A stretch of DNA of 64,000 nucleotides, taken from the NCBI GenBank assembly GCA_010405405.1, contig MU004233.1:1067122-1131121 (forward strand). The letters run 5' to 3'. Made by a program: the position numbers and the translations under genes. The notes beneath the pieces were generated by a model, which saw nothing but the letters and a program-made list of their open reading frames with translations, was not told the DNA's origin and did no database searches. Within the stretch, counting starts at the first letter, position 1, and each line of letters starts with the position of its first letter. Source of the DNA: Microthyrium microscopicum. Taxonomy: Eukaryota > Ascomycota > Dothideomycetes > Microthyriales > Microthyriaceae. This document shows, in pieces, positions 1-64,000 of the stretch.

Positions 1-15
1 CAGACAAGCCACCCC

Positions 16-538
16 TCAAATCTCAGCAGCAACCTCCTCCTTCACCACCACCGGTGTGCCCTCCTTGATTTCGCGCTCTGGTGAGTCCATGTTGACCTCC
101 ACCTCTTCAGCCTCAGGCTTCTTGACCTTTGGCTTTTTAGCACGAGGAGCTTTTGCCTTTTTGGCAGGGGGAGAAGCAGGCAAGTCAGCATCATCACCAG
201 ACGCCTCGTCGGCGGTTTTGGTGGGAGCCTTGCGCTTGGAAGCAACAGCCTTGTTCTTGGGCTTGGGAGACTCGACGTCGCTTGTGGCTTTGGCGCCTGG
301 AAGTGGCTTTCCATCCGGGCCGATTGGGAGAGCGTATTGTTTGCGCAATTTGGCGAACATCTGGTTGGTGGCGTGGAATGATCGGCCTGGATGGTCGTCG
401 GCATTGATGCCGGTCACGTTGCCATGGCGAGTTGCGTGGCGGACGAGAAAGGCGATCTGGTTGAGTTAGTGAGGATTTGATGATAATTGACGGGTTGCGT
501 ACCTTTTCCTCGTCGGACCAGGCTCCTACAGCTGGCAT
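16..538 (-). CDS. Lysine-rich nuclear-type hypothetical protein, 2 exons
   Basis: Two exons, 503-538 and 16-456, give a 158-residue protein. The start ATG at 538 opens MPAVGAWSDEEK, followed by a 46-bp intron (donor GTACGC, branch CTAAC, acceptor CAG). The in-frame GTG at 417 is internal. Residues 13-60 form a compact, probably helical segment (IAFLVRHATRHGN, then SFHATNQMFAKLRKQY). The rest is a low-complexity Lys/Pro/Ala tail (KKAKAPRAKKPKVKKPEAEE) with acidic patches, as in chromatin-associated or histone H1-like fungal proteins. I do not recognise a named family. A nuclear location is inferred from the basic runs. It is transcribed convergently with nothing visible to its left, because the window ends 15 bases past the stop. 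Confidence 0.7.
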
Positions 539-818
539 GATGACTTATGGTGGGGTTGTAGTGGATTGATGAGTGATGCTTTTGCAAGGTTTGTGTGAAT
601 AAGTTTTGTGACGATGTGATGTCAAGGGAGATGTTCGATGAGAAGGATGGGGAAGAATTGTTGATGTGCAGAGGAAGAAGTGTTGCAGATGGAAGCGGGG
701 CGGGAGACTTTATAGCACTCAATATTCGAGGATATCGTCACTCGTCGTTCCATCGGGTTCTCTCATATCTAGCGTGCAACTTCAAATGACCAGCGATTTC
801 TTCATTGAGCAAGTGGGT

Positions 819-1589
819 TCATTCAAGTTTGTCCAGATGTTCTAGCCGGGTAAGAACTACTTGCTTGCTCGTCTCTTCAATTTCCCCAGCTAGAAAGACC
901 TCGTCCAGAATAGCATAGACCTGATGGCTGTCAGTATTACTCACTATTGTGTATTATGAGGGAACATATAGCTTGCTCCAATCAAGTTTCGTGCCTGCCA
1001 CTGAATTGTCCAGCGCCACGATTGTGAAGCAGGGTGAGATAAATCTCATTTTCTTTGGCATGGATTGCAATGACAGATGTCATTTCAAGCACGACGGGCA
1101 CAGAACAGTCATACCTTGTAGAAATTGAACACCAAGTCCAGTTCACACACATTGCCGAAAAAAGCATCCAGAACCTCGACGAAAAAATGAATGGCCTCCA
1201 GGTACGCCAGTTCATTGTCGTTGGTATCCACACAAGCACAGAAGAAAAGTCCAGCATATCTCCGGTAGACAATTTTAGACGTGTTTCGAAATTCCACAAA
1301 GTTGGACTGGTGCTTTTGATCTCGGGGAGCAATCAATCTATGAACCTGAAATCGTCAGACATGGTAAAATTTTCCTCTTTGTGAACCTTACTTCGCCCTT
1401 GAGCTTGACCTTATCTTCATCCTACGGTTGTTAGTTGGCCTTACATAGAATAAATCGATGTCACTTACGCCATACGGCGCATACCACTTCGCGAGCCGAG
1501 TCTTTCCCCTGGTGATGGTTAGATCTATCTTGCGGCAACGACGGGCCAACTCACTGCCGATTTTGGATCAACACAAACGAGAGAACCAT
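819..1589 (-). CDS. APS2: AP-2 complex subunit sigma (small adaptin)
   Basis: Five exons (1555-1589, 1469-1508, 1392-1421, 1115-1345, 819-920) code for 145 residues, the normal size for AP-2 sigma. All junctions are GT-AG and keep frame. The protein starts [21 protein letters not shown] and carries the family hallmarks VPRD-like [48 protein letters not shown] and [17 protein letters not shown], ending [13 protein letters not shown]. The YEEVFLAGE-like segment reads [19 protein letters not shown]. In the family it forms the longin-fold core of the clathrin adaptor at the plasma membrane and helps bind dileucine cargo signals. The 194-bp last intron is long for this gene. Assignment to sigma-2 rather than sigma-1 rests on the VFNFYKVYAILDE stretch. 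Confidence 0.95.
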
Positions 1590-2259
1590 GATGAAACTGG
1601 AAAGAAAGTTTCTTTCATATAGTTTCCGATGCGAGTGTTCAAAAGCGAGGCCGATACTAGACGACACAGAGGTGGTAGTTGAGCTCAACGCGTGGCATGC
1701 CGGGTGGGCCGTGCGTCGGGGCCGGTTTTGGAGTTGTAGCTTTCTACATGTATGTTTCTCAACTCCCTCTCGTTTTATCGATGTTCATGGTTTGCCTGCG
1801 ATGCCTCTTTTAAAGCTGTGGTCTGTCTAGTGGACAATACAGGACACATGATGTTGAAGGCTCTTGAGAATGTGTCGCTGACGCTAAATCTACAGCCTGG
1901 AGTTACGTTACACCACTTGAATCCCATCAGGCTGAAAGCTGGCCATTTGAGGCAATGCGTGCTCGCATTTCTGGGTGCCCAGCATGTGAGAGCAAGGGAA
2001 AAGTCCCGAGAGGATGTTAACGCTGCATTCAATATGGCTTTGTCCTTTCTCAACTTTGCCATGCTCGCTTGTGGTGAAGCTGCAGTAGGCTGCATGAGGA
2101 CAACGGGTTGGAAGGTAATCCTGCTGCATGCTGACCAGTGGGTAAAAGATTGCGAAGACGAATAGCGTAATTCAAACCTATAGCGGAGGCTTCGCGTCTC
2201 GTATCCCTGGCATTAAAAGGACCGGAAATGTGGAAGGCTGGGGCATGTAGGCTCAGATC
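1590..2259. other. Intergenic; one unconvincing open frame
   Basis: This holds the AP-2 sigma promoter side. An open plus-strand frame at 1752-2165 (137 codons) has no recognisable domain and an odd composition for a secreted or cytosolic protein. It could be an upstream remnant of the HET-like fragment that follows. Confidence 0.4.
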
Positions 2260-2625
2260 ATGAGAAATGCTGCCACAAATGGAGTACACTGGGCGCTGGT
2301 TGAGCTTCAGCGTCGTCGTATCGGGAACGCTACAGTCTGGCGCGATCACCAGCTAGCTCACAATTTCATTGCCAAGGGAAAAGGCATTGTGTTTTCTTGC
2401 GCAGGAGCACGTCTTCAAAAGCAATTGGCTGCGGGCATAACATCAGCAGATGTTCAGGTAGGGGACTCGATAGCTCTGATATCAAGCGTTTCTTGGCCAA
2501 TGATACTCCGAGAGAAAAATGATGCCTATGAGATGAATGGGCCTGCAGCGATTCCTAACATTGACAATGGAGGTGTTTGGAAGAATGTGAAACCTGAAGA
2601 GCTGAGAGAGATTGTACTGATATGA
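2260..2625 (+). pseudogene. HET-type heterokaryon-incompatibility protein, C-terminal remnant
   Basis: The frame 2260-2625 (121 codons) matches the C-terminal part typical of fungal HET-domain proteins: a VGDSIALI segment, then SWPMILRE, a degenerate YELVGxxYVHG-like part (YEMNGPAAIP) and the terminal EELREIVLI that many HET proteins end with. The N-terminal HET domain is not visible upstream, and a stop lies in frame just before the ATG at 2260. I read it as a truncated relic of a large, fast-evolving family. Alternatively it is the last exon of a gene whose earlier exons have diverged beyond recognition. HET proteins act in non-self recognition and cell death after hyphal fusion; this remnant has no obvious function. 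Confidence 0.5.
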
Positions 2626-3167
2626 CTAGGACAAAGTGGCGAAAAGAAAGGGCGGTCGAGCGCGTGTTTTACTTCGCACTCTTTTCTACTGTTGAATAAT
2701 ACTGTTCTGGGGTGCAGACGAACAGCGCAGAGAGTACTCGGAGAACCCTCGTACTCATCACAACGACAAAACATTTGTGAAGAATAGTGTACATCATTAT
2801 ACATTAGCGAATGATAGGCAACATACATAACCATGGGGAATCTTGAACTAAAGAACATGATGATGAACAAAGAGGGAATATAGTACAAGCTTCCAGGAAC
2901 CCCAATGTCCGGACCTAGGATTCAATGTCATGGCTAAGGACCACATCTTTATATAATCACGCTAATCAGGCTTTTCCCTCACCATAAAACCCAGACAGAA
3001 ACACGTGGTTCAACATACTTTTTGCAACCTGTGAAGTTCTTGAAGACAACTGGGAGTTGTCCATAGTGGTAGGTAAGGTGCCATTAATTGATAGTCGGCC
3101 GGGGAACTGATTCAGTTCAGCGGTAATCCGCTGGCGATACAACAGCTGGCGAAGGATTCGAATCGTA
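2626..3167. other. Intergenic between HET remnant and Zn2Cys6 gene
   Basis: This is the 3' side of the minus-strand regulator gene. I see no coding sequence, RNA gene or repeat. Confidence 0.6.
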
Positions 3168-5116
3168 CTATGTTTCGACACCAACGTTGAACTGTTGCAA
3201 TTGCTGGAGCACAGCGTTTACATCGTCATTGGCCGGTGACATACGACACATGACAGGAAGGATGGCCTTGAATTTCGCAACCTAAAAATCGAAATCAGCA
3301 AAAGAGATATAATCTTGGGTATGAACGCCTACAAAGCTGATCCATTGGGGCTCCAAATGATTAGATGTGACCGTATTCAAGAAAGCAGCCGCATTCTGGG
3401 CCAAGTCGGCCATCTCTGTAGCGCATTCGTTTGGATTCATCTGTCCTACCAGATTCGCTTGGCAGGAAAGGATACCTAGATGTATCGCGGTTTTCTGCAT
3501 CTCCGTTTGTATATTTTGTTTGCCAGCCTGGTCAGTAATAAGGACGTTGGGTGGCATATCGAGATCGAAGTTGCCATGGCTGGCTTGTAGATCGTTTTGC
3601 GTGGTCTTAAGCTTCAAAAGCCGATCTTGTATTGCCGCGTTCCGATCTGTTTCAGCCGACAGAAGATATGGCTCGATGATACTATCACGATAGACATGGA
3701 CAAGAGTTTTACAATTATCCAGAAGTTGTCCAAGTTGGTCATCTTGTTCGCCGTCAATTGCAATGTTTACGGGAAGTTGTTGCTCTGTTGGTGCATAGAC
3801 CTTCATAATGTAAGGGCTAAGATCTTGGTTGGTACAAGAGAGTGATCTGCTCATAGATTAGCATGCAGTACTAGAACGATGGAAGGCAGGGTGTCTTACT
3901 GAGTTTCCACAAAGAGAGACATATGGAGTCGCTTCGCCATTTGATCGCCCATAACGTCTGTCTCTTCCTCTTCATTCTTCTCAATCAGAAATCCTCCCAT
4001 CTCAAGAATAGCCAATGACTCTCCAGTATACAAGCGAAACTGGCTATGAACACTAATGCGCCAGCCAATGACACCAAGAAGGAAGCTAGTCAATGCGTCG
4101 TATATGTTGTGGGCTGCATAGACGCTGCTGAATTCAGTCCCACGAATGTCGGTGGCAACTTTGACACACTTGTGAACAAAGTCTGAGATCTGTTGATTCG
4201 ACTGAGCAGGCAATTGAAGGAGCTCTAAAGCGGCGCGCTCGTGTGATAGGGCTGCCATGCCGACCATCGCAGCTAAGAGCGCGAGGAATTTTTGATCGTG
4301 ACGGTCTAGTCGGTCGTTGAAATGTCCCATAAAGACGTTTTCGTGCGGAAATGGATAAAGTGGATAGACGTATGCAAAGTAGAGTTTGACGAAGTTTTCC
4401 ACCACATTGAATGGCGCAATAAGTTCAGCAGTAAATTCGTTGAAGCTGGCGCTGTCATTACTAATGGCGCCAACTGAGGTTGATCCAATATCAGTTTGCG
4501 GGTTCATAGCTTGACTCCGTCGATGCTCTTCAGCCACTCTATTGGGAGGGCCGCGTCGTTTGGCCATGCGTACAAAAGTGCATGGGATGTCAACATCGGC
4601 ACAATTTGAACAAGGTCGACCTTGATCGCACTACCAGCAAAATTAGTTCAGCTATTTCTTGACTAATGAGAGGATTAAAATACGCACCTTAACTTTTCGC
4701 TTGCTACAAGCATCGCAAGCACGATGTTGGCGCCTCTGCTTGCCGCCGCCATGACGATCCATTCTCGTTGCTGCTAGACTTGAGGCAGCAATACTTGCAG
4801 CGTTAGTGATTGAAGTTGGCCCAACAGTTCCAGCGTTTAGGGAATCAAGAGCATCGCCGAAATTCATCGCTGATGGATGCGGCGGAGCCGGAGCAATGGT
4901 TTGGTGACCAGGCATTGATGAGACCATGATTAAGTGATCAGGAGGTACAGAGCCGATTGGAAGTTGTCGCAGAGCAGGCTCAAGAGCGTCGTATAAATCA
5001 GAATGCGAAGTTACGTTCTGCATGCTTGCTTGCGCGAGTTGGAGCACGCTAGGAGAAGTTGGTTCTGCCGATGCTTTGTAGTCTTCAGCAGACTCGGATG
5101 GGGTTGAAGGGCTCAT
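3168..5116 (-). CDS. Zn2Cys6 (fungal binuclear cluster) transcription factor
   Basis: Four exons (4688-5116, 3900-4630, 3333-3846, 3168-3281) give 595 residues; every junction is GT-AG and in phase. The last intron is 51 bp and contains an in-frame read-through option, so the frame also stays open to a stop at 3282. The binuclear cluster straddles the first intron: Cys134, 137, 144, 150, 153 and 160 with spacing C-x2-C-x6-C-x5-C-x2-C-x6-C, preceded by a basic GGGKQRRQHRA stretch. Unusually, about 130 Ser/Ala/Pro-rich residues come before the cluster. After it, residues 180-420 resemble the fungal-specific regulatory domain (YFAYVYPLYPFPHENVF, then LALLAAMVGMAALSHERAALELL). It is presumably a nuclear DNA-binding regulator; its target pathway cannot be told from sequence. 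It is divergent from ISU1 across an 800-bp shared upstream region. Confidence 0.88.
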
Positions 5117-5915
5117 TGTATATACAAGAACAGTCTTTGAGGGAGAAAAAGGTTAAAAGAATGGAATGGTCCAGTTTTGGTGGGAAGGCGAGGTGTAAAA
5201 GGCAGACAAGTATGCAGTGATTACCCAAGCACTCGAGGTGTGATATGAAGCATGAGATGTAGTGGGTCACAGCAACCACACCATGTGAGATTCCAAAACC
5301 AGTCAGTGGTCCCTAATTTGAGCTTATTGAATTGATAGAATGAGGTTTCAGGGTGCAAAATGATGTCTTAGGAAATGGAGAGTTGATGGAGATGGTGATG
5401 TAGGAGAAGACGCGACGGCGTTGTTGATGTGCACTTTCTTAATTTTCACGTGCCAAGCCATGGTTACTTAGTAGGCAGGAGCTCACAGATCAGTCACTTT
5501 GAGGACGCCGTATGGGCATTAAAGGAGGCTTTGTATTTGGCTATATACAATGTGAATCTACTCCGCGATGTTTATGGCTTCGTTTGTAAGGGGTAGGATA
5601 AACTTCGGCCTTCACCAATTTCGTTGGTTTTGGGAGGCATGAATTGAGAATTTGCTTGGGGAAGTCACTAGTACAAAAGCGGCTAGCGTAACTTCATCCT
5701 GCATCTTTCGCCCTTTGTCCAATCAGATAAGATCATCTGGTCGGCAAAGAATTACTTCAATCGTCACCATCCGGCCTTTCATGCATTACTCTCCTTCCAC
5801 TTTCCCATTATCAACACTCCAGCCTTCAAACAATCAAATCGCTACCTAGGACATATCAATCGATCAATCTCAACCACTGATACCACTCAAAACTCGCACT
5901 TCCCTCTCACTCATC
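5117..5915. other. Shared divergent upstream region of Zn2Cys6 gene and ISU1
   Basis: The 800 bp have no supported gene and should hold both promoters. The most notable site is the CCAAT/GATA composite at 5719-5731. Confidence 0.6.
5719..5730 (+). promoter_or_regulatory. CCAAT box overlapping SreA-type iron GATA motif
   Basis: The sequence reads CCAATCAGATAA. CCAAT (5719-5723) is the CBC/HAP complex site. The overlapping ATCAGATAA (5722-5730) matches the ATCWGATAA consensus reported for the fungal iron regulator SreA. It lies about 190 bp upstream of the ISU1 start. Regulation by CBC-HapX and SreA is inferred from the motif and from the gene's iron role. Confidence 0.5.
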
Positions 5916-6664
5916 ATGCAACGAACGGTGGCAAGAGCATCCGTCATGGCGGGGACGACCATGATAAGAGCCGTACGACCACACATTCAATCCACAACAA
6001 GGAGAATACCCTCAACAATCTCCTCAAACATCCAGCGCCGCTCCTACCACGAAAAAGATAAGCTCCTCCCCTCTCCCCTCACAGCCGCCCTCTCACGGGA
6101 TCTCCGCGGGCCCAATACCGCAATATGCCCTCAATGTATGAGCTCAGAACACTCCGCTGACATGCCTAGCACTCATCGACCACTACGAGCGCCCCCGCAA
6201 TGTAGGCAGCATGGCCAAGAACGACACCGACGTCGGCACCGGCCTCGTCGGCGCACCAGCCTGCGGTGACGTGATGAAGCTGCAGATCCGCGTCGACCCT
6301 GACACACAGCGCATCTCGGACGTAAAGTTCAAGACCTTTGGATGTGGCAGCGCAATTGCAAGCTCGAGCTATTTGACGGAGTTGGTACAGGGCATGACGC
6401 TTGAGGAGGCGGCACGCATTCGCAATACGGAGATTGCAAAGGAGTTGTGTTTGCCACCCGTAAAATGTGAGTATTGATGCCCTGAAATGGATATCGAGAA
6501 TGGGGTACTGATTAGTTGTTTTAGTGCATTGCTCGATGTTGGCAGAGGATGCGATCAAGTCGGCGATTTCAAACTACTATGTGACGAATCCTACGCATAA
6601 GCCAACCAGTTTGGCGGGTACGGCGGCACCGATGCCGAAAATTGAGAATGTTGCTACTGCCTAA
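5916..6664 (+). CDS. ISU1: Mitochondrial iron-sulfur cluster scaffold IscU/ISU1
   Basis: Scaffold for [2Fe-2S] assembly in the mitochondrial matrix, working with the cysteine desulfurase Nfs1 and the Hsp70/J-protein pair. The N-terminus is an Arg/Ser-rich presequence ending at RRSYHEK. The mature domain begins IDHYERPRNVGSMAKNDTDVGTG. The three cluster cysteines are visible: GAPACGDVMKLQI, KTFGCGSAIASSS and, after the last intron, LHCSMLAEDAI. The LPPVK chaperone-binding motif sits at the exon 2 end. Exon 2 starts at 6170 and ends at 6466; the last intron is 6467-6524; the stop is 6662-6664. The first intron is odd. The only GT donor (6136) gives a 34-bp intron and adds about 27 extra residues after YHEK (218 aa in all). 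A longer intron starting right after YHEK would give the usual size of about 190 aa but would need a non-GT donor. Confidence 0.93.
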
Positions 6665-7236
6665 AGTCAACGCACAGATAAATTGATTACTGGAACCGGG
6701 TTTGCTATGGGCGCTGAATCTTATGGCCTTTTGCTCGTGGGCTTGTACCGAATACGGACCATCGCTTGACATAACTTGCAGAAGCCTGTCAAGATAGCCA
6801 TACTGATTTCGAGGATGGGAGTTTGAGACGGATCACAAAATTCTGGCGTAAAGCTCCGCATACTCTCCCCTATGTGCAATAAACAAAAAATAAATAAAAT
6901 GCTCTCAAATTGAGTATGGTCATGAAGAGATATGTGACTATGACAGCGACATAGGTGAAAAATTTGTACAATGAAAGGGCAGCCTGAGCAGTTCAGTAGA
7001 TGAATGAATTCAACTATGCCTTATCGAATGGTGAACAGAATCATGCTGAGCGATTCTAGTCTCTAGATCATGGCCTGATTGTCCGCCACACTCACATCTG
7101 TGGCAAATAAATTTGATATATTCGGAGAAGAGGGAACTTCTTAACAAACGTTTGACATGATTCCTTCATTATACTTCATGCTATGCTAACGCTCCAGAGC
7201 TTTTCATTCATCCCATCATGACGCCGCCACAGACAC
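6665..7236. other. Convergent 3' intergenic region
   Basis: This lies between the ISU1 stop and the RNA polymerase I subunit stop. It contains an A-rich stretch at about 6881-6900 (AATAAACAAAAAATAAATAA) that could serve as the ISU1 polyadenylation signal. No gene is seen. Confidence 0.5.
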
Positions 7237-10200
7237 CTAAGGATCAACGATATACTTCATCTTGACACCCATACTCGCCAACTCCGTATCCAGATATCTC
7301 AGGACACCCGGCACCGCTACCAATCGACAGTCTGTTCCACCCACATACTTCGTGCCCCGTCCGTCTTCCCACACCTCATCCCTTGACTCTCGCCCCGTTG
7401 CAACCCTCGCACACCTACGACACCGAACATCATTCTTACTGCCACTGCGATCCAATCCCCACTTGCGAATTACCGGCGTGGCACCTAAGAATGAGCCACA
7501 CTCCCTACAAATCCAACTTTGCATGTAATCCGAGCAATTCAGCAACCGGTCCTGCAGTAAAAACGCAGCACCGTGTGCAAGTAGAGAATCACGCTCCATC
7601 TCACCAACACGAATACCACCACCTTTCTTACGCCCCTTGATAGGCTGCAATGTATGCCGATGTACAGGACCAGTGGTACGAACTTGGTATTTATCGTTGA
7701 CCATGTGGCGCAGGCGCTGGTAATATACACAGCCAATATATATATCAGCCATGAGCTCTTGACCCGTTATACCAGAGTACATGGGCTCATTGCCGTAGTA
7801 GTTATACCCCGCTTGCTGAAGCTGATGTCCGAAAAAGTCAACAGCCGTATGGTTTTCGTCAAAAGTCCAGGGCGTGCTGTCTTGCGCAAGACCGTGCAGG
7901 GCGCCGGATTTGCCAGCGAGGGATTCGACGAACATGCCGATTGTCATACGGGAGGGGAAAGCATGTGGGTTGATGATGGTGTCGGGCTGCATGCCGGACT
8001 CTGTGAAAGGCATGTCGACGGTTTGCCACTTTTGCGAACATACACCTTTCTGTCCGTGGCGCGAGGAGAATTTGTCACCGATGATGGGGGGTCGTGGGAT
8101 GCGAAATTTGACGCTGACGGCTTGGAGGGGCTTGTTGCCTTCTTCGGCGCCTAGGAGGCGGACTTCTTCGACGTAAGCGGTTTCGTCGTCCTTGTAGCGC
8201 TCGAATTTCATGTCGCCATCAGTGTTGATGTAGTTGCCGGTGCGTGGATCTTCAACAACGGCGTGGTGGCAAGCGATGGGCGTGCCTTTGGTGAGGCGGG
8301 CGCCGATGCGCGGGAGCCCGTCAAAGTCAATGGTAGAGAGAACTTCTGCTTTGACGACGGTGGTGGAGGGAAAGCCAAAGAGGCGGCTGACGCGGGTGGT
8401 GAAGCGAGCGCCACGGGAGGTTTCGGCGATGGAATAGATGTGAGTTTTGTAGATGGTGCCGTAACCGAAGCCACGTTCGTCGGAGGATTTATTGATAATC
8501 ATGGCGTCGTCCATATCATAGCCAGTGTATGAAATGACGGCAACGATGGAGTTGGTGCCATTGGGAAAGTTGTCAAGGCCATAAGTATTGTAAAGAGGTG
8601 GTCGCACAACAGGTGTCTGAGCACTTTGAATACGGTAGGTTTTGTTGTCTGTTCGGTATTTGATGGCAGTTCCATAATTTCCCATGGTCTGTTTACCCAT
8701 CTGACATTGGTACATGTTTCGAGGCGACTGATTTTGATCTGAAAAGGGTGTTTGATTGGCGATGATGGAGAGGATGTTAGTAGGAGAGAATTCGACATGA
8801 GTATGATCTCCAGATCTAATCTCATGAGGCCGAACAGCAATTGACATGTAGACTTGTTCCAAGGGGCCAACATAGTCCAATTTGTCCAAAGGTAAGTACT
8901 TGACTTCTCGGTACATCCGCGCTGCTCCAGAAAACATGTAAATCCCTGGATACTGACCACCGTTGGAATTCGGAATGTATCCAATTTCCAGCTCCACGGG
9001 TATGTTGTGACTTTTTTCGACCTTCCAGTAGCGTAAAGTATCGTGTATTCTCTTTGCTTCCTGCGGTGAGCAATAACCGAGGATTCGTCCGTCAAGCTGA
9101 ACAGGCACACTTTCCTTCAATGTTGGTAAAGAAATCGGTATCACACCTAGCTGAGCAATAAGACCAGCAACTTTTGAGGCGTCCACGGGCTTGGTCGCGA
9201 TTCGGCATTTATGCGCAAGATGGTTGAGAAGTCCACAAGGAGAGCCGTCAGGTGTATGAACAGGACACAGAAAGCCCCAACTTTCTGGTAGAAGTTTTCG
9301 GACGGTTGTAGTTTTCATTTGAGCGAAGAAACTACCTCTATGAACCATTCGAAAATGGCTGATGAAGCGGTAGAAATTGATCTTCTCAGCCATAACTGTG
9401 TATCCTGAAACTTGCTGCAAGTCAAGACCACTAGGACTGATCAGATTTCCTGTTGACATAAAGTATTCCATTTTTTGTCCAACATCATATCTTGTTTTGC
9501 CAATAATGTTTGTAATGAATTCTTGTTCGAAATTAGGATCGTTGAATCGTTTAGAGTAGGTGCTCGTCCGTAACCAAGTTTGGGTTTCTATACGTATGGT
9601 GTTGATGTACTCCTCCAGGTTTTCCTTCAGAAGCATGCCATACAGGAAGCCAGGAAGTAGAATTTCATGCATGGAGGCAGCATCTGGATTGTCTGGGGCA
9701 CATTCGCCCTCAACCATTGCGTAGAGCTTTCGAGCCATGAACATCATCATCTTGAACTTGTCCATATTTTGAGATTGCGTGACTCCCACACAACCTAGAT
9801 GTGGTAGGACGATTTTGCGAAGGAATTCTGTGCCAACTTCTTCGTCCGTGAAGTCGTCGTGAAGCATAAGAGCTACTCGAAATTTGTTTCCTAGGTATGC
9901 TCGGGTTTTCGACATTCCATGGATGTTCCACTTCTTGTATGTGCGAAGTAGCAGTTCTGCACGATCCATAGCCCATTGTTTCTCCTTCAGTCCTTTTGAG
10001 CCTGCTGGTCCAACGATAGCTTCGAAGATTTCTCGATCGTTTGTCTCCACCAGTGCCTTTGCGATGAGTACGAAAGGTACTAAGTATTCGAGTTTTCGGA
10101 AAGAGAATCGAAAGATGATGTTGCCGTCGTTGAGGTATTGGAGCACGTTGGTCTGAGAAGTTTCATCAGGCCGAACTGATCTAATTTGAACACCGTATTT

Positions 10201-10878
10201 GGTGTAAGTTGGACCACGTTTTGAAAATGAAGGTCGAACAATAGCCATGGGAAAGTTTCTCTTCGTGTTGATAAGCATTCGAATGAGCTTTTCATTTCCA
10301 TTGATGATGAAATAACCACCCAACTCATCAGATTCTTCCTTGACGTTGACCAAATCAATCGGACCCATTTTCTCTAGATAGCATTTCTTGGTCCGCAACA
10401 TGATGGGAATTTGACCCATTTCGCGCGAAACTTCCCGCCAGTCTGCATTGTTGACCTTGTATTGGAGTTTGCACGACAGACGGCCTTTATAGCTTGCATG
10501 TCTCTCTCGACATTCTCGGGGAAGGACTTCTCGTTTCTTGGGATCCGTTATGACTTTGTTGGCAGTGGATATGCTGGGTTTTGCGATAGTGACGCCTCGG
10601 ATTTTAATGCTGAGCTTATTTCTTCTCACTGGTGGTTCGTTTGGATCTGGTATAGGTCGGCCATCCAGCCAGGATTTTGTACCTATTTCGTCAAGACCAC
10701 GTTGGAGAAGTCCGTCTGGTTCGAAGTAGACGTTGAACGAGTCTACGTGAGGAGCGATGGCATCGAGGAGAGCGGGATATTGAGTTTGGGCTGGTGGATT
10801 TCGGAAAAGATTGTGGCGGCGAACAGTGTCATACTCGACGGACCAAGGCTCTGGCTTGGAACTTGCTGCGGGTGCCAT
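7237..10878 (-). CDS. RPA2: DNA-directed RNA polymerase I second-largest subunit
   Basis: Single intronless frame of 1213 residues, close to yeast Rpa135 (1203). Together with Rpa190 it forms the Pol I active centre that transcribes 35S rDNA in the nucleolus. Domains in order are the protrusion (about 25-400, with the YFIINGNEKLIRM motif), the lobe, and the fork region near residue 535 (WGFLCPVHTPDGSPCGLLNH). The hybrid-binding part follows near 788 (SYTGYDMDDAMIINKSS) and 933 (GDKFSSRHGQKGVCSQ). The C-terminal zinc site is at about 1124-1160 (CRECGSFLG and CRRC). The Pol I assignment over RPB2 or RPC2 follows from the RRHNLFRNPPAQT start, the DSFN element and the IRKWGLDRSG spacing in the zinc module. 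The ATG at 10878 is the first in frame. No defects are seen. Confidence 0.96.
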   Translation of the reverse strand: MAPAASSKPEPWSVEYDTVRRHNLFRNPPAQTQYPALLDAIAPHVDSFNVYFEPDGLLQRGLDEIGTKSWLDGRPIPDPNEPPVRRNKLSIKIRGVTIAKPSISTANKVITDPKKREVLPRECRERHASYKGRLSCKLQYKVNNADWREVSREMGQIPIMLRTKKCYLEKMGPIDLVNVKEESDELGGYFIINGNEKLIRMLINTKRNFPMAIVRPSFSKRGPTYTKYGVQIRSVRPDETSQTNVLQYLNDGNIIFRFSFRKLEYLVPFVLIAKALVETNDREIFEAIVGPAGSKGLKEKQWAMDRAELLLRTYKKWNIHGMSKTRAYLGNKFRVALMLHDDFTDEEVGTEFLRKIVLPHLGCVGVTQSQNMDKFKMMMFMARKLYAMVEGECAPDNPDAASMHEILLPGFLYGMLLKENLEEYINTIRIETQTWLRTSTYSKRFNDPNFEQEFITNIIGKTRYDVGQKMEYFMSTGNLISPSGLDLQQVSGYTVMAEKINFYRFISHFRMVHRGSFFAQMKTTTVRKLLPESWGFLCPVHTPDGSPCGLLNHLAHKCRIATKPVDASKVAGLIAQLGVIPISLPTLKESVPVQLDGRILGYCSPQEAKRIHDTLRYWKVEKSHNIPVELEIGYIPNSNGGQYPGIYMFSGAARMYREVKYLPLDKLDYVGPLEQVYMSIAVRPHEIRSGDHTHVEFSPTNILSIIANQTPFSDQNQSPRNMYQCQMGKQTMGNYGTAIKYRTDNKTYRIQSAQTPVVRPPLYNTYGLDNFPNGTNSIVAVISYTGYDMDDAMIINKSSDERGFGYGTIYKTHIYSIAETSRGARFTTRVSRLFGFPSTTVVKAEVLSTIDFDGLPRIGARLTKGTPIACHHAVVEDPRTGNYINTDGDMKFERYKDDETAYVEEVRLLGAEEGNKPLQAVSVKFRIPRPPIIGDKFSSRHGQKGVCSQKWQTVDMPFTESGMQPDTIINPHAFPSRMTIGMFVESLAGKSGALHGLAQDSTPWTFDENHTAVDFFGHQLQQAGYNYYGNEPMYSGITGQELMADIYIGCVYYQRLRHMVNDKYQVRTTGPVHRHTLQPIKGRKKGGGIRVGEMERDSLLAHGAAFLLQDRLLNCSDYMQSWICRECGSFLGATPVIRKWGLDRSGSKNDVRCRRCARVATGRESRDEVWEDGRGTKYVGGTDCRLVAVPGVLRYLDTELASMGVKMKYIVDP

Positions 10879-11604
10879 ATCGCTTCCAAGTTTTTTGAGG
10901 TTCGATATATGCCGTAGACAATAATATGGGGAGGAGAAAAAGTTCGAGTTGGACTTGGAGCTTGAACAAAAAAAGTGTTATCGATAACGCTAGCCATCTT
11001 TTATGCCGGGGTCAATTAGTAGCACACGAGCCAATGAGAATTCAGGAATTAATGCATTATGCAGCCTTGGCGGGGCACCCGTTTTGAGGCTCAACGCCAC
11101 ATGCATTTCTAGGCTTGGTTTCTCTCGTCACTTATATGTGCACAAGATAAAAATATCAAATGCATATGCGAGTATACGGCTGAAAGCGATTGCCACCAAT
11201 AGTGTACCATAACTGCAGCAAAATGAGAATGTGACAATGCAACGGATTACGACGTGTCGATGTAATGGAGGCGCGCTAGCTTCATCTAAAATGGAGGCAG
11301 TGCAAAACCACATCTTCAAGATCCGAGATGCCGCTTACTCCATCATACATAATACTTCTTCCGCCCCATTTCTCCCTATTACATTCAATCAGCTCCTAAT
11401 TCACGCCGTCCTCTCAGTTGACGAAAGTAATAGCTCAACTCTCGTCTCCTGAGACTCGCTACTTCTGAGACACCATCAGTCGCATACCTCAGCCTGAGCA
11501 CTCCGCAAACCAAACATCGCCACCGCGCAAAAGACATATCTCCACCAGAGTTTCCTATCACCAAAACCTCGCACCAACAAGTCCAATCTCCTCACATCTA
11601 CAAA
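10879..11604. other. Divergent upstream region of RPA2 and the CYSTM gene
   Basis: No supported gene. Both flanking starts point away from it, so it should hold two promoters. The stretch just before 11605 is C/A-rich, as is common in fungal 5' leaders. Confidence 0.5.
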
Positions 11605-12045
11605 ATGGCCTCCCAAACGCTCACAAAAAACGTACGTCCTCTCCAACCCCTCAGTCCCCCTCGAGTCGAAACTAACGCAGCACAGGACCCTCCACCCTAC
11701 CCCTCAGAGCCTAATAGAGCATACAACAACGGTTCCGCAGACGCCTACTACCAACAACAACCACAATACGGCGCCCCAGCCTACCCACCGCAACAACACT
11801 ACAACTCTCAATATCCGCAACAACAACCATACCCGCAACAAGGAGGCTACTATCCTCCCCAGCAGAACGGCGGCTATTATGGTCCACCGCAAGGTCAGCA
11901 GGGCATGTACTACCAGCAACAGCAACCACCGCCAGGCGGATACTATCAAGGGCAGCGCGGACGAGGTCGAGAAACGGCGATGACGGGAATATGCGCGGGA
12001 TTGTGTGCGAGTTTGTGTCTGTTGGATCTATGTCTGTTTTGCTAG
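11605..12045 (+). CDS. CYSTM-type Pro/Gln/Tyr-rich tail protein with Cys-rich membrane end
   Basis: Two exons, 11605-11631 and 11686-12045, give 128 residues. The 54-bp intron has donor GTACGT, branch CTAAC and acceptor CAG; its length is a multiple of three, so retention would only add 18 residues. Residues 10-105 are Pro/Gln/Tyr/Gly-rich (runs such as YPQQQPYPQQGGYYPP). The C-terminus GICAGLCASLCLLDLCLFC is a short hydrophobic Cys-rich segment typical of the cysteine-rich transmembrane (CYSTM) module. In eukaryotes that module is tail-anchored or palmitoylated and linked to stress tolerance. The exact role here is unknown. Confidence 0.8.
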   Translation: MASQTLTKNVRPLQPLSPPRVETNAAQDPPPYPSEPNRAYNNGSADAYYQQQPQYGAPAYPPQQHYNSQYPQQQPYPQQGGYYPPQQNGGYYGPPQGQQGMYYQQQQPPPGGYYQGQRGRGRETAMTGICAGLCASLCLLDLCLFC

Positions 12046-12545
12046 GCGATTGCGGACACAGTGACATTGGGCGTGAATGCGATGAGACCTGTGTAGTACA
12101 CTATTCTGGGGTTGAGTGCGTTTTTGGTGATGATTTGGGCTTGCTGGATGGCTCGTCGCTCTGGGAAAGCCGTTCTGGTGTCGACTAAGTTTGCGCCAAT
12201 GGCTTTGTAGGGTGTGAAGGCTGGAAATACCAACTTTTGTTGGGACAGGTTAGAGGATGAAAGGACTGATACTGCATACGGTTGGGGCGGGCAGATATTG
12301 TCCCATATTACGACGCTGGACGGGAGTTCTTTATGCTTACTTATCCAGAGGAGTCCTTATTCTTACTATATCTTAGGGGTCTTACAGCTTCGTCTGATGA
12401 AATGCATTGATTATGTATCTATAAATTTTGTAATGCTATGCCGTTGCGGCTCGTGACTAGACTGGAAGCTACCAGTTCTATACCAATGTATGTACTAGTA
12501 TGCACAAGATCTACTGCTCTTCTTCCGTGCTACCGTAAAAATGAA
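12046..12545. other. Convergent 3' intergenic region
   Basis: About 500 bp between the CYSTM gene and the protease stop. No coding or RNA feature recognised. Confidence 0.5.
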
Positions 12546-14710
12546 TTACATCTTTACGCGTTCCTTGGAAATGAACCCTAATGGCCCCTTTCCCTTGGGA
12601 AACGGGGTATCTATTCCAGGTACTCCAGGTGAAGCTGGCGGAGGTGCACCAGGAGCCGCTGGTGGAGCTGGAACTGCTGGTGGACCTGGAACTGCTGATG
12701 GACCTGGAACAGCTGGTGGTGATGCAGGCGCACCAGTTGCCTGCATAGCAAGCTGTTGTAGCTTTGGGAAATCTGGTGTACCGAAACCCGTCACAGGATC
12801 CTAGAAATCATCGTCAGTACAACACTCAAGCATATAAGGAGATAACCACATACCCATCCCTTCGCCGCCTGGAATCCTGCTCCATCACAGCCCTTCGAGC
12901 CACCACTCAGGATATCGTTGAATCCCTGGTATCCGACTTGATACAACCACGGATTCATGAAGCCGAGCTGCTTCTTGCCATTCGAGATCAAATAATCATT
13001 CAATAACGCAATAATGCCCGCCACCGCCGGCGTACTCGCACTCGTCCCGTCCAGAATAATATTCCGTCCATTCCACACTACGCTATAACTCTGCGCCTGC
13101 GCAGCAATATCCGGATAAGCGCGCCCACTCGTATTATACATTCCCTGATACGTAGCGCCCAAACTCTTGACATACGCATCGACCACAGCGCTCTGGTAGG
13201 ACGGGCGCGCAAAGTAGTTGCTGAATCCTCCACCGGAGGCAAAGTTGTTCTTTGGATCAAAGGCGGCGACTTCAGGGCCTACGTTCTTGGTGCCGCCGAC
13301 GACGGTCACGTAGGGACAGGAGGCGGGGAAGGCAGGGAGGAACATGTTGCTGTTTTTGCCATCGTTGGACTGGCAGGCGCCGTCGTTACCGACACCGTTG
13401 TCACCGCTCGCAAAGAGAATGGTTACGCCGCGGGCACCGAGTTGGGCGAAGCCTTGGCAGACGCGCTCGGCATAGTCGGCGGGGACGGTTTGTTCGTTGT
13501 CGCCGTAGCTGTTGGAGACTACGCCGGGAAGGTCCTTTTCGGTGGAGAGCATGTATTGGACCCATTCGAGGTAGGGCTCGTTGGAGTTGGTGCGGGTGAA
13601 GGCGTCGGGCTTGAAGGGGGGTGAACCGCCGGTGTTGTAGGCTTTTACGCGCATGGGGTAGACCATTGAGACGAGGGTTTGGCCGTCGAGATTGCCTTCT
13701 GCGTTCTGCTGCTTGGCGAGCTGGGCCATGGTCAGATTGGACTGGGTGTTTGTGCCACCGTTGATGAGCGTGAAGTTGATAGAGGCGCCAGCGGCTTCAG
13801 GACGGTATTGCGTGAGAAACGCTTTTAGGTCGCCGAGCATGGCAGTCTCATTGAGGTAGTTCGCAAAAGCTACATAGTTCTTGTCAGTGGCCTTGGGGAC
13901 GTAGTTGTTGGTCTTGTAGAGTTGGCGAAGACAGGCGGGCGTGATGGATTCTGGATCGCAGACTTTGTCCAGTGGCTGGTCGGCGAGACGGTCGTTCATT
14001 TGAAGGGAGTCGGCCGTGGATTTGAGGCTGACCTTGGGCATATCGGAGAGAGCTTGACCGTCTTCCAATACAGGCTTGAATGTTACCCGCTGTGGAGTCG
14101 CTTGCAGAAAGGAATTGGTTGGCTGAATAGAGGCAACGTGCTGGTGAAGCTCGGTTGGTAGAGAGTATTGTGGTGTGCGGATTACTTCTGTGCCATCTTC
14201 GTGTCTGAAGACTGAGTATTTTGTCTTCAGTAGTTTTTCGGCGTCGCATACTGAGATTGAAACTTTAACCCAGTCTTTTGCCGGTGTGTACTTCAACTTC
14301 TCGCTTGTATATCCATGCGACGCCAACCACTCGTGGAGAGAGTCTAGCGCGTGACCATGCGGCCGTGAGAGCTGAGTGACTTCATCTTGCGTGAGATGTT
14401 GGCCATACCGAGCATGGGATGGATCGGACACTACCAGAAGTTGTCAGTATGAGACACTTGGAAGTCCTCAATACGCGCTCATACCTTCATATAGATGTCT
14501 TTCTAACTCTCCCCATCCAGCCATCTTCATTCCAATGTTGAGGTTGAGTATCGCATCTGAGGGAGCCGGTCCAACCCTCGTCCATTTCCGCGGCGGATTG
14601 TGTAACTCCTTGACTGAATATTCATACTTTCTTGGCTGAACAGGTGTCGATTGCGCAATGCTAGACAATATCGCAACACCCGACACCAAGATACTCGAAA
14701 AATAAACCAT
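12546..14710 (-). CDS. Secreted sedolisin (S53) tripeptidyl-peptidase-like protease
   Basis: Three exons (14485-14710, 12854-14430, 12546-12800) give 685 residues. A signal peptide is visible (MVYFSSILVSGVAILSSIA). The pro-domain (about 40-190) contains VSDPSHARYGQHLTQDEV. The catalytic domain from about 220 shows the S53 hallmarks. These are EGNLDGQ, with the Glu/Asp pair at about 318/322; the oxyanion Asp in SNSYGDNEQTV; and the catalytic Ser in LDGTSASTPAVAG at about 541. The calcium site follows (NDILSGGSKGCDG), then KGWDPVTGFGTPDF. The enzyme would be activated at acid pH after secretion and release tripeptides. An extra C-terminal tail of about 65 residues rich in Pro/Ala/Gly (PAVPGPSAVPGPPAVP repeats) goes beyond most family members. 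Confidence 0.93.
12610..12735 (-). repeat. Imperfect Pro/Ala/Gly codon repeats in the protease tail
   Basis: On the plus strand, units like GGACCTGGAACTGCTGGT recur imperfectly. On the coding strand they give alternating PAVPGP/PSAVPG-type segments. This is a minisatellite-like stretch inside the last exon and likely varies in copy number between strains. Confidence 0.6.
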
Positions 14711-15871
14711 CTTAGCGATAATTAAAGGGCTCGATGAAGCCGAAGAAAGCTGAAGAATGTGCTCCTAGACCGGTTGTGTCCCTGGTGAAGTGGTTGTCGC
14801 GATGCTCAAAGCCTGAGGGATGGGAGTTATAATTGGTAAGCTGGAAGCTGCGAACAGCCCGATATGTAAAAAGAAAGAGCATACGGTTAAAGATCAGTGC
14901 TTTCCTAGATCGTCACTATCGATATACACCACACCTAGTTGCGAGGAACTTCGAGGGTTATCGGGCCATCTAAGCCATATCAAGCCAAGGGCCTGGCAGG
15001 GTATATTCTCAATGAACCCTTGCTGAAGGATTGAGCGAATGAGGCTCTTGATTGGAATAAAATATCAAGTTTATAGGGACGAGGGTTCCATAGAAGGGTT
15101 AAAACTTCCATGGTTTGGCAGCCTCTTGCGCAGTCTGGGCAGCAAACCGATGGCAATGCTTAGGCGCCTCCGCGACATACCAAGGCAATTCCCAAACGTG
15201 GTGACAAAACAAACATTTGAGATGTGCCGAATGACCCCTGCTGGCCCTTGGACTTGGAAACGCCCCAGAGCCAAGAGAGCGGCGCATTACGGCATTAATT
15301 TGAGCTTAATTGCTGCCATGGGCCGGAGTTATATTGGGCGGCGATGTTAAGGGTTTGGTCGGATTTGAAAGAACTGGAATCCAAATTCAGAGCCCTCGAA
15401 GATGTTCTTATTGCCAATTTGGATATATCTGTCGAACTCGATTGAAAGCACTGCTGCAAAATGGAGGTAGAACTCTCAAGATTTTAAAACAGGTTGGAAG
15501 CTGAAGTCGAAACATTTGGTGAACAAACCCCTGCATCGTGCAACACAGCATCAGGCTGAACCTCAGCCTTGCTGGCTTGGCATTCATGCAATTGACGGCA
15601 GTGAAGAAGTCTAGATCATGATTAGTGAGACGAACAAAACTATATAATGGTAAACAAGGTAGAAATGAAAAGCAATGTTGACCGTTATCATCTCTGAAGA
15701 ATATTCCGCGTCGTGTATGGTACTCAACAAAATTGATGGGACCACGCCAGCCAGTGTTCCAGATGGAAAAGATGGTAAAATTTACCTTTACTAATTTTTG
15801 AAGCATAATTTGGGAGCGTATAATAGTAGGACAAAACGACTTCCAAATATGTGGACTCTGAGAAGAGCTGT
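14711..15871. other. Gene-free stretch upstream of the protease
   Basis: 1.16 kb between the protease start and the dioxygenase stop. Short frames exist on both strands but none has a domain or intron structure I can support. Confidence 0.5.
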
Positions 15872-17348
15872 TTATCCAACGTTCTTATTCATGGGCTTCT
15901 TTTCATCAATATTCTTCTTCACCCAGGGTGGATACCCATCATCATCGAATTCAGCCCATTGAAAGTACGAGCACCCATCTTGGCCAGGGACGTAGTGAGC
16001 ATGACAGGTCCAAGTATACTTGCCTCGATTTTCCTTTCTCTTTCGCACAGATCTCAAAACGCATGGCACGTTGCACTTGCACCGCGGAGTATACTTTGGG
16101 TGTAGAAAGTCTTTGTAGCAGCGATAAGTGATGTTGAGTCGCTTGTTTCCCGCGATTGGATGAGGATTGATGACTTGAGCTGGTGCTATGCTGTGGTTCC
16201 ATTCTTCTTGCATTTCAGCATGCATAATAAGCAGGGAGTTGTGAGGTAGATGAATGGCTATTTGGCCTTCAGTATCTGCTCTGTCGGTTGTGGCTTTTGA
16301 AGCAGAAGTTGTCTCCTCATCTCGAGCGACGACTCTTCTCACTCGAAATTCTCGAGCAACACCAAGAGATAGGCTACCAATAATGGCTCGCGGGCCTAGA
16401 TATGTCAATTGATCGGCGTGGTATCCAACACTGCTGGGTGTTAACAAATGCATCCAGCGCTATGGCAGTTGAGCGTACCTCTCTTGAGGTCCATCATAAC
16501 AGTTGACAAATGAACAATTCGGAAGCCACTCATCTGGAGACTGGTATTTGAGCTTTTCTCCATTCGGATAGAATTCTTTGATGCGACGCTGAACCTCTCG
16601 ATTTACCGTCTCTTTGACTTTGGCTGACACCTTCAACATCTCTGGCAGACTTTTGCGAACATCCTGACGAAGGTTAAATAAATCAAGAAAGCTGAATCGG
16701 TGCCTGATACCTCTATCTTCGAGCCATCATAGACATACTCAGTCTTTTGCTTCTCAGCCTCATCCCAAGAATCAACATAGAATCTATTCCAGATTAGAAG
16801 ATCTCTCTCCAAATCTCCTGCCAAACTCACCGCATTGTATGAGGGCTCTCCACCACCCTATCAAACAGCTTAAAAGTCGACTTCTCATAAGTACACGACT
16901 CTGGAAGCAACTCCCTCAACAGCGCCTCAGCCTCCTGAGCCGGCAAAAAATTGTGAATGATGGTACATGGCGTATGCTCCTCAATATCCTCTGGTGTATA
17001 CAAATGCAAAGTCTTTCCCCTCCTAGTCAAAGGCACTTTTCGACGACCAGACTCGTTTCCTGAGGTTATACTAAAATCCGAGAGCGACGACTGATTTCCC
17101 AGCGCTGATGACTTGATGCGTTTTCTAGGGTCTGCCAGGCGTCCATTTTGTTTCAGCAAATCTGAAGCATACTCAACAGAGCCTTCGGCCGCTAGAAGCG
17201 CTTCCAACAGATCGCTCGCTTCGGCCGCGGGGTGCAGAGATGAGAGGACGGCAAGTTTGAAGTCTGTAGAGTCTTCCGGCTGTTCCACAGCCGATGGAGT
17301 AGGTTCTACCTCCACGCGTCTTCTCTTTCGTAATATGAATGAGTCCAT
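15872..17348 (-). CDS. AlkB-like 2OG-Fe(II) dioxygenase with CUE and GRF zinc-finger domains
   Basis: Four exons (16831-17348, 16711-16783, 16479-16663, 15872-16430) give 444 residues; introns are 47-48 bp and all GT-AG. The order is an N-terminal CUE-like helix bundle (about 28-68, AVLSSLHPAAEASDLLEALL), the AlkB fold (about 120-365) and a C-terminal GRF-type zinc finger (about 375-410, RCKCNVPC, then YTWTCHAHY and CSYFQW). The iron ligands are visible as His263-x-Asp265 (YHADQLTYLGP) and distal His338 (EEWNHSI). Arg362 in NITYRCY would bind 2-oxoglutarate. Family knowledge suggests repair of alkylated bases in the nucleus, with CUE binding ubiquitin and GRF binding single-stranded DNA. The exact substrate is inferred, not shown. 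Confidence 0.92.
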
Positions 17349-17681
17349 AAAAAGTTCATATGCTGGTAGGAAGATATGGAGGTGATGAAGAAGTTGGTAG
17401 AAGACGCGATGGGTTGTCGCGAGAAGGTCACCATATCACGTGCAGATCATTTCCAACATTGAATCAATGGCCGATTAGAATCTTATCATATGCATTTTGA
17501 ATTACATTCGAAGTAGATGCATAGATAAATCTTTCGATTTTGAAATCGGTTCAATAAGGCGGTGAGCCAAATAATATCTTGAAAAAGGTCACGTACTCGA
17601 ATCGGAATTGAACGCGGAGCCTCACAGCTCGGTTCCGACAACCAAAAGAGGAAACTGACGATAGTTCAAGTTAACAAAAAA

Positions 17682-17711
17682 TACACTCCTAGCTCAAGAG
17701 CTAGAAGTGTA
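17682..17711. repeat. Hairpin 1: 14-bp inverted repeat, 2-nt loop
   Basis: Arms TACACTCCTAGCTC and GAGCTAGAAGTGTA pair with a single C/A mismatch around AA. This is an unusually tight, long stem for unselected intergenic DNA. Confidence 0.75.
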
Positions 17712-17713
17712 AT

Positions 17714-17734
17714 AAAAGCCTCTTTTCGGCTTTT
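17714..17734 (+). repeat. Hairpin 2: terminator-like stem with T tract
   Basis: AAAAGCC and GGCTTTT form a 7-bp stem around TCTTTTC and run into a T tract. It looks like an intrinsic terminator or a Pol III stop, but no known transcript ends here. Confidence 0.55.
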
Positions 17735-17744
17735 TCCCTATGAT

Positions 17745-17786
17745 ACCTGAATCAGTCATCCACAAACGTGTGGTGATTCATCAGGT
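17745..17786. repeat. Hairpin 3: long imperfect stem
   Basis: ACCTGA-ATCA-CCAC on the left pairs in steps with GTGTGG-TGATT-CAGGT on the right, with small bulges and an apical loop near 17764. The minus strand contains CTGATGA by chance of the stem. Confidence 0.6.
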
Positions 17787-17854
17787 AATTGACCCAGTTG
17801 ATGACAAAGAGGCATTATTTTTTAACCTCAATATTGAGACCACTGGGCCTCCTG

Positions 17855-17873
17855 TTTGTTAGTAACGAACAAA
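17855..17873. repeat. Hairpin 5: 6-bp stem TTTGTT/AACAAA
   Basis: Short inverted repeat with a 7-nt loop. A further weak pair, CCCAGT (17793-17798) with ACTGGG (17842-17847), encloses the DNA between hairpins 3 and 5. Confidence 0.45.
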
Positions 17874-17986
17874 TGTTCCGCAGTTTTGGTATATATAGTG
17901 CACTCCCCAACGTGATTGTGTGAAAATAAATCAACCTGGTTTTATACTTGAGCATATTTTCCTTTCACGAAGCACTTAAAATAAAA

Positions 17987-18013
17987 AAAAGTCATAAAGT
18001 CATAAAGTCATAA
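17987..18013. repeat. Three-copy 8-bp tandem repeat
   Basis: AAGTCATA repeats three times in a row just past the 3' end of the Zn2Cys6 gene. A microsatellite-like tract, no function proposed. Confidence 0.7.
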
Positions 18014-18110
18014 TATTTTGCAACAATACTAGCTACAAATCTTTGCTTAGTTACAGGGAGCGTCGTCGTAACAACCCCAACGCCAAACCTCATCCCATGG
18101 CGAGCTAGCA

Positions 18111-20594
18111 CTAGTTTTGCGGAGGATACTGATATGGGTCGAATTGTATATTGGACAAGGGATCATATTGTAAAATGGCATTCGGGTCATACAGCCATGA
18201 AGGATCTGTGGCCATGGCGTTGAGATCGAAATGATAGTTGTCAAAGCCTACGATCTGCTCAATTCCTCCAATATCAATGTTCGCAATGCTGGGATTTGCG
18301 AAATCAAAGGATGGGTTGAAGGCAGGGTCTTGCACCATTGTAGGCACAGTGTACTGCTCAGGCAATACCGGTGGGAGAAGCTCGGTCTGGAAATGTTTCT
18401 CAAAGTCTGAGATGGGCCCATTCTCCTCAATAGTAGTGGGTTGTGCCCAGGCAGCAGGTTGGGCGGCTTCGGCGAGATCATTGGTGCTTGCCACGGTGTA
18501 CTCACTTCCAGCGCTTGCATCGCCACTATTGGTACGTGTGCTAGTACGACCAGAGGTTGGTACCGAATCATCACTGCTTGCGTGAATGGTTGGAGGGGTG
18601 TCATCTGAAGGGGGAGAAGTCTTCGTAGGTGGAGAAGTTTTCACAGCTGGGGAGACAGTATCTTCCTTTCGTCTTCGCTTGGACACCATGTTGTCTGAAT
18701 AGACCTTTTCTCCAGGTTTGAGTTTAAGTCGGCTAACCAATCTCTGGAGAAACTTGTAAGCATTGTTTCCGGACTGGGTAGTTTCGCCAATGGTATGGAA
18801 TTTGTCTAGCAGATCTTCCAGTGCAGAAAGCATGTCTTGACGACGCGGTAGAGAGAAATCCTTGTCATGGAATATTGCAGAGCAGAACAGCAGAGCAACG
18901 TCAAAGAACAAGAACGAGACCAAATGAAATTTGGTGCTAATTGGATGCTCGAAGTTGTAGAGTTTTTTGGTTGCCTCGTGCAAATTCAAAGCACAATTGA
19001 TTCCTTTGGCACGGAACTCTTGCTCTATAGAATCTGCGTCCCTGGGAAGGTCTCTGGTGAGGAATGTTTTGAACGAATCCATCTTCAGCATCCAGGCACA
19101 CGCATGCAATTGCAGCCTCTGGAGGATAAGATAAGGGAATTCTTTGTCCCATTTCAGTTCTGGGTTAGCCATGCTGTATGCCGGGGGAAGTGAATCCATC
19201 CATTTCTGAATGTCGAACTGTAGGATATGGACTCTTTCTATGGGCGGCGTGTCTCCAAAGTTTCTGAATCTTGCTGATAGTGTCTGAATCAGAGCAGCTT
19301 GAAGTGCCATATGCGTGAATGGTGAGGGTAGTCCAGGACGGTTTGGCTTCTGCTCAAGCTTCAGGGTTGGAAGCTCTAGATTACACGTGGAGTGATCAAT
19401 GATAAGAGGACGATTGAGCCAGGCCGACATTTGCCAATCCCAAATGTAAAGAGTGCACCAAAGTCGTTTTCTCATTTCAGACTCGAATTCATCAAGATTT
19501 TGGGCATCGACGCCGTTGTGTATGCCTTACAATGATATTAGCCTTGAGTGTTGAAGCGGATACGACTTACCAAGTTCTTGAGCGGCTCTCACTCCTTCAC
19601 CAACGGCATGCCATGTCTCTAGCGGTTCGCCCTCGGCTTTGTACCAGGATGCCTTGAGCATGAGCTGCTGTACTCTCTGAAGAGTGCAAGTTGAGGGCGT
19701 TAACTGGGCGCTCAGCTTGTCCGCAGCGTCAAAGTACCTTTTACCGATGTTCTCATAGTTTTGAGCAAACTCGTACTCAATCTTCTCTCGAAGAGTGTCA
19801 CTCAGATGCTGAGTGGAAACAGCACAAAGTCGAAGCAAGAGGCAGGTAAAGTCTGGTGACAAAGCTTGATGCGTCTGTCTACCATCCCACCAAGTACTAT
19901 AAGCCTTGGTAAAGGTCGGTGGATAGATCCAATAGTAACGATAATTGGCAGAATAGAGATAATTTTGGACGAGAAGATCTAGACCGGTTAGCTTGTACAA
20001 GGAGAGCCGGAGTCTACTCCGTACCAGTGATTGTCCTTGTTGGAATATTCTTTAGCTGGTCCTCGATTTCATCTGCTTGTATGAAAGTATTTGGCTTGGA
20101 TACCCCATCTTCCTGCAAGACGTTAGTGCTCAACCTCTTTGAAGACACTGACAACCTACGCCGTTGACTACTGACTCCATTTCGAACAACTTGTTGTCAG
20201 ACATGTAGCCCCATGAGACCAGGCCAGTCTTCTCTTCCACCAAAGTATCAGAACTCTGGCCTGAATACTCTGATTCTTCGGCATTAGATCTTTTACGACT
20301 AACAGCAGCGCTGGAGGTAACAAATCAGCCTAATAATGAAGTTTGTTATGATTGTTCTACACACCGGATGCCTTCATCCGTCAAGTCCGAGACATTTTTT
20401 CTCTCCCCAAATTGGCAGAGGTGGGGGACTTTACGTCCAAGGCACTGCTGACAGGGCCATTCTCGACTGCACTGATAGTCGAGGTGGTTAGCATCATATT
20501 AATATGAAGAGAAAGGAAATACCTTTTGTTTCCTGCGTTGGCACTCCTTACATGAAGGCGCCTGTGTGGCAAGCTTTGTCTTTGCTTGCACCAT
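18111..20594 (-). CDS. Zn2Cys6 transcription factor with fungal-specific regulatory domain
   Basis: Six exons (20523-20594, 20365-20471, 20160-20310, 20025-20112, 19571-19978, 18111-19525) give 746 residues with all junctions GT-AG and in phase. The cluster is split by the first intron: Cys15, 18, 25, 31, 34 and 43 with spacing C-x2-C-x6-C-x5-C-x2-C-x8-C. The regulatory domain spans about 145-480, with NYLYSANYRYYWIYPP, LLLRLCAVSTQHL and the very typical EMRKRLWCTLYIWDWQMS. The last 230 residues are Ser/Thr/Pro-rich with an Asp/Tyr/Asn-rich end (YDPNAILQYDPLSNIQFDP) that could activate transcription. Exons 1-3 are short and easy to miss. The target pathway cannot be inferred. A degraded transposon sits 257 bp upstream of the start. 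Confidence 0.92.
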
Positions 20595-20851
20595 CGTCAA
20601 ATACGATGAGACTCCTTATCACACGACTAGAACCGCGAGGAGGATATCTGCAAGTTCAGACATGGAGTGGGAAAGAAGGCAGGTATAGATTTTTGTATTT
20701 AAAGGGAGTATTTGATGGCGTGAGCAATGCTGGAGCGGCACTGCGGCAGGTGGCCTTTGTGCTGATTAGTCTTGTCCTAAACTCCCAATCACAGCAACTC
20801 CTCTAAGAATAGGGCCGTCTCTTTGCAGGAGGGGTCCACAGGGTCCTGCTG
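20595..20851. other. Remaining proximal promoter of the second Zn2Cys6 gene
   Basis: 257 bp between the start codon and the transposon's left end. The last bases (20842-20851, GGTCCTGCTG) are the left copy of the target duplication. Confidence 0.6.
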
Positions 20852-20907
20852 CAGGATCAGTTTCCACTCCCCCCTCCCAGAGGCCCCCCCTATCCAGAGG
20901 CCCCCCC
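20852..20907 (+). repeat. MULE left terminal inverted repeat
   Basis: C-rich end that matches the reverse complement of 23556-23610 with only a few differences. It keeps high GC, unlike the interior. Confidence 0.85.
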
Positions 20908-23486
20908 AGCCACGCCAAAGGGCTTCAAGCCCAAGCTTTTAGTAGCAACGCCACCAAAAGCCTAGAATTAAAGCCTTCCAAGTCGGCATACTAATAGATC
21001 TATATTTACGCTTTATAGACGCAAGATTTAGCATCTAAAACGCATTTAGAACGCGTTAGTGAAGTAAAGATAAAGAAGACTTATAGATTCCATAGTTTTA
21101 TAAGTAATCACACTACTAGATTAGTTTTAAAGAGCCAAAGGCAATATAAATAAGATATTAAGATTCCTATTAGTCTTATTAGTTCACTAAAGCATCAATT
21201 TTGCCTTAAATTCTTTAAAAATACTACCCTAAGATAGCCAAAATATTAACACACTTAGTATTAAATTAGGTATTTAAATCAAAAGATAAAATACATACCG
21301 CTATAAAGAAGTTTACTATTTTGAAGCGCTTCTAATTAGGTACGATCAATACTAATAAGAAGAAGTATAAAATACGCTATAATTAAGCAAAAGGACGCCT
21401 TAAAGAGTACCCTTAGCGTACTAAATCTATCTTATAGGTAAATAGTAATAGCACTATAACCTAACAAATTAGTATACTTAATCCTAATAATATTTATACC
21501 TATAGAGAGCTTCCTCTACTACTATAATTAATTAGCTTGTAGGTAAAAACCATCATCGCCATACTTACTAAAGTAGAGAGTACTATCTTATTTCAAACGC
21601 TAGTTACTAATATATAAAATATACTTCAACGCGCAATAGAGTATAAACTAAGCGCTTAACAAATCTATAAGACTAAAAGGAAGCTATTTAAGAGGTTAAC
21701 TAACAACTTCTTAGATTCTTACCTTTAGTTTCCTTCTTATATTTAACGCTTAAAGAAGGCCAATCCCAACATGTTTATAAAGGTTAATTTAGTAAAGAAA
21801 GAGTAGTATAGACACGTATTTATCTACCCGCGCGTTAGTTAAACTTTATAAGAATATATACTTAAAATTATCTATTTAGACGCGTGCTATTATAAAGAAG
21901 ACTATAACTTACGTCTTATAATAGCTATAGGTATTAACGATAATAAGGAATTATTAATTTATACATAGGTAGTATTTAAAAGTAAATTAAACGAGTCTTA
22001 GAAGTAGTTCTATAGGTGCTTAGATAAAGCGATGCTAGGGATTAAGATTAGTAAAGAAGAAGGTAAAAAATATTTCTATTTACCTAAGGATCTTCCTATT
22101 AGCCTATTAGCTAGAATATCAAATATTCTAGCCCTTAGCAGCCTTAGCATATCCTATTAAACGTATTAAATATTATAACATTACAATCCTATAGCACTTT
22201 CTATACTTTTACATCTTTTTACTTTATCTAATTTACCCTATTTTTAGTACCTTATTCTACAATTCTTTTAGATTACGATAAAGGCCTTCAAAATACTATC
22301 CCTAAGATATTCAAAAATGCTAATTCTAAGTAGTGTGCATACTACCTATCCAAAAATCTTGCCAAAGTAGTTAGAATAACTAGAAGTAAACACTTTTTAA
22401 TATATATAAGCTATACCTCCTAAAATTAGTTCAACTTCTTCTTACAATAAGATTATTAGACCTACAGGCGTAAATTCTAGTTAATAATTAAATCCTATTC
22501 TCCTAAATAATAGGTACTTAAAGATTTTAAAAGTCTACAATATAGTATAATAACTTTAAACTATGTTAAATCTACTAATGCTACTATACTTCTTACGAAA
22601 GAGAATTACCCTCTTTTTATACTTAACGCTATTTAGAACTACATTATATAAAAGCGTATAAATTAAACCTATGCCGTTACCCTCTCCCTTAAGCGTTTAT
22701 TAACCTGCTATGTAATTTTATACTAGGCCCTTACATTACGTATATAAGACCTATTTTAAGAACATCTTAAGTTAAATAAGAAGTAATTCCTATCGTATAT
22801 AGTTAATTCCTAGGGTAATAGTAATAGCAACGTCTCTAAAGCTTTAGCTATTATTAGAATACGTAGAGAAGATTAGAATAACTTAAAGGATTATTGTATA
22901 GATCTTTATACTTATTCCTATAGCTATTTATGCTAGCAGAATAAGTTATTTCCCTACCTATACGTTGTAGTTGTTATTTAATATTTACGTAGAGATCCTA
23001 TAAAGTTTATAAATAGAATCTACTTCCTACGGACTATTAAGAAGTACTATCTCAACTTTAAAGAAAGTAAAGAAGATATAATTAATTGTACTATAAGTCC
23101 TATCTTAGTTCTTAACCTTAAATTTAACCCTAATCCCTCTCTTCTATCCCCTAAAATACTCAAAATTAAGACTTAGGGACTAAAATAAAAGAAGAGGAAG
23201 CTCGTTAGTAGTATTTATACTATACTTAAAAACGTTAACCAAAAGTATAGTTCCTATAGTAAGAAAGGACATAATTCTTAAGTCTATAAGATCTAGTAAT
23301 CACGCATATTTTAGTAAGTAAAGTTAGGTATCTTTAAGCTTTATTTAACACCCTTTTTAATAGAAATTAATATATTTTCAATACCAAATCTAAGGTCATA
23401 ATATAATCCTAAAGGATCCACATCCCTTCCTCTAGAGGCCCTCTAAATCGGCATCCAATTCAATACTAACTAATAACGCTATTACT

Positions 23487-23525
23487 AAAGCCAGCTTTTG
23501 TGTAGCGTCTCTACACAAAAGATAG
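23487..23525. repeat. Internal inverted repeat near the MULE right end
   Basis: CTTTTGTGTAG (23495-23505) and CTACACAAAAG (23511-23521) are perfect arms around a 5-nt loop. Pairing extends outward imperfectly to about 19 bp per arm. It is a subterminal palindrome, possibly a transposase site or a read-through block. Confidence 0.75.
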
Positions 23526-23555
23526 CTTTAGCCATGGCGCATCAGGATCCCTAAA

Positions 23556-23610
23556 GGGGGGTCTCTAGATAGGGGGGGCCTCTGGGAGGGGGGAGTGGAA
23601 ACTTCTCCTG
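23556..23610 (-). repeat. MULE right terminal inverted repeat
   Basis: G-rich on the plus strand, ending CTCCTG next to the right copy of the 10-bp target duplication (23611-23620). Confidence 0.85.
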
Positions 23611-23710
23611 GGTCCTGCTGTGTTACGGACTGAGCCGCCAGTAGGGGAAAAAGCAACTAAGTACACATGTACAAGGGTAAAAACGTAGCTGATTAGCAAA
23701 GAATCGACCG

Positions 23711-24025
23711 TTACTTACAGGAGGCAAAGAGGCTAGATGCCCATGCCTCGACTTGGGTTGACCAACCATGAAAAGTGCCAGACCAGAAAAAGGCCTCTTC
23801 AACGTCGATCGCCGATTTCGATTCCATCCAAAATCCGAGCAACTGGTCACTTTGATGCTCTCTCCCACTGACTGTTTCTTCGAAGAAACATGGCATGTTC
23901 TGGAAATCAAGTGGGTTCAAGCTGAACGTATGCTCCAATCTTTGCTCATATTTGAGTTCACCCAGGCCAAGTTTGGTGGAGCGATGGCGACTTTTGGATA
24001 GACAACCGTCGTAAGTTTGAAGGAC
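23711..24025 (-). pseudogene. Unidentified open frame beside the MULE insertion, possible gene fragment
   Basis: The minus strand is open for 104 codons with coding-like composition (LGLGELKYEQRLEHTF, then NPLDFQNMPCFFEETVSG and EEAFFWSGTFHGWS). A GTAAGT donor-like site follows at about 23717, and the frame runs toward the transposon end at 23610. I do not recognise the family. It could be an exon of a gene cut by the transposon, or chance. No continuation is obvious on the other side of the insertion. Confidence 0.3.
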
Positions 24026-24127
24026 TCAGGATTCAGTCGACTGAGACTTATTGCATAAATAATAATGAATGTGGCATTCCAACGTGCTTCAGATAGGTCA
24101 GTTCACACAGCTTGCCAAGGCCTACAT

Positions 24128-26360
24128 TCAATCGCTTTCATCCTCATCCTCGTCATCCTCGTCCTCACTGCTATCCCGCAATAGGTAGTCGACCAATTGT
24201 CTTGTCTTCTCCCTTAGCCTTGTCACCTCTTTACTTGCCACGCTTCGTTCATCGTTCCACCACTGCTCAATCCCTTCCGCCTCAACTACATCCAGGTTGA
24301 CCAATTCATGCGTCACCCGCAGGAGGATTGCATCTCCATCCAGTCGCTTCGAGAGATCACTTTGTAGCAGGAGCAGTAAATCGACTTGGTCTACTTTGCT
24401 GGCTTTCTCTTTGTCGAATATATTGCGGTTTAGCAATGCCTGATGCGGTTTGATAGTGCTTGTAACCGCAGATGCTATAGATGTGCCATCGCTGACTAGA
24501 GATGAGATGTGTCGCATGAAAGAGGCGACAATGGCCCGTCGCATGGCATGCTCTGATGCTTGTGTCACCATGCGTAGCGAGGTCAATTCAAGTTGCATGT
24601 TGTCGCTAGCATCACCCTTGGCGAGAGAGTCGGTAAGCTGAGCAACGGCTTCGTTGTGGAAAGCGATTTCAGATTTGCGCTCAGAAGCAGAGGTGTCGTC
24701 GTCTGAGGCGAGGGAAATAATGGAACCGGCGGTAGAGTTCCGGCGGCCTTGGCTGGGATCAATGTCGGATGTGTCTGAGAATGAATCGTCGGGGTCTGAA
24801 AATGATTCCGTAGAGAATGTCAGGTGAGAAAGATTGTATACGAGGCCATGCGGGAGGGACGCATCTTCTTCGTCTTCATCATCTGGATCCGGGGAGTATT
24901 CTGTGCCTTTCCCGCCCACCCCAACGACCTTTGTATCCGTGGTAACTGGTTCAAAGTCACCAGAGTCGTCTCTTTTCCGCTTGATACACGTGAGGCGGCT
25001 CGAGCTCTTAACGGTAGTGTTGTCGGCCACTTGGACACCTGTTGCAATTAGGGCGCCGGGCTCAATTATACACTTCTTGCCAATTGTACAACCTTTAGCT
25101 ACAATAGCCTGCTTTATGTGTGAGCCATCTCTGATGACCGTGTCATCCCATATGTAAGCATTTTCTATGGTTACATTGTTGCCTATAATGCAACGTCTTC
25201 CGACCACGCTGCCTATGATGACCGTGCCTTCACCGGCACTAGTATCATTACCTATCATGGTTTTTGGACCTATTTGGCACGACCTTGCGAGTCGTACATC
25301 CAGTTCTTTATATCGAAAGCCTTTAGTCATTTGGTAGTTGTAACCAAAGCATAGGTTGTTGTCCGGTGTCCAAGGATATACCCATCGTTCAATGATCGCC
25401 TTTGATATTGTATCGTACTCCCGGAGATTACGTGCGCGAGCGGCATAGTAATCAGTAGTAACATGCGTGAAGATCTTTTTGCCGTTGAGTTCATAATCTT
25501 TGAGCACGGAGTATAGGAAATTTTGTCGAGCTGTCTGGAAATCAAAATTGTCCGTCCAAAGCGCAAGGACATCAGGAGTATAAATGTCAACTTCGCAGTC
25601 AATGAGATCTGCGCGTATATCCATATCCTGGTGATCATGAAGCAGATCAGGGTCAAGGCTGACAAAGTGTTCTTTTTTATCAGGAGACATGTCCTCGTAA
25701 TGCACACATCTATCATTTTTCGGGTCGATGACAAAAACCGGGGCTTTTTCGCGTCGGCTATCGGAGCCTGTCCCCGACTCTCGCAGTACCATGGTCATTA
25801 TTGCATCTTTGTCTGCCTCCCTTCGTTTTTTGTGCGCCGAGAGTGCCTCTTCCAGAGGAAGGTTTGATATTAGATCTCCATAGACCACCACAAAGTCGTT
25901 TTTTAGTACACCATACTGATCCAGATCGCGCATTACCCCACCAACGGACTCGGACTGCGATCGAATGCATTCGATGCGGGAGAAGTGGGAATTGTCATTA
26001 TTCCAGCCGGCCGTCTCCAGATGGGATTCGACTTCCTCATGGAAGTGGCTTGTGACGATGTAGACATGTTCTACGCCTGCGCTGGCCAGGAAATGAAGGG
26101 TATAATCGATGAGGGGTATATTCGCCAGGTTTAGTAGGCACTGTGAACTGTTAGCAGAGGTGCGCGCACAAGATGTGGGCTGTCGCGATCGTGAGGCAGC
26201 CTTGAGTCACACTTGAACTTACTCTCGGTGTTTGCATAGTCAAGGGCATGAACCGATTCTCGTGACAGTCAGTCAATATGACAGCCTGTAGAGGATCATC
26301 ATGTTCGTCCTCGGGTTTTTGAGAGTGTGCAGGCATCGATTTCTTAGATTTAGGTGCCAT
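24128..26360 (-). CDS. GCD6: Translation initiation factor eIF2B subunit epsilon
   Basis: Two exons, 26223-26360 and 24128-26140, give 716 residues (yeast Gcd6 is 712). This is the catalytic subunit of the guanine-nucleotide exchange factor that recharges eIF2 with GTP in the cytosol. Order: a nucleotidyltransferase-like domain from about 25 (LQAVILTDCHENRFMPLT, then CLLNLANIPLIDYTLHFLA and NDFVVVYGDLISNLPL). Next come left-handed beta-helix hexapeptide repeats (about 335-455; TVIIGSVVGRRCIIGNNVTI, then CTIGKKCIIEPGALI) and an acidic linker. The C-terminal W2/HEAT domain (about 540-700) holds the exchange activity and ends in an acidic run (EGIEQWWNDE, then SSEDEDDEDEDESD). The intron is 82 bp and phase 0. 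The gene looks intact. Confidence 0.96.
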
Positions 26361-27479
26361 GGTTGGATAGGCGATTGTGTTGGCAAAGTTGTGGTGAGTA
26401 AAAGTCAAGCTCGGTCGGACTTAAAGATGACAGGGGAGGAATTTATGCTAGTCACTACGCGCTAGTGCGGAGCAGCGTACCAACAGCTTTAGTGGAATAT
26501 TCTGATTGGCTGGTGCTTCTATATTTCAGCCTGATTGCATGACGGACAACCACAGTGCATTCGACGAGCTGAAAAATGGTCTTTTCCTTCAACCAATATG
26601 TCCTCTAATGAAGAGTTGCAGTCGGTAGGTATTCATCATACCTGAATGCAGCGCGTTATTGGCGTTTCCCGCCCATCATGTTAATCATAATATGACACGC
26701 TTTTCAAATCAGTAGTGTGATTTGTGTTTTGTACCATTTCTATTCAGTTTATTAAGCAATGTATATGCTTAAGATATAACCTGAGATCAGTAGGGACTTA
26801 CTTACCCAGGCAGGTACCTAATGTGACATATCGGTAATATTAGCAAAAGGCTGCTCTAAGATTCTGCACTTCGGCCCTGGAGGTTCAAGCCTTGACAGTA
26901 TACCATCTACTTCAAGTGTTGACTTTATTTGTTGCGATCATAACCTTACCAGACTAGAAAGCGACATGAGCTCAGCTTCATTCCAACTTTATCTTCTGAC
27001 GTATCATCAGAAATCTGATCTGTCCTCATTGCTTATCTCCACTAAGTCGTCTTGTTCCACTGGTGCCAGTGTATATTGATCAAGTCCTATCTATAGCTAA
27101 GCTTACTGACGTACACGAGCTAGGACTCAATGGTGCTAAAGCATGGTTGCCTCAACACGACGGTGTGGCTTTCCCCAGCAACTGTCAGGGTTTCAGATTG
27201 ACTATTTCGTAGCACATCCCCCGTTCCTCCAATCAGATCTAAAGACGGAGTACTCCAAAGTATTTTTTTAAATCGTAGCCGGTACTGATCATATAACATA
27301 TATCTTGATTCTGATTTTTGATCTTGTTAGAATGATGTCACGGTTTGTAGTGTTATTGTAGCTTGAAGTAACATGGCATTGAGACTTTAGCATAAATAAG
27401 CCATCATTTCATCGCTTAGTTGACATTTTGATAGATATTTCAACTTCACTTACATCTCCTACAATCTCAAACTTTGAAA
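26361..27479. other. Upstream region of GCD6 and the hydrophobin
   Basis: 1.1 kb with no supported gene. A TATA-like CATAAATAAG at 27391-27400 lies 80-90 bp before the hydrophobin start. Confidence 0.5.
27391..27400 (+). promoter_or_regulatory. TATA-like box of the hydrophobin gene
   Basis: CATAAATAAG about 85 bp upstream of the ATG, followed by a C/A-rich leader. Highly expressed fungal secreted-protein genes often have such a box. Confidence 0.4.
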
Positions 27480-27925
27480 ATGAAATCTCAACTTATGCTC
27501 GCATGCCTCACGGCAATGATATCAATGGTCTCAGCCAGCCCAACCTATGCTTCGGACATTCAACGCCGTCAAACACCTGCGGCACCCGCTAGAGACGTGT
27601 GCACAGGCGCGACAAGCAATGCCCTTTGTTGCGCTACGGATGTCCTAAATCTTGCAGATCTGGACTGCAAAGCTCGTAGGATCCCCTCCTATACCTTTGC
27701 ATATATGTAAAAGAGACTAATATTTGCTCCGATAGCCCCTACTAGGCCAACTTCAGAGGCCAACTTTAGGACTTTATGTACCGCGCAAGGCCAGCAGCAC
27801 AAGTGCTGTGCCCTTCCCATTGTAAGCTCAATCTTAACTGTCTTCTTGAACGTCTTTTAACATTATTCCAGCTGGGACAAGCACTGTTTTGCAGTGATCC
27901 CGTTAAAGATGCTTTCACTGCTTGA
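27480..27925 (+). CDS. Class II hydrophobin
   Basis: Three exons (27480-27675, 27736-27821, 27872-27925) give 111 residues. The TTG at 27474 is not the start; the ATG at 27480 opens a clear signal peptide (MKSQLMLACLTAMISMVSAS). A short pro-part ends in QRR. The eight cysteines have the spacing C-x8-CC-x11-C-x16-C-x8-CC-x10-C, which is the class II pattern. The CCALPILGQALFC part is very typical. Such proteins self-assemble as soluble-in-SDS films at hyphal and spore surfaces, lowering surface tension. The third exon is only 18 codons and easily missed. Introns of 60 and 50 bp are all GT-AG. Confidence 0.95.
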
Positions 27926-28671
27926 TTTTCGAAAGGCGGAACCTCGAAACTTTATATAGATCTTGTTCTTCATGCAAATTATCTTCGCGTAGAGTATCAC
28001 AGTTAGACTTGACACGCAAAATATATACAACGTCCATTTGAAGGCGTGTAAATTCATTGATACAACAGACTTGATCCCTGAGCATGTCGGAATCCTCTTG
28101 ACCTAATTATCGTTCACTGAAGCACTCTTAGCTAGTATTTGAATTTTATCCTCTTACTTATTTTCTTCAGAAACTTGAGGGAAGTCTAACCGCTTTCAAC
28201 ACTACAACAAAGTTGTATTCTTCACTTTGTAGCTTCATCGTAGTCTTTTATAACTCTATACATGCTATTCATCGACACGAATTACTTACACGGCATCTAG
28301 CCGTTACGTGGACCTAACAGCAGTGTAGACAGCTTCTAGTGCCTGCAAACTCGTTCTCACATCAAAAATTAATTATCGGTTTGACAGAACAAGAGGCGTG
28401 CTCTGATCGACCAAATGCTTTACCGACCAACATGCTTCGGTGGCCAGGCCAGTGCTTCATCTAATGAAAAGGTGATCAAAGCCTTGACGCTTCCTCGACT
28501 GCAAGAGAAAAGTTCTACATGTTCTACCTACAAGAAGGGATATCCATCACTATGAATGACATGTTCTATTCATTGAGCATTTCTATTGGCTACTATCACT
28601 GGCACATTGACAAGGCAGTAGACCAGCAATTTGATCGCCTTTTATAGCCATTGTAAAAAGTAAAATGACAT
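27926..28671. other. Convergent intergenic region
   Basis: About 750 bp between the hydrophobin stop and the stop of the DUF924/EF-hand gene. No gene seen. Confidence 0.5.
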
Positions 28672-29904
28672 TCAGGATGCTGTCACACAAAGTGGAATCT
28701 GCCCAGAAGATAACTTCCGAACGGTAGATGTGAATGGAAACATGACCATGAATTCCTCAAACGAGACAGAACCATTGTGGTCTTCATCACAAACTCTCAT
28801 CATTTCCTCGATTTCCGCATTAGTAACCAAGTCATCCATACTTCGAATACACTTCTTCAACTCCTCTAAAGATATTTCACCAGAGCCGTCGGCGTCAAAC
28901 ATATTGAACCTTCGACGGGCCCTTGCTTCTGCACTCATATCCATTTTGGTACGGAAGAGAGCTGAAAACTGCTCAAACGTAATTGAGGTACAGTCTTGCT
29001 CTCCAGAAATCCTATTCATAGCCCTTTGAACTTGCTCCGGGGTATATGTTCGACCAGTTGACGCCAATACAGTTGCTAATTCGTTTCGATCAAAAGATCC
29101 ATTTCCATCCTTATCGAAAGCTCGAAAAGTCTCGTGACATTCCGCAATCTCATTTTCGGAAAGCCAACTGGGTACCTGAACGGGTGATTGAGAGTCCGTT
29201 TCTTCTGACAAGGCTTCAATCCTTTCCAGGGCGTCAAAAGCTCGCTGGGTCGCCAGCCAAAGCTTCTTCGGATCGTGGCCAAATTTGACGCACCCGTCTT
29301 CGGCAATCAATGGCAAGTCGAATCGAATCTTAGGATTCTCCATCAACATGCGCCCTACTTCGCAGGTTTCTCGTCCGTAGTAATGATCTCTGTGAGGAAA
29401 TGTTCCACATAGCTTGATGATTCTGAGATGCTCCTCGAAAATGGTTCGGAAAACGTGCAGCTCTGAGGGAAGAAGAGGCTCTAGTGAGTTGTAGAACGTA
29501 ACTCCCCATTGTTGATATTCTACGTTCTCTTGATGCGTCATGATCAAGCAAGGAACGAATATACATTCTTCTGGTTTGAGCACTTCTAACCATTGATGTT
29601 CATCAACAATCTTTCGCGCCATGCGATCCCCGGCAAAGGATTGTATCGTATGGCGATAAATATTCCGGGGAAATTGGTCGACTAAGATCATTAAAGCCAG
29701 ACATCCTCTCGGTGTTGCTTTCCAGGAATCGTAGCCGCCGCTCAATGCTTTTGCGACATGGTCCCCGAATCGCGTTTTAATCTCGATATCGGTCTCGTTG
29801 CTCTTTCCGAACCACAATCCCAGACATTTCATAACATCCAGGGTCCCGACCGGATTGCGGAGGAACATAAACTGGATCAGCTCTTCCTGAAGTATTTCTG
29901 ACAT
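28672..29904 (-). CDS. DUF924-domain protein fused to C-terminal EF-hands
   Basis: Intronless, 410 residues from the ATG at 29904 (MSEILQEELIQFMF). The open frame extends to a TTG at 29946, which is not a likely start. Residues 1-230 match the DUF924 family: LWFGKSNETDIEIKTRFGDH, PRGCLALMILVDQFPRNIYR and HRDHYYGRET. This is an all-helical, TPR-like fold of unknown function, shared with bacteria. Residues 255-400 are calmodulin-like: canonical EF loops at about 267 (DKDGNGSFDRNE), 342 (DADGSGEISLEE) and 379 (DEDHNGSVSFEE), plus a degenerate loop between the first two (SGEQDCTSITFEQF). It therefore probably binds three calcium ions. DUF924 proteins are usually about 180-220 residues alone, so this is a domain fusion. 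A cytosolic calcium-responsive role is inferred. Confidence 0.88.
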   Translation of the reverse strand: MSEILQEELIQFMFLRNPVGTLDVMKCLGLWFGKSNETDIEIKTRFGDHVAKALSGGYDSWKATPRGCLALMILVDQFPRNIYRHTIQSFAGDRMARKIVDEHQWLEVLKPEECIFVPCLIMTHQENVEYQQWGVTFYNSLEPLLPSELHVFRTIFEEHLRIIKLCGTFPHRDHYYGRETCEVGRMLMENPKIRFDLPLIAEDGCVKFGHDPKKLWLATQRAFDALERIEALSEETDSQSPVQVPSWLSENEIAECHETFRAFDKDGNGSFDRNELATVLASTGRTYTPEQVQRAMNRISGEQDCTSITFEQFSALFRTKMDMSAEARARRRFNMFDADGSGEISLEELKKCIRSMDDLVTNAEIEEMMRVCDEDHNGSVSFEEFMVMFPFTSTVRKLSSGQIPLCVTAS

Positions 29905-32324
29905 GTTTGCTGTTCTGAGAGGATTGGATTTTTTTGGGGGTTTCAATTATTTGGTCGTACTTCAGATTTTGTTTTCTTCGTCGGGTACAGCACCCTTATT
30001 CTGAACTATCATCTGCATAACCAAATATGAGTGCTGATATGCTTGCATCGAACGCTCATGTTCAGTACCAATCAAAGTGAGCCGCCAGGTCTAGACCAAT
30101 GCAGGTCGCATACAATTCGCCAAGTCTTACTGCATTTGTGCTAAACCAACTCATTTTCAGCTCTCGCCAACTGATTTGGCGCTCAATCCAGACATTCGGA
30201 AGCAAAGCAAAGGCCGTTTTGAACAAATTTGGTGAAGCCAGCTGGTGGGGTGCACGAAGCTACGAGTGAGGTTGCATATATTCTGCGTATTGGACTGCCA
30301 CGTTTTTGAGCCCTACGAATCCAGGATCTTCCTCACGTCCAGTCGCCCATAATTGCTACTGTTCAGGTTTTATCTGCTTAGCTCCTCAAAACACTCTTGG
30401 ACTAATTTGACTTGCTTGTACCTCCGTTCCCGCCTTCCTGCAATGCGATTATTGCAAAGAGAGGGAAATGATTTGAGCTAGCACTGATTGGAATAGCTGA
30501 TAAGCACTTCAGCCTTGCGTTCAGCCTTACCGACACCACTTCACTTCATCCTTGTCAGATATCGAGATTGACTCCACTTCCAACTCTGGCGTTAAGATGA
30601 CCAGACCTTATGGGTGCTGGTGCTGTTGGTGACAATTTTCATAGTAGCTTGTCTGAAATACTTACAGACGACTCTACTCACTACTAGGTACACTTGGAAA
30701 CTCGTTGTACATTTTACACACTAAGTAGTAACTGCAACTCTCAAATACTTTAAGAAGCACGAAGTAGACAGATCAATCGATAAATATATAAGTTAAGCCA
30801 GTCGCTCTGAGTGAAGCCGCAAAGCTTCTTGCATCAATTCCCTGAAGCAATTGCAAGAGTCTTCCTAAGGTTGATTTAGCCAAAATCCAGTAATCTCAAG
30901 CGCTTTCAAAGAATGTACCAACACGTAGGTTGACAGTTATAGCGTTTGTTCTAAAAGAATCTTAGCTCCTATACACCTACGGCTCCAAACCCATAAAGTA
31001 CTTGATAGTCATGATCCAGATCAGTGTCTTAGCAGCAATACGAGCGGTTTCTCTCTGTAGCTTCAAAATGATTCGAGCATTTCAAAAAGCATCACTTGGA
31101 CCTGCGTTAACCTTTTCGTGGGTGTACAAAATCCTCGGGTGAGTTTAATAAAGTTAGATGTTGGCTGCGGAAGGAACACGTACTGAACATAATCACAAGG
31201 CATAAAACTTGCGGTCCTGATTCTCTACACCCGAATTGATAATTCGTCACTAATCAATTTTGAAGGTGAGGCTTCTAGGTCTGACCGTGTACTCTTAAAT
31301 CTGCTGGTCCAATATCATTTGAACATAGTCTAACACGTGCATAATTCTAGCTAGGGTATCCTACTGCTCAGTATATGATGCCCTCTTGGCTTTTCAAGCT
31401 TAAAATTTTTATTTTTCCCTTGTTCCTGGTGATCAACCTTGGCTTCTTCATATGGAAGCGGAGAAATTCTTTGGGGGCTAAATTTACCTTACTTGATTTT
31501 AGGTATTGCTGACTTTGGTAACTCGATATATTAATTATGGGCAATTAGCCAGCATGTCTTCTTCCATAAGATTTGAATGATCTACGAGCGATCAGTATGA
31601 CATACGATCAAATGTTCAAAAGGCCCTTCTCTATGGAGTCTTCTTGCCACTAAGCTTTCAATTGATTCCAAGAGTTTTGCTTGGCTAAGTTAGGATAATG
31701 CTCACATGCTAGAAAATAAATGAGCATATCATTGCTCTATTCTTCATCTCTAACATGAAAGACAAACGAATACTTTCTTGGCCAGCACATTCTGAAAGGA
31801 AACTACCTGACCTAGTACTACTACGGACATGGGATGAAGTTGGAAATTGCTAATTCAGTCTCGAGCGCTTTACAATGTTGACAAGTGCTAAGCCTCAATT
31901 TATCATGGATGAGGGTTCTCTTAAATTAATAGGGATTACGTTCTTACACAATACTAACTGGATTCGGAGGTTTCAAAGTGTTTGCTTACCTACCGAGCTC
32001 TATCATTTTGTAAAATAATCCAATTGATCGTAGCTTGTGCAGCAATTCAATGGTTCGACCTGGTGCAGTTGAAGGCAAAAATAGACGGGAAATTGCTACC
32101 AATAATCATTCTGACCTCAGACCGTGAATCTGGTCAACCTAGAGTAAACCAGATGGCCTAGCGCAGGAACGAGAATATTGTTTATAGTGCTTGTAGAATT
32201 TTTGTATAAAGTGAACCGTTTACCTCACACATTTCTATCTTCAGATCATTCAATTCATTCATTCCGTCTTCTTCAGACACATCTTCCAGTACTTTAAAAT
32301 ACCTTACAACAATCCTTCGCAATC
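29905..32324. other. Long gene-poor stretch
   Basis: 2.4 kb without any frame over 60 codons on either strand and no recognisable RNA or repeat. A TATAAA at 32205-32210 belongs to the following gene. It is not strongly RIP-like, so it is simply non-coding by inspection. Confidence 0.5.
32205..32210 (+). promoter_or_regulatory. TATA box of the Arg/Asp-rich secreted protein gene
   Basis: TATAAA 115-120 bp upstream of the ATG at 32325, followed by a pyrimidine-rich leader. Confidence 0.45.
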
Positions 32325-33017
32325 ATGCAATTCACCAAGGCAATCCTGATTGCTATCCTCTCCTTCAATGGAGCTTTAGCGGCTGAAGCCACAGCTAGCA
32401 ATAGTGTTGCAGCGCCCGTTGATGGCCCACGAGGAAACGATTTCAGAGGTGGACGTGATGAACACCGCAACGGACGCGATGAGTTCCGTGGAGGACGAGA
32501 CAATTTCAGAGGAGATCGCGGTAAGCTCAACCCTTTCGCCGATGTTTTAGTTTGATCGCTAACACGTGCTTTCACAGATCACCATGACCGCGATAACTTC
32601 AGAGGCGATCGTGGTTTGTGAACCTTTCAGAACTCGGACTTACATAGAAACTAACAGTCGACTAGACCACCGCGACAACCGCGAACACCGCGACTCGCGT
32701 GATCACAGAGGATATGTCAAGCGCGCTGTTGAAGCCGACGGCCCTCGAGGAAACCAAGGACCTCACTTAGGACCTGGTCCAGTTGTCGTACCCGGTGGAC
32801 CTCTAGATCATAACCGTGGTGGAAGAGATGGCGGAAGAGACAACAGAGACCATGGCCGCGATGGCCGAGATGGTGGAAGAGACAACAGAGACCACCGTGA
32901 TGAGCACAGAGATGAGCATAGAGGCGATCGCGGCCGTGATGGGCGTGATGGACGTCGGTAAGTCTATCCAGAAAATCATACCTTTCCATTTTCGCTAACT
33001 TAAATAGTGGAAACTAG
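32325..33017 (+). CDS. Secreted Arg/Asp/Gly-rich repetitive protein with Kex2-type site
   Basis: Four exons (32325-32520, 32578-32613, 32666-32957, 33008-33017) give 177 residues; each junction is GT-AG and in phase, the last exon being only three codons plus stop. The N-terminus is a clear signal peptide (MQFTKAILIAILSFNGALAA). After it come two similar blocks, each starting near DGPRGN and followed by repeats of RGGRD, RDNFRGDR, GRDGGRDNRDH and RDEHRDEH. A lysine-arginine pair (YVKRAVEADGPRGN) between the blocks is a Kex2-type cleavage site. The mature parts would be highly charged, disordered, cysteine-free polyampholytes. No family recognised; it could be a cell-wall or effector-like protein. 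AATAAA at 33090-33095 is a likely polyadenylation signal. It lies 830 bp from the transposon stack. Confidence 0.8.
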
Positions 33018-33844
33018 ATCGACACTCTCCGTCGAGCTTGATAAATTTTCTTCTTTCTAACTCTGTATCTCTCTGTACATATATTTTACCAATAAAATCA
33101 GTCCTTGATTATTCTACTTTGTATGAATTCGAGATTATCGTGATTGTCCTGGTACGATAAATGTTTTGTACACTCTCGGATGAACATAATATCAGTCTCT
33201 GACGATTGATGAAGCTTATAGAATGCTACGAACGATAGGTAATAGTTGGAGGTGAACAATGCTTGACAATTAGAGATGAGTCTCAATTGTGCGTCATGCG
33301 TTCTTCATTTTTATCAACTAGTACAACTAGTTTTATTTTTAAGTTAAGCACTCGCCCTTCACCTTCGAGTATTCGGTATGGCTTGACTTTCTTATTGTCT
33401 ACTCTAAGCTACTCTCGTTGCAGAAAAAAAGTTTCTTTCTAAGTTGTCGGTCAGATGTGCTGCGCCACTGTCAGGGGCATTCAGCCTCGTCTCAAACAAT
33501 TAGGAAGTGGCGCTATAAAGCCGACTCCTCGAGGAGTTAAAGGGACTTGTAAAATCTGTCCGACCCAGAGTGTCGTTCTAGAGAACTGAGATCTCTCAAA
33601 TCCCTGACAAAGACAGTTCATTAAGTTGCGATGAGTCTGGTGTTGCTGGTTGTTCAGGAGGCCCAACGATGGAGTTGAGAGCATTTGGAAACTCTAGGAA
33701 CAAGAGGAGAGTAATAAGGTGAGCGACAAAATCAAAGGCCTTATGATTAAACACTTATAAAGGAGCATCCTATCCCACATTCTAACAAAGATTATAGACT
33801 TTCATATTCCATGCTTAATATTCGTGTGAGCAAGATGTGGCATA
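33018..33844. other. Intergenic to transposon boundary
   Basis: Non-coding by inspection. The last two bases (TA, 33843-33844) are the target duplication of the pogo-like element. Confidence 0.5.
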
Positions 33845-33926
33845 CCCATCGGTTAAGAACACGCTCACCCTAGGTAATTAGAGACAGCTCAGCACTAAGG
33901 ACAGCTTAACGCTAAATTACTACTAG
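33845..33926 (+). repeat. Left terminal inverted repeat of the pogo-like element
   Basis: Matches the reverse complement of 52490-52571. It contains two subterminal copies of a motif like GGACAGCTYARCGCTAA. It is AT-shifted compared with the right copy. Confidence 0.85.
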
Positions 33927-36161
33927 TAATATAATTATCTTATTACTATTCTATTAGATTTTATTATTAGCACCTAAAATTAATATAAGATATAATTTAA
34001 GATAAGCTTTAAATTTTATATTAATTTTAGCATTATAACTCTTTAAATAACTATTAAATAATATCTTAAAGTTAGTAACTTTAGGACTTAATTAGCTAAA
34101 AATATATAGAATTCTGACTATTTTTTATAGCTACTTAGTAACTATATATAGTATACTTTTTAAATTTTAACTAAAGTATATTTAGACCTAAAAGACTCTA
34201 TATCTTAGTTTTTAAATAATATTATTAACCTTTAAATTAGTAGTTATAATAAGTTAAATTCCCTAAGCTTAGGCCTTGTTAGTAGCTTCTTATTAGCTTT
34301 ACTACTTCGTAATAATTTTACTACTTTAACTATTTACTACTACTATAACTAAAAATTCTATTTCTATTATTATGCCTCTAAAATTAATTCTAAAGAAGCA
34401 GAAATATAAGCAGTACGCTACTAAAGAATATTTATTTAAAGATATTATTAAATTTTAGTATAAATATCCTAAGACAATATAGACTTAACTTATAAAGAAA
34501 TTTACCCCTTTATAGCTTAATTAAATATAGCGCTACTATTTTAAGATATTAAAATTACGTTTATAGCGTACTAAAACTAACTAAAAGCTTTCTAAAAAAG
34601 AAGAAAACGCGCTTATTTAATACTTTAATTTAATAGCTAAAATTTATATTCCTATTTACCTTAAGTTAATCTAAAAGGCTACTAATAAGTTATTATAATA
34701 AGATATTAAAGATTTAGATATAATTTTTTTTAAAAAACGACCTTAGATTAGATCTAAATAAGCTTATTGTTAGCTAAAGCGTAATAAATTTACTCTATAA
34801 TTTTAACCTACTATTAAAGCTATAAGGAAGTAAGCTATAAATAAGAATAATATTAAGCACTTTTATTAGAATTATAAAGATACTACTACTAAATATAATA
34901 TCTTAATTAAAGACTAATAGAATATAGATAAAATAGGTATATAGATTAACGTTAGAAGAGGTAAAGTAGTAGTTATGCCTAATAATTACGAGTTCTTTAG
35001 CTACTATTTTAACTATATTAAATCTCTTAGAGAGAGAGAATAAATAATATCTATAGAGGCGTATTTAGCTATAGGAAGAACTATAGATTCTTTACTAATT
35101 ATAAAGAGCAAAGTTATATAGCAAAAATAGTTTAATAGCCTTAAATTAGATAATATTACAATTAGTAAGTTATTAGACTTAAAAACGAGTATATTTACTA
35201 ACTAAATACCCTATAGTAGTCTTAGGATCTAGTTACGCTAATAATTACCTTAGATTTATCTAGATATAGTATTTTTAACGTCTTTTAAAGCAATATTAGC
35301 TAAAGAATTACCTACGCTAGAAGGCTTACTAGTAGCTCTTAATAATTAATAAATATAAAAGCTATTTTACCTTATAATTTATACTATACTACGAGCTAAA
35401 TAAGATTAAATTACTACTACTACTACTATATTTAACGCACTTCCTTTAACTATTAAATATTAGTATCTTTTAACCTTAGAAATATTAGTATTTAGAAGAA
35501 ATTAACGCCTATATTTATTAAGGAATTATTAATTTTAATTAATAATATCTTCTTAAAGCTATTAAGTATATTTAATCTAAAGCCTTTACTAAAAATAATA
35601 TTTAATTAGCCTAGAGACATATTAGTATAGTACTATTTAATCCTAAGTTAGTTCTTTATTAAATACCTATAGTAGATTCTTTAAAAGGGCTTCTACTATA
35701 CCTAAATTAGAATCCTACTATTAAATAATTTAGGAAGCATACTATAATACCTAAAGAAGTATTACCTAAGATCTAAAGCTCTCTATAATATCTAAAGCGT
35801 TTTAAATAATAAGTACATAAAATTAAGCGCTAGTAACAATCTTTAGTATTTTTAGTACTTTCTAAGATTCGTTAGTAAAGATAAAATAACCTAAAAACGT
35901 TTTTAAAGTGTATTTTAGTAAAGAATAACCTATAGATAATACTAATTAATTACTACTTTAATTCTTATCTTATAAGACTCTATAATAAGATAATAGGAAG
36001 TAAATCTTATAAATAGGTTTAAAAGGAAGAATTTATCTATTTTAGTAATATTAAAGGACGTAATATTACTAGTTTAGTAAATATACTTTTATACTAGCGT
36101 ACTATTAGGCTATACTTTAGTAATAAGTAGCTTTTTTACTAATTATACTTCTTTAATTATA

Positions 36162-36389
36162 TGTAAGGATCTAATAGGTATATAATTAAGTAAAGAGTAG
36201 ATAATATTTAATAATCTAGTATATAAAGAGAAAGAGAGAAGTAGAGTAGAATCTATACTAAGGAAAGAAGAGAGTAATACTTAGTAAATCCTTAGAGACG
36301 CTAGCCCTAATTAGGACTAGCGCTACTAAATCTTTATAAAGATCTAGCTTAATACTAAAGCTATTATACTTTAGTAAAGAATCCTTATA
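36162..36389 (-). repeat. Outer gypsy element: left LTR (3' LTR)
   Basis: 228 bp, direct repeat of 51366-51593, next to the polypurine-type stretch at about 36391-36405 (pyrimidine-rich on the plus strand). Confidence 0.85.
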
Positions 36390-36446
36390 TTACTCCTCTC
36401 TCTAAAACTAGTACTTTAAGCTACGTTCTAACCTATATTGTCTTAT

Positions 36447-36495
36447 TCTAGGCTAGGCTAGGCTAGTCTAGTCTAGTCTAGTCTAATCTAATCTA
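36447..36495. repeat. Pentanucleotide array in the outer gypsy element
   Basis: About ten CTAGG/CTAGT/CTAAT units lie just inside the 3' LTR. Read on the element's strand it is a GACTA-type array. Confidence 0.8.
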
Positions 36496-39400
36496 CTTTA
36501 TATCTAATAAAGTATTATCTATACCTTTTTATTATTCTATTATTTTCTAGCTTACTAAGGTAATTATCTAGATATTAATAAATCTAGATATTTTTAGAAT
36601 ACTCTAGTTTATAGCGCTAATAAGGTGCTAATAGTAGTATACTATAAATAAATAAATACTTTTATTCCTTTAACTAGTTATCTAGTAAACTATTGCTATT
36701 ATAGTTAGTAGAGTTAAATATATTAGATCTAATAATAGATAGTAACTACTTAGGGTTAGGGCTAGGCTTTATAGGATTATATTTATAGAAGTTATAAATT
36801 AGGTTTACTATATTCTTAAGGTCTTCCTATAGCTATTATAAAGGCGTATTATAACTTATTTATTTTATAAAGTATTCTAACTTCTTATAGGTACCTTTTT
36901 TATAGTAGCTATTAAGGATCTTATTAACTTACTATTCTTCTTCTTTTAGTACTTTACTTACTACTACTAGTAGAGGATTATACTAATATAGAAGCTCTAT
37001 ATTATTTATAATAGTATATAATAGCTAAATATAAAATATAAGGTATATCTTTATATACTTTAGTAGATTAAGTTTAAATATAATAGTATTAAGCTTTTTT
37101 AGAATATAGAAAGGCTTTATACTTTTACTATTAAGGGTTTTAGATATATATATTATATAGTAGTTTTAAATATCTAGATATACCTAGTCTTTAGGTTAAA
37201 GATCTAATACTATATATTAGTACTTATTAGCTTATTTAGCTTATTATACTTATACCTATATTAGCTATTCTATAAGATAATTATATATATCTTTATAGTT
37301 TTCCTATATTTTATTAGTATCTTTTTATTCTTATTAAGCTAAAAAGAAGAAGTATTAATATAGTACTAGTACTTAGCAAGCTAATTTAAGTCTAGATTTA
37401 AGAAGGAAGCTATATTAGATCTTAAAGAGAGTAAAGCCTATTATTATACTAATAGTAGAGTTAATAGTAAATTCTATAAATAATAGTAACTAAACCTAAT
37501 TATCCTAATCCTAGTTAATAAAAGTACAAAGATATTACTTAAGTACTAATATTAAGATCTTTATAATCTTATTAGTTTATAGGTACTATATAGTACTTAG
37601 CTATAGTACTATATTTACTTAATTATATAATTATTTCTAAAACGCTAAAGTAAACTATAACTCTTTATCTAATAGAATTATACTTAGTTATTTTATTAAC
37701 TTCTAAACTTAATTAATAAATATAAGAACTATTATCTTAATAGAAAAATTAGGTAGAGAAATAAAGTATTATTAGTAAGTATATTAATCTATAATAACTA
37801 TAATATAATAAAAAGTAATATCTAAATAAGTATATTAAGGTAGAGAAATAGTAAAGTTAATTAAGATATTTAACTATGCTTATTTTAATAGAGGAAAGGA
37901 CTAAAGAAGTCCTTACTTTTTTTAGCAAATTAGTTTAGTAAAGATATATTTATATCTTAAGACGTACTTCTTTATATCTTATAATATATATAGCTACTAG
38001 TAATCTTACTAAAGTTAGTAATAAGTAGTTACTAAGTCTTTATAGTTTATAACTTTATATTAATAGGTATATATTATAGCGTAATAATAAAGTTTACCTT
38101 TAAGTATTAGAATATATTAGTAATAAAGGACTAGGCCCTCTACTAAGATTATATAGTTACTAAGCTTAATATCTTATTATTCTAAGATACTAAAGAGGAG
38201 ATATAATAATTCTTCTTACTTAGTATAGCAAATAGTATTTAGTAATATATTATTTTTACTTACTTCTATTATTTTTATTAGAAACTAATTAATATTAAAA
38301 TCTAGGGATTTATTAAGCTTTAAAAAGTTGCTCTTAGGCACGTTCTTAGGCTAGTCCTTATTACTAAGGTTTACTATTATAGAGTTTTTTAATAACTCTC
38401 CTACTCTAGTAAGAAAATCTAACTTATTTATAATAATAGTAGTAATTTATATAAGAAATAATATAATAGGTTTAACTAGTAGGTATACTATCTTAATTAT
38501 ATATATAGTATTAAACTAGTAAAGAAAAAGTAGAGAATATACTTAGTATTAAATATATAGATTATTATTACTTTAAGGAAGATCTTAAGAATACTAAGTT
38601 AGTATATCTACTTTTCTATTAGCTAGTCTAGGATAATATATAATCTTAAAGTAGAACTATAATAAAAACTTTACCTAGCGTATTTAATAGTATAAAAGCT
38701 TCTTAGTAGTTATAAATATTTATAGATTTTAATAATTAGAGAATACCTTAATAAGATTATTAGTAGAGAATAACTTTAGTTTCTATTTCTTAAAAGTATA
38801 TATAATTATAAGAAGCTCTTTATTATAAATATTATAATTATACTTAGTTAAAGATATCTTCTTTAATAGGAACGCTATAGAATATAGATCTTTATTATTA
38901 TCCTTTTAAGATAATACCCTTACGTATATTTAGTCTAATATATTAGTTTTAAGCTAAGTCTCCTTAGTATAGTTAAAGTATTTTAAAATAGGCGCTATTA
39001 TAAACGTATTTTTTAGTTTATTAAACGCCTAGTTCTTAGAACCTCTAACATCCTATAGAAAAATAGTTACTACGTCTTTCTTTATTAAAGTTATAAAAGG
39101 TATAGTAATTTCTAAGTATCCTTATATAAAATAATAATAAAAGTTAGTAAAATTAAGGAAGGCCTAAATATCTTTTATATATAATAGTTATTCCTACTCT
39201 AGTACTAATTCTATCTTCGCTAAGTTTATTTTAATATCTTCTATAGTAATAATTAGCCCTAGATATTTTACTTCTATAGTAGTAAACTCTAATTTATAGA
39301 TATTAAGATATAAACTAGCTTTCTTTAGCTTATTAAGTACTAAATATATATAAGTTATATATTCTTTATATATCTTACTAAAAATAAGAATATTGTCTAT

Positions 39401-39640
39401 ATAGACTATAGTAAAGTTATTAAGATATTTTATTAGGATATAGTTAATATATACTTAAAAAGTACCTAGAGTACTTATTAATCTAAAGGGTATAATAATA
39501 AACTTATAGAGACTATATTATATAAAGAAAGCTATTTTATACTTATCTCTAAGTTTAATTTATATTTACTTATAGACTATAATAACATTAAATTTACTAT
39601 AGTATTATACTTAATATAGCTTTATTAAAGTATTAAGAAG

Positions 39641-39866
39641 TATAATAATTCCTCTTTATAGGCTTTATAGTAGTATTGTAAGAGAGATCTTGTTGTAAGA
39701 TTATGTACTAGACTTAAGAAGGTTAGCACGCCTAAGGATTTGCTAAGTAGACTTACTTTCCTTATAGATCTATAGCTCTTCTAGATCTTTTTCTCTCTTT
39801 TTCCTATTTATAGATTTTAGAATATAATCTAATTATTTACTTACTTAAGTTCTATAGCTTGTTATA
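39641..39866 (+). repeat. Inner gypsy element: 5' LTR
   Basis: 226 bp, direct repeat of 47067-47292. More AT-shifted than its partner. Confidence 0.85.
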
Positions 39867-42800
39867 TAATTTATAAATCTTTTAAATATCTATATACTTA
39901 TACTATGCACCCTAGAATTTACTTCTAAAGAAGTACCTATATAGATTAATATTCTACGTATATAGTCTTAGACCCTATTAAAGATTCTTTATAGATTTAC
40001 TAAATCTATTAGCTTTACTAACCTTTTATCTAATTAGAGCATTAGGATTCTCTAATACTCTTTAATCTACTAATAATCTAAGTATTAATTGCTCTTTATC
40101 CTTAGTTTTATAGAATACTAAAGTTTATCTTTTATACTACTACTAAATATCTATAATTATACTTAATATACTTACTATTAAAATACGTTAAATAAATAAG
40201 CGTTCTCTCTTAGTATCCTTCTTTATTATTTATAACTATAGCTAATAAGGCTTCTACCTAATAGACCTAAGTTAATAGCTATATAGCTTACTTACTATCC
40301 CTAGTTACTTATACTTAGCCTTATAATTAGCGTTAATTCTTATCTCTTATACATTCATATTACCTATCTTTATTATATTACTTTTCTACTATATATACTA
40401 AATATTAAAGTAGACTTAATACTTAGGATATAGTATAACTAGATACTACCTAGAAAGTAGTAAATTTAGTAGAGAACGTCTTAGGACTATTAAAATTACT
40501 AGAACTAGACTTAAGAGCGTTATTAGAAGATAAAGATAAGTTAGAAGATAATTATTTATTAAAATAAGGCTATAAAAATAAAGAGACTAAAGCATTAAAA
40601 GACGCCTCTTAAAATACTAGTTAAATAACTTTACTAAACTAAATAAATATAAGAAATAATTAACTACTAGCTCCTTTTTAACTTAATAATAATATTAGAC
40701 TTTCTCTTAGAATATATAAATAGCTAATAAAACTACGCTAATAAGCTAAAGGCTCTAGAGTACTACTTATATTAATATTTTACTACTCTATAGTAGTAAA
40801 CTTTAATTAATTAGTTACTCTAATTATTAATAAGAACCCTCTAATCTTTTAAGCTACTTAAGTATAAAAGATACTTAGTAAAGAAGATAATAAGCTAAAG
40901 GATATAGAAATATACTTCTATTGTAAAGAAAAATAATTAGACTTCTATTACTACTTTTACTACTTAATTAAATTAAGTATAGACTTAGAACGTCTATTAA
41001 AAGAAAAGTTAACGCTAGATAACTTAGTTATATAGCTTTATGCCTTTTTATTAGCCTTCTAAATCATAGCTTATTTCTTTAAAATTAAGTAGAATATAAA
41101 TACTTATAATATAGACTTAATCTATACTTTCTAAGAAGAAGCTTTAGAAGCTTAAGGAGAAATATAAGACTTAGCTAAAACTAATAATAAATACGCAAAG
41201 TAGATTACTTACCTTAAAGCGTAAATCTAAGATAATGCTATTATTCTTAAGAAAGTAGTAACTACTTATTAAAAAGCATAAGAACTATAATATAATAATA
41301 ATCTACTTAAGAAAGTACTTACTACTTATATTAATAAGATTAGTAAATACTATAAAGCTCTATAGAAGAAGGTAAATAAAGCTACTATTCTTTAAGCCTA
41401 AGTTAATATCCTTTAAAAGAAACTTTTAGCTACTAAAGTAACTAATCCCTATCTTAATTATAATAAGTTAGTAAATAATAATTTATTTTACTAGACTTTT
41501 TTAGCTTAAGATATAGACTAACCTAACTTAAATATATCTTTAAGGGTACTAAACTTATATTAAATTACTTCCTTCTCTAACCTTAACTTAGTTAGTAATA
41601 CTTCTCTCTTTAAGATATAGGGTAATAAGCCTTTACTCTTCTTAAGAAAGAATAAGTAGAAATACTATACTTAGAAAGGTAAAGTATTAGATTACTTTAA
41701 TAATAATATATAAGTCTATTTTATAAAAGCTTCTAAGATTTAAGTTATTTAAGAAGTAATAAAAGATTAAGCGTTTAGTACTATTAATAAGTAGAGTAAC
41801 TATAAGTTAACTAACTTATATTTATTTATAGTAGAGATATAGTCTAATCTAGACTATAAATATAGTATTAAAGATAGCTATATTATTGTTAAGACTTAGC
41901 TTAAAAGTTAAGAAGCTATAATAAAGCCTACTAAGAAGCTTAAATAATTCCTAGCTTACTTCTTAGAAAACTTATAAAAAGCTAAGCTTAGTAATTAAGA
42001 TAAGATTATTAAAATGCGTTCTCTTCTACTCCTAAAGTTTATAAAGAGAATACTCTTTATAGAATTAAAAATATTTATAGACTTCCTTAAGAGCTTATAT
42101 ACTATAGCTTATTATATTAAATACGTTCTCTTTACTAATTTATAAAGCTATAATAATAATAATCGTCTAGTAGCTAAGAGTAGTAAATAGAAACTAAAGT
42201 TTAACTACTTTTTAGATATTTATAATACCTTAAAGGCTAATAACTATTATATAAAGTATAGAGAGAAAGGCTATAGCTATTAATATAACTTAGTACTATA
42301 TAAAGATAGAGATACTCTTTTAGATACTAAAATATAACTAAAGGTTACTATTATTATTATAGAGTTTGTTACTATCTATAATTAAATTATTACTTAATCT
42401 TCTTAGTCCCTAACTATAAAGGATAATTATAATAAGTATAATTATAGTAATAATATAGAAAACTAAAAGCTCCTTTATAAAGATATATAAAGGAGCTAAA
42501 TAAGTAAGAAGCGTATAATTAATAACGAAAGAAAGAAGAACTTAATCCTAAGCTAGTTCTCTCTAAAGAATAAATCTAATATAAGGTTAATAAGACTATC
42601 TAGTGCCTAGAAGGTAATCTTTAATAAGCATTATTTCTAAAGCCTATTATATTTAATAATACTAAACTAGCTATTATTAAGATATCTCTTATCTTTATAG
42701 TATATAATTTTTATCTCTAAGAAGTAGCTACTATACTTATAATAAGTAACTAATAGACTACTTCTAGTATTAAATTCTCTCTAAGATAAGGCTACTACTT

Positions 42801-45800
42801 AAAAATTAATATCCTTATAGATACTAGTAGTAGAGTAATAGAAATTATTTACCTTAACTTTATTAAATAATACGAGATCTTTACTATTAATCTCTTTGCT
42901 TCTTAAATTATATAATTAGCTAATAATAAGGCTATTACGAAAGTTAATAAAGCTACTATAGTTAATATTTATTTAGGAAGGTATATTAAATAAATCTGCT
43001 ACTTTATTATAAACGTTACTAGCTATAACCTTATCCTTAGTAACCCTTAAATTAACTTCTATAAGGTTATTCTTAAAGGAGGTAAGAAGTAAATCTACTT
43101 TAATTTAGACTATTACTTTATATACTACTTATTAGTAGGCTACCTAATCTTAGTAGATTATAAGGGCTACTTAGTTAATCTAATAGACTCTTACTTTAAA
43201 AATATTACTATAATTAGCGCTATTACTTTTATTAAGTTATTAGAATAAGGCTAATAATTTAGCAAAATCTAGCTTAATAACTTTAAAGATAGAAAGAAAA
43301 AGAAACTTCTAAATCTAGATCTTATATTAAAAGAAGACGTTACTATTAACTTAGGCAAAATCTTATTTAAGAATTTTAAAAAGTAGTAAGAGAAGTATAA
43401 TAAGTCTTCTTTCTTATAAGAAGAGATTCTTAAATACTTACTAAAGAAATATTACTATTATATAGACGTCTTTAACTTAAAATTAGATAATAAACTTATA
43501 CTATATTATAGCAAATAGGATTACTTTATTAATATTATCTCTAATACTATAATCCCTAAATACTACTATAATAGCCTAAGTTACTAGGAATTCCTTATTA
43601 TTAAATAATATATTAATTAGATACTTAGTTAAGATTAAGTTTAAGTTAGTAAGTTATATTACGTTATATTAATACTATATATATATAAGCTAGGAGAAGG
43701 AATTTAAGTTTATATTAATTATTATAAACTTAATAAGATTATATAAAAGAATTATAATATTCCTCTATAGCTACTAGAAATACTTACTTATATCTATTAT
43801 GTAAAATACTTCTTTAAATTTAACGTTATTATTATCTTTATATATATCTATATTAAACCTAGTAATAAATATAAAATTATATTCTTAACTTATTATAAAT
43901 TATATAAATTTAAAGTTATACTCTTTAGCTTTACTAAAGCTCTAGGGACCTTTTAAGCTTATCTTAACTATATTTTAATTAATTACCTAGATAACTTTAT
44001 TATAAGCTATATAGATAATCTATTAGTCTTTAGTAATATTAAAGCTAGCTATACTACTTATATTTACTTAGTCCTAAATGTAATAGATAAAGTAGGATTA
44101 TACTTAAATATTTAGAAGTATAAATTTAATACTTAATAAGTTAAATACCTTAGCCTAATTATTACTACTAAAGGTATTAAGATAAACTTAGAAAAGATTT
44201 AAAGCGTAGTTAACTAATAACGTTCTTCTTTTATAAAGAACGTTTAAGCTTTCCTTAGCTTTACTAACTTCTATTACTAATTTATTCTTAAATATTTAAA
44301 GACTATAGTATTATTAATAATACTTATAAAGAAGGATGCTATAATAATCTTTCCTTAGGACTTTAATAGGCTAGAGGAATATATATTTAAGAAGCTAAAG
44401 TAAGACTTTATATCTACTAAGATATTACGTTACTTTAATTATATAAAAGAAATATAACTAGAGATAGACGCCTTAAATTAGATTTATACTATAGTTCTTT
44501 CTTAAAAAGGTAATAATAGGAAGCTTTACTTAGTTATATATTTCTTAAAGAAGATAACCCTAGTAGAGTATAATTATAATATTTATAATAAAGAGCTTTT
44601 AGCTATTATCTACGTATTTAAAGAATAGGAACTAGAGCTATTTAGCTCTATTAACTTTATTTAAGTATTTTTTAATTACTATAATCTTTAGACGTTTATA
44701 ATAATAAAACGTCTTTCTTAATAATAAGCTAGATAGGCTAAGTTCCTCTCCTAATTTTACTTTAAGATAAAGTACTATCTAGGTATAGCTAATAAAAAGG
44801 TAGATACCTTTACTTATTAGTTATAAGATATTTTATAAAGTAATAATAACCCTTATATCTCTTAATAGGTTTAACCTTTACTATTCCTATACTAATTTAA
44901 TATAAAATACGTAGTAAAGCTAGCTATATTACTTATTAAACTTGCTTACTTCTTAATACTATACTTAGCTATTATTACTTAAGATAAGTTAGATATTTCT
45001 AATCTTATAGGTAAGCTACTTAATCCTATAGGAGAGTCTCTTAGTAATAATAAGACGCCTAAAGGTAAGCTACTTAATCTCTTAAGAGATAACTTATCCC
45101 TAGATTTTAATAGCGACTAGTTCTTATAGAATATTATAAATATAGCAAAGTATAACAAAATAATAATTACTATTCGCTATACTAAAACTAACTACTAGCT
45201 TTTCTTACCTTTTAGTACTTTAGAATAAGAGTAAATTAAGCTTAGAGACTATATAGTAGCTACTAATAAGATAATTCTTTATTATAACTAGATCTTTATT
45301 CCTTAAGGTAAGCTTTAGTATTATACTATATAAAGTACGTATAGTTATAAAGCTATAAACTATAGTGAAGTAGTAATAACTTACTACTACTTATAAGAAG
45401 ATTACTAGTAGCCTAAAATATTATAAGATATTAAGAGCTTTATTAAAGGCTATAAATATATATTTACTAAACCTATCTATTAAAAAAAGTAAGGCTTCTT
45501 ATATTAATTTTCTCTCCTTAAGCGCGTATAGTCTAATATTTTTATTAACTTTACTATTTTACTACCTTACTATTTATACTAAAGTATAATCTACTAGTAC
45601 GTTATAGTAGTTATTAATTACTATATATAGACTTAATGTTTTATCTTGCTACTAAACTTATTTATAGACTTAATAGTACTAGCCTTTATTAACTATATAT
45701 AGAAACTTATTAGTTAGCTATTAATAATTCTTTTAGACTATAGTAGCTAATTTACCTTTATATTCTAGAAGTACTTATATAAATATATAGGTATAATACT

Positions 45801-46945
45801 TTATCTTAGTATAATATTTTATCCTAAGACTAATAATATAATAGAAATCTTAGTTATAGTACTTAAGTAATTCTTATACGCGTTTATTAACTAAGATTAA
45901 AATAACTAGGTAGCTCTTCTACTCTTTACTAAATTTATAGTTAATTTTATTATAAATGCTACTATAGGAGTTATACCCTTTAAAGCTTAAAATAGATTTA
46001 ATCCTTAATTAGGCCTTAAGTCCTTATATTGCTTCCTAAAACCTATAAACGCTTCTATAGTTACTAATAAGGAAGCTATTAATATAGATATAATATAGAA
46101 GGGTTGTACTAAGATATATAATTATTTAATAGAGTAATTAATCTAGGTATAAGCTTAATAAGTAGAATATACTAACTACTATTACTATATAGCTCTAGAC
46201 TTGTTACTAGGTAACTAAGTTTGCTTAAATATATAGAACTACCCTACTTTACATTCTTTAAAGACTTTAGATAATAAGAATATAGGTCCCTTCTATATAA
46301 TTAAGAAGATTAATACTATTACTTATAAACTTAATCTCTACTTTTCTATAAAGATATATAATATTTTCTACGCCTAGGTTCTCTACTATATTATAGATAA
46401 CACTAAGCTACTTAAGTATACTAATCTATTACTAGTAGTTATTAGAGAAACTATAGATAATAATAAATAGTCTATTAATACTATTATTAATAGCTACTTT
46501 ACTAGTTAATATAAAAAGCTATAATATAAGATTAAGTATACTAGTTATAATAAAGCTAAATAGTATAATTAAATAGCTACTAAGAACGTACTAAAGCTTA
46601 TTACTAAGTTTTATACTTAATACCTTAGTAAGCTAAGCTTATATCTTACTTAGATACTACTAATATTAGAGCCTACTAGTAATAATATTAATTATAAATT
46701 TAATAGCGTTCTTACTAATTAGGAAGAGTAAATAATTATACTACTAATTTCTTTATATTAATAGAACTATTAACTACTAGACTACTAGGACTTAAGAACT
46801 AAAGTATTCTAAGAATATCTTAGGGTTTATTAATACTTCTTAATAGTTACCTTAGTAGGCTAGAGGTTAAGATACTCTAAATAACTAGTAAGGTTAGTAC
46901 TATACTATAAAAAGATTAAAATATTATTTATTACTAAAAGTTTAT

Positions 46946-46987
46946 TAGACTAGACTAAACTAGACTAGACTAGACTAGACTAGACTA
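46946..46987. repeat. Pentanucleotide array in the inner gypsy element
   Basis: About eight GACTA units about 80 bp before the 3' LTR, the same unit and relative place as in the outer element. Confidence 0.8.
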
Positions 46988-47066
46988 AATTAAAATAGAA
47001 TAGATTAAGAAAGTAGATATAATTAGTAGTCTATAGCCTAAAGAGCTATACTAAAGAGGGAGGTTA

Positions 47067-47292
47067 TATAATAATTCTTCTTTATAGGCTTTATAGTAGT
47101 ATTATAAGAGAGATCTTATTATAAGATTACGTACTAGACCTAAGGAGATTAGCGTGCTTAAGAATTTACTAAGTAGACTTACTTCCCTTATAGATCTATA
47201 GCTCTTCTAGATCTTCTTCTCTCTCTCTCTCGTTTATAGATTCTAGAATACAATCTAATTATTTGCTTACTTAAGTTCTATAGCTCGTCACA
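47067..47292 (+). repeat. Inner gypsy element: 3' LTR
   Basis: Ends GCTCGTCACA before the AGAAG duplication; preceded by the polypurine tract. Confidence 0.85.
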
Positions 47293-50200
47293 AGAAGTAA
47301 TAGTAGTATATTCTTATTTCTATAAGAGATCTTATTAAGGCCTTAATAATTAATATAGACTTAAATATTACTACTAAGTTTATATATATATAGTATTAGT
47401 ATTATAAAATATAACTTTAATAGATATATAAAACTCTTTTCTAATAAACCTTCTAGATACTATTTAATAATAATATTCTACTTTAGGTTTATACTAATAC
47501 TATATCGTTTTAGTATTATAGTATCTAGAATTAAATTAATAGAATAATTAAATCCTAAGTAGTAGGGTAGTAATTTATCTACTTTTTATAGATTAAAGAC
47601 TTTAAGATAGTAATAGAATTTCTTTAGGATTATTTTATAGAGTTCTTTATAAGTAAGATAAAGTCGTTTATACTTCTTTTACTACTTCTTAAAGTTATAC
47701 TCTAAGATAGTAGATAAGTTAATTACTATATTATCTATAAAGAAGATTAGGTTTAATATCTCTAAGAGATTAAATAGTTTTAGTTCTTCTATTAAAGGGT
47801 TCTTTAGTAAAGGATTATTTAGTAGCTTCTTTTCTTTAGGCTTAGTAAAGTCTTTAGAATAAAGAACTTCTACTTTCTATCCTTATTACTTTACTAATAT
47901 TATTATAATATATATAAATATAGCTATTACTTTTTTATCCTCTAAAAGTTTTATAATAAAATTATATTAACCCTAAGTATTAACTTTAATAGGGCGCTAT
48001 ATTAGAATATAGTTATAAAGGTAATAATAAGAGTTAAATATAATAGTCTTTTTACCTCCTTTTAAGTAGACTTTATAAAGTTAGATCTAAGGATTACTAA
48101 GAATAAGATTATAAGTAGCTACTTCTATAACGAAATAATATATTTATTTAATATAACTCTTAATATATATAATAACTAGTATAGCTTTATTAATTTTAAT
48201 AATAGTCTTTCTATTTATAAGCTTTACTAAATATAGTTAGTTAAGTTATATTTTTAGTATATTATACTATTTAATAAAGTAGATATAAATAATTCTAAGT
48301 ATACTATTACTAATATTAATTAGTACGTTATACTTCTTAAAGGCATTAGCCTCTAGAATTAATATATTCCTAACTATTATCTATTATAGTTTTATAAAAG
48401 ATACGTAGTTAATATTATTTAATAGTAGCTATCCTAGATTAATTACTACTATAGATAGTTAAATAACGTAATATACTTCTAGTAGTAGGCTTAGATTTGC
48501 CTATTAGGTTTCTAGCTCTTAAATCCTATCTTAAATCTAGCCTAACTCTTACTTTTTTTACTAATTATATACTTCTTATAGGTTTAGCTCCTCCTTATAT
48601 TAGTAAGGTAGAGTATTTAGTTTAAATACTTATAAAAGTATATATTAAGTATCTTTATTTATAAAGTATTTGCTATAGCTATAAGTATAATAAAAACCTT
48701 TAGTTAAATCTTATTATTTATTAAATAAGCCTTCTATCTATAAGGAATATTCTTCTATTCTAAGGTATAATTCTTCTTACTATATTTAGGACACCTATTC
48801 TATACTTATAAAGCTAAAAAGATATTATTAGGATAATATAAACGTTTACTATTATTCTAATTATTATTATTATAGGCGCCTCTATTCTAGTTTTCTAAAT
48901 TATTACTTAAGTTATTATTATTAATATTGCTATTATTAGAGTTATTAGTATTAGAATTATTATTATTATTCTATTTTAGGAAGTTTAGGTCTTATTCTAC
49001 ATTATATAGATACGTATAAAGTTCTAGATAAGTCTTAATATCTTATTCTATTAAAAAGCGAATAAACTATTCTAAGAAAAATAAATATAGTTTAGTAACT
49101 TTATTATAATCTTTTAGGTCTACGTCTTTAGTCTTTTCTAAAAAGTAGCTTAAGAATTCTATTAGGTCTTCTATAGTTTTTATCTTAGTATCTACTAAAT
49201 AAAGCTATTACTTTATAATATTATATCTATTTATTACTTTATTATAAGTATTTAGGTCCTTCTATATATTATTAATAGTAAGGTAAGGGCTTATAGAGTT
49301 ATAGCTTAAGTAACGTAATATTAAAGACTATACTAGATTATTTAGGTTATTATAAATAAACTAAATCTTCTTCTTATTAGTTAGGTAAAACTAAGTATCT
49401 TCTTCTAGAATATTTAATACTTAATCCTTTTATTAATAGTATTTACTCTTATCCTTACTATTATACTATTTAACTATATAATAAGATTAACTAATATATA
49501 AAGTAATATTATTTAAGAGGTTAAACCCTACTTTTAAAAAAAGTAATATAAAATATATTTATATTAGGTTAGGTTAAGTAGCTATAAGTTAATATAGTAT
49601 ATTACTAAGTAATTTAGTATTTTTTTTATCTCTTAGGCGTATAAAAGCTAGTATATTATAAGGTTTTATAAAAGTTAGAAGATTTTATATTTACTATTCT
49701 ATAATATAAAGACGTTAAGTAAGGGATTTATTTTTAGTATTAAGGTTTATAATAATAGTATTCTAAAATTATATTTACTTATAATATTCTTAGAATTATT
49801 TTATATAATATACTAACTCTACTTTTATAGAAGTAGTATAATTTTTTATTACCTAAATATTATACTATAGTTAATAATAATTAGAAGTAAGTTTATAGTA
49901 ATTAATTATACTAATTTAAAGTTCTTTAACTTTTAAGAAGAGCTTATTTATTTCTATTTTATAGTTAACTATAAAGCCTTTTAGGTTATCTACTTTATTT
50001 ATAAAATCTTAAATCTCTTCTAAAGACTTAGCATTTTAGATATTACTCTTTTATAATTTATTATAGTAAAATTAGTAGCGTACTACTATAGCTTAGTTTA
50101 TAGCTAAGGTAGCGTAAATTTAATTAAATAAAAGTTAAGGATCTTTTTATATAACTTTCTACTTTAGCTCTTAAGTATTATAAATTAGATAATAATCTTT

Positions 50201-51365
50201 AAATATCTTAGTAGTAGAATTAAGTTCTTAATAATAAAATAGTAATAATAAGTTTAAGAAACCTTCTAGTATAGCTACTTTTAGATCTTTATAGGCTTAT
50301 ATTTAGAAAGGGCCTTAAAAGACTTAGAAGAACATAATACGTACTATATTATTAACTACTAGGTAGTTATTTTAGAAAGCTAGAAGAACCTCCTTATAAT
50401 TATTATTTTAGAGCTATATTTCCTATAACTAGACTAATATAATAAGATAGATTTCTTTAAATACCTTTTCTTTTTTTACTTCTTATATATTTTTATAAAA
50501 AGCTAAAGGTATTATTAAAGTAACTAGTTCTACTAAGGGCATAGTAAATACTATAATTTTAATTAGTTATAAAAGTTTACTACTAGGTATATACTAAATA
50601 GGTAATAGGATTAGCTTCTAGTTTATTTAACTATAAGTAAATAAATTAAAGAGTAAAAGGTTATTATCTTTATTAGAATTAGTATAAGATAATTAATACT
50701 TACTCTTTTCTTATTAAGAAGTCTAAATAATAGCTTATATAGAGTCTTATATATCTACTACTACTTTCTTTATAAATAAGCCTTTAGGATCTTAATCCTA
50801 ATAGTAGCTAATAACTAATATATAGCAATTCTAAGAAGGGCCTAAAACTATTTTATCTTAGTATTAAGGAAATATAAACTATGATTAAGAGCAAGTAGTT
50901 ACGTTAAGACTTAGAGACGCTAAGAGAGAAAATTCTTTAAGAGAGTCTATAGTTTCGTTAATAAATAGCTACGTAGAGATAATAATAAGTAATAATAATT
51001 AAATAATTTCTTAATTACTAGAAATAAATAGATTAATAAATTAAGAGTAATTAGAATATAGATTAATAGTATAGAGAGAGGTAAAAGAGTAAAGGTTCTA
51101 TATAGCTAAGTAGAAGAGTTCTAAGAGCTTAGACTACTATAAGATCTAAGTATTTACGTTAAATACCTTATTAAAGATAATTAATTAGTATTTTTAGAAG
51201 GTAGTAAAGATATACTACTTAATTATATTAAGAAGTCTATAAATAAGAATATATATAAGCTATTTCTTAAGTATAAGTTCTAAAATCTAAGAGCGCTAAT
51301 TCCTAAAAATAAATATATAAATAATTTTAAAGTTAATTTTTTAGTTTAATAGGTACGCTAGATTA

Positions 51366-51593
51366 TATAAGGATCTAATAGGTATATAATTAAGCAAAGG
51401 GTAGATAATATTTAATAATCTAGTATATAAAGAAAGAGAGAGAAATAAAGTAGAATCTACGCTAAGAGAAAAAGAGGATAATGCTTAGTAAATCCTTAGA
51501 GACGCTAGCCCTAATTAGGATTAGCGCTGCTAGATCTTTATAAAGATCTAGCTTAATACTAAAGCTATTATGCTTTAGTAAGGAATCCTTATA
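51366..51593 (-). repeat. Outer gypsy element: right LTR (5' LTR)
   Basis: Partner of 36162-36389. Contains a perfect 24-bp palindrome at 51529-51552 centred on TTTATAAA, preceded by a near-palindrome around 51503-51526. Confidence 0.85.
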
Positions 51594-52489
51594 TTATACT
51601 TATCTATAGTTCTTTTAATATTCTTTAATATAAATTCTATTTAAATAGGCTAATAAGGATTTTAATAATACGCTAGTATAGTATATTAAATAATAGAAAG
51701 CTATACTTAAAATTGCATCTTAATAGCTTATAGAGGACAATAAACCTAAAGTTATTAAAGTATCTTAACTATCTATTAAAGTAAAGATATCTTAGCCTAA
51801 AAAGAGGCGTACTAAAGTAAAGAAAGAGGTAATTCTTAAAGTCTTAGGGAAGGCTAAAAAGGATTATTATCTTATAAAGCGCTAGCGTAAAGAATAGCTC
51901 TATCTTAATAGATTTTTTAGTAAATTATAGCGAGATTACTTTAAAAGCTATCTAAATACTATAAATTCTTAATATTCTAAATATAATTACGAGTAAGATA
52001 CGCTTCTAGAGTTATCTAAATTTATACTTATTAATTTATAACTTTCTACTACTTCTATAATTCCTTTGCTAATAAATAGTTATAATCTTATAGAAGCTAA
52101 TTACTATAATAGAATTAGTTAAATAGATTTTAGTTTAAGTAATAAAGATAAAGAGGAAAATACTATAATAGAAGACTAAATCGTTAGAGTAGCCGCCTAA
52201 ACTATAAAGATCTATAAAGCTAAAGAGCGCGCAACTTAAATATAAGAATCGTAGTAAAATTTAAAATCTATTTAATAGAGATATTCCTATTTTAGTATTA
52301 AAATATAAAGATTTAATTATTTTATAGTATTTAACTTATAATTATTACTAAAAAAGATTACTCCTTAAAATATAATATTAATTACTAAAAATTAAACTAT
52401 AAGTAGATTAATACTATAAAAATACTTAGTAGAAGTTGCATTAAATAATATTATGTAGTTGTCAAATTATTAATTAATTAGTGAGCCTG

Positions 52490-52571
52490 TGGTAATAGAT
52501 CTAGCGTTGAGCTGTCCTTAGCGCTAAGCTGTCCCCGATCACCTGGGGTGAGCGTGTTCTTAACCGATGGG
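52490..52571 (-). repeat. Right terminal inverted repeat of the pogo-like element
   Basis: Better preserved and clearly more GC-rich than the left copy. It shows two subterminal GGACAGCTYARCGCTAA-like motifs in inverted orientation. Confidence 0.85.
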
Positions 52572-52573
52572 TA

Positions 52574-52801
52574 GGAGCTAATATTAGTCTGGCTTGAATA
52601 GTGTCTTCATGCGCAATTTGTAAGGGTTTGACTCTAAATACTTGCTTCCTACCAAGGATATAACGCGACAAACTGTTGAGAAGCACTGCAGGCTATCAAT
52701 ACACGAATCTTCCAGTTATAGCCGTCAATCGCGCCGACCATCATTGTGAGAAACCGACTTTCAGCTTCTCCAGATACCCATCATTTATATGAGTATCTAG
52801 C
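52574..52801. other. Short spacer between transposon stack and ABM-type gene
   Basis: 228 bp containing the presumable 3' end of the minus-strand gene. No other feature. Confidence 0.5.
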
Positions 52802-53374
52802 TTAGATGTTTTTGATGAGACGCATATGCTTAATGTCCGCCTGCTCAGTCGCATCGCCAATTTTGAGATCTTTGATCGACTGCTGCTCTTGCAATTTCTC
52901 ATTTGGAGCCAAAAGCACTGCTTCCTCCGATTTGCGTCCTCCGTCCACTTTCCATCCGCCGACAGAGTCCTTAAGGCTGCTCCTGGCCTTGTCCAAGCTA
53001 TCTTCGGCATTTTTCCTATCTCCCTCACTCATAACATATCTTGCTAGCCCCAAGACAGGCGTATCGACGTTTATGTTGTCGAGCGCGAAATCATAGTGAG
53101 CCATCCACTGGAAATCAAAGTGTTTTTGCATGATTGGTACCATCTCCTGCCAGTCTGTCGAGCTGTGAAGCTCTTTGTAGTGTTGTTCTAGAGATTGCCA
53201 TTGGCCTAGCATGTAGATGTAATTTGGATCTTCGATTTGTTGCAGGTAGTGAAAATCATGGCCGGTGAATTTCTCAAGATTAGACTTGATTTGAGAGAGC
53301 TTCTCGCGCAGTTCAGGGTCGTCAAGTGAGGCTGTGGATTTGAGCTTGAGTAAGCCGATTTCGCTGATAGCCAT
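52802..53374 (-). CDS. Small ABM-like (dimeric alpha/beta barrel) protein
   Basis: Intronless, 190 residues from the ATG at 53374 (MAISEIGLLKLKS). The first 105 residues look like the antibiotic-biosynthesis-monooxygenase/EthD-type fold seen in many fungal genes: FTGHDFHYLQQIEDPNYIYMLG, then WQSLEQHYKELHSSTDWQEM and HFDFQWMAHYDF. A C-terminal extension of about 80 residues is charged and probably helical. No catalytic residues can be assigned; such proteins are often stress-related or of unknown function. It is divergent from the DUF1907 gene with a 351-bp shared upstream region, and its stop lies 230 bp from the transposon edge. Confidence in the fold is moderate. Confidence 0.75.
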   Translation of the reverse strand: MAISEIGLLKLKSTASLDDPELREKLSQIKSNLEKFTGHDFHYLQQIEDPNYIYMLGQWQSLEQHYKELHSSTDWQEMVPIMQKHFDFQWMAHYDFALDNINVDTPVLGLARYVMSEGDRKNAEDSLDKARSSLKDSVGGWKVDGGRKSEEAVLLAPNEKLQEQQSIKDLKIGDATEQADIKHMRLIKNI

Positions 53375-53725
53375 TTCGTAGTATTGTCAACCAGGGTAGT
53401 GGATTATGTAAGTGGATAATTGATTTGAATGGTAAGCACTTTATTTTGGTACGAGGAAAGAAGTGAAACTGCTTAGAGCTTAGCTGTGGCCTTGAGTTAG
53501 ATTTAACCTCGGAACTGATTTGATTCAGAGACCTTGAAGCTCGAGATCTTGATGTAGCCCACCGTGCCCACCAAACCGTCATAGACTTAAGCTGCTGCAT
53601 AGTACCGTATCAGAACAAAGCAGACTTGATCAACCAGAAGCTACACCAACCCCAGGACCTGATACGACGACCGATACTGTTAGCGCATCCCCACTCTAAA
53701 TCATTCAATTGGCTCCTCTGCAAGC
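53375..53725. other. Divergent promoter region
   Basis: 351 bp between the two start codons; no coding sequence. It must serve both genes. Confidence 0.55.
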
Positions 53726-54634
53726 ATGGCTAAATGGCCCGTCGAGCGCGTTACTCTGATTCCGGATCCACTAGAAGACATCGCAGCCTGCATACGCACA
53801 GGACTCGAAAAGAACTTCAAAGAGCTATCAGTAACAATCTCACAATGTCCAGATCTCCGAGCCCAACCCTTCAATCTAGCTGCCGCCGGATTATGCGGCA
53901 ACCCTCGAGTGGCCGATGTTGGTGGCCAGCCATATCTTACTCCTCTTCCTCGATTAGATAAAGTCTATTCTCTCCTAGATATCATTCGAGATATAGAACT
54001 ACCTAACGAGCAAGGGTTTATCCTAGGTGCCGGCGCAGGTCCATTCCGCTACCTAGGAACAAACTCTGAATTGATGCCAAATCTAAGCTACAAGGGCGAC
54101 GATATCAATAACCAGACTCATTATGCCAAAGTCCAGCCAGACGGCCAACAACTCTGCGAAAAACTTGAATCTCATGACTGTGGATTGATGGCAAACCTAT
54201 TCGGCAGCTCCGGTCTTCCCGGCCCCGTTATCAAAATCGTTGCAACAAATCGCACTGGAGAGCTAAACTTCATTACAGCAATCACTGAAGCGTTGAAGGT
54301 CAAATACAGCTCCAAGCTCGTCAGCATGGGCGGCGTGTTTGTGATCCGGAAAGGCAAAGCAAACCTCCACGTCATGCCAGACTTTAGCACAACGCCTCTG
54401 AATACTGGAGAGCAAGTTGAGAAATGGCTAAAGTTCTACGACGTTGATCCGCCGCTTGTATGTCTGAGTGTTTTTCACTCCTGCGATCCAGGCTTGGACT
54501 TGAGAATGGAGCACACACATTGCTTCTCAGATCATGGTGGTGGACACTATCATTGGGATGTTACTCCAGAGGAGGTTCAATACGAGGCATACTTCAACGT
54601 TGCGGAAGTGCTATACAGAATAGACCGACCATAG
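53726..54634 (+). CDS. DUF1907 / C11orf54-like putative metal-dependent ester hydrolase
   Basis: Intronless, 302 residues, near the length of human C11orf54 (315). Family hallmarks are VADVGGQPYLTPLP, FILGAGAGPFRYLG and, at the C-terminal end, HTH (His263, His265) followed by DHGGGHYHWD, which supplies the zinc ligands. The human protein hydrolyses p-nitrophenyl acetate in vitro; the physiological substrate is unknown. Start MAKWPVERVTLIPDPLEDIA is typical. A cytosolic or nuclear location is inferred from the lack of any signal. Looks intact. Confidence 0.93.
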   Translation: MAKWPVERVTLIPDPLEDIAACIRTGLEKNFKELSVTISQCPDLRAQPFNLAAAGLCGNPRVADVGGQPYLTPLPRLDKVYSLLDIIRDIELPNEQGFILGAGAGPFRYLGTNSELMPNLSYKGDDINNQTHYAKVQPDGQQLCEKLESHDCGLMANLFGSSGLPGPVIKIVATNRTGELNFITAITEALKVKYSSKLVSMGGVFVIRKGKANLHVMPDFSTTPLNTGEQVEKWLKFYDVDPPLVCLSVFHSCDPGLDLRMEHTHCFSDHGGGHYHWDVTPEEVQYEAYFNVAEVLYRIDRP

Positions 54635-55233
54635 TTTTTACAAACAATGCAAATGCCCTGTTTTCAGAAAGCTTGAATTCAAATATTCATTAGAGAAGGC
54701 TTTGTTATTTCGGTATTTCATCGTTCATGACTGAAATCTACAAGATCTATATGTACATCAGCTTGAAGTGAACGACTTTTCCAACCAGTCAGACAGCTAG
54801 ACAATAGTTATTCTTATGCCGCTACTTGGGCAGTCTACCAGAAGGAAAATTTGGTCCTCAAAATGGCCAGCTCTTTGCAGCGCATAAGCCAGATATATAA
54901 TTTCCAGTAATATAATCCACGAAAATAAAAAGTAAGCTCGCAAGACACGAGTTGGGTATAAAACAAAAAAAGACTCGAAGCAAGCCGCCCAGCAAACACT
55001 TTTGGTCAAGTAAATAAGCTGAAGAGTCCGACATGCAAGGAAACCTTTGTGTGAAAAGATGAAATCGACAGAGGAAATGGTAGACAGCTCGATGTAGTGT
55101 CTGACGTGAGGGCTCTAGAGAGCAAAGCCGTGTCGAATGACGAAAGGCGAAAGGGTGAAAACAAGAGTCGTCATAGGATGTTTAGAATGAGCATGGAGCA
55201 ATGCAGTGGACGTGTCGTCATGTGCTAGAATCG
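54635..55233. other. Convergent 3' intergenic region
   Basis: About 600 bp between two stop codons. No gene seen. Confidence 0.5.
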
Positions 55234-58200
55234 CTAACGGTGAAAGTCGTGAAAGGGGTCGAATGCGCCAGAGGCAATAGAGCCACTACCGCCAAGTTCA
55301 AAGTCGTCGCCTAGAAACATACCACCACGCTTGCTGTCCTCGGTAGAATGCGTGTTGCCTCGGCGCCGGCCGCCCTTGCGGAGAGGAGGGCTGTAGGAGG
55401 TGAGGTTGTTTTGCTCATCGATGAAGGCTTCCATTCGGATGGTGCCAACAGCATCGAGGAAGTTACTTCTAACGGAAGTGGAAGCCTCAGAGACACGCGT
55501 GCTTGAGTAGTCCAAACTTGGCGATGGAATGGAAGATATTGGGAGAGACGGAGACGGAATATCTCTTGGAGAAATGGAGCGAAGGGTCGAAGATGGTAAG
55601 CGTCCAGGACCAGTCAAGCTTCGATTTCGGCTATGAGCGAAACGAGGAACAGTTGGTGGTTCGGCCGCTGCATCAGGGATCTTCGGCATCGGAGGGATTG
55701 GTGTTTGTCCAAAGGCAGCCTCAAACTCGATTTCTGGAATTGTCCCTGATTGTGGCTCTGACCTAGCAGACTTGATAGGTCTAGCTCGGTCTTTGGCGAT
55801 ACGAACAGAATCTCGGATACCTCCACGTTTCATTCCAGATCCGCGACTTCTTGGAGGTGCAACCTCCGGTTCTTGGGGTGGTACACTCGGCAAAGTAAGA
55901 CCGGGTGCCAAAAGAGGAGAATGTGCGAGGAAGGAGAGTGCTGTCAGCCACGTGTAATGGCGTTCGCGGGACATGGCTGTAAACTTTAGAGCTCGAGCTG
56001 GGGTAAGTATAAGAATAGAGCGATTGAATGGTTCTGCAATGCCATGATTCTTGGGAAGAGGGGTATCATCTCTGACATCCAAGACAGATTGGATAACGAC
56101 TGCTTTGTGATTAGGGGATACTTTCAGATTAAAAATAAGGGATAACATACGCTTGCGACCGCTCTTACCCATCAGGGCGGTGTTGTTGGCAGGCTGCTTG
56201 CTACTCCACATGATGGCGCGCTCATATGGTGATAGCCAGACCCAGCGTTTGTGTCGAACACCATTGCCAGTGACATTGACCGACCCATCAGTTCCAGGTC
56301 GACCGATTTGATCCTGTGGAGATTCTGGAACACCAAATGAAGTCCGTCTTCTGACGTATTTCCACATCCATTCACCGACCATAGTGGCGGCAATAGCGTC
56401 CACAACAGTACCTTGGGATGCACGAGAAAGCTCTGGTTTGCTAGTTGGAGACATGGCTCGAGTGCTAAGTCTCTTCTCTCCAGACTTTTGCGATGGATAG
56501 ACTTTGACAGGAACGGTGACATTATCCTGCGGCATGGGAGGATGATTCGAGCGCTGACGGACTGGGCTACGACGCCGACCTTCTAGAAGTGGCGGTGATC
56601 GACTTCTACTTCTGCTTTTCCCTCTCGAGTTTGAGCGATGAATGACGGTCGCCGATCGAACTTTTCGGAGACTATCCTTTCGTGTGATGGCGGGAGCGCC
56701 CCGTCGACGAGAGCTAAAGAGTCCAGCACGTGGTGTTGGGCTTTGCGATCCTTCGCTCCGACTGGGGAACAATTTTCGGGAACTACCACGATCAGGTACT
56801 GGGAACGGAGGACCATTAGACTTGTTGCTGAAATAGCTGCTGGATCCAACACTGGCGACACTTGGAGTTCGCGAGCGGTGAGCCGCAGCTCCACTTTGGA
56901 TCAAGGCGGATCGACGAAGCTTGGAAGAGTTGCTCTTTACGCTTGGTGTAACAGTAGCCTTTCCCTTCTCGCCAGAAACATTATTTTCAGCCGAGCTTCT
57001 GCCCGTACCGTTGGACGATTTTGAAGTGACATCTACTGGAAGAGAGTCATCCTGGTAATGCTCAAGCTCATCCTTCTCTTCCGGCACTGGAGACGGTCTT
57101 GTGCCTCCGAGAGTCCTCATGTGTTTCAACACCCGTCCAGACATGTTAGGAGTAGAGAAAGTTGAAACCTTCTGTTCGTTATCGGAGTGGTCATTCCGGC
57201 TATCCTCACGGTCGCTTCGATCATTATCACCATCAAAAGCAGGACCGAGAATGGAAGATCGAAGGAGCTGTCGTAAGCCATTCACACGGTCATTCGCTTG
57301 TGGGAGGTTGTCATTGCTGGATCGAGATCCCACTTGTTTCGTTGGTGTTGGAGAGTAAACCTCCGGTGGGGATGAAGGAATGTCATCATCTGGTGAAGGT
57401 GAACGAAGGACGGAGCGGTCGACCAGGTTAGAGCTCCGGGCGGATGTTCTTTGAGCAGCATATCCCATCTTGCTATCCGGGGTGGGTGGATTAGAAGAAA
57501 TGGCTGAAGGGTGAAGATGTGGAGGGAGTTTAGCCAGTCTAGTGTCTATCCGAATTTCCTCGGTCTGCACAGAAACCGAACACATTGAGACTAGATCTGC
57601 AGTAGTTTGTGAGAAGGCGTTCTTTGTTCCAGGTGGAAGCTTAGGCTCTCTGGGTGATGATGGTGCTGATAGAGGCGGAACAATGTTGATGGAAGGGATT
57701 GCGATGGGAGCCGGTCGATTGCCTGACAGTGGGAAAGCTGCTTTTGGCTCTTCAACAAAATCAGTTTGTGTTGAAGTAGTCTTGAGTTCAGGTGACAATC
57801 GGATTTGAACCACCGCAGTGGGAGAAGAAGGAGGCGAGACCCCTGGAGTAGCTGGTGGGCTAAGAGGCTCATCCAAAGTTTGTGACGAAGCAGAGACCAT
57901 TGATACGCGTTTACTAGGTGCTGGGCTGGGAGACATTTGCTGACCGCGATCAACATGGAGGGGAGGAGTTGATATATCCTGTCTCAGACCGTTTACAAGT
58001 TGGTGGTCAACTTTCGAGTCCTTGCGCTGCTCAGTTGTTGCTGGGGGAGTGGAAATGTCTTCAAATTCCATGGGTTCGTATTGTATTCCGGAATCACAAT
58101 AAGCCGACGTAGTTTGAACTTGCTTTGTCTGTACTTCCTTCACGTCTGGTGCGGGTATATCATATTGAACTCCTGCATCAACATATTTGACGGCAAGTTT

Positions 58201-59403
58201 GAAAGGCTCTGACAAGGCTCCGGCCGACGTCTTTTCGACAGTGTTCGGTTCGTCCAGCTCAATGGGCGTCATTAATGACCTTCTGTTCAGTGCAGAGCTG
58301 GGACGATTGAACTTGTCTTCGAAGAACCGAGAAGTTTTCGCAACAATGCCTTTCCTTTCCGGGGATTCATGATGAGGATTCTCGCTACCAGCTTCACTAC
58401 CAAGATCCTCGTCTTCCTCGTCTAATTGCAACTCGTCTGCCAGACTGATGCCGTTGATTTTAGAACCATCAACACCTGCAACGCTTTGCACAGAGAATCT
58501 ATATCTGTTATAGCTCAGACGACTGCTGTTACTCATTGTACGACGATGCGATGCATTGCGCATGGGTGACGCTTGACTGGCGGTGTCACTTTCGTCACCC
58601 AAGCCGCTATCCCGGGTATGGTCATCTTCTTCAGATATCGGATGTTCTTGAGCTTGGGAATGGGCTTGATGGACCGCTTCAAGTTCAATAAGAACCTGTT
58701 TTAGGCGCGTCTCTGTTATGTGGACCCGTCGCTCGTACGCCCGTCGTTCGGCTTCCCAGGCAGTTTGATCTTTCTCCCACGCTGCATGCGTGCGATTTGA
58801 TTCCTCATCTTGTCTTTTATTCTTCTCTTGAGATTCTTCCAGCTTTTGCTTGAGATCCGTGCACGTTCTCTTTACTTCATCTCTGTCGTTTGCCAATTCT
58901 TCCACAGCCCCAAGAGTGCTGTTTTCCAATTGTTGAAACTGTCTTTTCAGATTGCGTCGTTCTTTCTCTGCATGTGCGAACTTGTCTTCAATGTCATCCT
59001 TCTCATTTCTCGTGGCATGAAGACTTGTTTCCAAATCTTCAATGAACTTGTGTTTCGAGTCTAATTCGCGACGGAGGTTCAGGATTTCTGAGACTAGATT
59101 GGCATGTAATGTAGGCGTGAATCGGCGGGGATCTAGGGGCGATATGTCTTCATCGTTTGCTGTATCGTCATGGTGTGTAGTATTGGTCCCAGGAGATGAG
59201 GTTGGGAGTGGTGGTGGAGAGGACGTTTGGTCGTGAGTTGGGGACGAAGAGGCCCCTCGCGAAATATCGCGTTTGGCAGATGATCTCCTCGACATTGATG
59301 CTCGTGGAGTGTGGTACACGGAGCCACTCAGCGAAGGAGTAACTGTAGAAGAATTTGATCCTACAGCCTCCAGCTCGGAGAAGTAGTCACTTGTACCCAC
59401 CAT
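55234..59403 (-). CDS. apsA: ApsA/Num1-type cell-cortex protein (Mcp5 PH domain)
   Basis: Intronless, 1389 residues from the ATG at 59403. After a Ser-rich head come about 170 residues of coiled coil (about 95-265, LVSEILNLRRELDSKHKFIE, later RRAYERRVHITETRLKQVL). A long Ser/Pro-rich disordered middle (about 270-985) follows. The C-terminal cortical PH domain is at about 990-1170 (ATMVGEWMWKYVRRRTSFG, then HKRWVWLSPYERAIMWSS and ERHYTWLTALSFLAHS), and a tail follows it. In fungi the PH domain binds phosphoinositides at the cortex and the coiled coil anchors dynein or mitochondria. This controls nuclear positioning and septation (A. nidulans ApsA is 1676 residues). It is somewhat shorter than ApsA, mainly by the middle. 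Confidence 0.92.
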   Translation of the reverse strand: MVGTSDYFSELEAVGSNSSTVTPSLSGSVYHTPRASMSRRSSAKRDISRGASSSPTHDQTSSPPPLPTSSPGTNTTHHDDTANDEDISPLDPRRFTPTLHANLVSEILNLRRELDSKHKFIEDLETSLHATRNEKDDIEDKFAHAEKERRNLKRQFQQLENSTLGAVEELANDRDEVKRTCTDLKQKLEESQEKNKRQDEESNRTHAAWEKDQTAWEAERRAYERRVHITETRLKQVLIELEAVHQAHSQAQEHPISEEDDHTRDSGLGDESDTASQASPMRNASHRRTMSNSSRLSYNRYRFSVQSVAGVDGSKINGISLADELQLDEEDEDLGSEAGSENPHHESPERKGIVAKTSRFFEDKFNRPSSALNRRSLMTPIELDEPNTVEKTSAGALSEPFKLAVKYVDAGVQYDIPAPDVKEVQTKQVQTTSAYCDSGIQYEPMEFEDISTPPATTEQRKDSKVDHQLVNGLRQDISTPPLHVDRGQQMSPSPAPSKRVSMVSASSQTLDEPLSPPATPGVSPPSSPTAVVQIRLSPELKTTSTQTDFVEEPKAAFPLSGNRPAPIAIPSINIVPPLSAPSSPREPKLPPGTKNAFSQTTADLVSMCSVSVQTEEIRIDTRLAKLPPHLHPSAISSNPPTPDSKMGYAAQRTSARSSNLVDRSVLRSPSPDDDIPSSPPEVYSPTPTKQVGSRSSNDNLPQANDRVNGLRQLLRSSILGPAFDGDNDRSDREDSRNDHSDNEQKVSTFSTPNMSGRVLKHMRTLGGTRPSPVPEEKDELEHYQDDSLPVDVTSKSSNGTGRSSAENNVSGEKGKATVTPSVKSNSSKLRRSALIQSGAAAHRSRTPSVASVGSSSYFSNKSNGPPFPVPDRGSSRKLFPSRSEGSQSPTPRAGLFSSRRRGAPAITRKDSLRKVRSATVIHRSNSRGKSRSRSRSPPLLEGRRRSPVRQRSNHPPMPQDNVTVPVKVYPSQKSGEKRLSTRAMSPTSKPELSRASQGTVVDAIAATMVGEWMWKYVRRRTSFGVPESPQDQIGRPGTDGSVNVTGNGVRHKRWVWLSPYERAIMWSSKQPANNTALMGKSGRKRMLSLIFNLKVSPNHKAVVIQSVLDVRDDTPLPKNHGIAEPFNRSILILTPARALKFTAMSRERHYTWLTALSFLAHSPLLAPGLTLPSVPPQEPEVAPPRSRGSGMKRGGIRDSVRIAKDRARPIKSARSEPQSGTIPEIEFEAAFGQTPIPPMPKIPDAAAEPPTVPRFAHSRNRSLTGPGRLPSSTLRSISPRDIPSPSLPISSIPSPSLDYSSTRVSEASTSVRSNFLDAVGTIRMEAFIDEQNNLTSYSPPLRKGGRRRGNTHSTEDSKRGGMFLGDDFELGGSGSIASGAFDPFHDFHR

Positions 59404-59976
59404 ATCTCCAGTGAGATACTTCGGAATTTCCTGACCAAAAGGTCACGGTCACCAAAATCTAGCCAGAAACGGACAGATGCTCTATGATTCTGGATCCAAG
59501 GGACTTTGCATATGAGACATAACTTTGTAACAGTTGCCAATGGATTTCTCTACCCGCACAAGGTATCCTCGTAGGTTTCCAGGATGTCGCTGGTGAGAGG
59601 CTGTCAGAACAGTTCAACGACCAGGTTCAGAAGCCGGGGAGCTAGAATTGAGAAGGGTTCGGTACCTCGTTGGTACCCTTTTTGCGACAGTCGAGACCTA
59701 GATCCTGGAGAGAATCGATATATAATAGATAGTAGTTTTCTCTTTCAATCGATCTGAAGCGTTCGCAAGGCCAAATAGATGTCGCCGTACACTGTGCTCT
59801 GTCGCGATATTGAAGTATATTTGACAAGATAAAAGGAGGATTCGGCCACTATGTAGTATGTATCTGTACTCTGTGAGTTAGCAGTCTGTACCCATGTATG
59901 CTTGACGGTTCGTCAAGTGCGACTTGGGTATTGCAATTCTGCACCTTGATCACAACCAGACCTGTCAACTTGACTG

Positions 59977-60177
59977 ATGATAACAGTCAGGTCCAAGGTC
60001 AGGATTGTATATGCAATTCAAGGAACCGTTGATTCTACTCGTAAAAGCTTACCTGAAAGGCCTCCTGACAATAGTGACCAGGAACTTGTCCAACGGCTCG
60101 ACGAACTATATGAAAAGCAAGAAACCTTGCAATTGTTTGATCCAGGGATGAAGAAGACGGCGCCTAGTGACCCTTAA
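59977..60177 (+). CDS. Small unrecognised open frame
   Basis: 66 codons from an ATG. The second half (ELVQRLDELYEKQETLQLF) looks like an amphipathic helix. No homolog known to me, no supporting signal. It may be chance or a gene fragment. Confidence 0.18.
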   Translation: MITVRSKVRIVYAIQGTVDSTRKSLPERPPDNSDQELVQRLDELYEKQETLQLFDPGMKKTAPSDP

Positions 60178-60543
60178 TTGATGACTTGAACAGCAGAAAT
60201 AACAACAGGCCAAAGAAACGAAGAAGTCGACGGATAGATTGAACAATGCAAGATGCAGAAAGGTTGACGACGCGGAGAAAAACAGACGGCTTCCCCAGCA
60301 GACGCGGCAAGAGTTTGGCTTTGGGCTTTGGGGACCACAAACTTCGAGTCTAGCGCAGGTCTTTCAAGCAGCTCAAGGCTTTGATGGGACGGATCAGTAC
60401 AGAATTGGCAGAGAGGCTTGAAGTGACAGGCATCAGCAATTGAAGATGCAAGCCTTTTCCGGAGCAGCACAAGGAATCCCTGGTCAAAATGAGTGACAGG
60501 CGATAAATCCACTGTGAGGAAAGTCAAAGCGGACTCGGTGGGA

Positions 60544-60589
60544 TGCAAAGGACCTGCAAAGGACCTGCAAAGGAGTGAAGGACCTGCAG
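60544..60589. repeat. 11-bp tandem repeat
   Basis: TGCAAAGGACC occurs twice in tandem and a third time partly, then GGACCTGCA again after an 8-bp interruption. Small minisatellite. Confidence 0.7.
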
Positions 60590-63387
60590 ACAAGGGGTGA
60601 AAAGAAAAGAAATGATCAATTCAAAATTTGGCCAAAGCCAAAGCCGGCCTTGCTGAGCCGCAGGCCATGACTTTTATCAACATTATCAACTCTCTTCTAC
60701 GCTATCGTAGTCTTTAATCTTCGGAAAGTATAATGACTACTACTTTAGCGCTTTCGTTGCGTTTTGCGCTGCTCTTCCCGCAAGTGTCGTGAGCCTGTGA
60801 CATTGATCCCGTCTGTATCATGCTGAACAGCAGCAAAACGTTCGGACCGGTGCAGCCGTCAACTCTCAAGGCGGAGTGGTGTTCTGCGTTGCGTTGGTCC
60901 TCGCTCGTGGGATGTCCCAGCGTTCAGGGGAAGTGAGTGATTGGATTGGCTGGGGCTTTCATAGGCAAAACTCCCCGAGCTGGTCGCAACGACCGGCTGG
61001 CTCCCGCTGCAGAAGTGTGGATAGTCTCAGCGCCACCAAAAGCCTTTGTTTGACCTTTTGGCGCGCCTCATCATCCAGTTGGGTCTCTTGACACTGCTTT
61101 CTGCGAAGAACTTGATCACAGAGCTTTCCTATCGCGGTTGCGCAACACCAATGATGTTGAACAACTTCCAGATCCATTCAAGCAGAAGCGTACGTAGCAT
61201 CCACTTGTCTGGAAATAGGAAAATATCTGGATTGGTATTGGTTGATAATGTCGATATTATTGCCAATCGCATTCCATTTATCATGAGCCGTTCGCCGGAA
61301 GATTATTGATTTGAAAGACAAAATGAATCACCAGTGCTGAAGTGCACCACCAACTTCAAGCAATCTCCTCGTCATTTGTTACGTGGAGCCACAACGCCAG
61401 AGGAGGGTCTATCGCGCCAGATACTCGTTGTGGCGTGCAAATTGGCTAAATTCTGACTCTTGGCAAATTGTCCTTCTGCAAATTAGCTCAGCTTTGAGGA
61501 TCGTCAATTGAAGCGTTTGCTATCAGTTTGTAGATCATGTTCTAACTTCCTGTCTTTGTGCTGCTGTGAACACAAATGATATCAAGTGTAGAGTCAAGTT
61601 GCATTACATGATTTCGTACGAGCTAGGGAAACCGGCATTCTTCATGAAGCTGACGCCACGCGAATAATCATGGTCCCAGGTCGGCCAACAAGGCCATAAA
61701 GGCCCGACTCAAGCGTACCAAAGTTTGTAGAGCCTCTCTTGCATCATATCATGTGCGCTGCATAACGGCATAACATCCTATATCAAACGCAATGGAGAAG
61801 TACCAGTCGTCATTCAGATATTACCGCGAGAATGGAATCGCAGATGATCATCAACAGCGCTCTGCACTACTCATGCAAAAATTACTTTTCCCTATCCGAT
61901 ATCGTACCTTAGTCTCACGATAGCTGCCAGGAGTACACCAATCCACGAAGATCCTTTTGTGGGGTTTAATGCACGATATCTACTTTGTAGTAGCTTGTAC
62001 AACAACCACAATTGCCGACAAAACTGTGTCAGTTTCTCTGCCTTCTTGGGCTATCCATGGCTCATGAAAGCTATAAGTAGCGCCAGATAAGCCAGCATAG
62101 AACCATGTTCAAGATGCCTGCGATTAAGGAAGTTCCTTCGAATAATCTATGAACCCTTCTGTTCCAAGCATCAGGCATCACAACATAGATTCCTACTAGT
62201 ACTTACATGATCTGGAAGCAGGCGCTACTGTTTACGATTACATGAAGAGTCGTAATGGTTGTTCATCGCTATACTGTAAAAACTTGTCCCCATAACTTGG
62301 AGGAAAAACTTTCATAATTCGAAGTTCAATCAATTGATCTTGACATCTTGCATCGCGGAGCACGGGTTCAATCTTCCAAACAACAATCGCTTTTTCCCGT
62401 TTGAACCTTGCTGATTCGCTGAACCCAGCCTCGCGTGGTTCTTAATACCCTGTCATAACCCGTCGTAAAATGCTTCTTTTCTCCAGACATGTTAGGATCA
62501 ACTCCGTGCTAAAAGTTGACAGTGGGGTATGGAATTGGAAGCCAGGATCAACCTGCTTGCAGACGAGAACCCCTGAAAAGTGCTTCACTTTTCATGCACC
62601 CTTTCGATCGCGGTCCCACCACTCACGGCAAAGTGACGTTACCAGATATCTGGATATTACGGAAGCAGAATGCTGTGATATGACCGACACAGATTGTAAG
62701 ACCTGAAGAAATACACACCAGTGGCCCGATGATAGGTCTGTATGAAATTTCGGCGAATACTTCTTGAAACGAAACGATTGAAGATAGCGAACAGGATCAT
62801 GGATTGAAGCCGTCCCAAGACTTCGGCTCGGCCGAGGCGAGTTGGACTGGCCTGTTTAGACTCACTTTGATACACAAATGTCTTGTAACCGGCATCCAAG
62901 CGAATTCAGTCCTGATATGAGGTTGTATCGCTGTAGGATCCCACTCGCCGCACGCATTGAGGCTTGTCTGTCACATCATGTCATAATCTTCGCCAAATTG
63001 TACGGACATGGGACTTTGCTTTTCCATTGTAACAACAAGCATGGGCTCTGCAAGCCCTATACTCATTGTTCCTGATGAACGTGCTGAAAGGAGGTACCTA
63101 TCTACGGAATTACAGTATTAGAAAGCCCAAAAGAGCATGGGATATTTGAAAGCAAAGGTCCATGGACGTTGAGCCCTCGCAATGAGCACTCCACACTGGT
63201 CTCGCGTGCGGACCATGAATGTAATCTAGATATATTACCTGTCAAGCCTGTCAGTTGGGATTCTAAAGTTTCTAATACCAACAACGTGGTTTTTGATGGA
63301 TTTTCCTTGAATTGAGAAAATCCTACGGAAGTTTTTGCCGATATTGAAAATGATAGTATCTGATGTATCCAAGATATTGGTCAAATA

Positions 63388-63681
63388 ATGATCATCAGGT
63401 ATTGTAAACCTTATCTAGTGCTAATTCTCTCTTCAACTTCCTTTCAACATGAAATGTTTCAATCTCTGTCTAATATGTGGTACCACCGTTACATCGATAC
63501 AGCACCGCGGCATATCTATATGAAAATGCTCGTTGATAATGCGAAATCGGTGCTTGAGGCTCACCCAGGCGTCAAGGAGAAGAATCATTTAAAGTATGTT
63601 TTCCAGCTTTGTGATGCATACTTTTACGTTCTGGGTCAAGAGATATTTCATTATTTCCATTGGGTATTCTACCAGATATAG
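63388..63681 (+). CDS. Unrecognised open frame at the window end
   Basis: 97 codons from an ATG; residues 31-97 (APRHIYMKMLVDNAKSVLEA and CDAYFYVLGQEIFHYFHW) look protein-like and helical. A GTAAGT donor-like site follows the stop at 63688, so it may be an exon of a gene continuing past the window. I cannot name it. Confidence 0.22.
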   Translation: MIIRYCKPYLVLILSSTSFQHEMFQSLSNMWYHRYIDTAPRHIYMKMLVDNAKSVLEAHPGVKEKNHLKYVFQLCDAYFYVLGQEIFHYFHWVFYQI

Positions 63682-64000
63682 CGTTGGTAAGTACTCTAGT
63701 TGCTGAGCATTAGTTTTTATGACAGATAATTCCATGCGATGCTCATCGCAGTATTTATTCTTCAAGTTTTGATGTAAATTTGATGTAGACTCAAGTCTTT
63801 AACCTTGGAAATAGCTCCGGGTACTAGTACTCGATATCTGAGGATTATGCGGATAGGTAGTCTCGCTCATTAAGGTCGGCATGTGGTATATCATAATGAA
63901 AGACAGAACTGTAGCTCAAATCGAACAGACGAACAAAATTTTAAAACTCTAGTTGCGTACGAAGAATATTCCTTTTGATAACAATTCAAGGCCTTCCTTG

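Follow-up and report, generated by a model that had tools for sequence, protein, structure and literature searches.

Three mobile elements, each nested in the previous one and each having kept its own target duplication, lie within the window, i.e. the whole 64,000-nucleotide stretch of Microthyrium microscopicum DNA that was analysed. With a probability of roughly 0.93, this stack is explained by the nested insertion of three elements combined with repeat-confined RIP or RIP-like C-to-T mutation. In this scenario, a DNA transposon with terminal inverted repeats (TIRs) would first have landed on a TA in a region separating gene-bearing stretches. A Ty3/gypsy element would then have entered it on the minus strand, duplicating the 5 bp TTATA, and this gypsy would in turn have received a second LTR element on the plus strand, which duplicated the 5 bp AGAAG. 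The repeat-confined C-to-T process would have mutated these elements and turned them into an AT-rich island.

Three elements and their order of insertion

The outermost element spans positions 33845-52571 on the plus strand. Once the nested insertion is subtracted it measures about 3.29 kb, its uninterrupted sister copy L049 being 3293 bp long. It is flanked by the TA dinucleotides at 33843-33844 and 52572-52573, so that the coordinates 33845-52573 of the initial annotation correspond to the transposon plus its right TA. When the left TIR (33845-33923, plus strand) is aligned with the reverse-complemented right one (52492-52571, minus strand), identity reaches 88% over 81 columns including the TA, with one 1-base gap and 10 differences, which are transitions only; the inverted ends are thus about 79-80 bp long, in agreement with the 80 bp first proposed. 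TA flanks and TIRs are present in all five copies of the family.

Regarding the coding capacity of this transposon, a remnant of a DDE_1-type transposase domain can be read through stops at 35297-35575 on the plus strand (E 0.00088; 19.3 bits for a cut-off of 22). Among the five copies, an E-value of about 0.001, below the Pfam cut-off, is reached in the window copy and, over the same stretch, in L052, while the match in L050 (E 0.91) also lies below the cut-off and DDE_1 was not found in L049 or L051. Besides, none of the five matches of a whole-genome DDE_1 search falls in this family, a six-frame read-through yielded a weak transposase match in L052 and no transposase in L049, and a CENP-B-like helix-turn-helix was looked for without any such domain appearing among the matches listed for these two copies. 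A DUF1315 match in another frame of L052 (E 0.00036, below the cut-off) was taken as due to chance. Based on its sequence, the outermost element is probably of the Tc1/mariner pogo/Fot1-like kind; of the original "pogo-like" label, the TA target holds in every copy and the transposase part stays under the cut-off, which leaves this name weakly supported.

The outer Ty3/gypsy element occupies 36162-51593 on the minus strand, i.e. 7775 bp once the inner element and one inner duplication are subtracted. Its two 228-bp LTRs, the left one at 36162-36389 (3' LTR) and the right one at 51366-51593 (5' LTR), both on the minus strand, are collinear, with 208 of 228 positions identical, 20 transitions, no transversion and no gap. 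The duplication TTATA is found on both sides (36157-36161 and 51594-51598). The minus orientation is given by a reverse transcriptase (RT) remnant at 39248-39562, interrupted by three TAA stops and scoring 34.3 bits against RVT_1, above the cut-off, and agrees with a polypurine stretch, AGAGAGAGGAG on the minus strand, at 36393-36403. The open piece 39197-39454 matches both RVT_1 and the Ty3 RT 4ol8 (E 6.7e-05), and about 3 kb remain downstream of the RT. Given the collinear LTRs, the 5-bp target site duplication (TSD) and the Ty3-type RT, this element is, by its sequence features, a Ty3/gypsy. Its start-to-start length of 7547 bp is close to that of six of the nine other pairs of the family (7529-7564 bp), the remaining three measuring about 6.1, 9.4 and 16.3 kb. 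The TG...CA-type ends of its LTRs are partly mutated to TA, TG and CA ends being kept in some copies.

The inner LTR retrotransposon (39641-47292, plus strand, 7652 bp) is bordered by AGAAG at 39636-39640 and 47293-47297, and its collinear 226-bp LTRs, at 39641-39866 (5' LTR) and 47067-47292 (3' LTR), both on the plus strand, share 200 of 226 positions, with 26 transitions, no transversion and no gap. No RT was found in the window copy, either by domain searches or by comparing one open piece with the PDB. The plus orientation follows from the polypurine stretch AAAGAGGGAGG at 47053-47063 on the plus strand and from same-strand RVT_1 matches inside five sister copies, the Ty3 relation being read for the outer RT only. 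Start to start, ten of the 13 other pairs of this family measure 7423-7438 bp, compared to 7426 bp in the window, and the last three 7165, 7237 and 15158 bp. Across the whole stack, no open frame of at least 90 amino acids is left, five other open pieces have no Pfam match, and none of the four integrase (rve) matches listed falls in paired copies of either gypsy family.

The sister copies bear directly on the order of insertion. All four other copies of the DNA transposon align across the insertion point of the outer gypsy (85% for L049, about 72% for L050, L051 and L052), and the inner insertion point is read through at seven of the nine places sampled in other outer-gypsy copies (L056-L064). 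In addition, at all three levels the two ends of an element are found jointly in further copies of its family, and the LTR pairs are collinear, contrary to the outcome that the initial annotation had named as a refutation. The initially proposed order, from DNA transposon to minus-strand gypsy to plus-strand element, is thereby borne out, as are the boundaries at all three levels, with TA, TTATA and AGAAG recovered to the base. One could argue that all three elements arrived jointly, as a composite formed elsewhere, since outer TIRs can in principle mobilise the sequence between them and a cut-and-paste move of such a composite is possible. However, no support for it was found in the data: no other copy carrying these insertions was encountered, each of the four sister copies found aligns across the outer gypsy point, and the insert of about 2 kb carried by L051 is different and located elsewhere. 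This makes a joint arrival very unlikely compared with successive nested insertion.

A repeat-confined mutation process

The stack forms an 18.7-kb island with a GC content of about 22%, and the limits of this island match the outermost TIRs within about 100 bp: the 500 bp preceding 33845 have a GC of 0.34-0.54, compared to 0.15-0.27 for the ten 100-bp bins that begin at 33945. In the 21 full LTR pairs (two truncated or rearranged outer-family pairs, one partly-N pair and a solo LTR being left out of the count), 534 transitions and no transversion were recorded in 4726 columns. When two sister copies are compared and the C lost from the more mutated one is sorted by its context, CpA is the hardest hit (0.76 and 0.82), followed by CpG (0.51 and 0.57), while CpC and CpT lose 0.08-0.19. 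By this sequence signature, the AT shift is RIP-like: it consists of repeat-confined C-to-T transitions with a preference for CpA. RIP in the strict sense, which depends on the sexual cycle and on a RID-type DNA methyltransferase, may be the process at work. A C5-DNA-methyltransferase domain is encoded at four loci of the genome, one of them with a BAH domain, and these candidate homologues may carry out the mutation.

The AT shift might also reflect ordinary old age, through neutral decay or relaxed repair. The loss from the stack of every open frame of 90 amino acids or more would fit with this explanation, as would the 48 transversions that, next to 410 transitions, separate L049 from the window copy of the DNA transposon and indicate that this family also holds older divergence. 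Nevertheless, the 534 transitions against no transversion in the 21 LTR pairs, the strong bias towards CpA and then CpG, and edges of the shift matching the element ends within about 100 bp render old age extremely improbable as the cause, and RIP or a RIP-like process is retained. As a consequence of all divergence in the 21 full LTR pairs being transitions, a molecular clock based on these LTRs would mislead.

Target duplications and the choice of insertion sites

Other copies of each family were found, and of the 25 gypsy units checked, 22 display perfect 5-bp TSDs, one a single C/T difference, and two none; in the outer family, two pairs whose LTRs are truncated or rearranged lack a TSD and differ by 7 and 11 transversions. 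The small duplications of the window had been described as perfect despite the AT shift, and TTATA and AGAAG are indeed identical on both sides. This is not surprising, since neither contains CpA/TpG, the hardest-hit site. Both carry mutated-looking letters on both sides, which suggests that the targets were mutated before being hit, and RIP would then have taken place between insertions. In a first comparison at G/C sites, discordance was 1/30 in TSDs versus 534/1830 in LTRs (p 0.0008), a value inflated by sequence context; once matched for dinucleotide, one discordance was seen for 4.5 expected (P 0.05). The TSD sites that vary among sister targets amount to eight sites in five insertions. 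Other nested cases were uninformative as to mutation order: an inner-family copy within a TIR element of the window's 21-kb kind, whose TSD CTATT is the same in the closest sisters L122 and L123; an outer-family copy (L012/L019), whose TSD TAATA is like its sister; L075/L076, whose site has distant relatives only; and L088, whose flank is single-copy.

All 23 gypsy units with a TSD lie in AT-rich DNA, versus two of 20 sampled points, while DNA-transposon copies are mostly found in ordinary DNA (flank GC 0.32-0.49). Gypsy integration may accordingly favour already mutated DNA. It is possible, although this is put forward tentatively, that cycles of insertion and RIP alternate: DNA transposons would seed AT-rich islands in gene-rich DNA, gypsies would enter RIPed islands almost only, and the old DNA would hardly mutate further whereas the newcomer would, TSDs acting as time capsules of RIP. 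A chromodomain could account for such targeting, and none of the 12 matches listed falls inside a paired copy of either gypsy family. The AT-rich flanks could also result from mutation spreading from the gypsy after insertion, or from the loss of gene-hitting copies, rather than from target choice. Flanks were read in 250-bp bins out to 1250 bp (three of the 46 with fewer than five bins). Eight of the 46 have a bin above 0.32 GC within that distance, GC being back at 0.40 after 250 bp on the right of L016 and at 0.46 after 500 bp on the left of L086, and a study on Mycosphaerella graminicola reports no obvious insertion preference (PMC4522978). Conversely, none of the bins read exceeds 0.32 GC in 38 of the 46 flanks, a spread of this kind is absent around the copies of the DNA transposon, and the gypsies of the window are flanked by recognisable other transposons, making spreading or selection rather unlikely. 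If the reading of the TSDs proved true across the genome, it would become possible to tell from them whether RIP came before or after a given insertion, for which the divergence of LTRs is of no use here. The stack also offers a way of testing whether gypsy elements of fungi are directed to DNA that is RIPed and presumably heterochromatic.

Comparison with known systems

The outermost element resembles pogo/Fot1-like Tc1-mariner transposons by the TA on both sides in 5/5 copies, its long TIRs and its DDE_1-like remnant, but at 3.3 kb it is larger than Fot1 (roughly 2 kb) and its transposase match stays below the cut-off. The outer gypsy shares with Ty3/gypsy elements a mid-element RT related to the Ty3 RT (4ol8, 7q5b), a 5-bp TSD and a polypurine stretch before the 3' LTR, although integrase and chromodomain were not recognised in these mutated copies.

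In the crapaud LTR family of Podospora, which is RIPed, some copies are reported to have A in place of G at their TpG end (PMC10787394), as seen in some copies of both gypsy families here; LTR subfamilies are treated there, versus the nesting order here. In M. graminicola, 78 putative nested transposon clusters are described, with verified TSDs that are mostly of 5 bp in at least part of the table, reduced GC and a CpA-to-TpA bias; the primary insertions are mainly LTR elements, and the base elements include DNA transposons (PMC4522978). The present stack is alike in its nesting, its TSDs, its DNA transposon base, its lowered GC and its CpA bias, and differs in its species and families and in that 23/23 TSD units lie in AT-rich DNA, compared with no obvious insertion preference there. 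Nested RIP-like clusters with TSDs are already published in other fungi, and this stack is clean but ordinary: a case of textbook quality, which allows the succession of insertions to be told apart from that of mutations.

Anatomy of the stack and its element families

The stack consists of a terminal inverted repeat (TIR) DNA transposon (level 0, 33845-52571), interrupted by an outer gypsy element (level 1, 36162-51593, minus strand), itself interrupted by an inner LTR element (level 2, 39641-47292, plus strand). The boundaries proposed by the initial annotation were recovered by alignment at all three levels. The outermost inverted ends, of about 79-80 bp, are 88% identical, differ only by transitions and one 1-base gap, and are bordered by TA on both sides. 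The 228-bp LTRs of the outer element (36162-36389 and 51366-51593) differ by 20 transitions and stand between two copies of TTATA, while the 226-bp LTRs of the inner one (39641-39866 and 47067-47292) differ by 26 transitions and stand between two copies of AGAAG, both pairs aligning without gap or transversion. Because the remaining direct repeats listed for this stretch measure only 41-47 bp, these 226-228-bp matches are far beyond chance. Besides, a fourth nesting level is unneeded, since 10 of the 13 other inner-family pairs listed share the length of the inner element.

The proposed order of insertion follows from the nesting alone, and its two inner steps are borne out by sister copies. 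In a joined-flank comparison, the outer insertion point is spanned by the alignments of all four other level 0 copies; that of the copy at locus L049 covers all 600 bases at 85%. Nine places equivalent to the inner insertion point were fetched from other outer-gypsy copies: seven read through, L063 aligned over 34 bases only, and L058 gave no match.

Using the first 301 bases of the level 0 element as query, five copies were located, namely those of the window, L049 (contig C7, 3293 bp), L050 (C2), L051 (C11, holding its own insert, about 2 kb long) and L052 (C16); each has TA on both sides. The last three form another subfamily, with 70-74% identity to the window and L049 copies. The description of this element as pogo-like is likely but not proven: remnants of a DDE_1 transposase were detected in the window copy (E 0.00088), in L052 (E 0.00096) and weakly in L050 (0.91), but every one falls under the Pfam cut-off, none was found in L049 or L051, and no level 0 copy is among the matches listed in a genome-wide DDE_1 search.

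The assignment of level 1 to a minus-strand gypsy was upheld by a reverse transcriptase (RT) match at 39248-39562 on that strand, with three stops. Its open piece at 39197-39454 matches RVT_1 and the Ty3 RT 4ol8, with N at the position of the second D of YLDD in the Ty3 protein, and an RT match lies on the corresponding strand in seven outer-family sister copies. In the same line, the plus-strand orientation of level 2 agrees with a polypurine stretch ahead of its right LTR and with same-strand RT matches inside 5 of the 13 other copies listed. Elsewhere, an inner-family LTR pair (L091/L092, C6:874434-889592) lies 15.2 kb apart between two CTAAA copies, leaving about 7.7 kb extra inside, and an outer-family solo LTR (L028, C7:707366-707579) has TATAG on both sides. 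Stop-free chromodomain-type gypsy genes also exist in the genome: long open frames of 1443 and 1267 aa (C2:1274184-1277126 and C2:942887-945667) carry RT, integrase and chromodomain matches, one of the integrase matches being under the cut-off.

A second RIP-mutated TIR element, about 2.75 kb long and called the 21-kb TIR element after its place in the window, lies at 20859-23603; its ends read AGTTTCCACTCCCCCCTCCCAGAGG. It has five near-complete sisters and two more that are split by inserts about 5-8 kb long. One sister, at C4:1355315-1370951, is apparently broken twice, by an inner-family copy (target site duplication, TSD, CTATT) and by a stretch of other DNA about 5.4 kb long, and appears to be another multi-part stack on the contig of the window. 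At C5:1828124-1829089, matches are confined to the two 45-bp ends, which lie within 1 kb of each other in opposite orientation and may mark a short, internally deleted (MITE-like) relative.

RIP-like mutation

The GC content per kb is 0.19-0.25 from position 34001 to 52000, where (CA+TG)/(AC+GT) per kb drops to 0.14 or less; outside the element, it is 0.34-0.54 in the 500 bp to the left and 0.39-0.52 in the 800 bp to the right. The window and L049 copies (86% identity) differ by 410 transitions and 48 transversions, and the C retained in L049 is lost from the window copy at rates of 0.76 in CpA, 0.51 in CpG, 0.19 in CpC and 0.17 in CpT. Between L051 and L052, 290 transitions and one transversion were counted, with C loss of 0.82, 0.57, 0.12 and 0.08, respectively. 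Over 4726 columns, 21 LTR pairs show 534 transitions and 0 transversions. The solo LTR does not enter this count, nor do a pair containing Ns and two pairs whose LTRs are truncated or rearranged and differ by 7 and 11 transversions. What LTR divergence gauges is therefore a process resembling RIP (repeat-confined C-to-T mutation) rather than age.

Candidate enzymes of the type associated with fungal RIP and DNA methylation occur in this genome, as judged from C5-methylase domains at four loci, one with a BAH domain and matching PDB 9baq at 1.7e-102. One of these loci (L096, C4:1144994-1145938), in a 2126-aa frame, lies about 14 kb past the window end, the other three being elsewhere.

Target duplications and the timing of RIP

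Across the genome, 22 of 25 gypsy units (LTR pairs or solo LTRs) have perfect TSDs, one a near-perfect one and two none. Among the 11 outer-family units (10 pairs and one solo LTR, with 2 weak matches among 23 put aside), nine have a perfect 5-bp TSD; in each of the two that lack one, an LTR is truncated or rearranged. In the inner family, 13 of 14 pairs (28 of at least 40 LTRs, 12 of those listed being unpaired or outside the count) are perfect and one is off by one C/T.

At the outer insertion point, L049 reads CTATA, the first base is likewise C in the three other-subfamily copies, and the window has TTATA in both duplications. At the inner one, the seven sisters read AGAAG (2), GGAAG (3), GAGAG (1) and GAAAG (1), which suggests G originally at the first three bases, and both duplications of the window are AGAAG. 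On the simplest reading of these alignments, the T and the As would already have been in place when the target was duplicated. Another two inner-family insertions were compared with six sister targets each, fetched out of 28 and 15 other matches: one has CTTCT on both sides (sisters CTTCT 3, CTCCT 3), the other GGTAG (sisters GGTAG 3, GATAG 2, AGTAG 1). Another LTR-like family supplies one more nested case (L124/L125; C2:2291594, C2:2299168): one sister of the 21-kb TIR element holds an insertion of 7.6 kb flanked by ATGAG on both sides, where the window and four other sisters have ATAAG and one ATGAG; the TpG kept on both sides means that the target was unmutated there before as well as after insertion.

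All eight TSD sites that vary among sister targets agree between both TSD copies, an outcome whose probability would be about 0.02 (a rough value from smoothed frequencies) had each copy mutated independently. For G/C sites in the TSDs of all units, 1 of 30 disagrees (L072/L071, outside the eight sister-compared sites) versus 4.5 expected from context-matched LTR rates (P 0.05). Taken together, these comparisons lend thin support, short of proof, to alternating rounds of insertion and RIP.

Genomic setting and comparison with known clusters

Both 500-bp flanks have a GC content of 0.31 or less in all 23 units with a TSD, versus 2 of 20 comparison points, hand-picked at round coordinates, below 0.31, while the ten flanks of the five level 0 copies range from 0.32 to 0.49; the level 0 copies therefore sit mostly in ordinary DNA, the gypsy units in AT-rich surroundings. 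These AT-rich flanks could owe something to selection that removes insertions close to genes, or to mutation spreading outward, in favour of which a bin above GC 0.32 occurs within 1250 bp in 8 of 46 gypsy flanks. The right flank in the window counts among these eight, its bins running as far as the TIR. A passage of the Mycosphaerella study describes an obvious insertion preference as absent (PMC4522978). Separately, a 5-kb stretch (L053, C1:281500-286500) has a GC content of 0.12-0.18, less than that of the transposon stack; a match of 155 bp to the level 0 transposon touches it.

Among the titles and abstract openings listed in open-library searches, none describes ordering RIP and insertion by means of TSD states. 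A broad survey of RIP signatures has been published (PMC12543289). Part of a report on Podospora describes an LTR family whose TpG end was lost through RIP (PMC10787394). For Mycosphaerella graminicola, PMC4522978 describes nested clusters of transposons that have TSDs and show a CpA-to-TpA bias; it counts 78 putative clusters and mentions additional fungi. The stack is a well-preserved case of an already known type.
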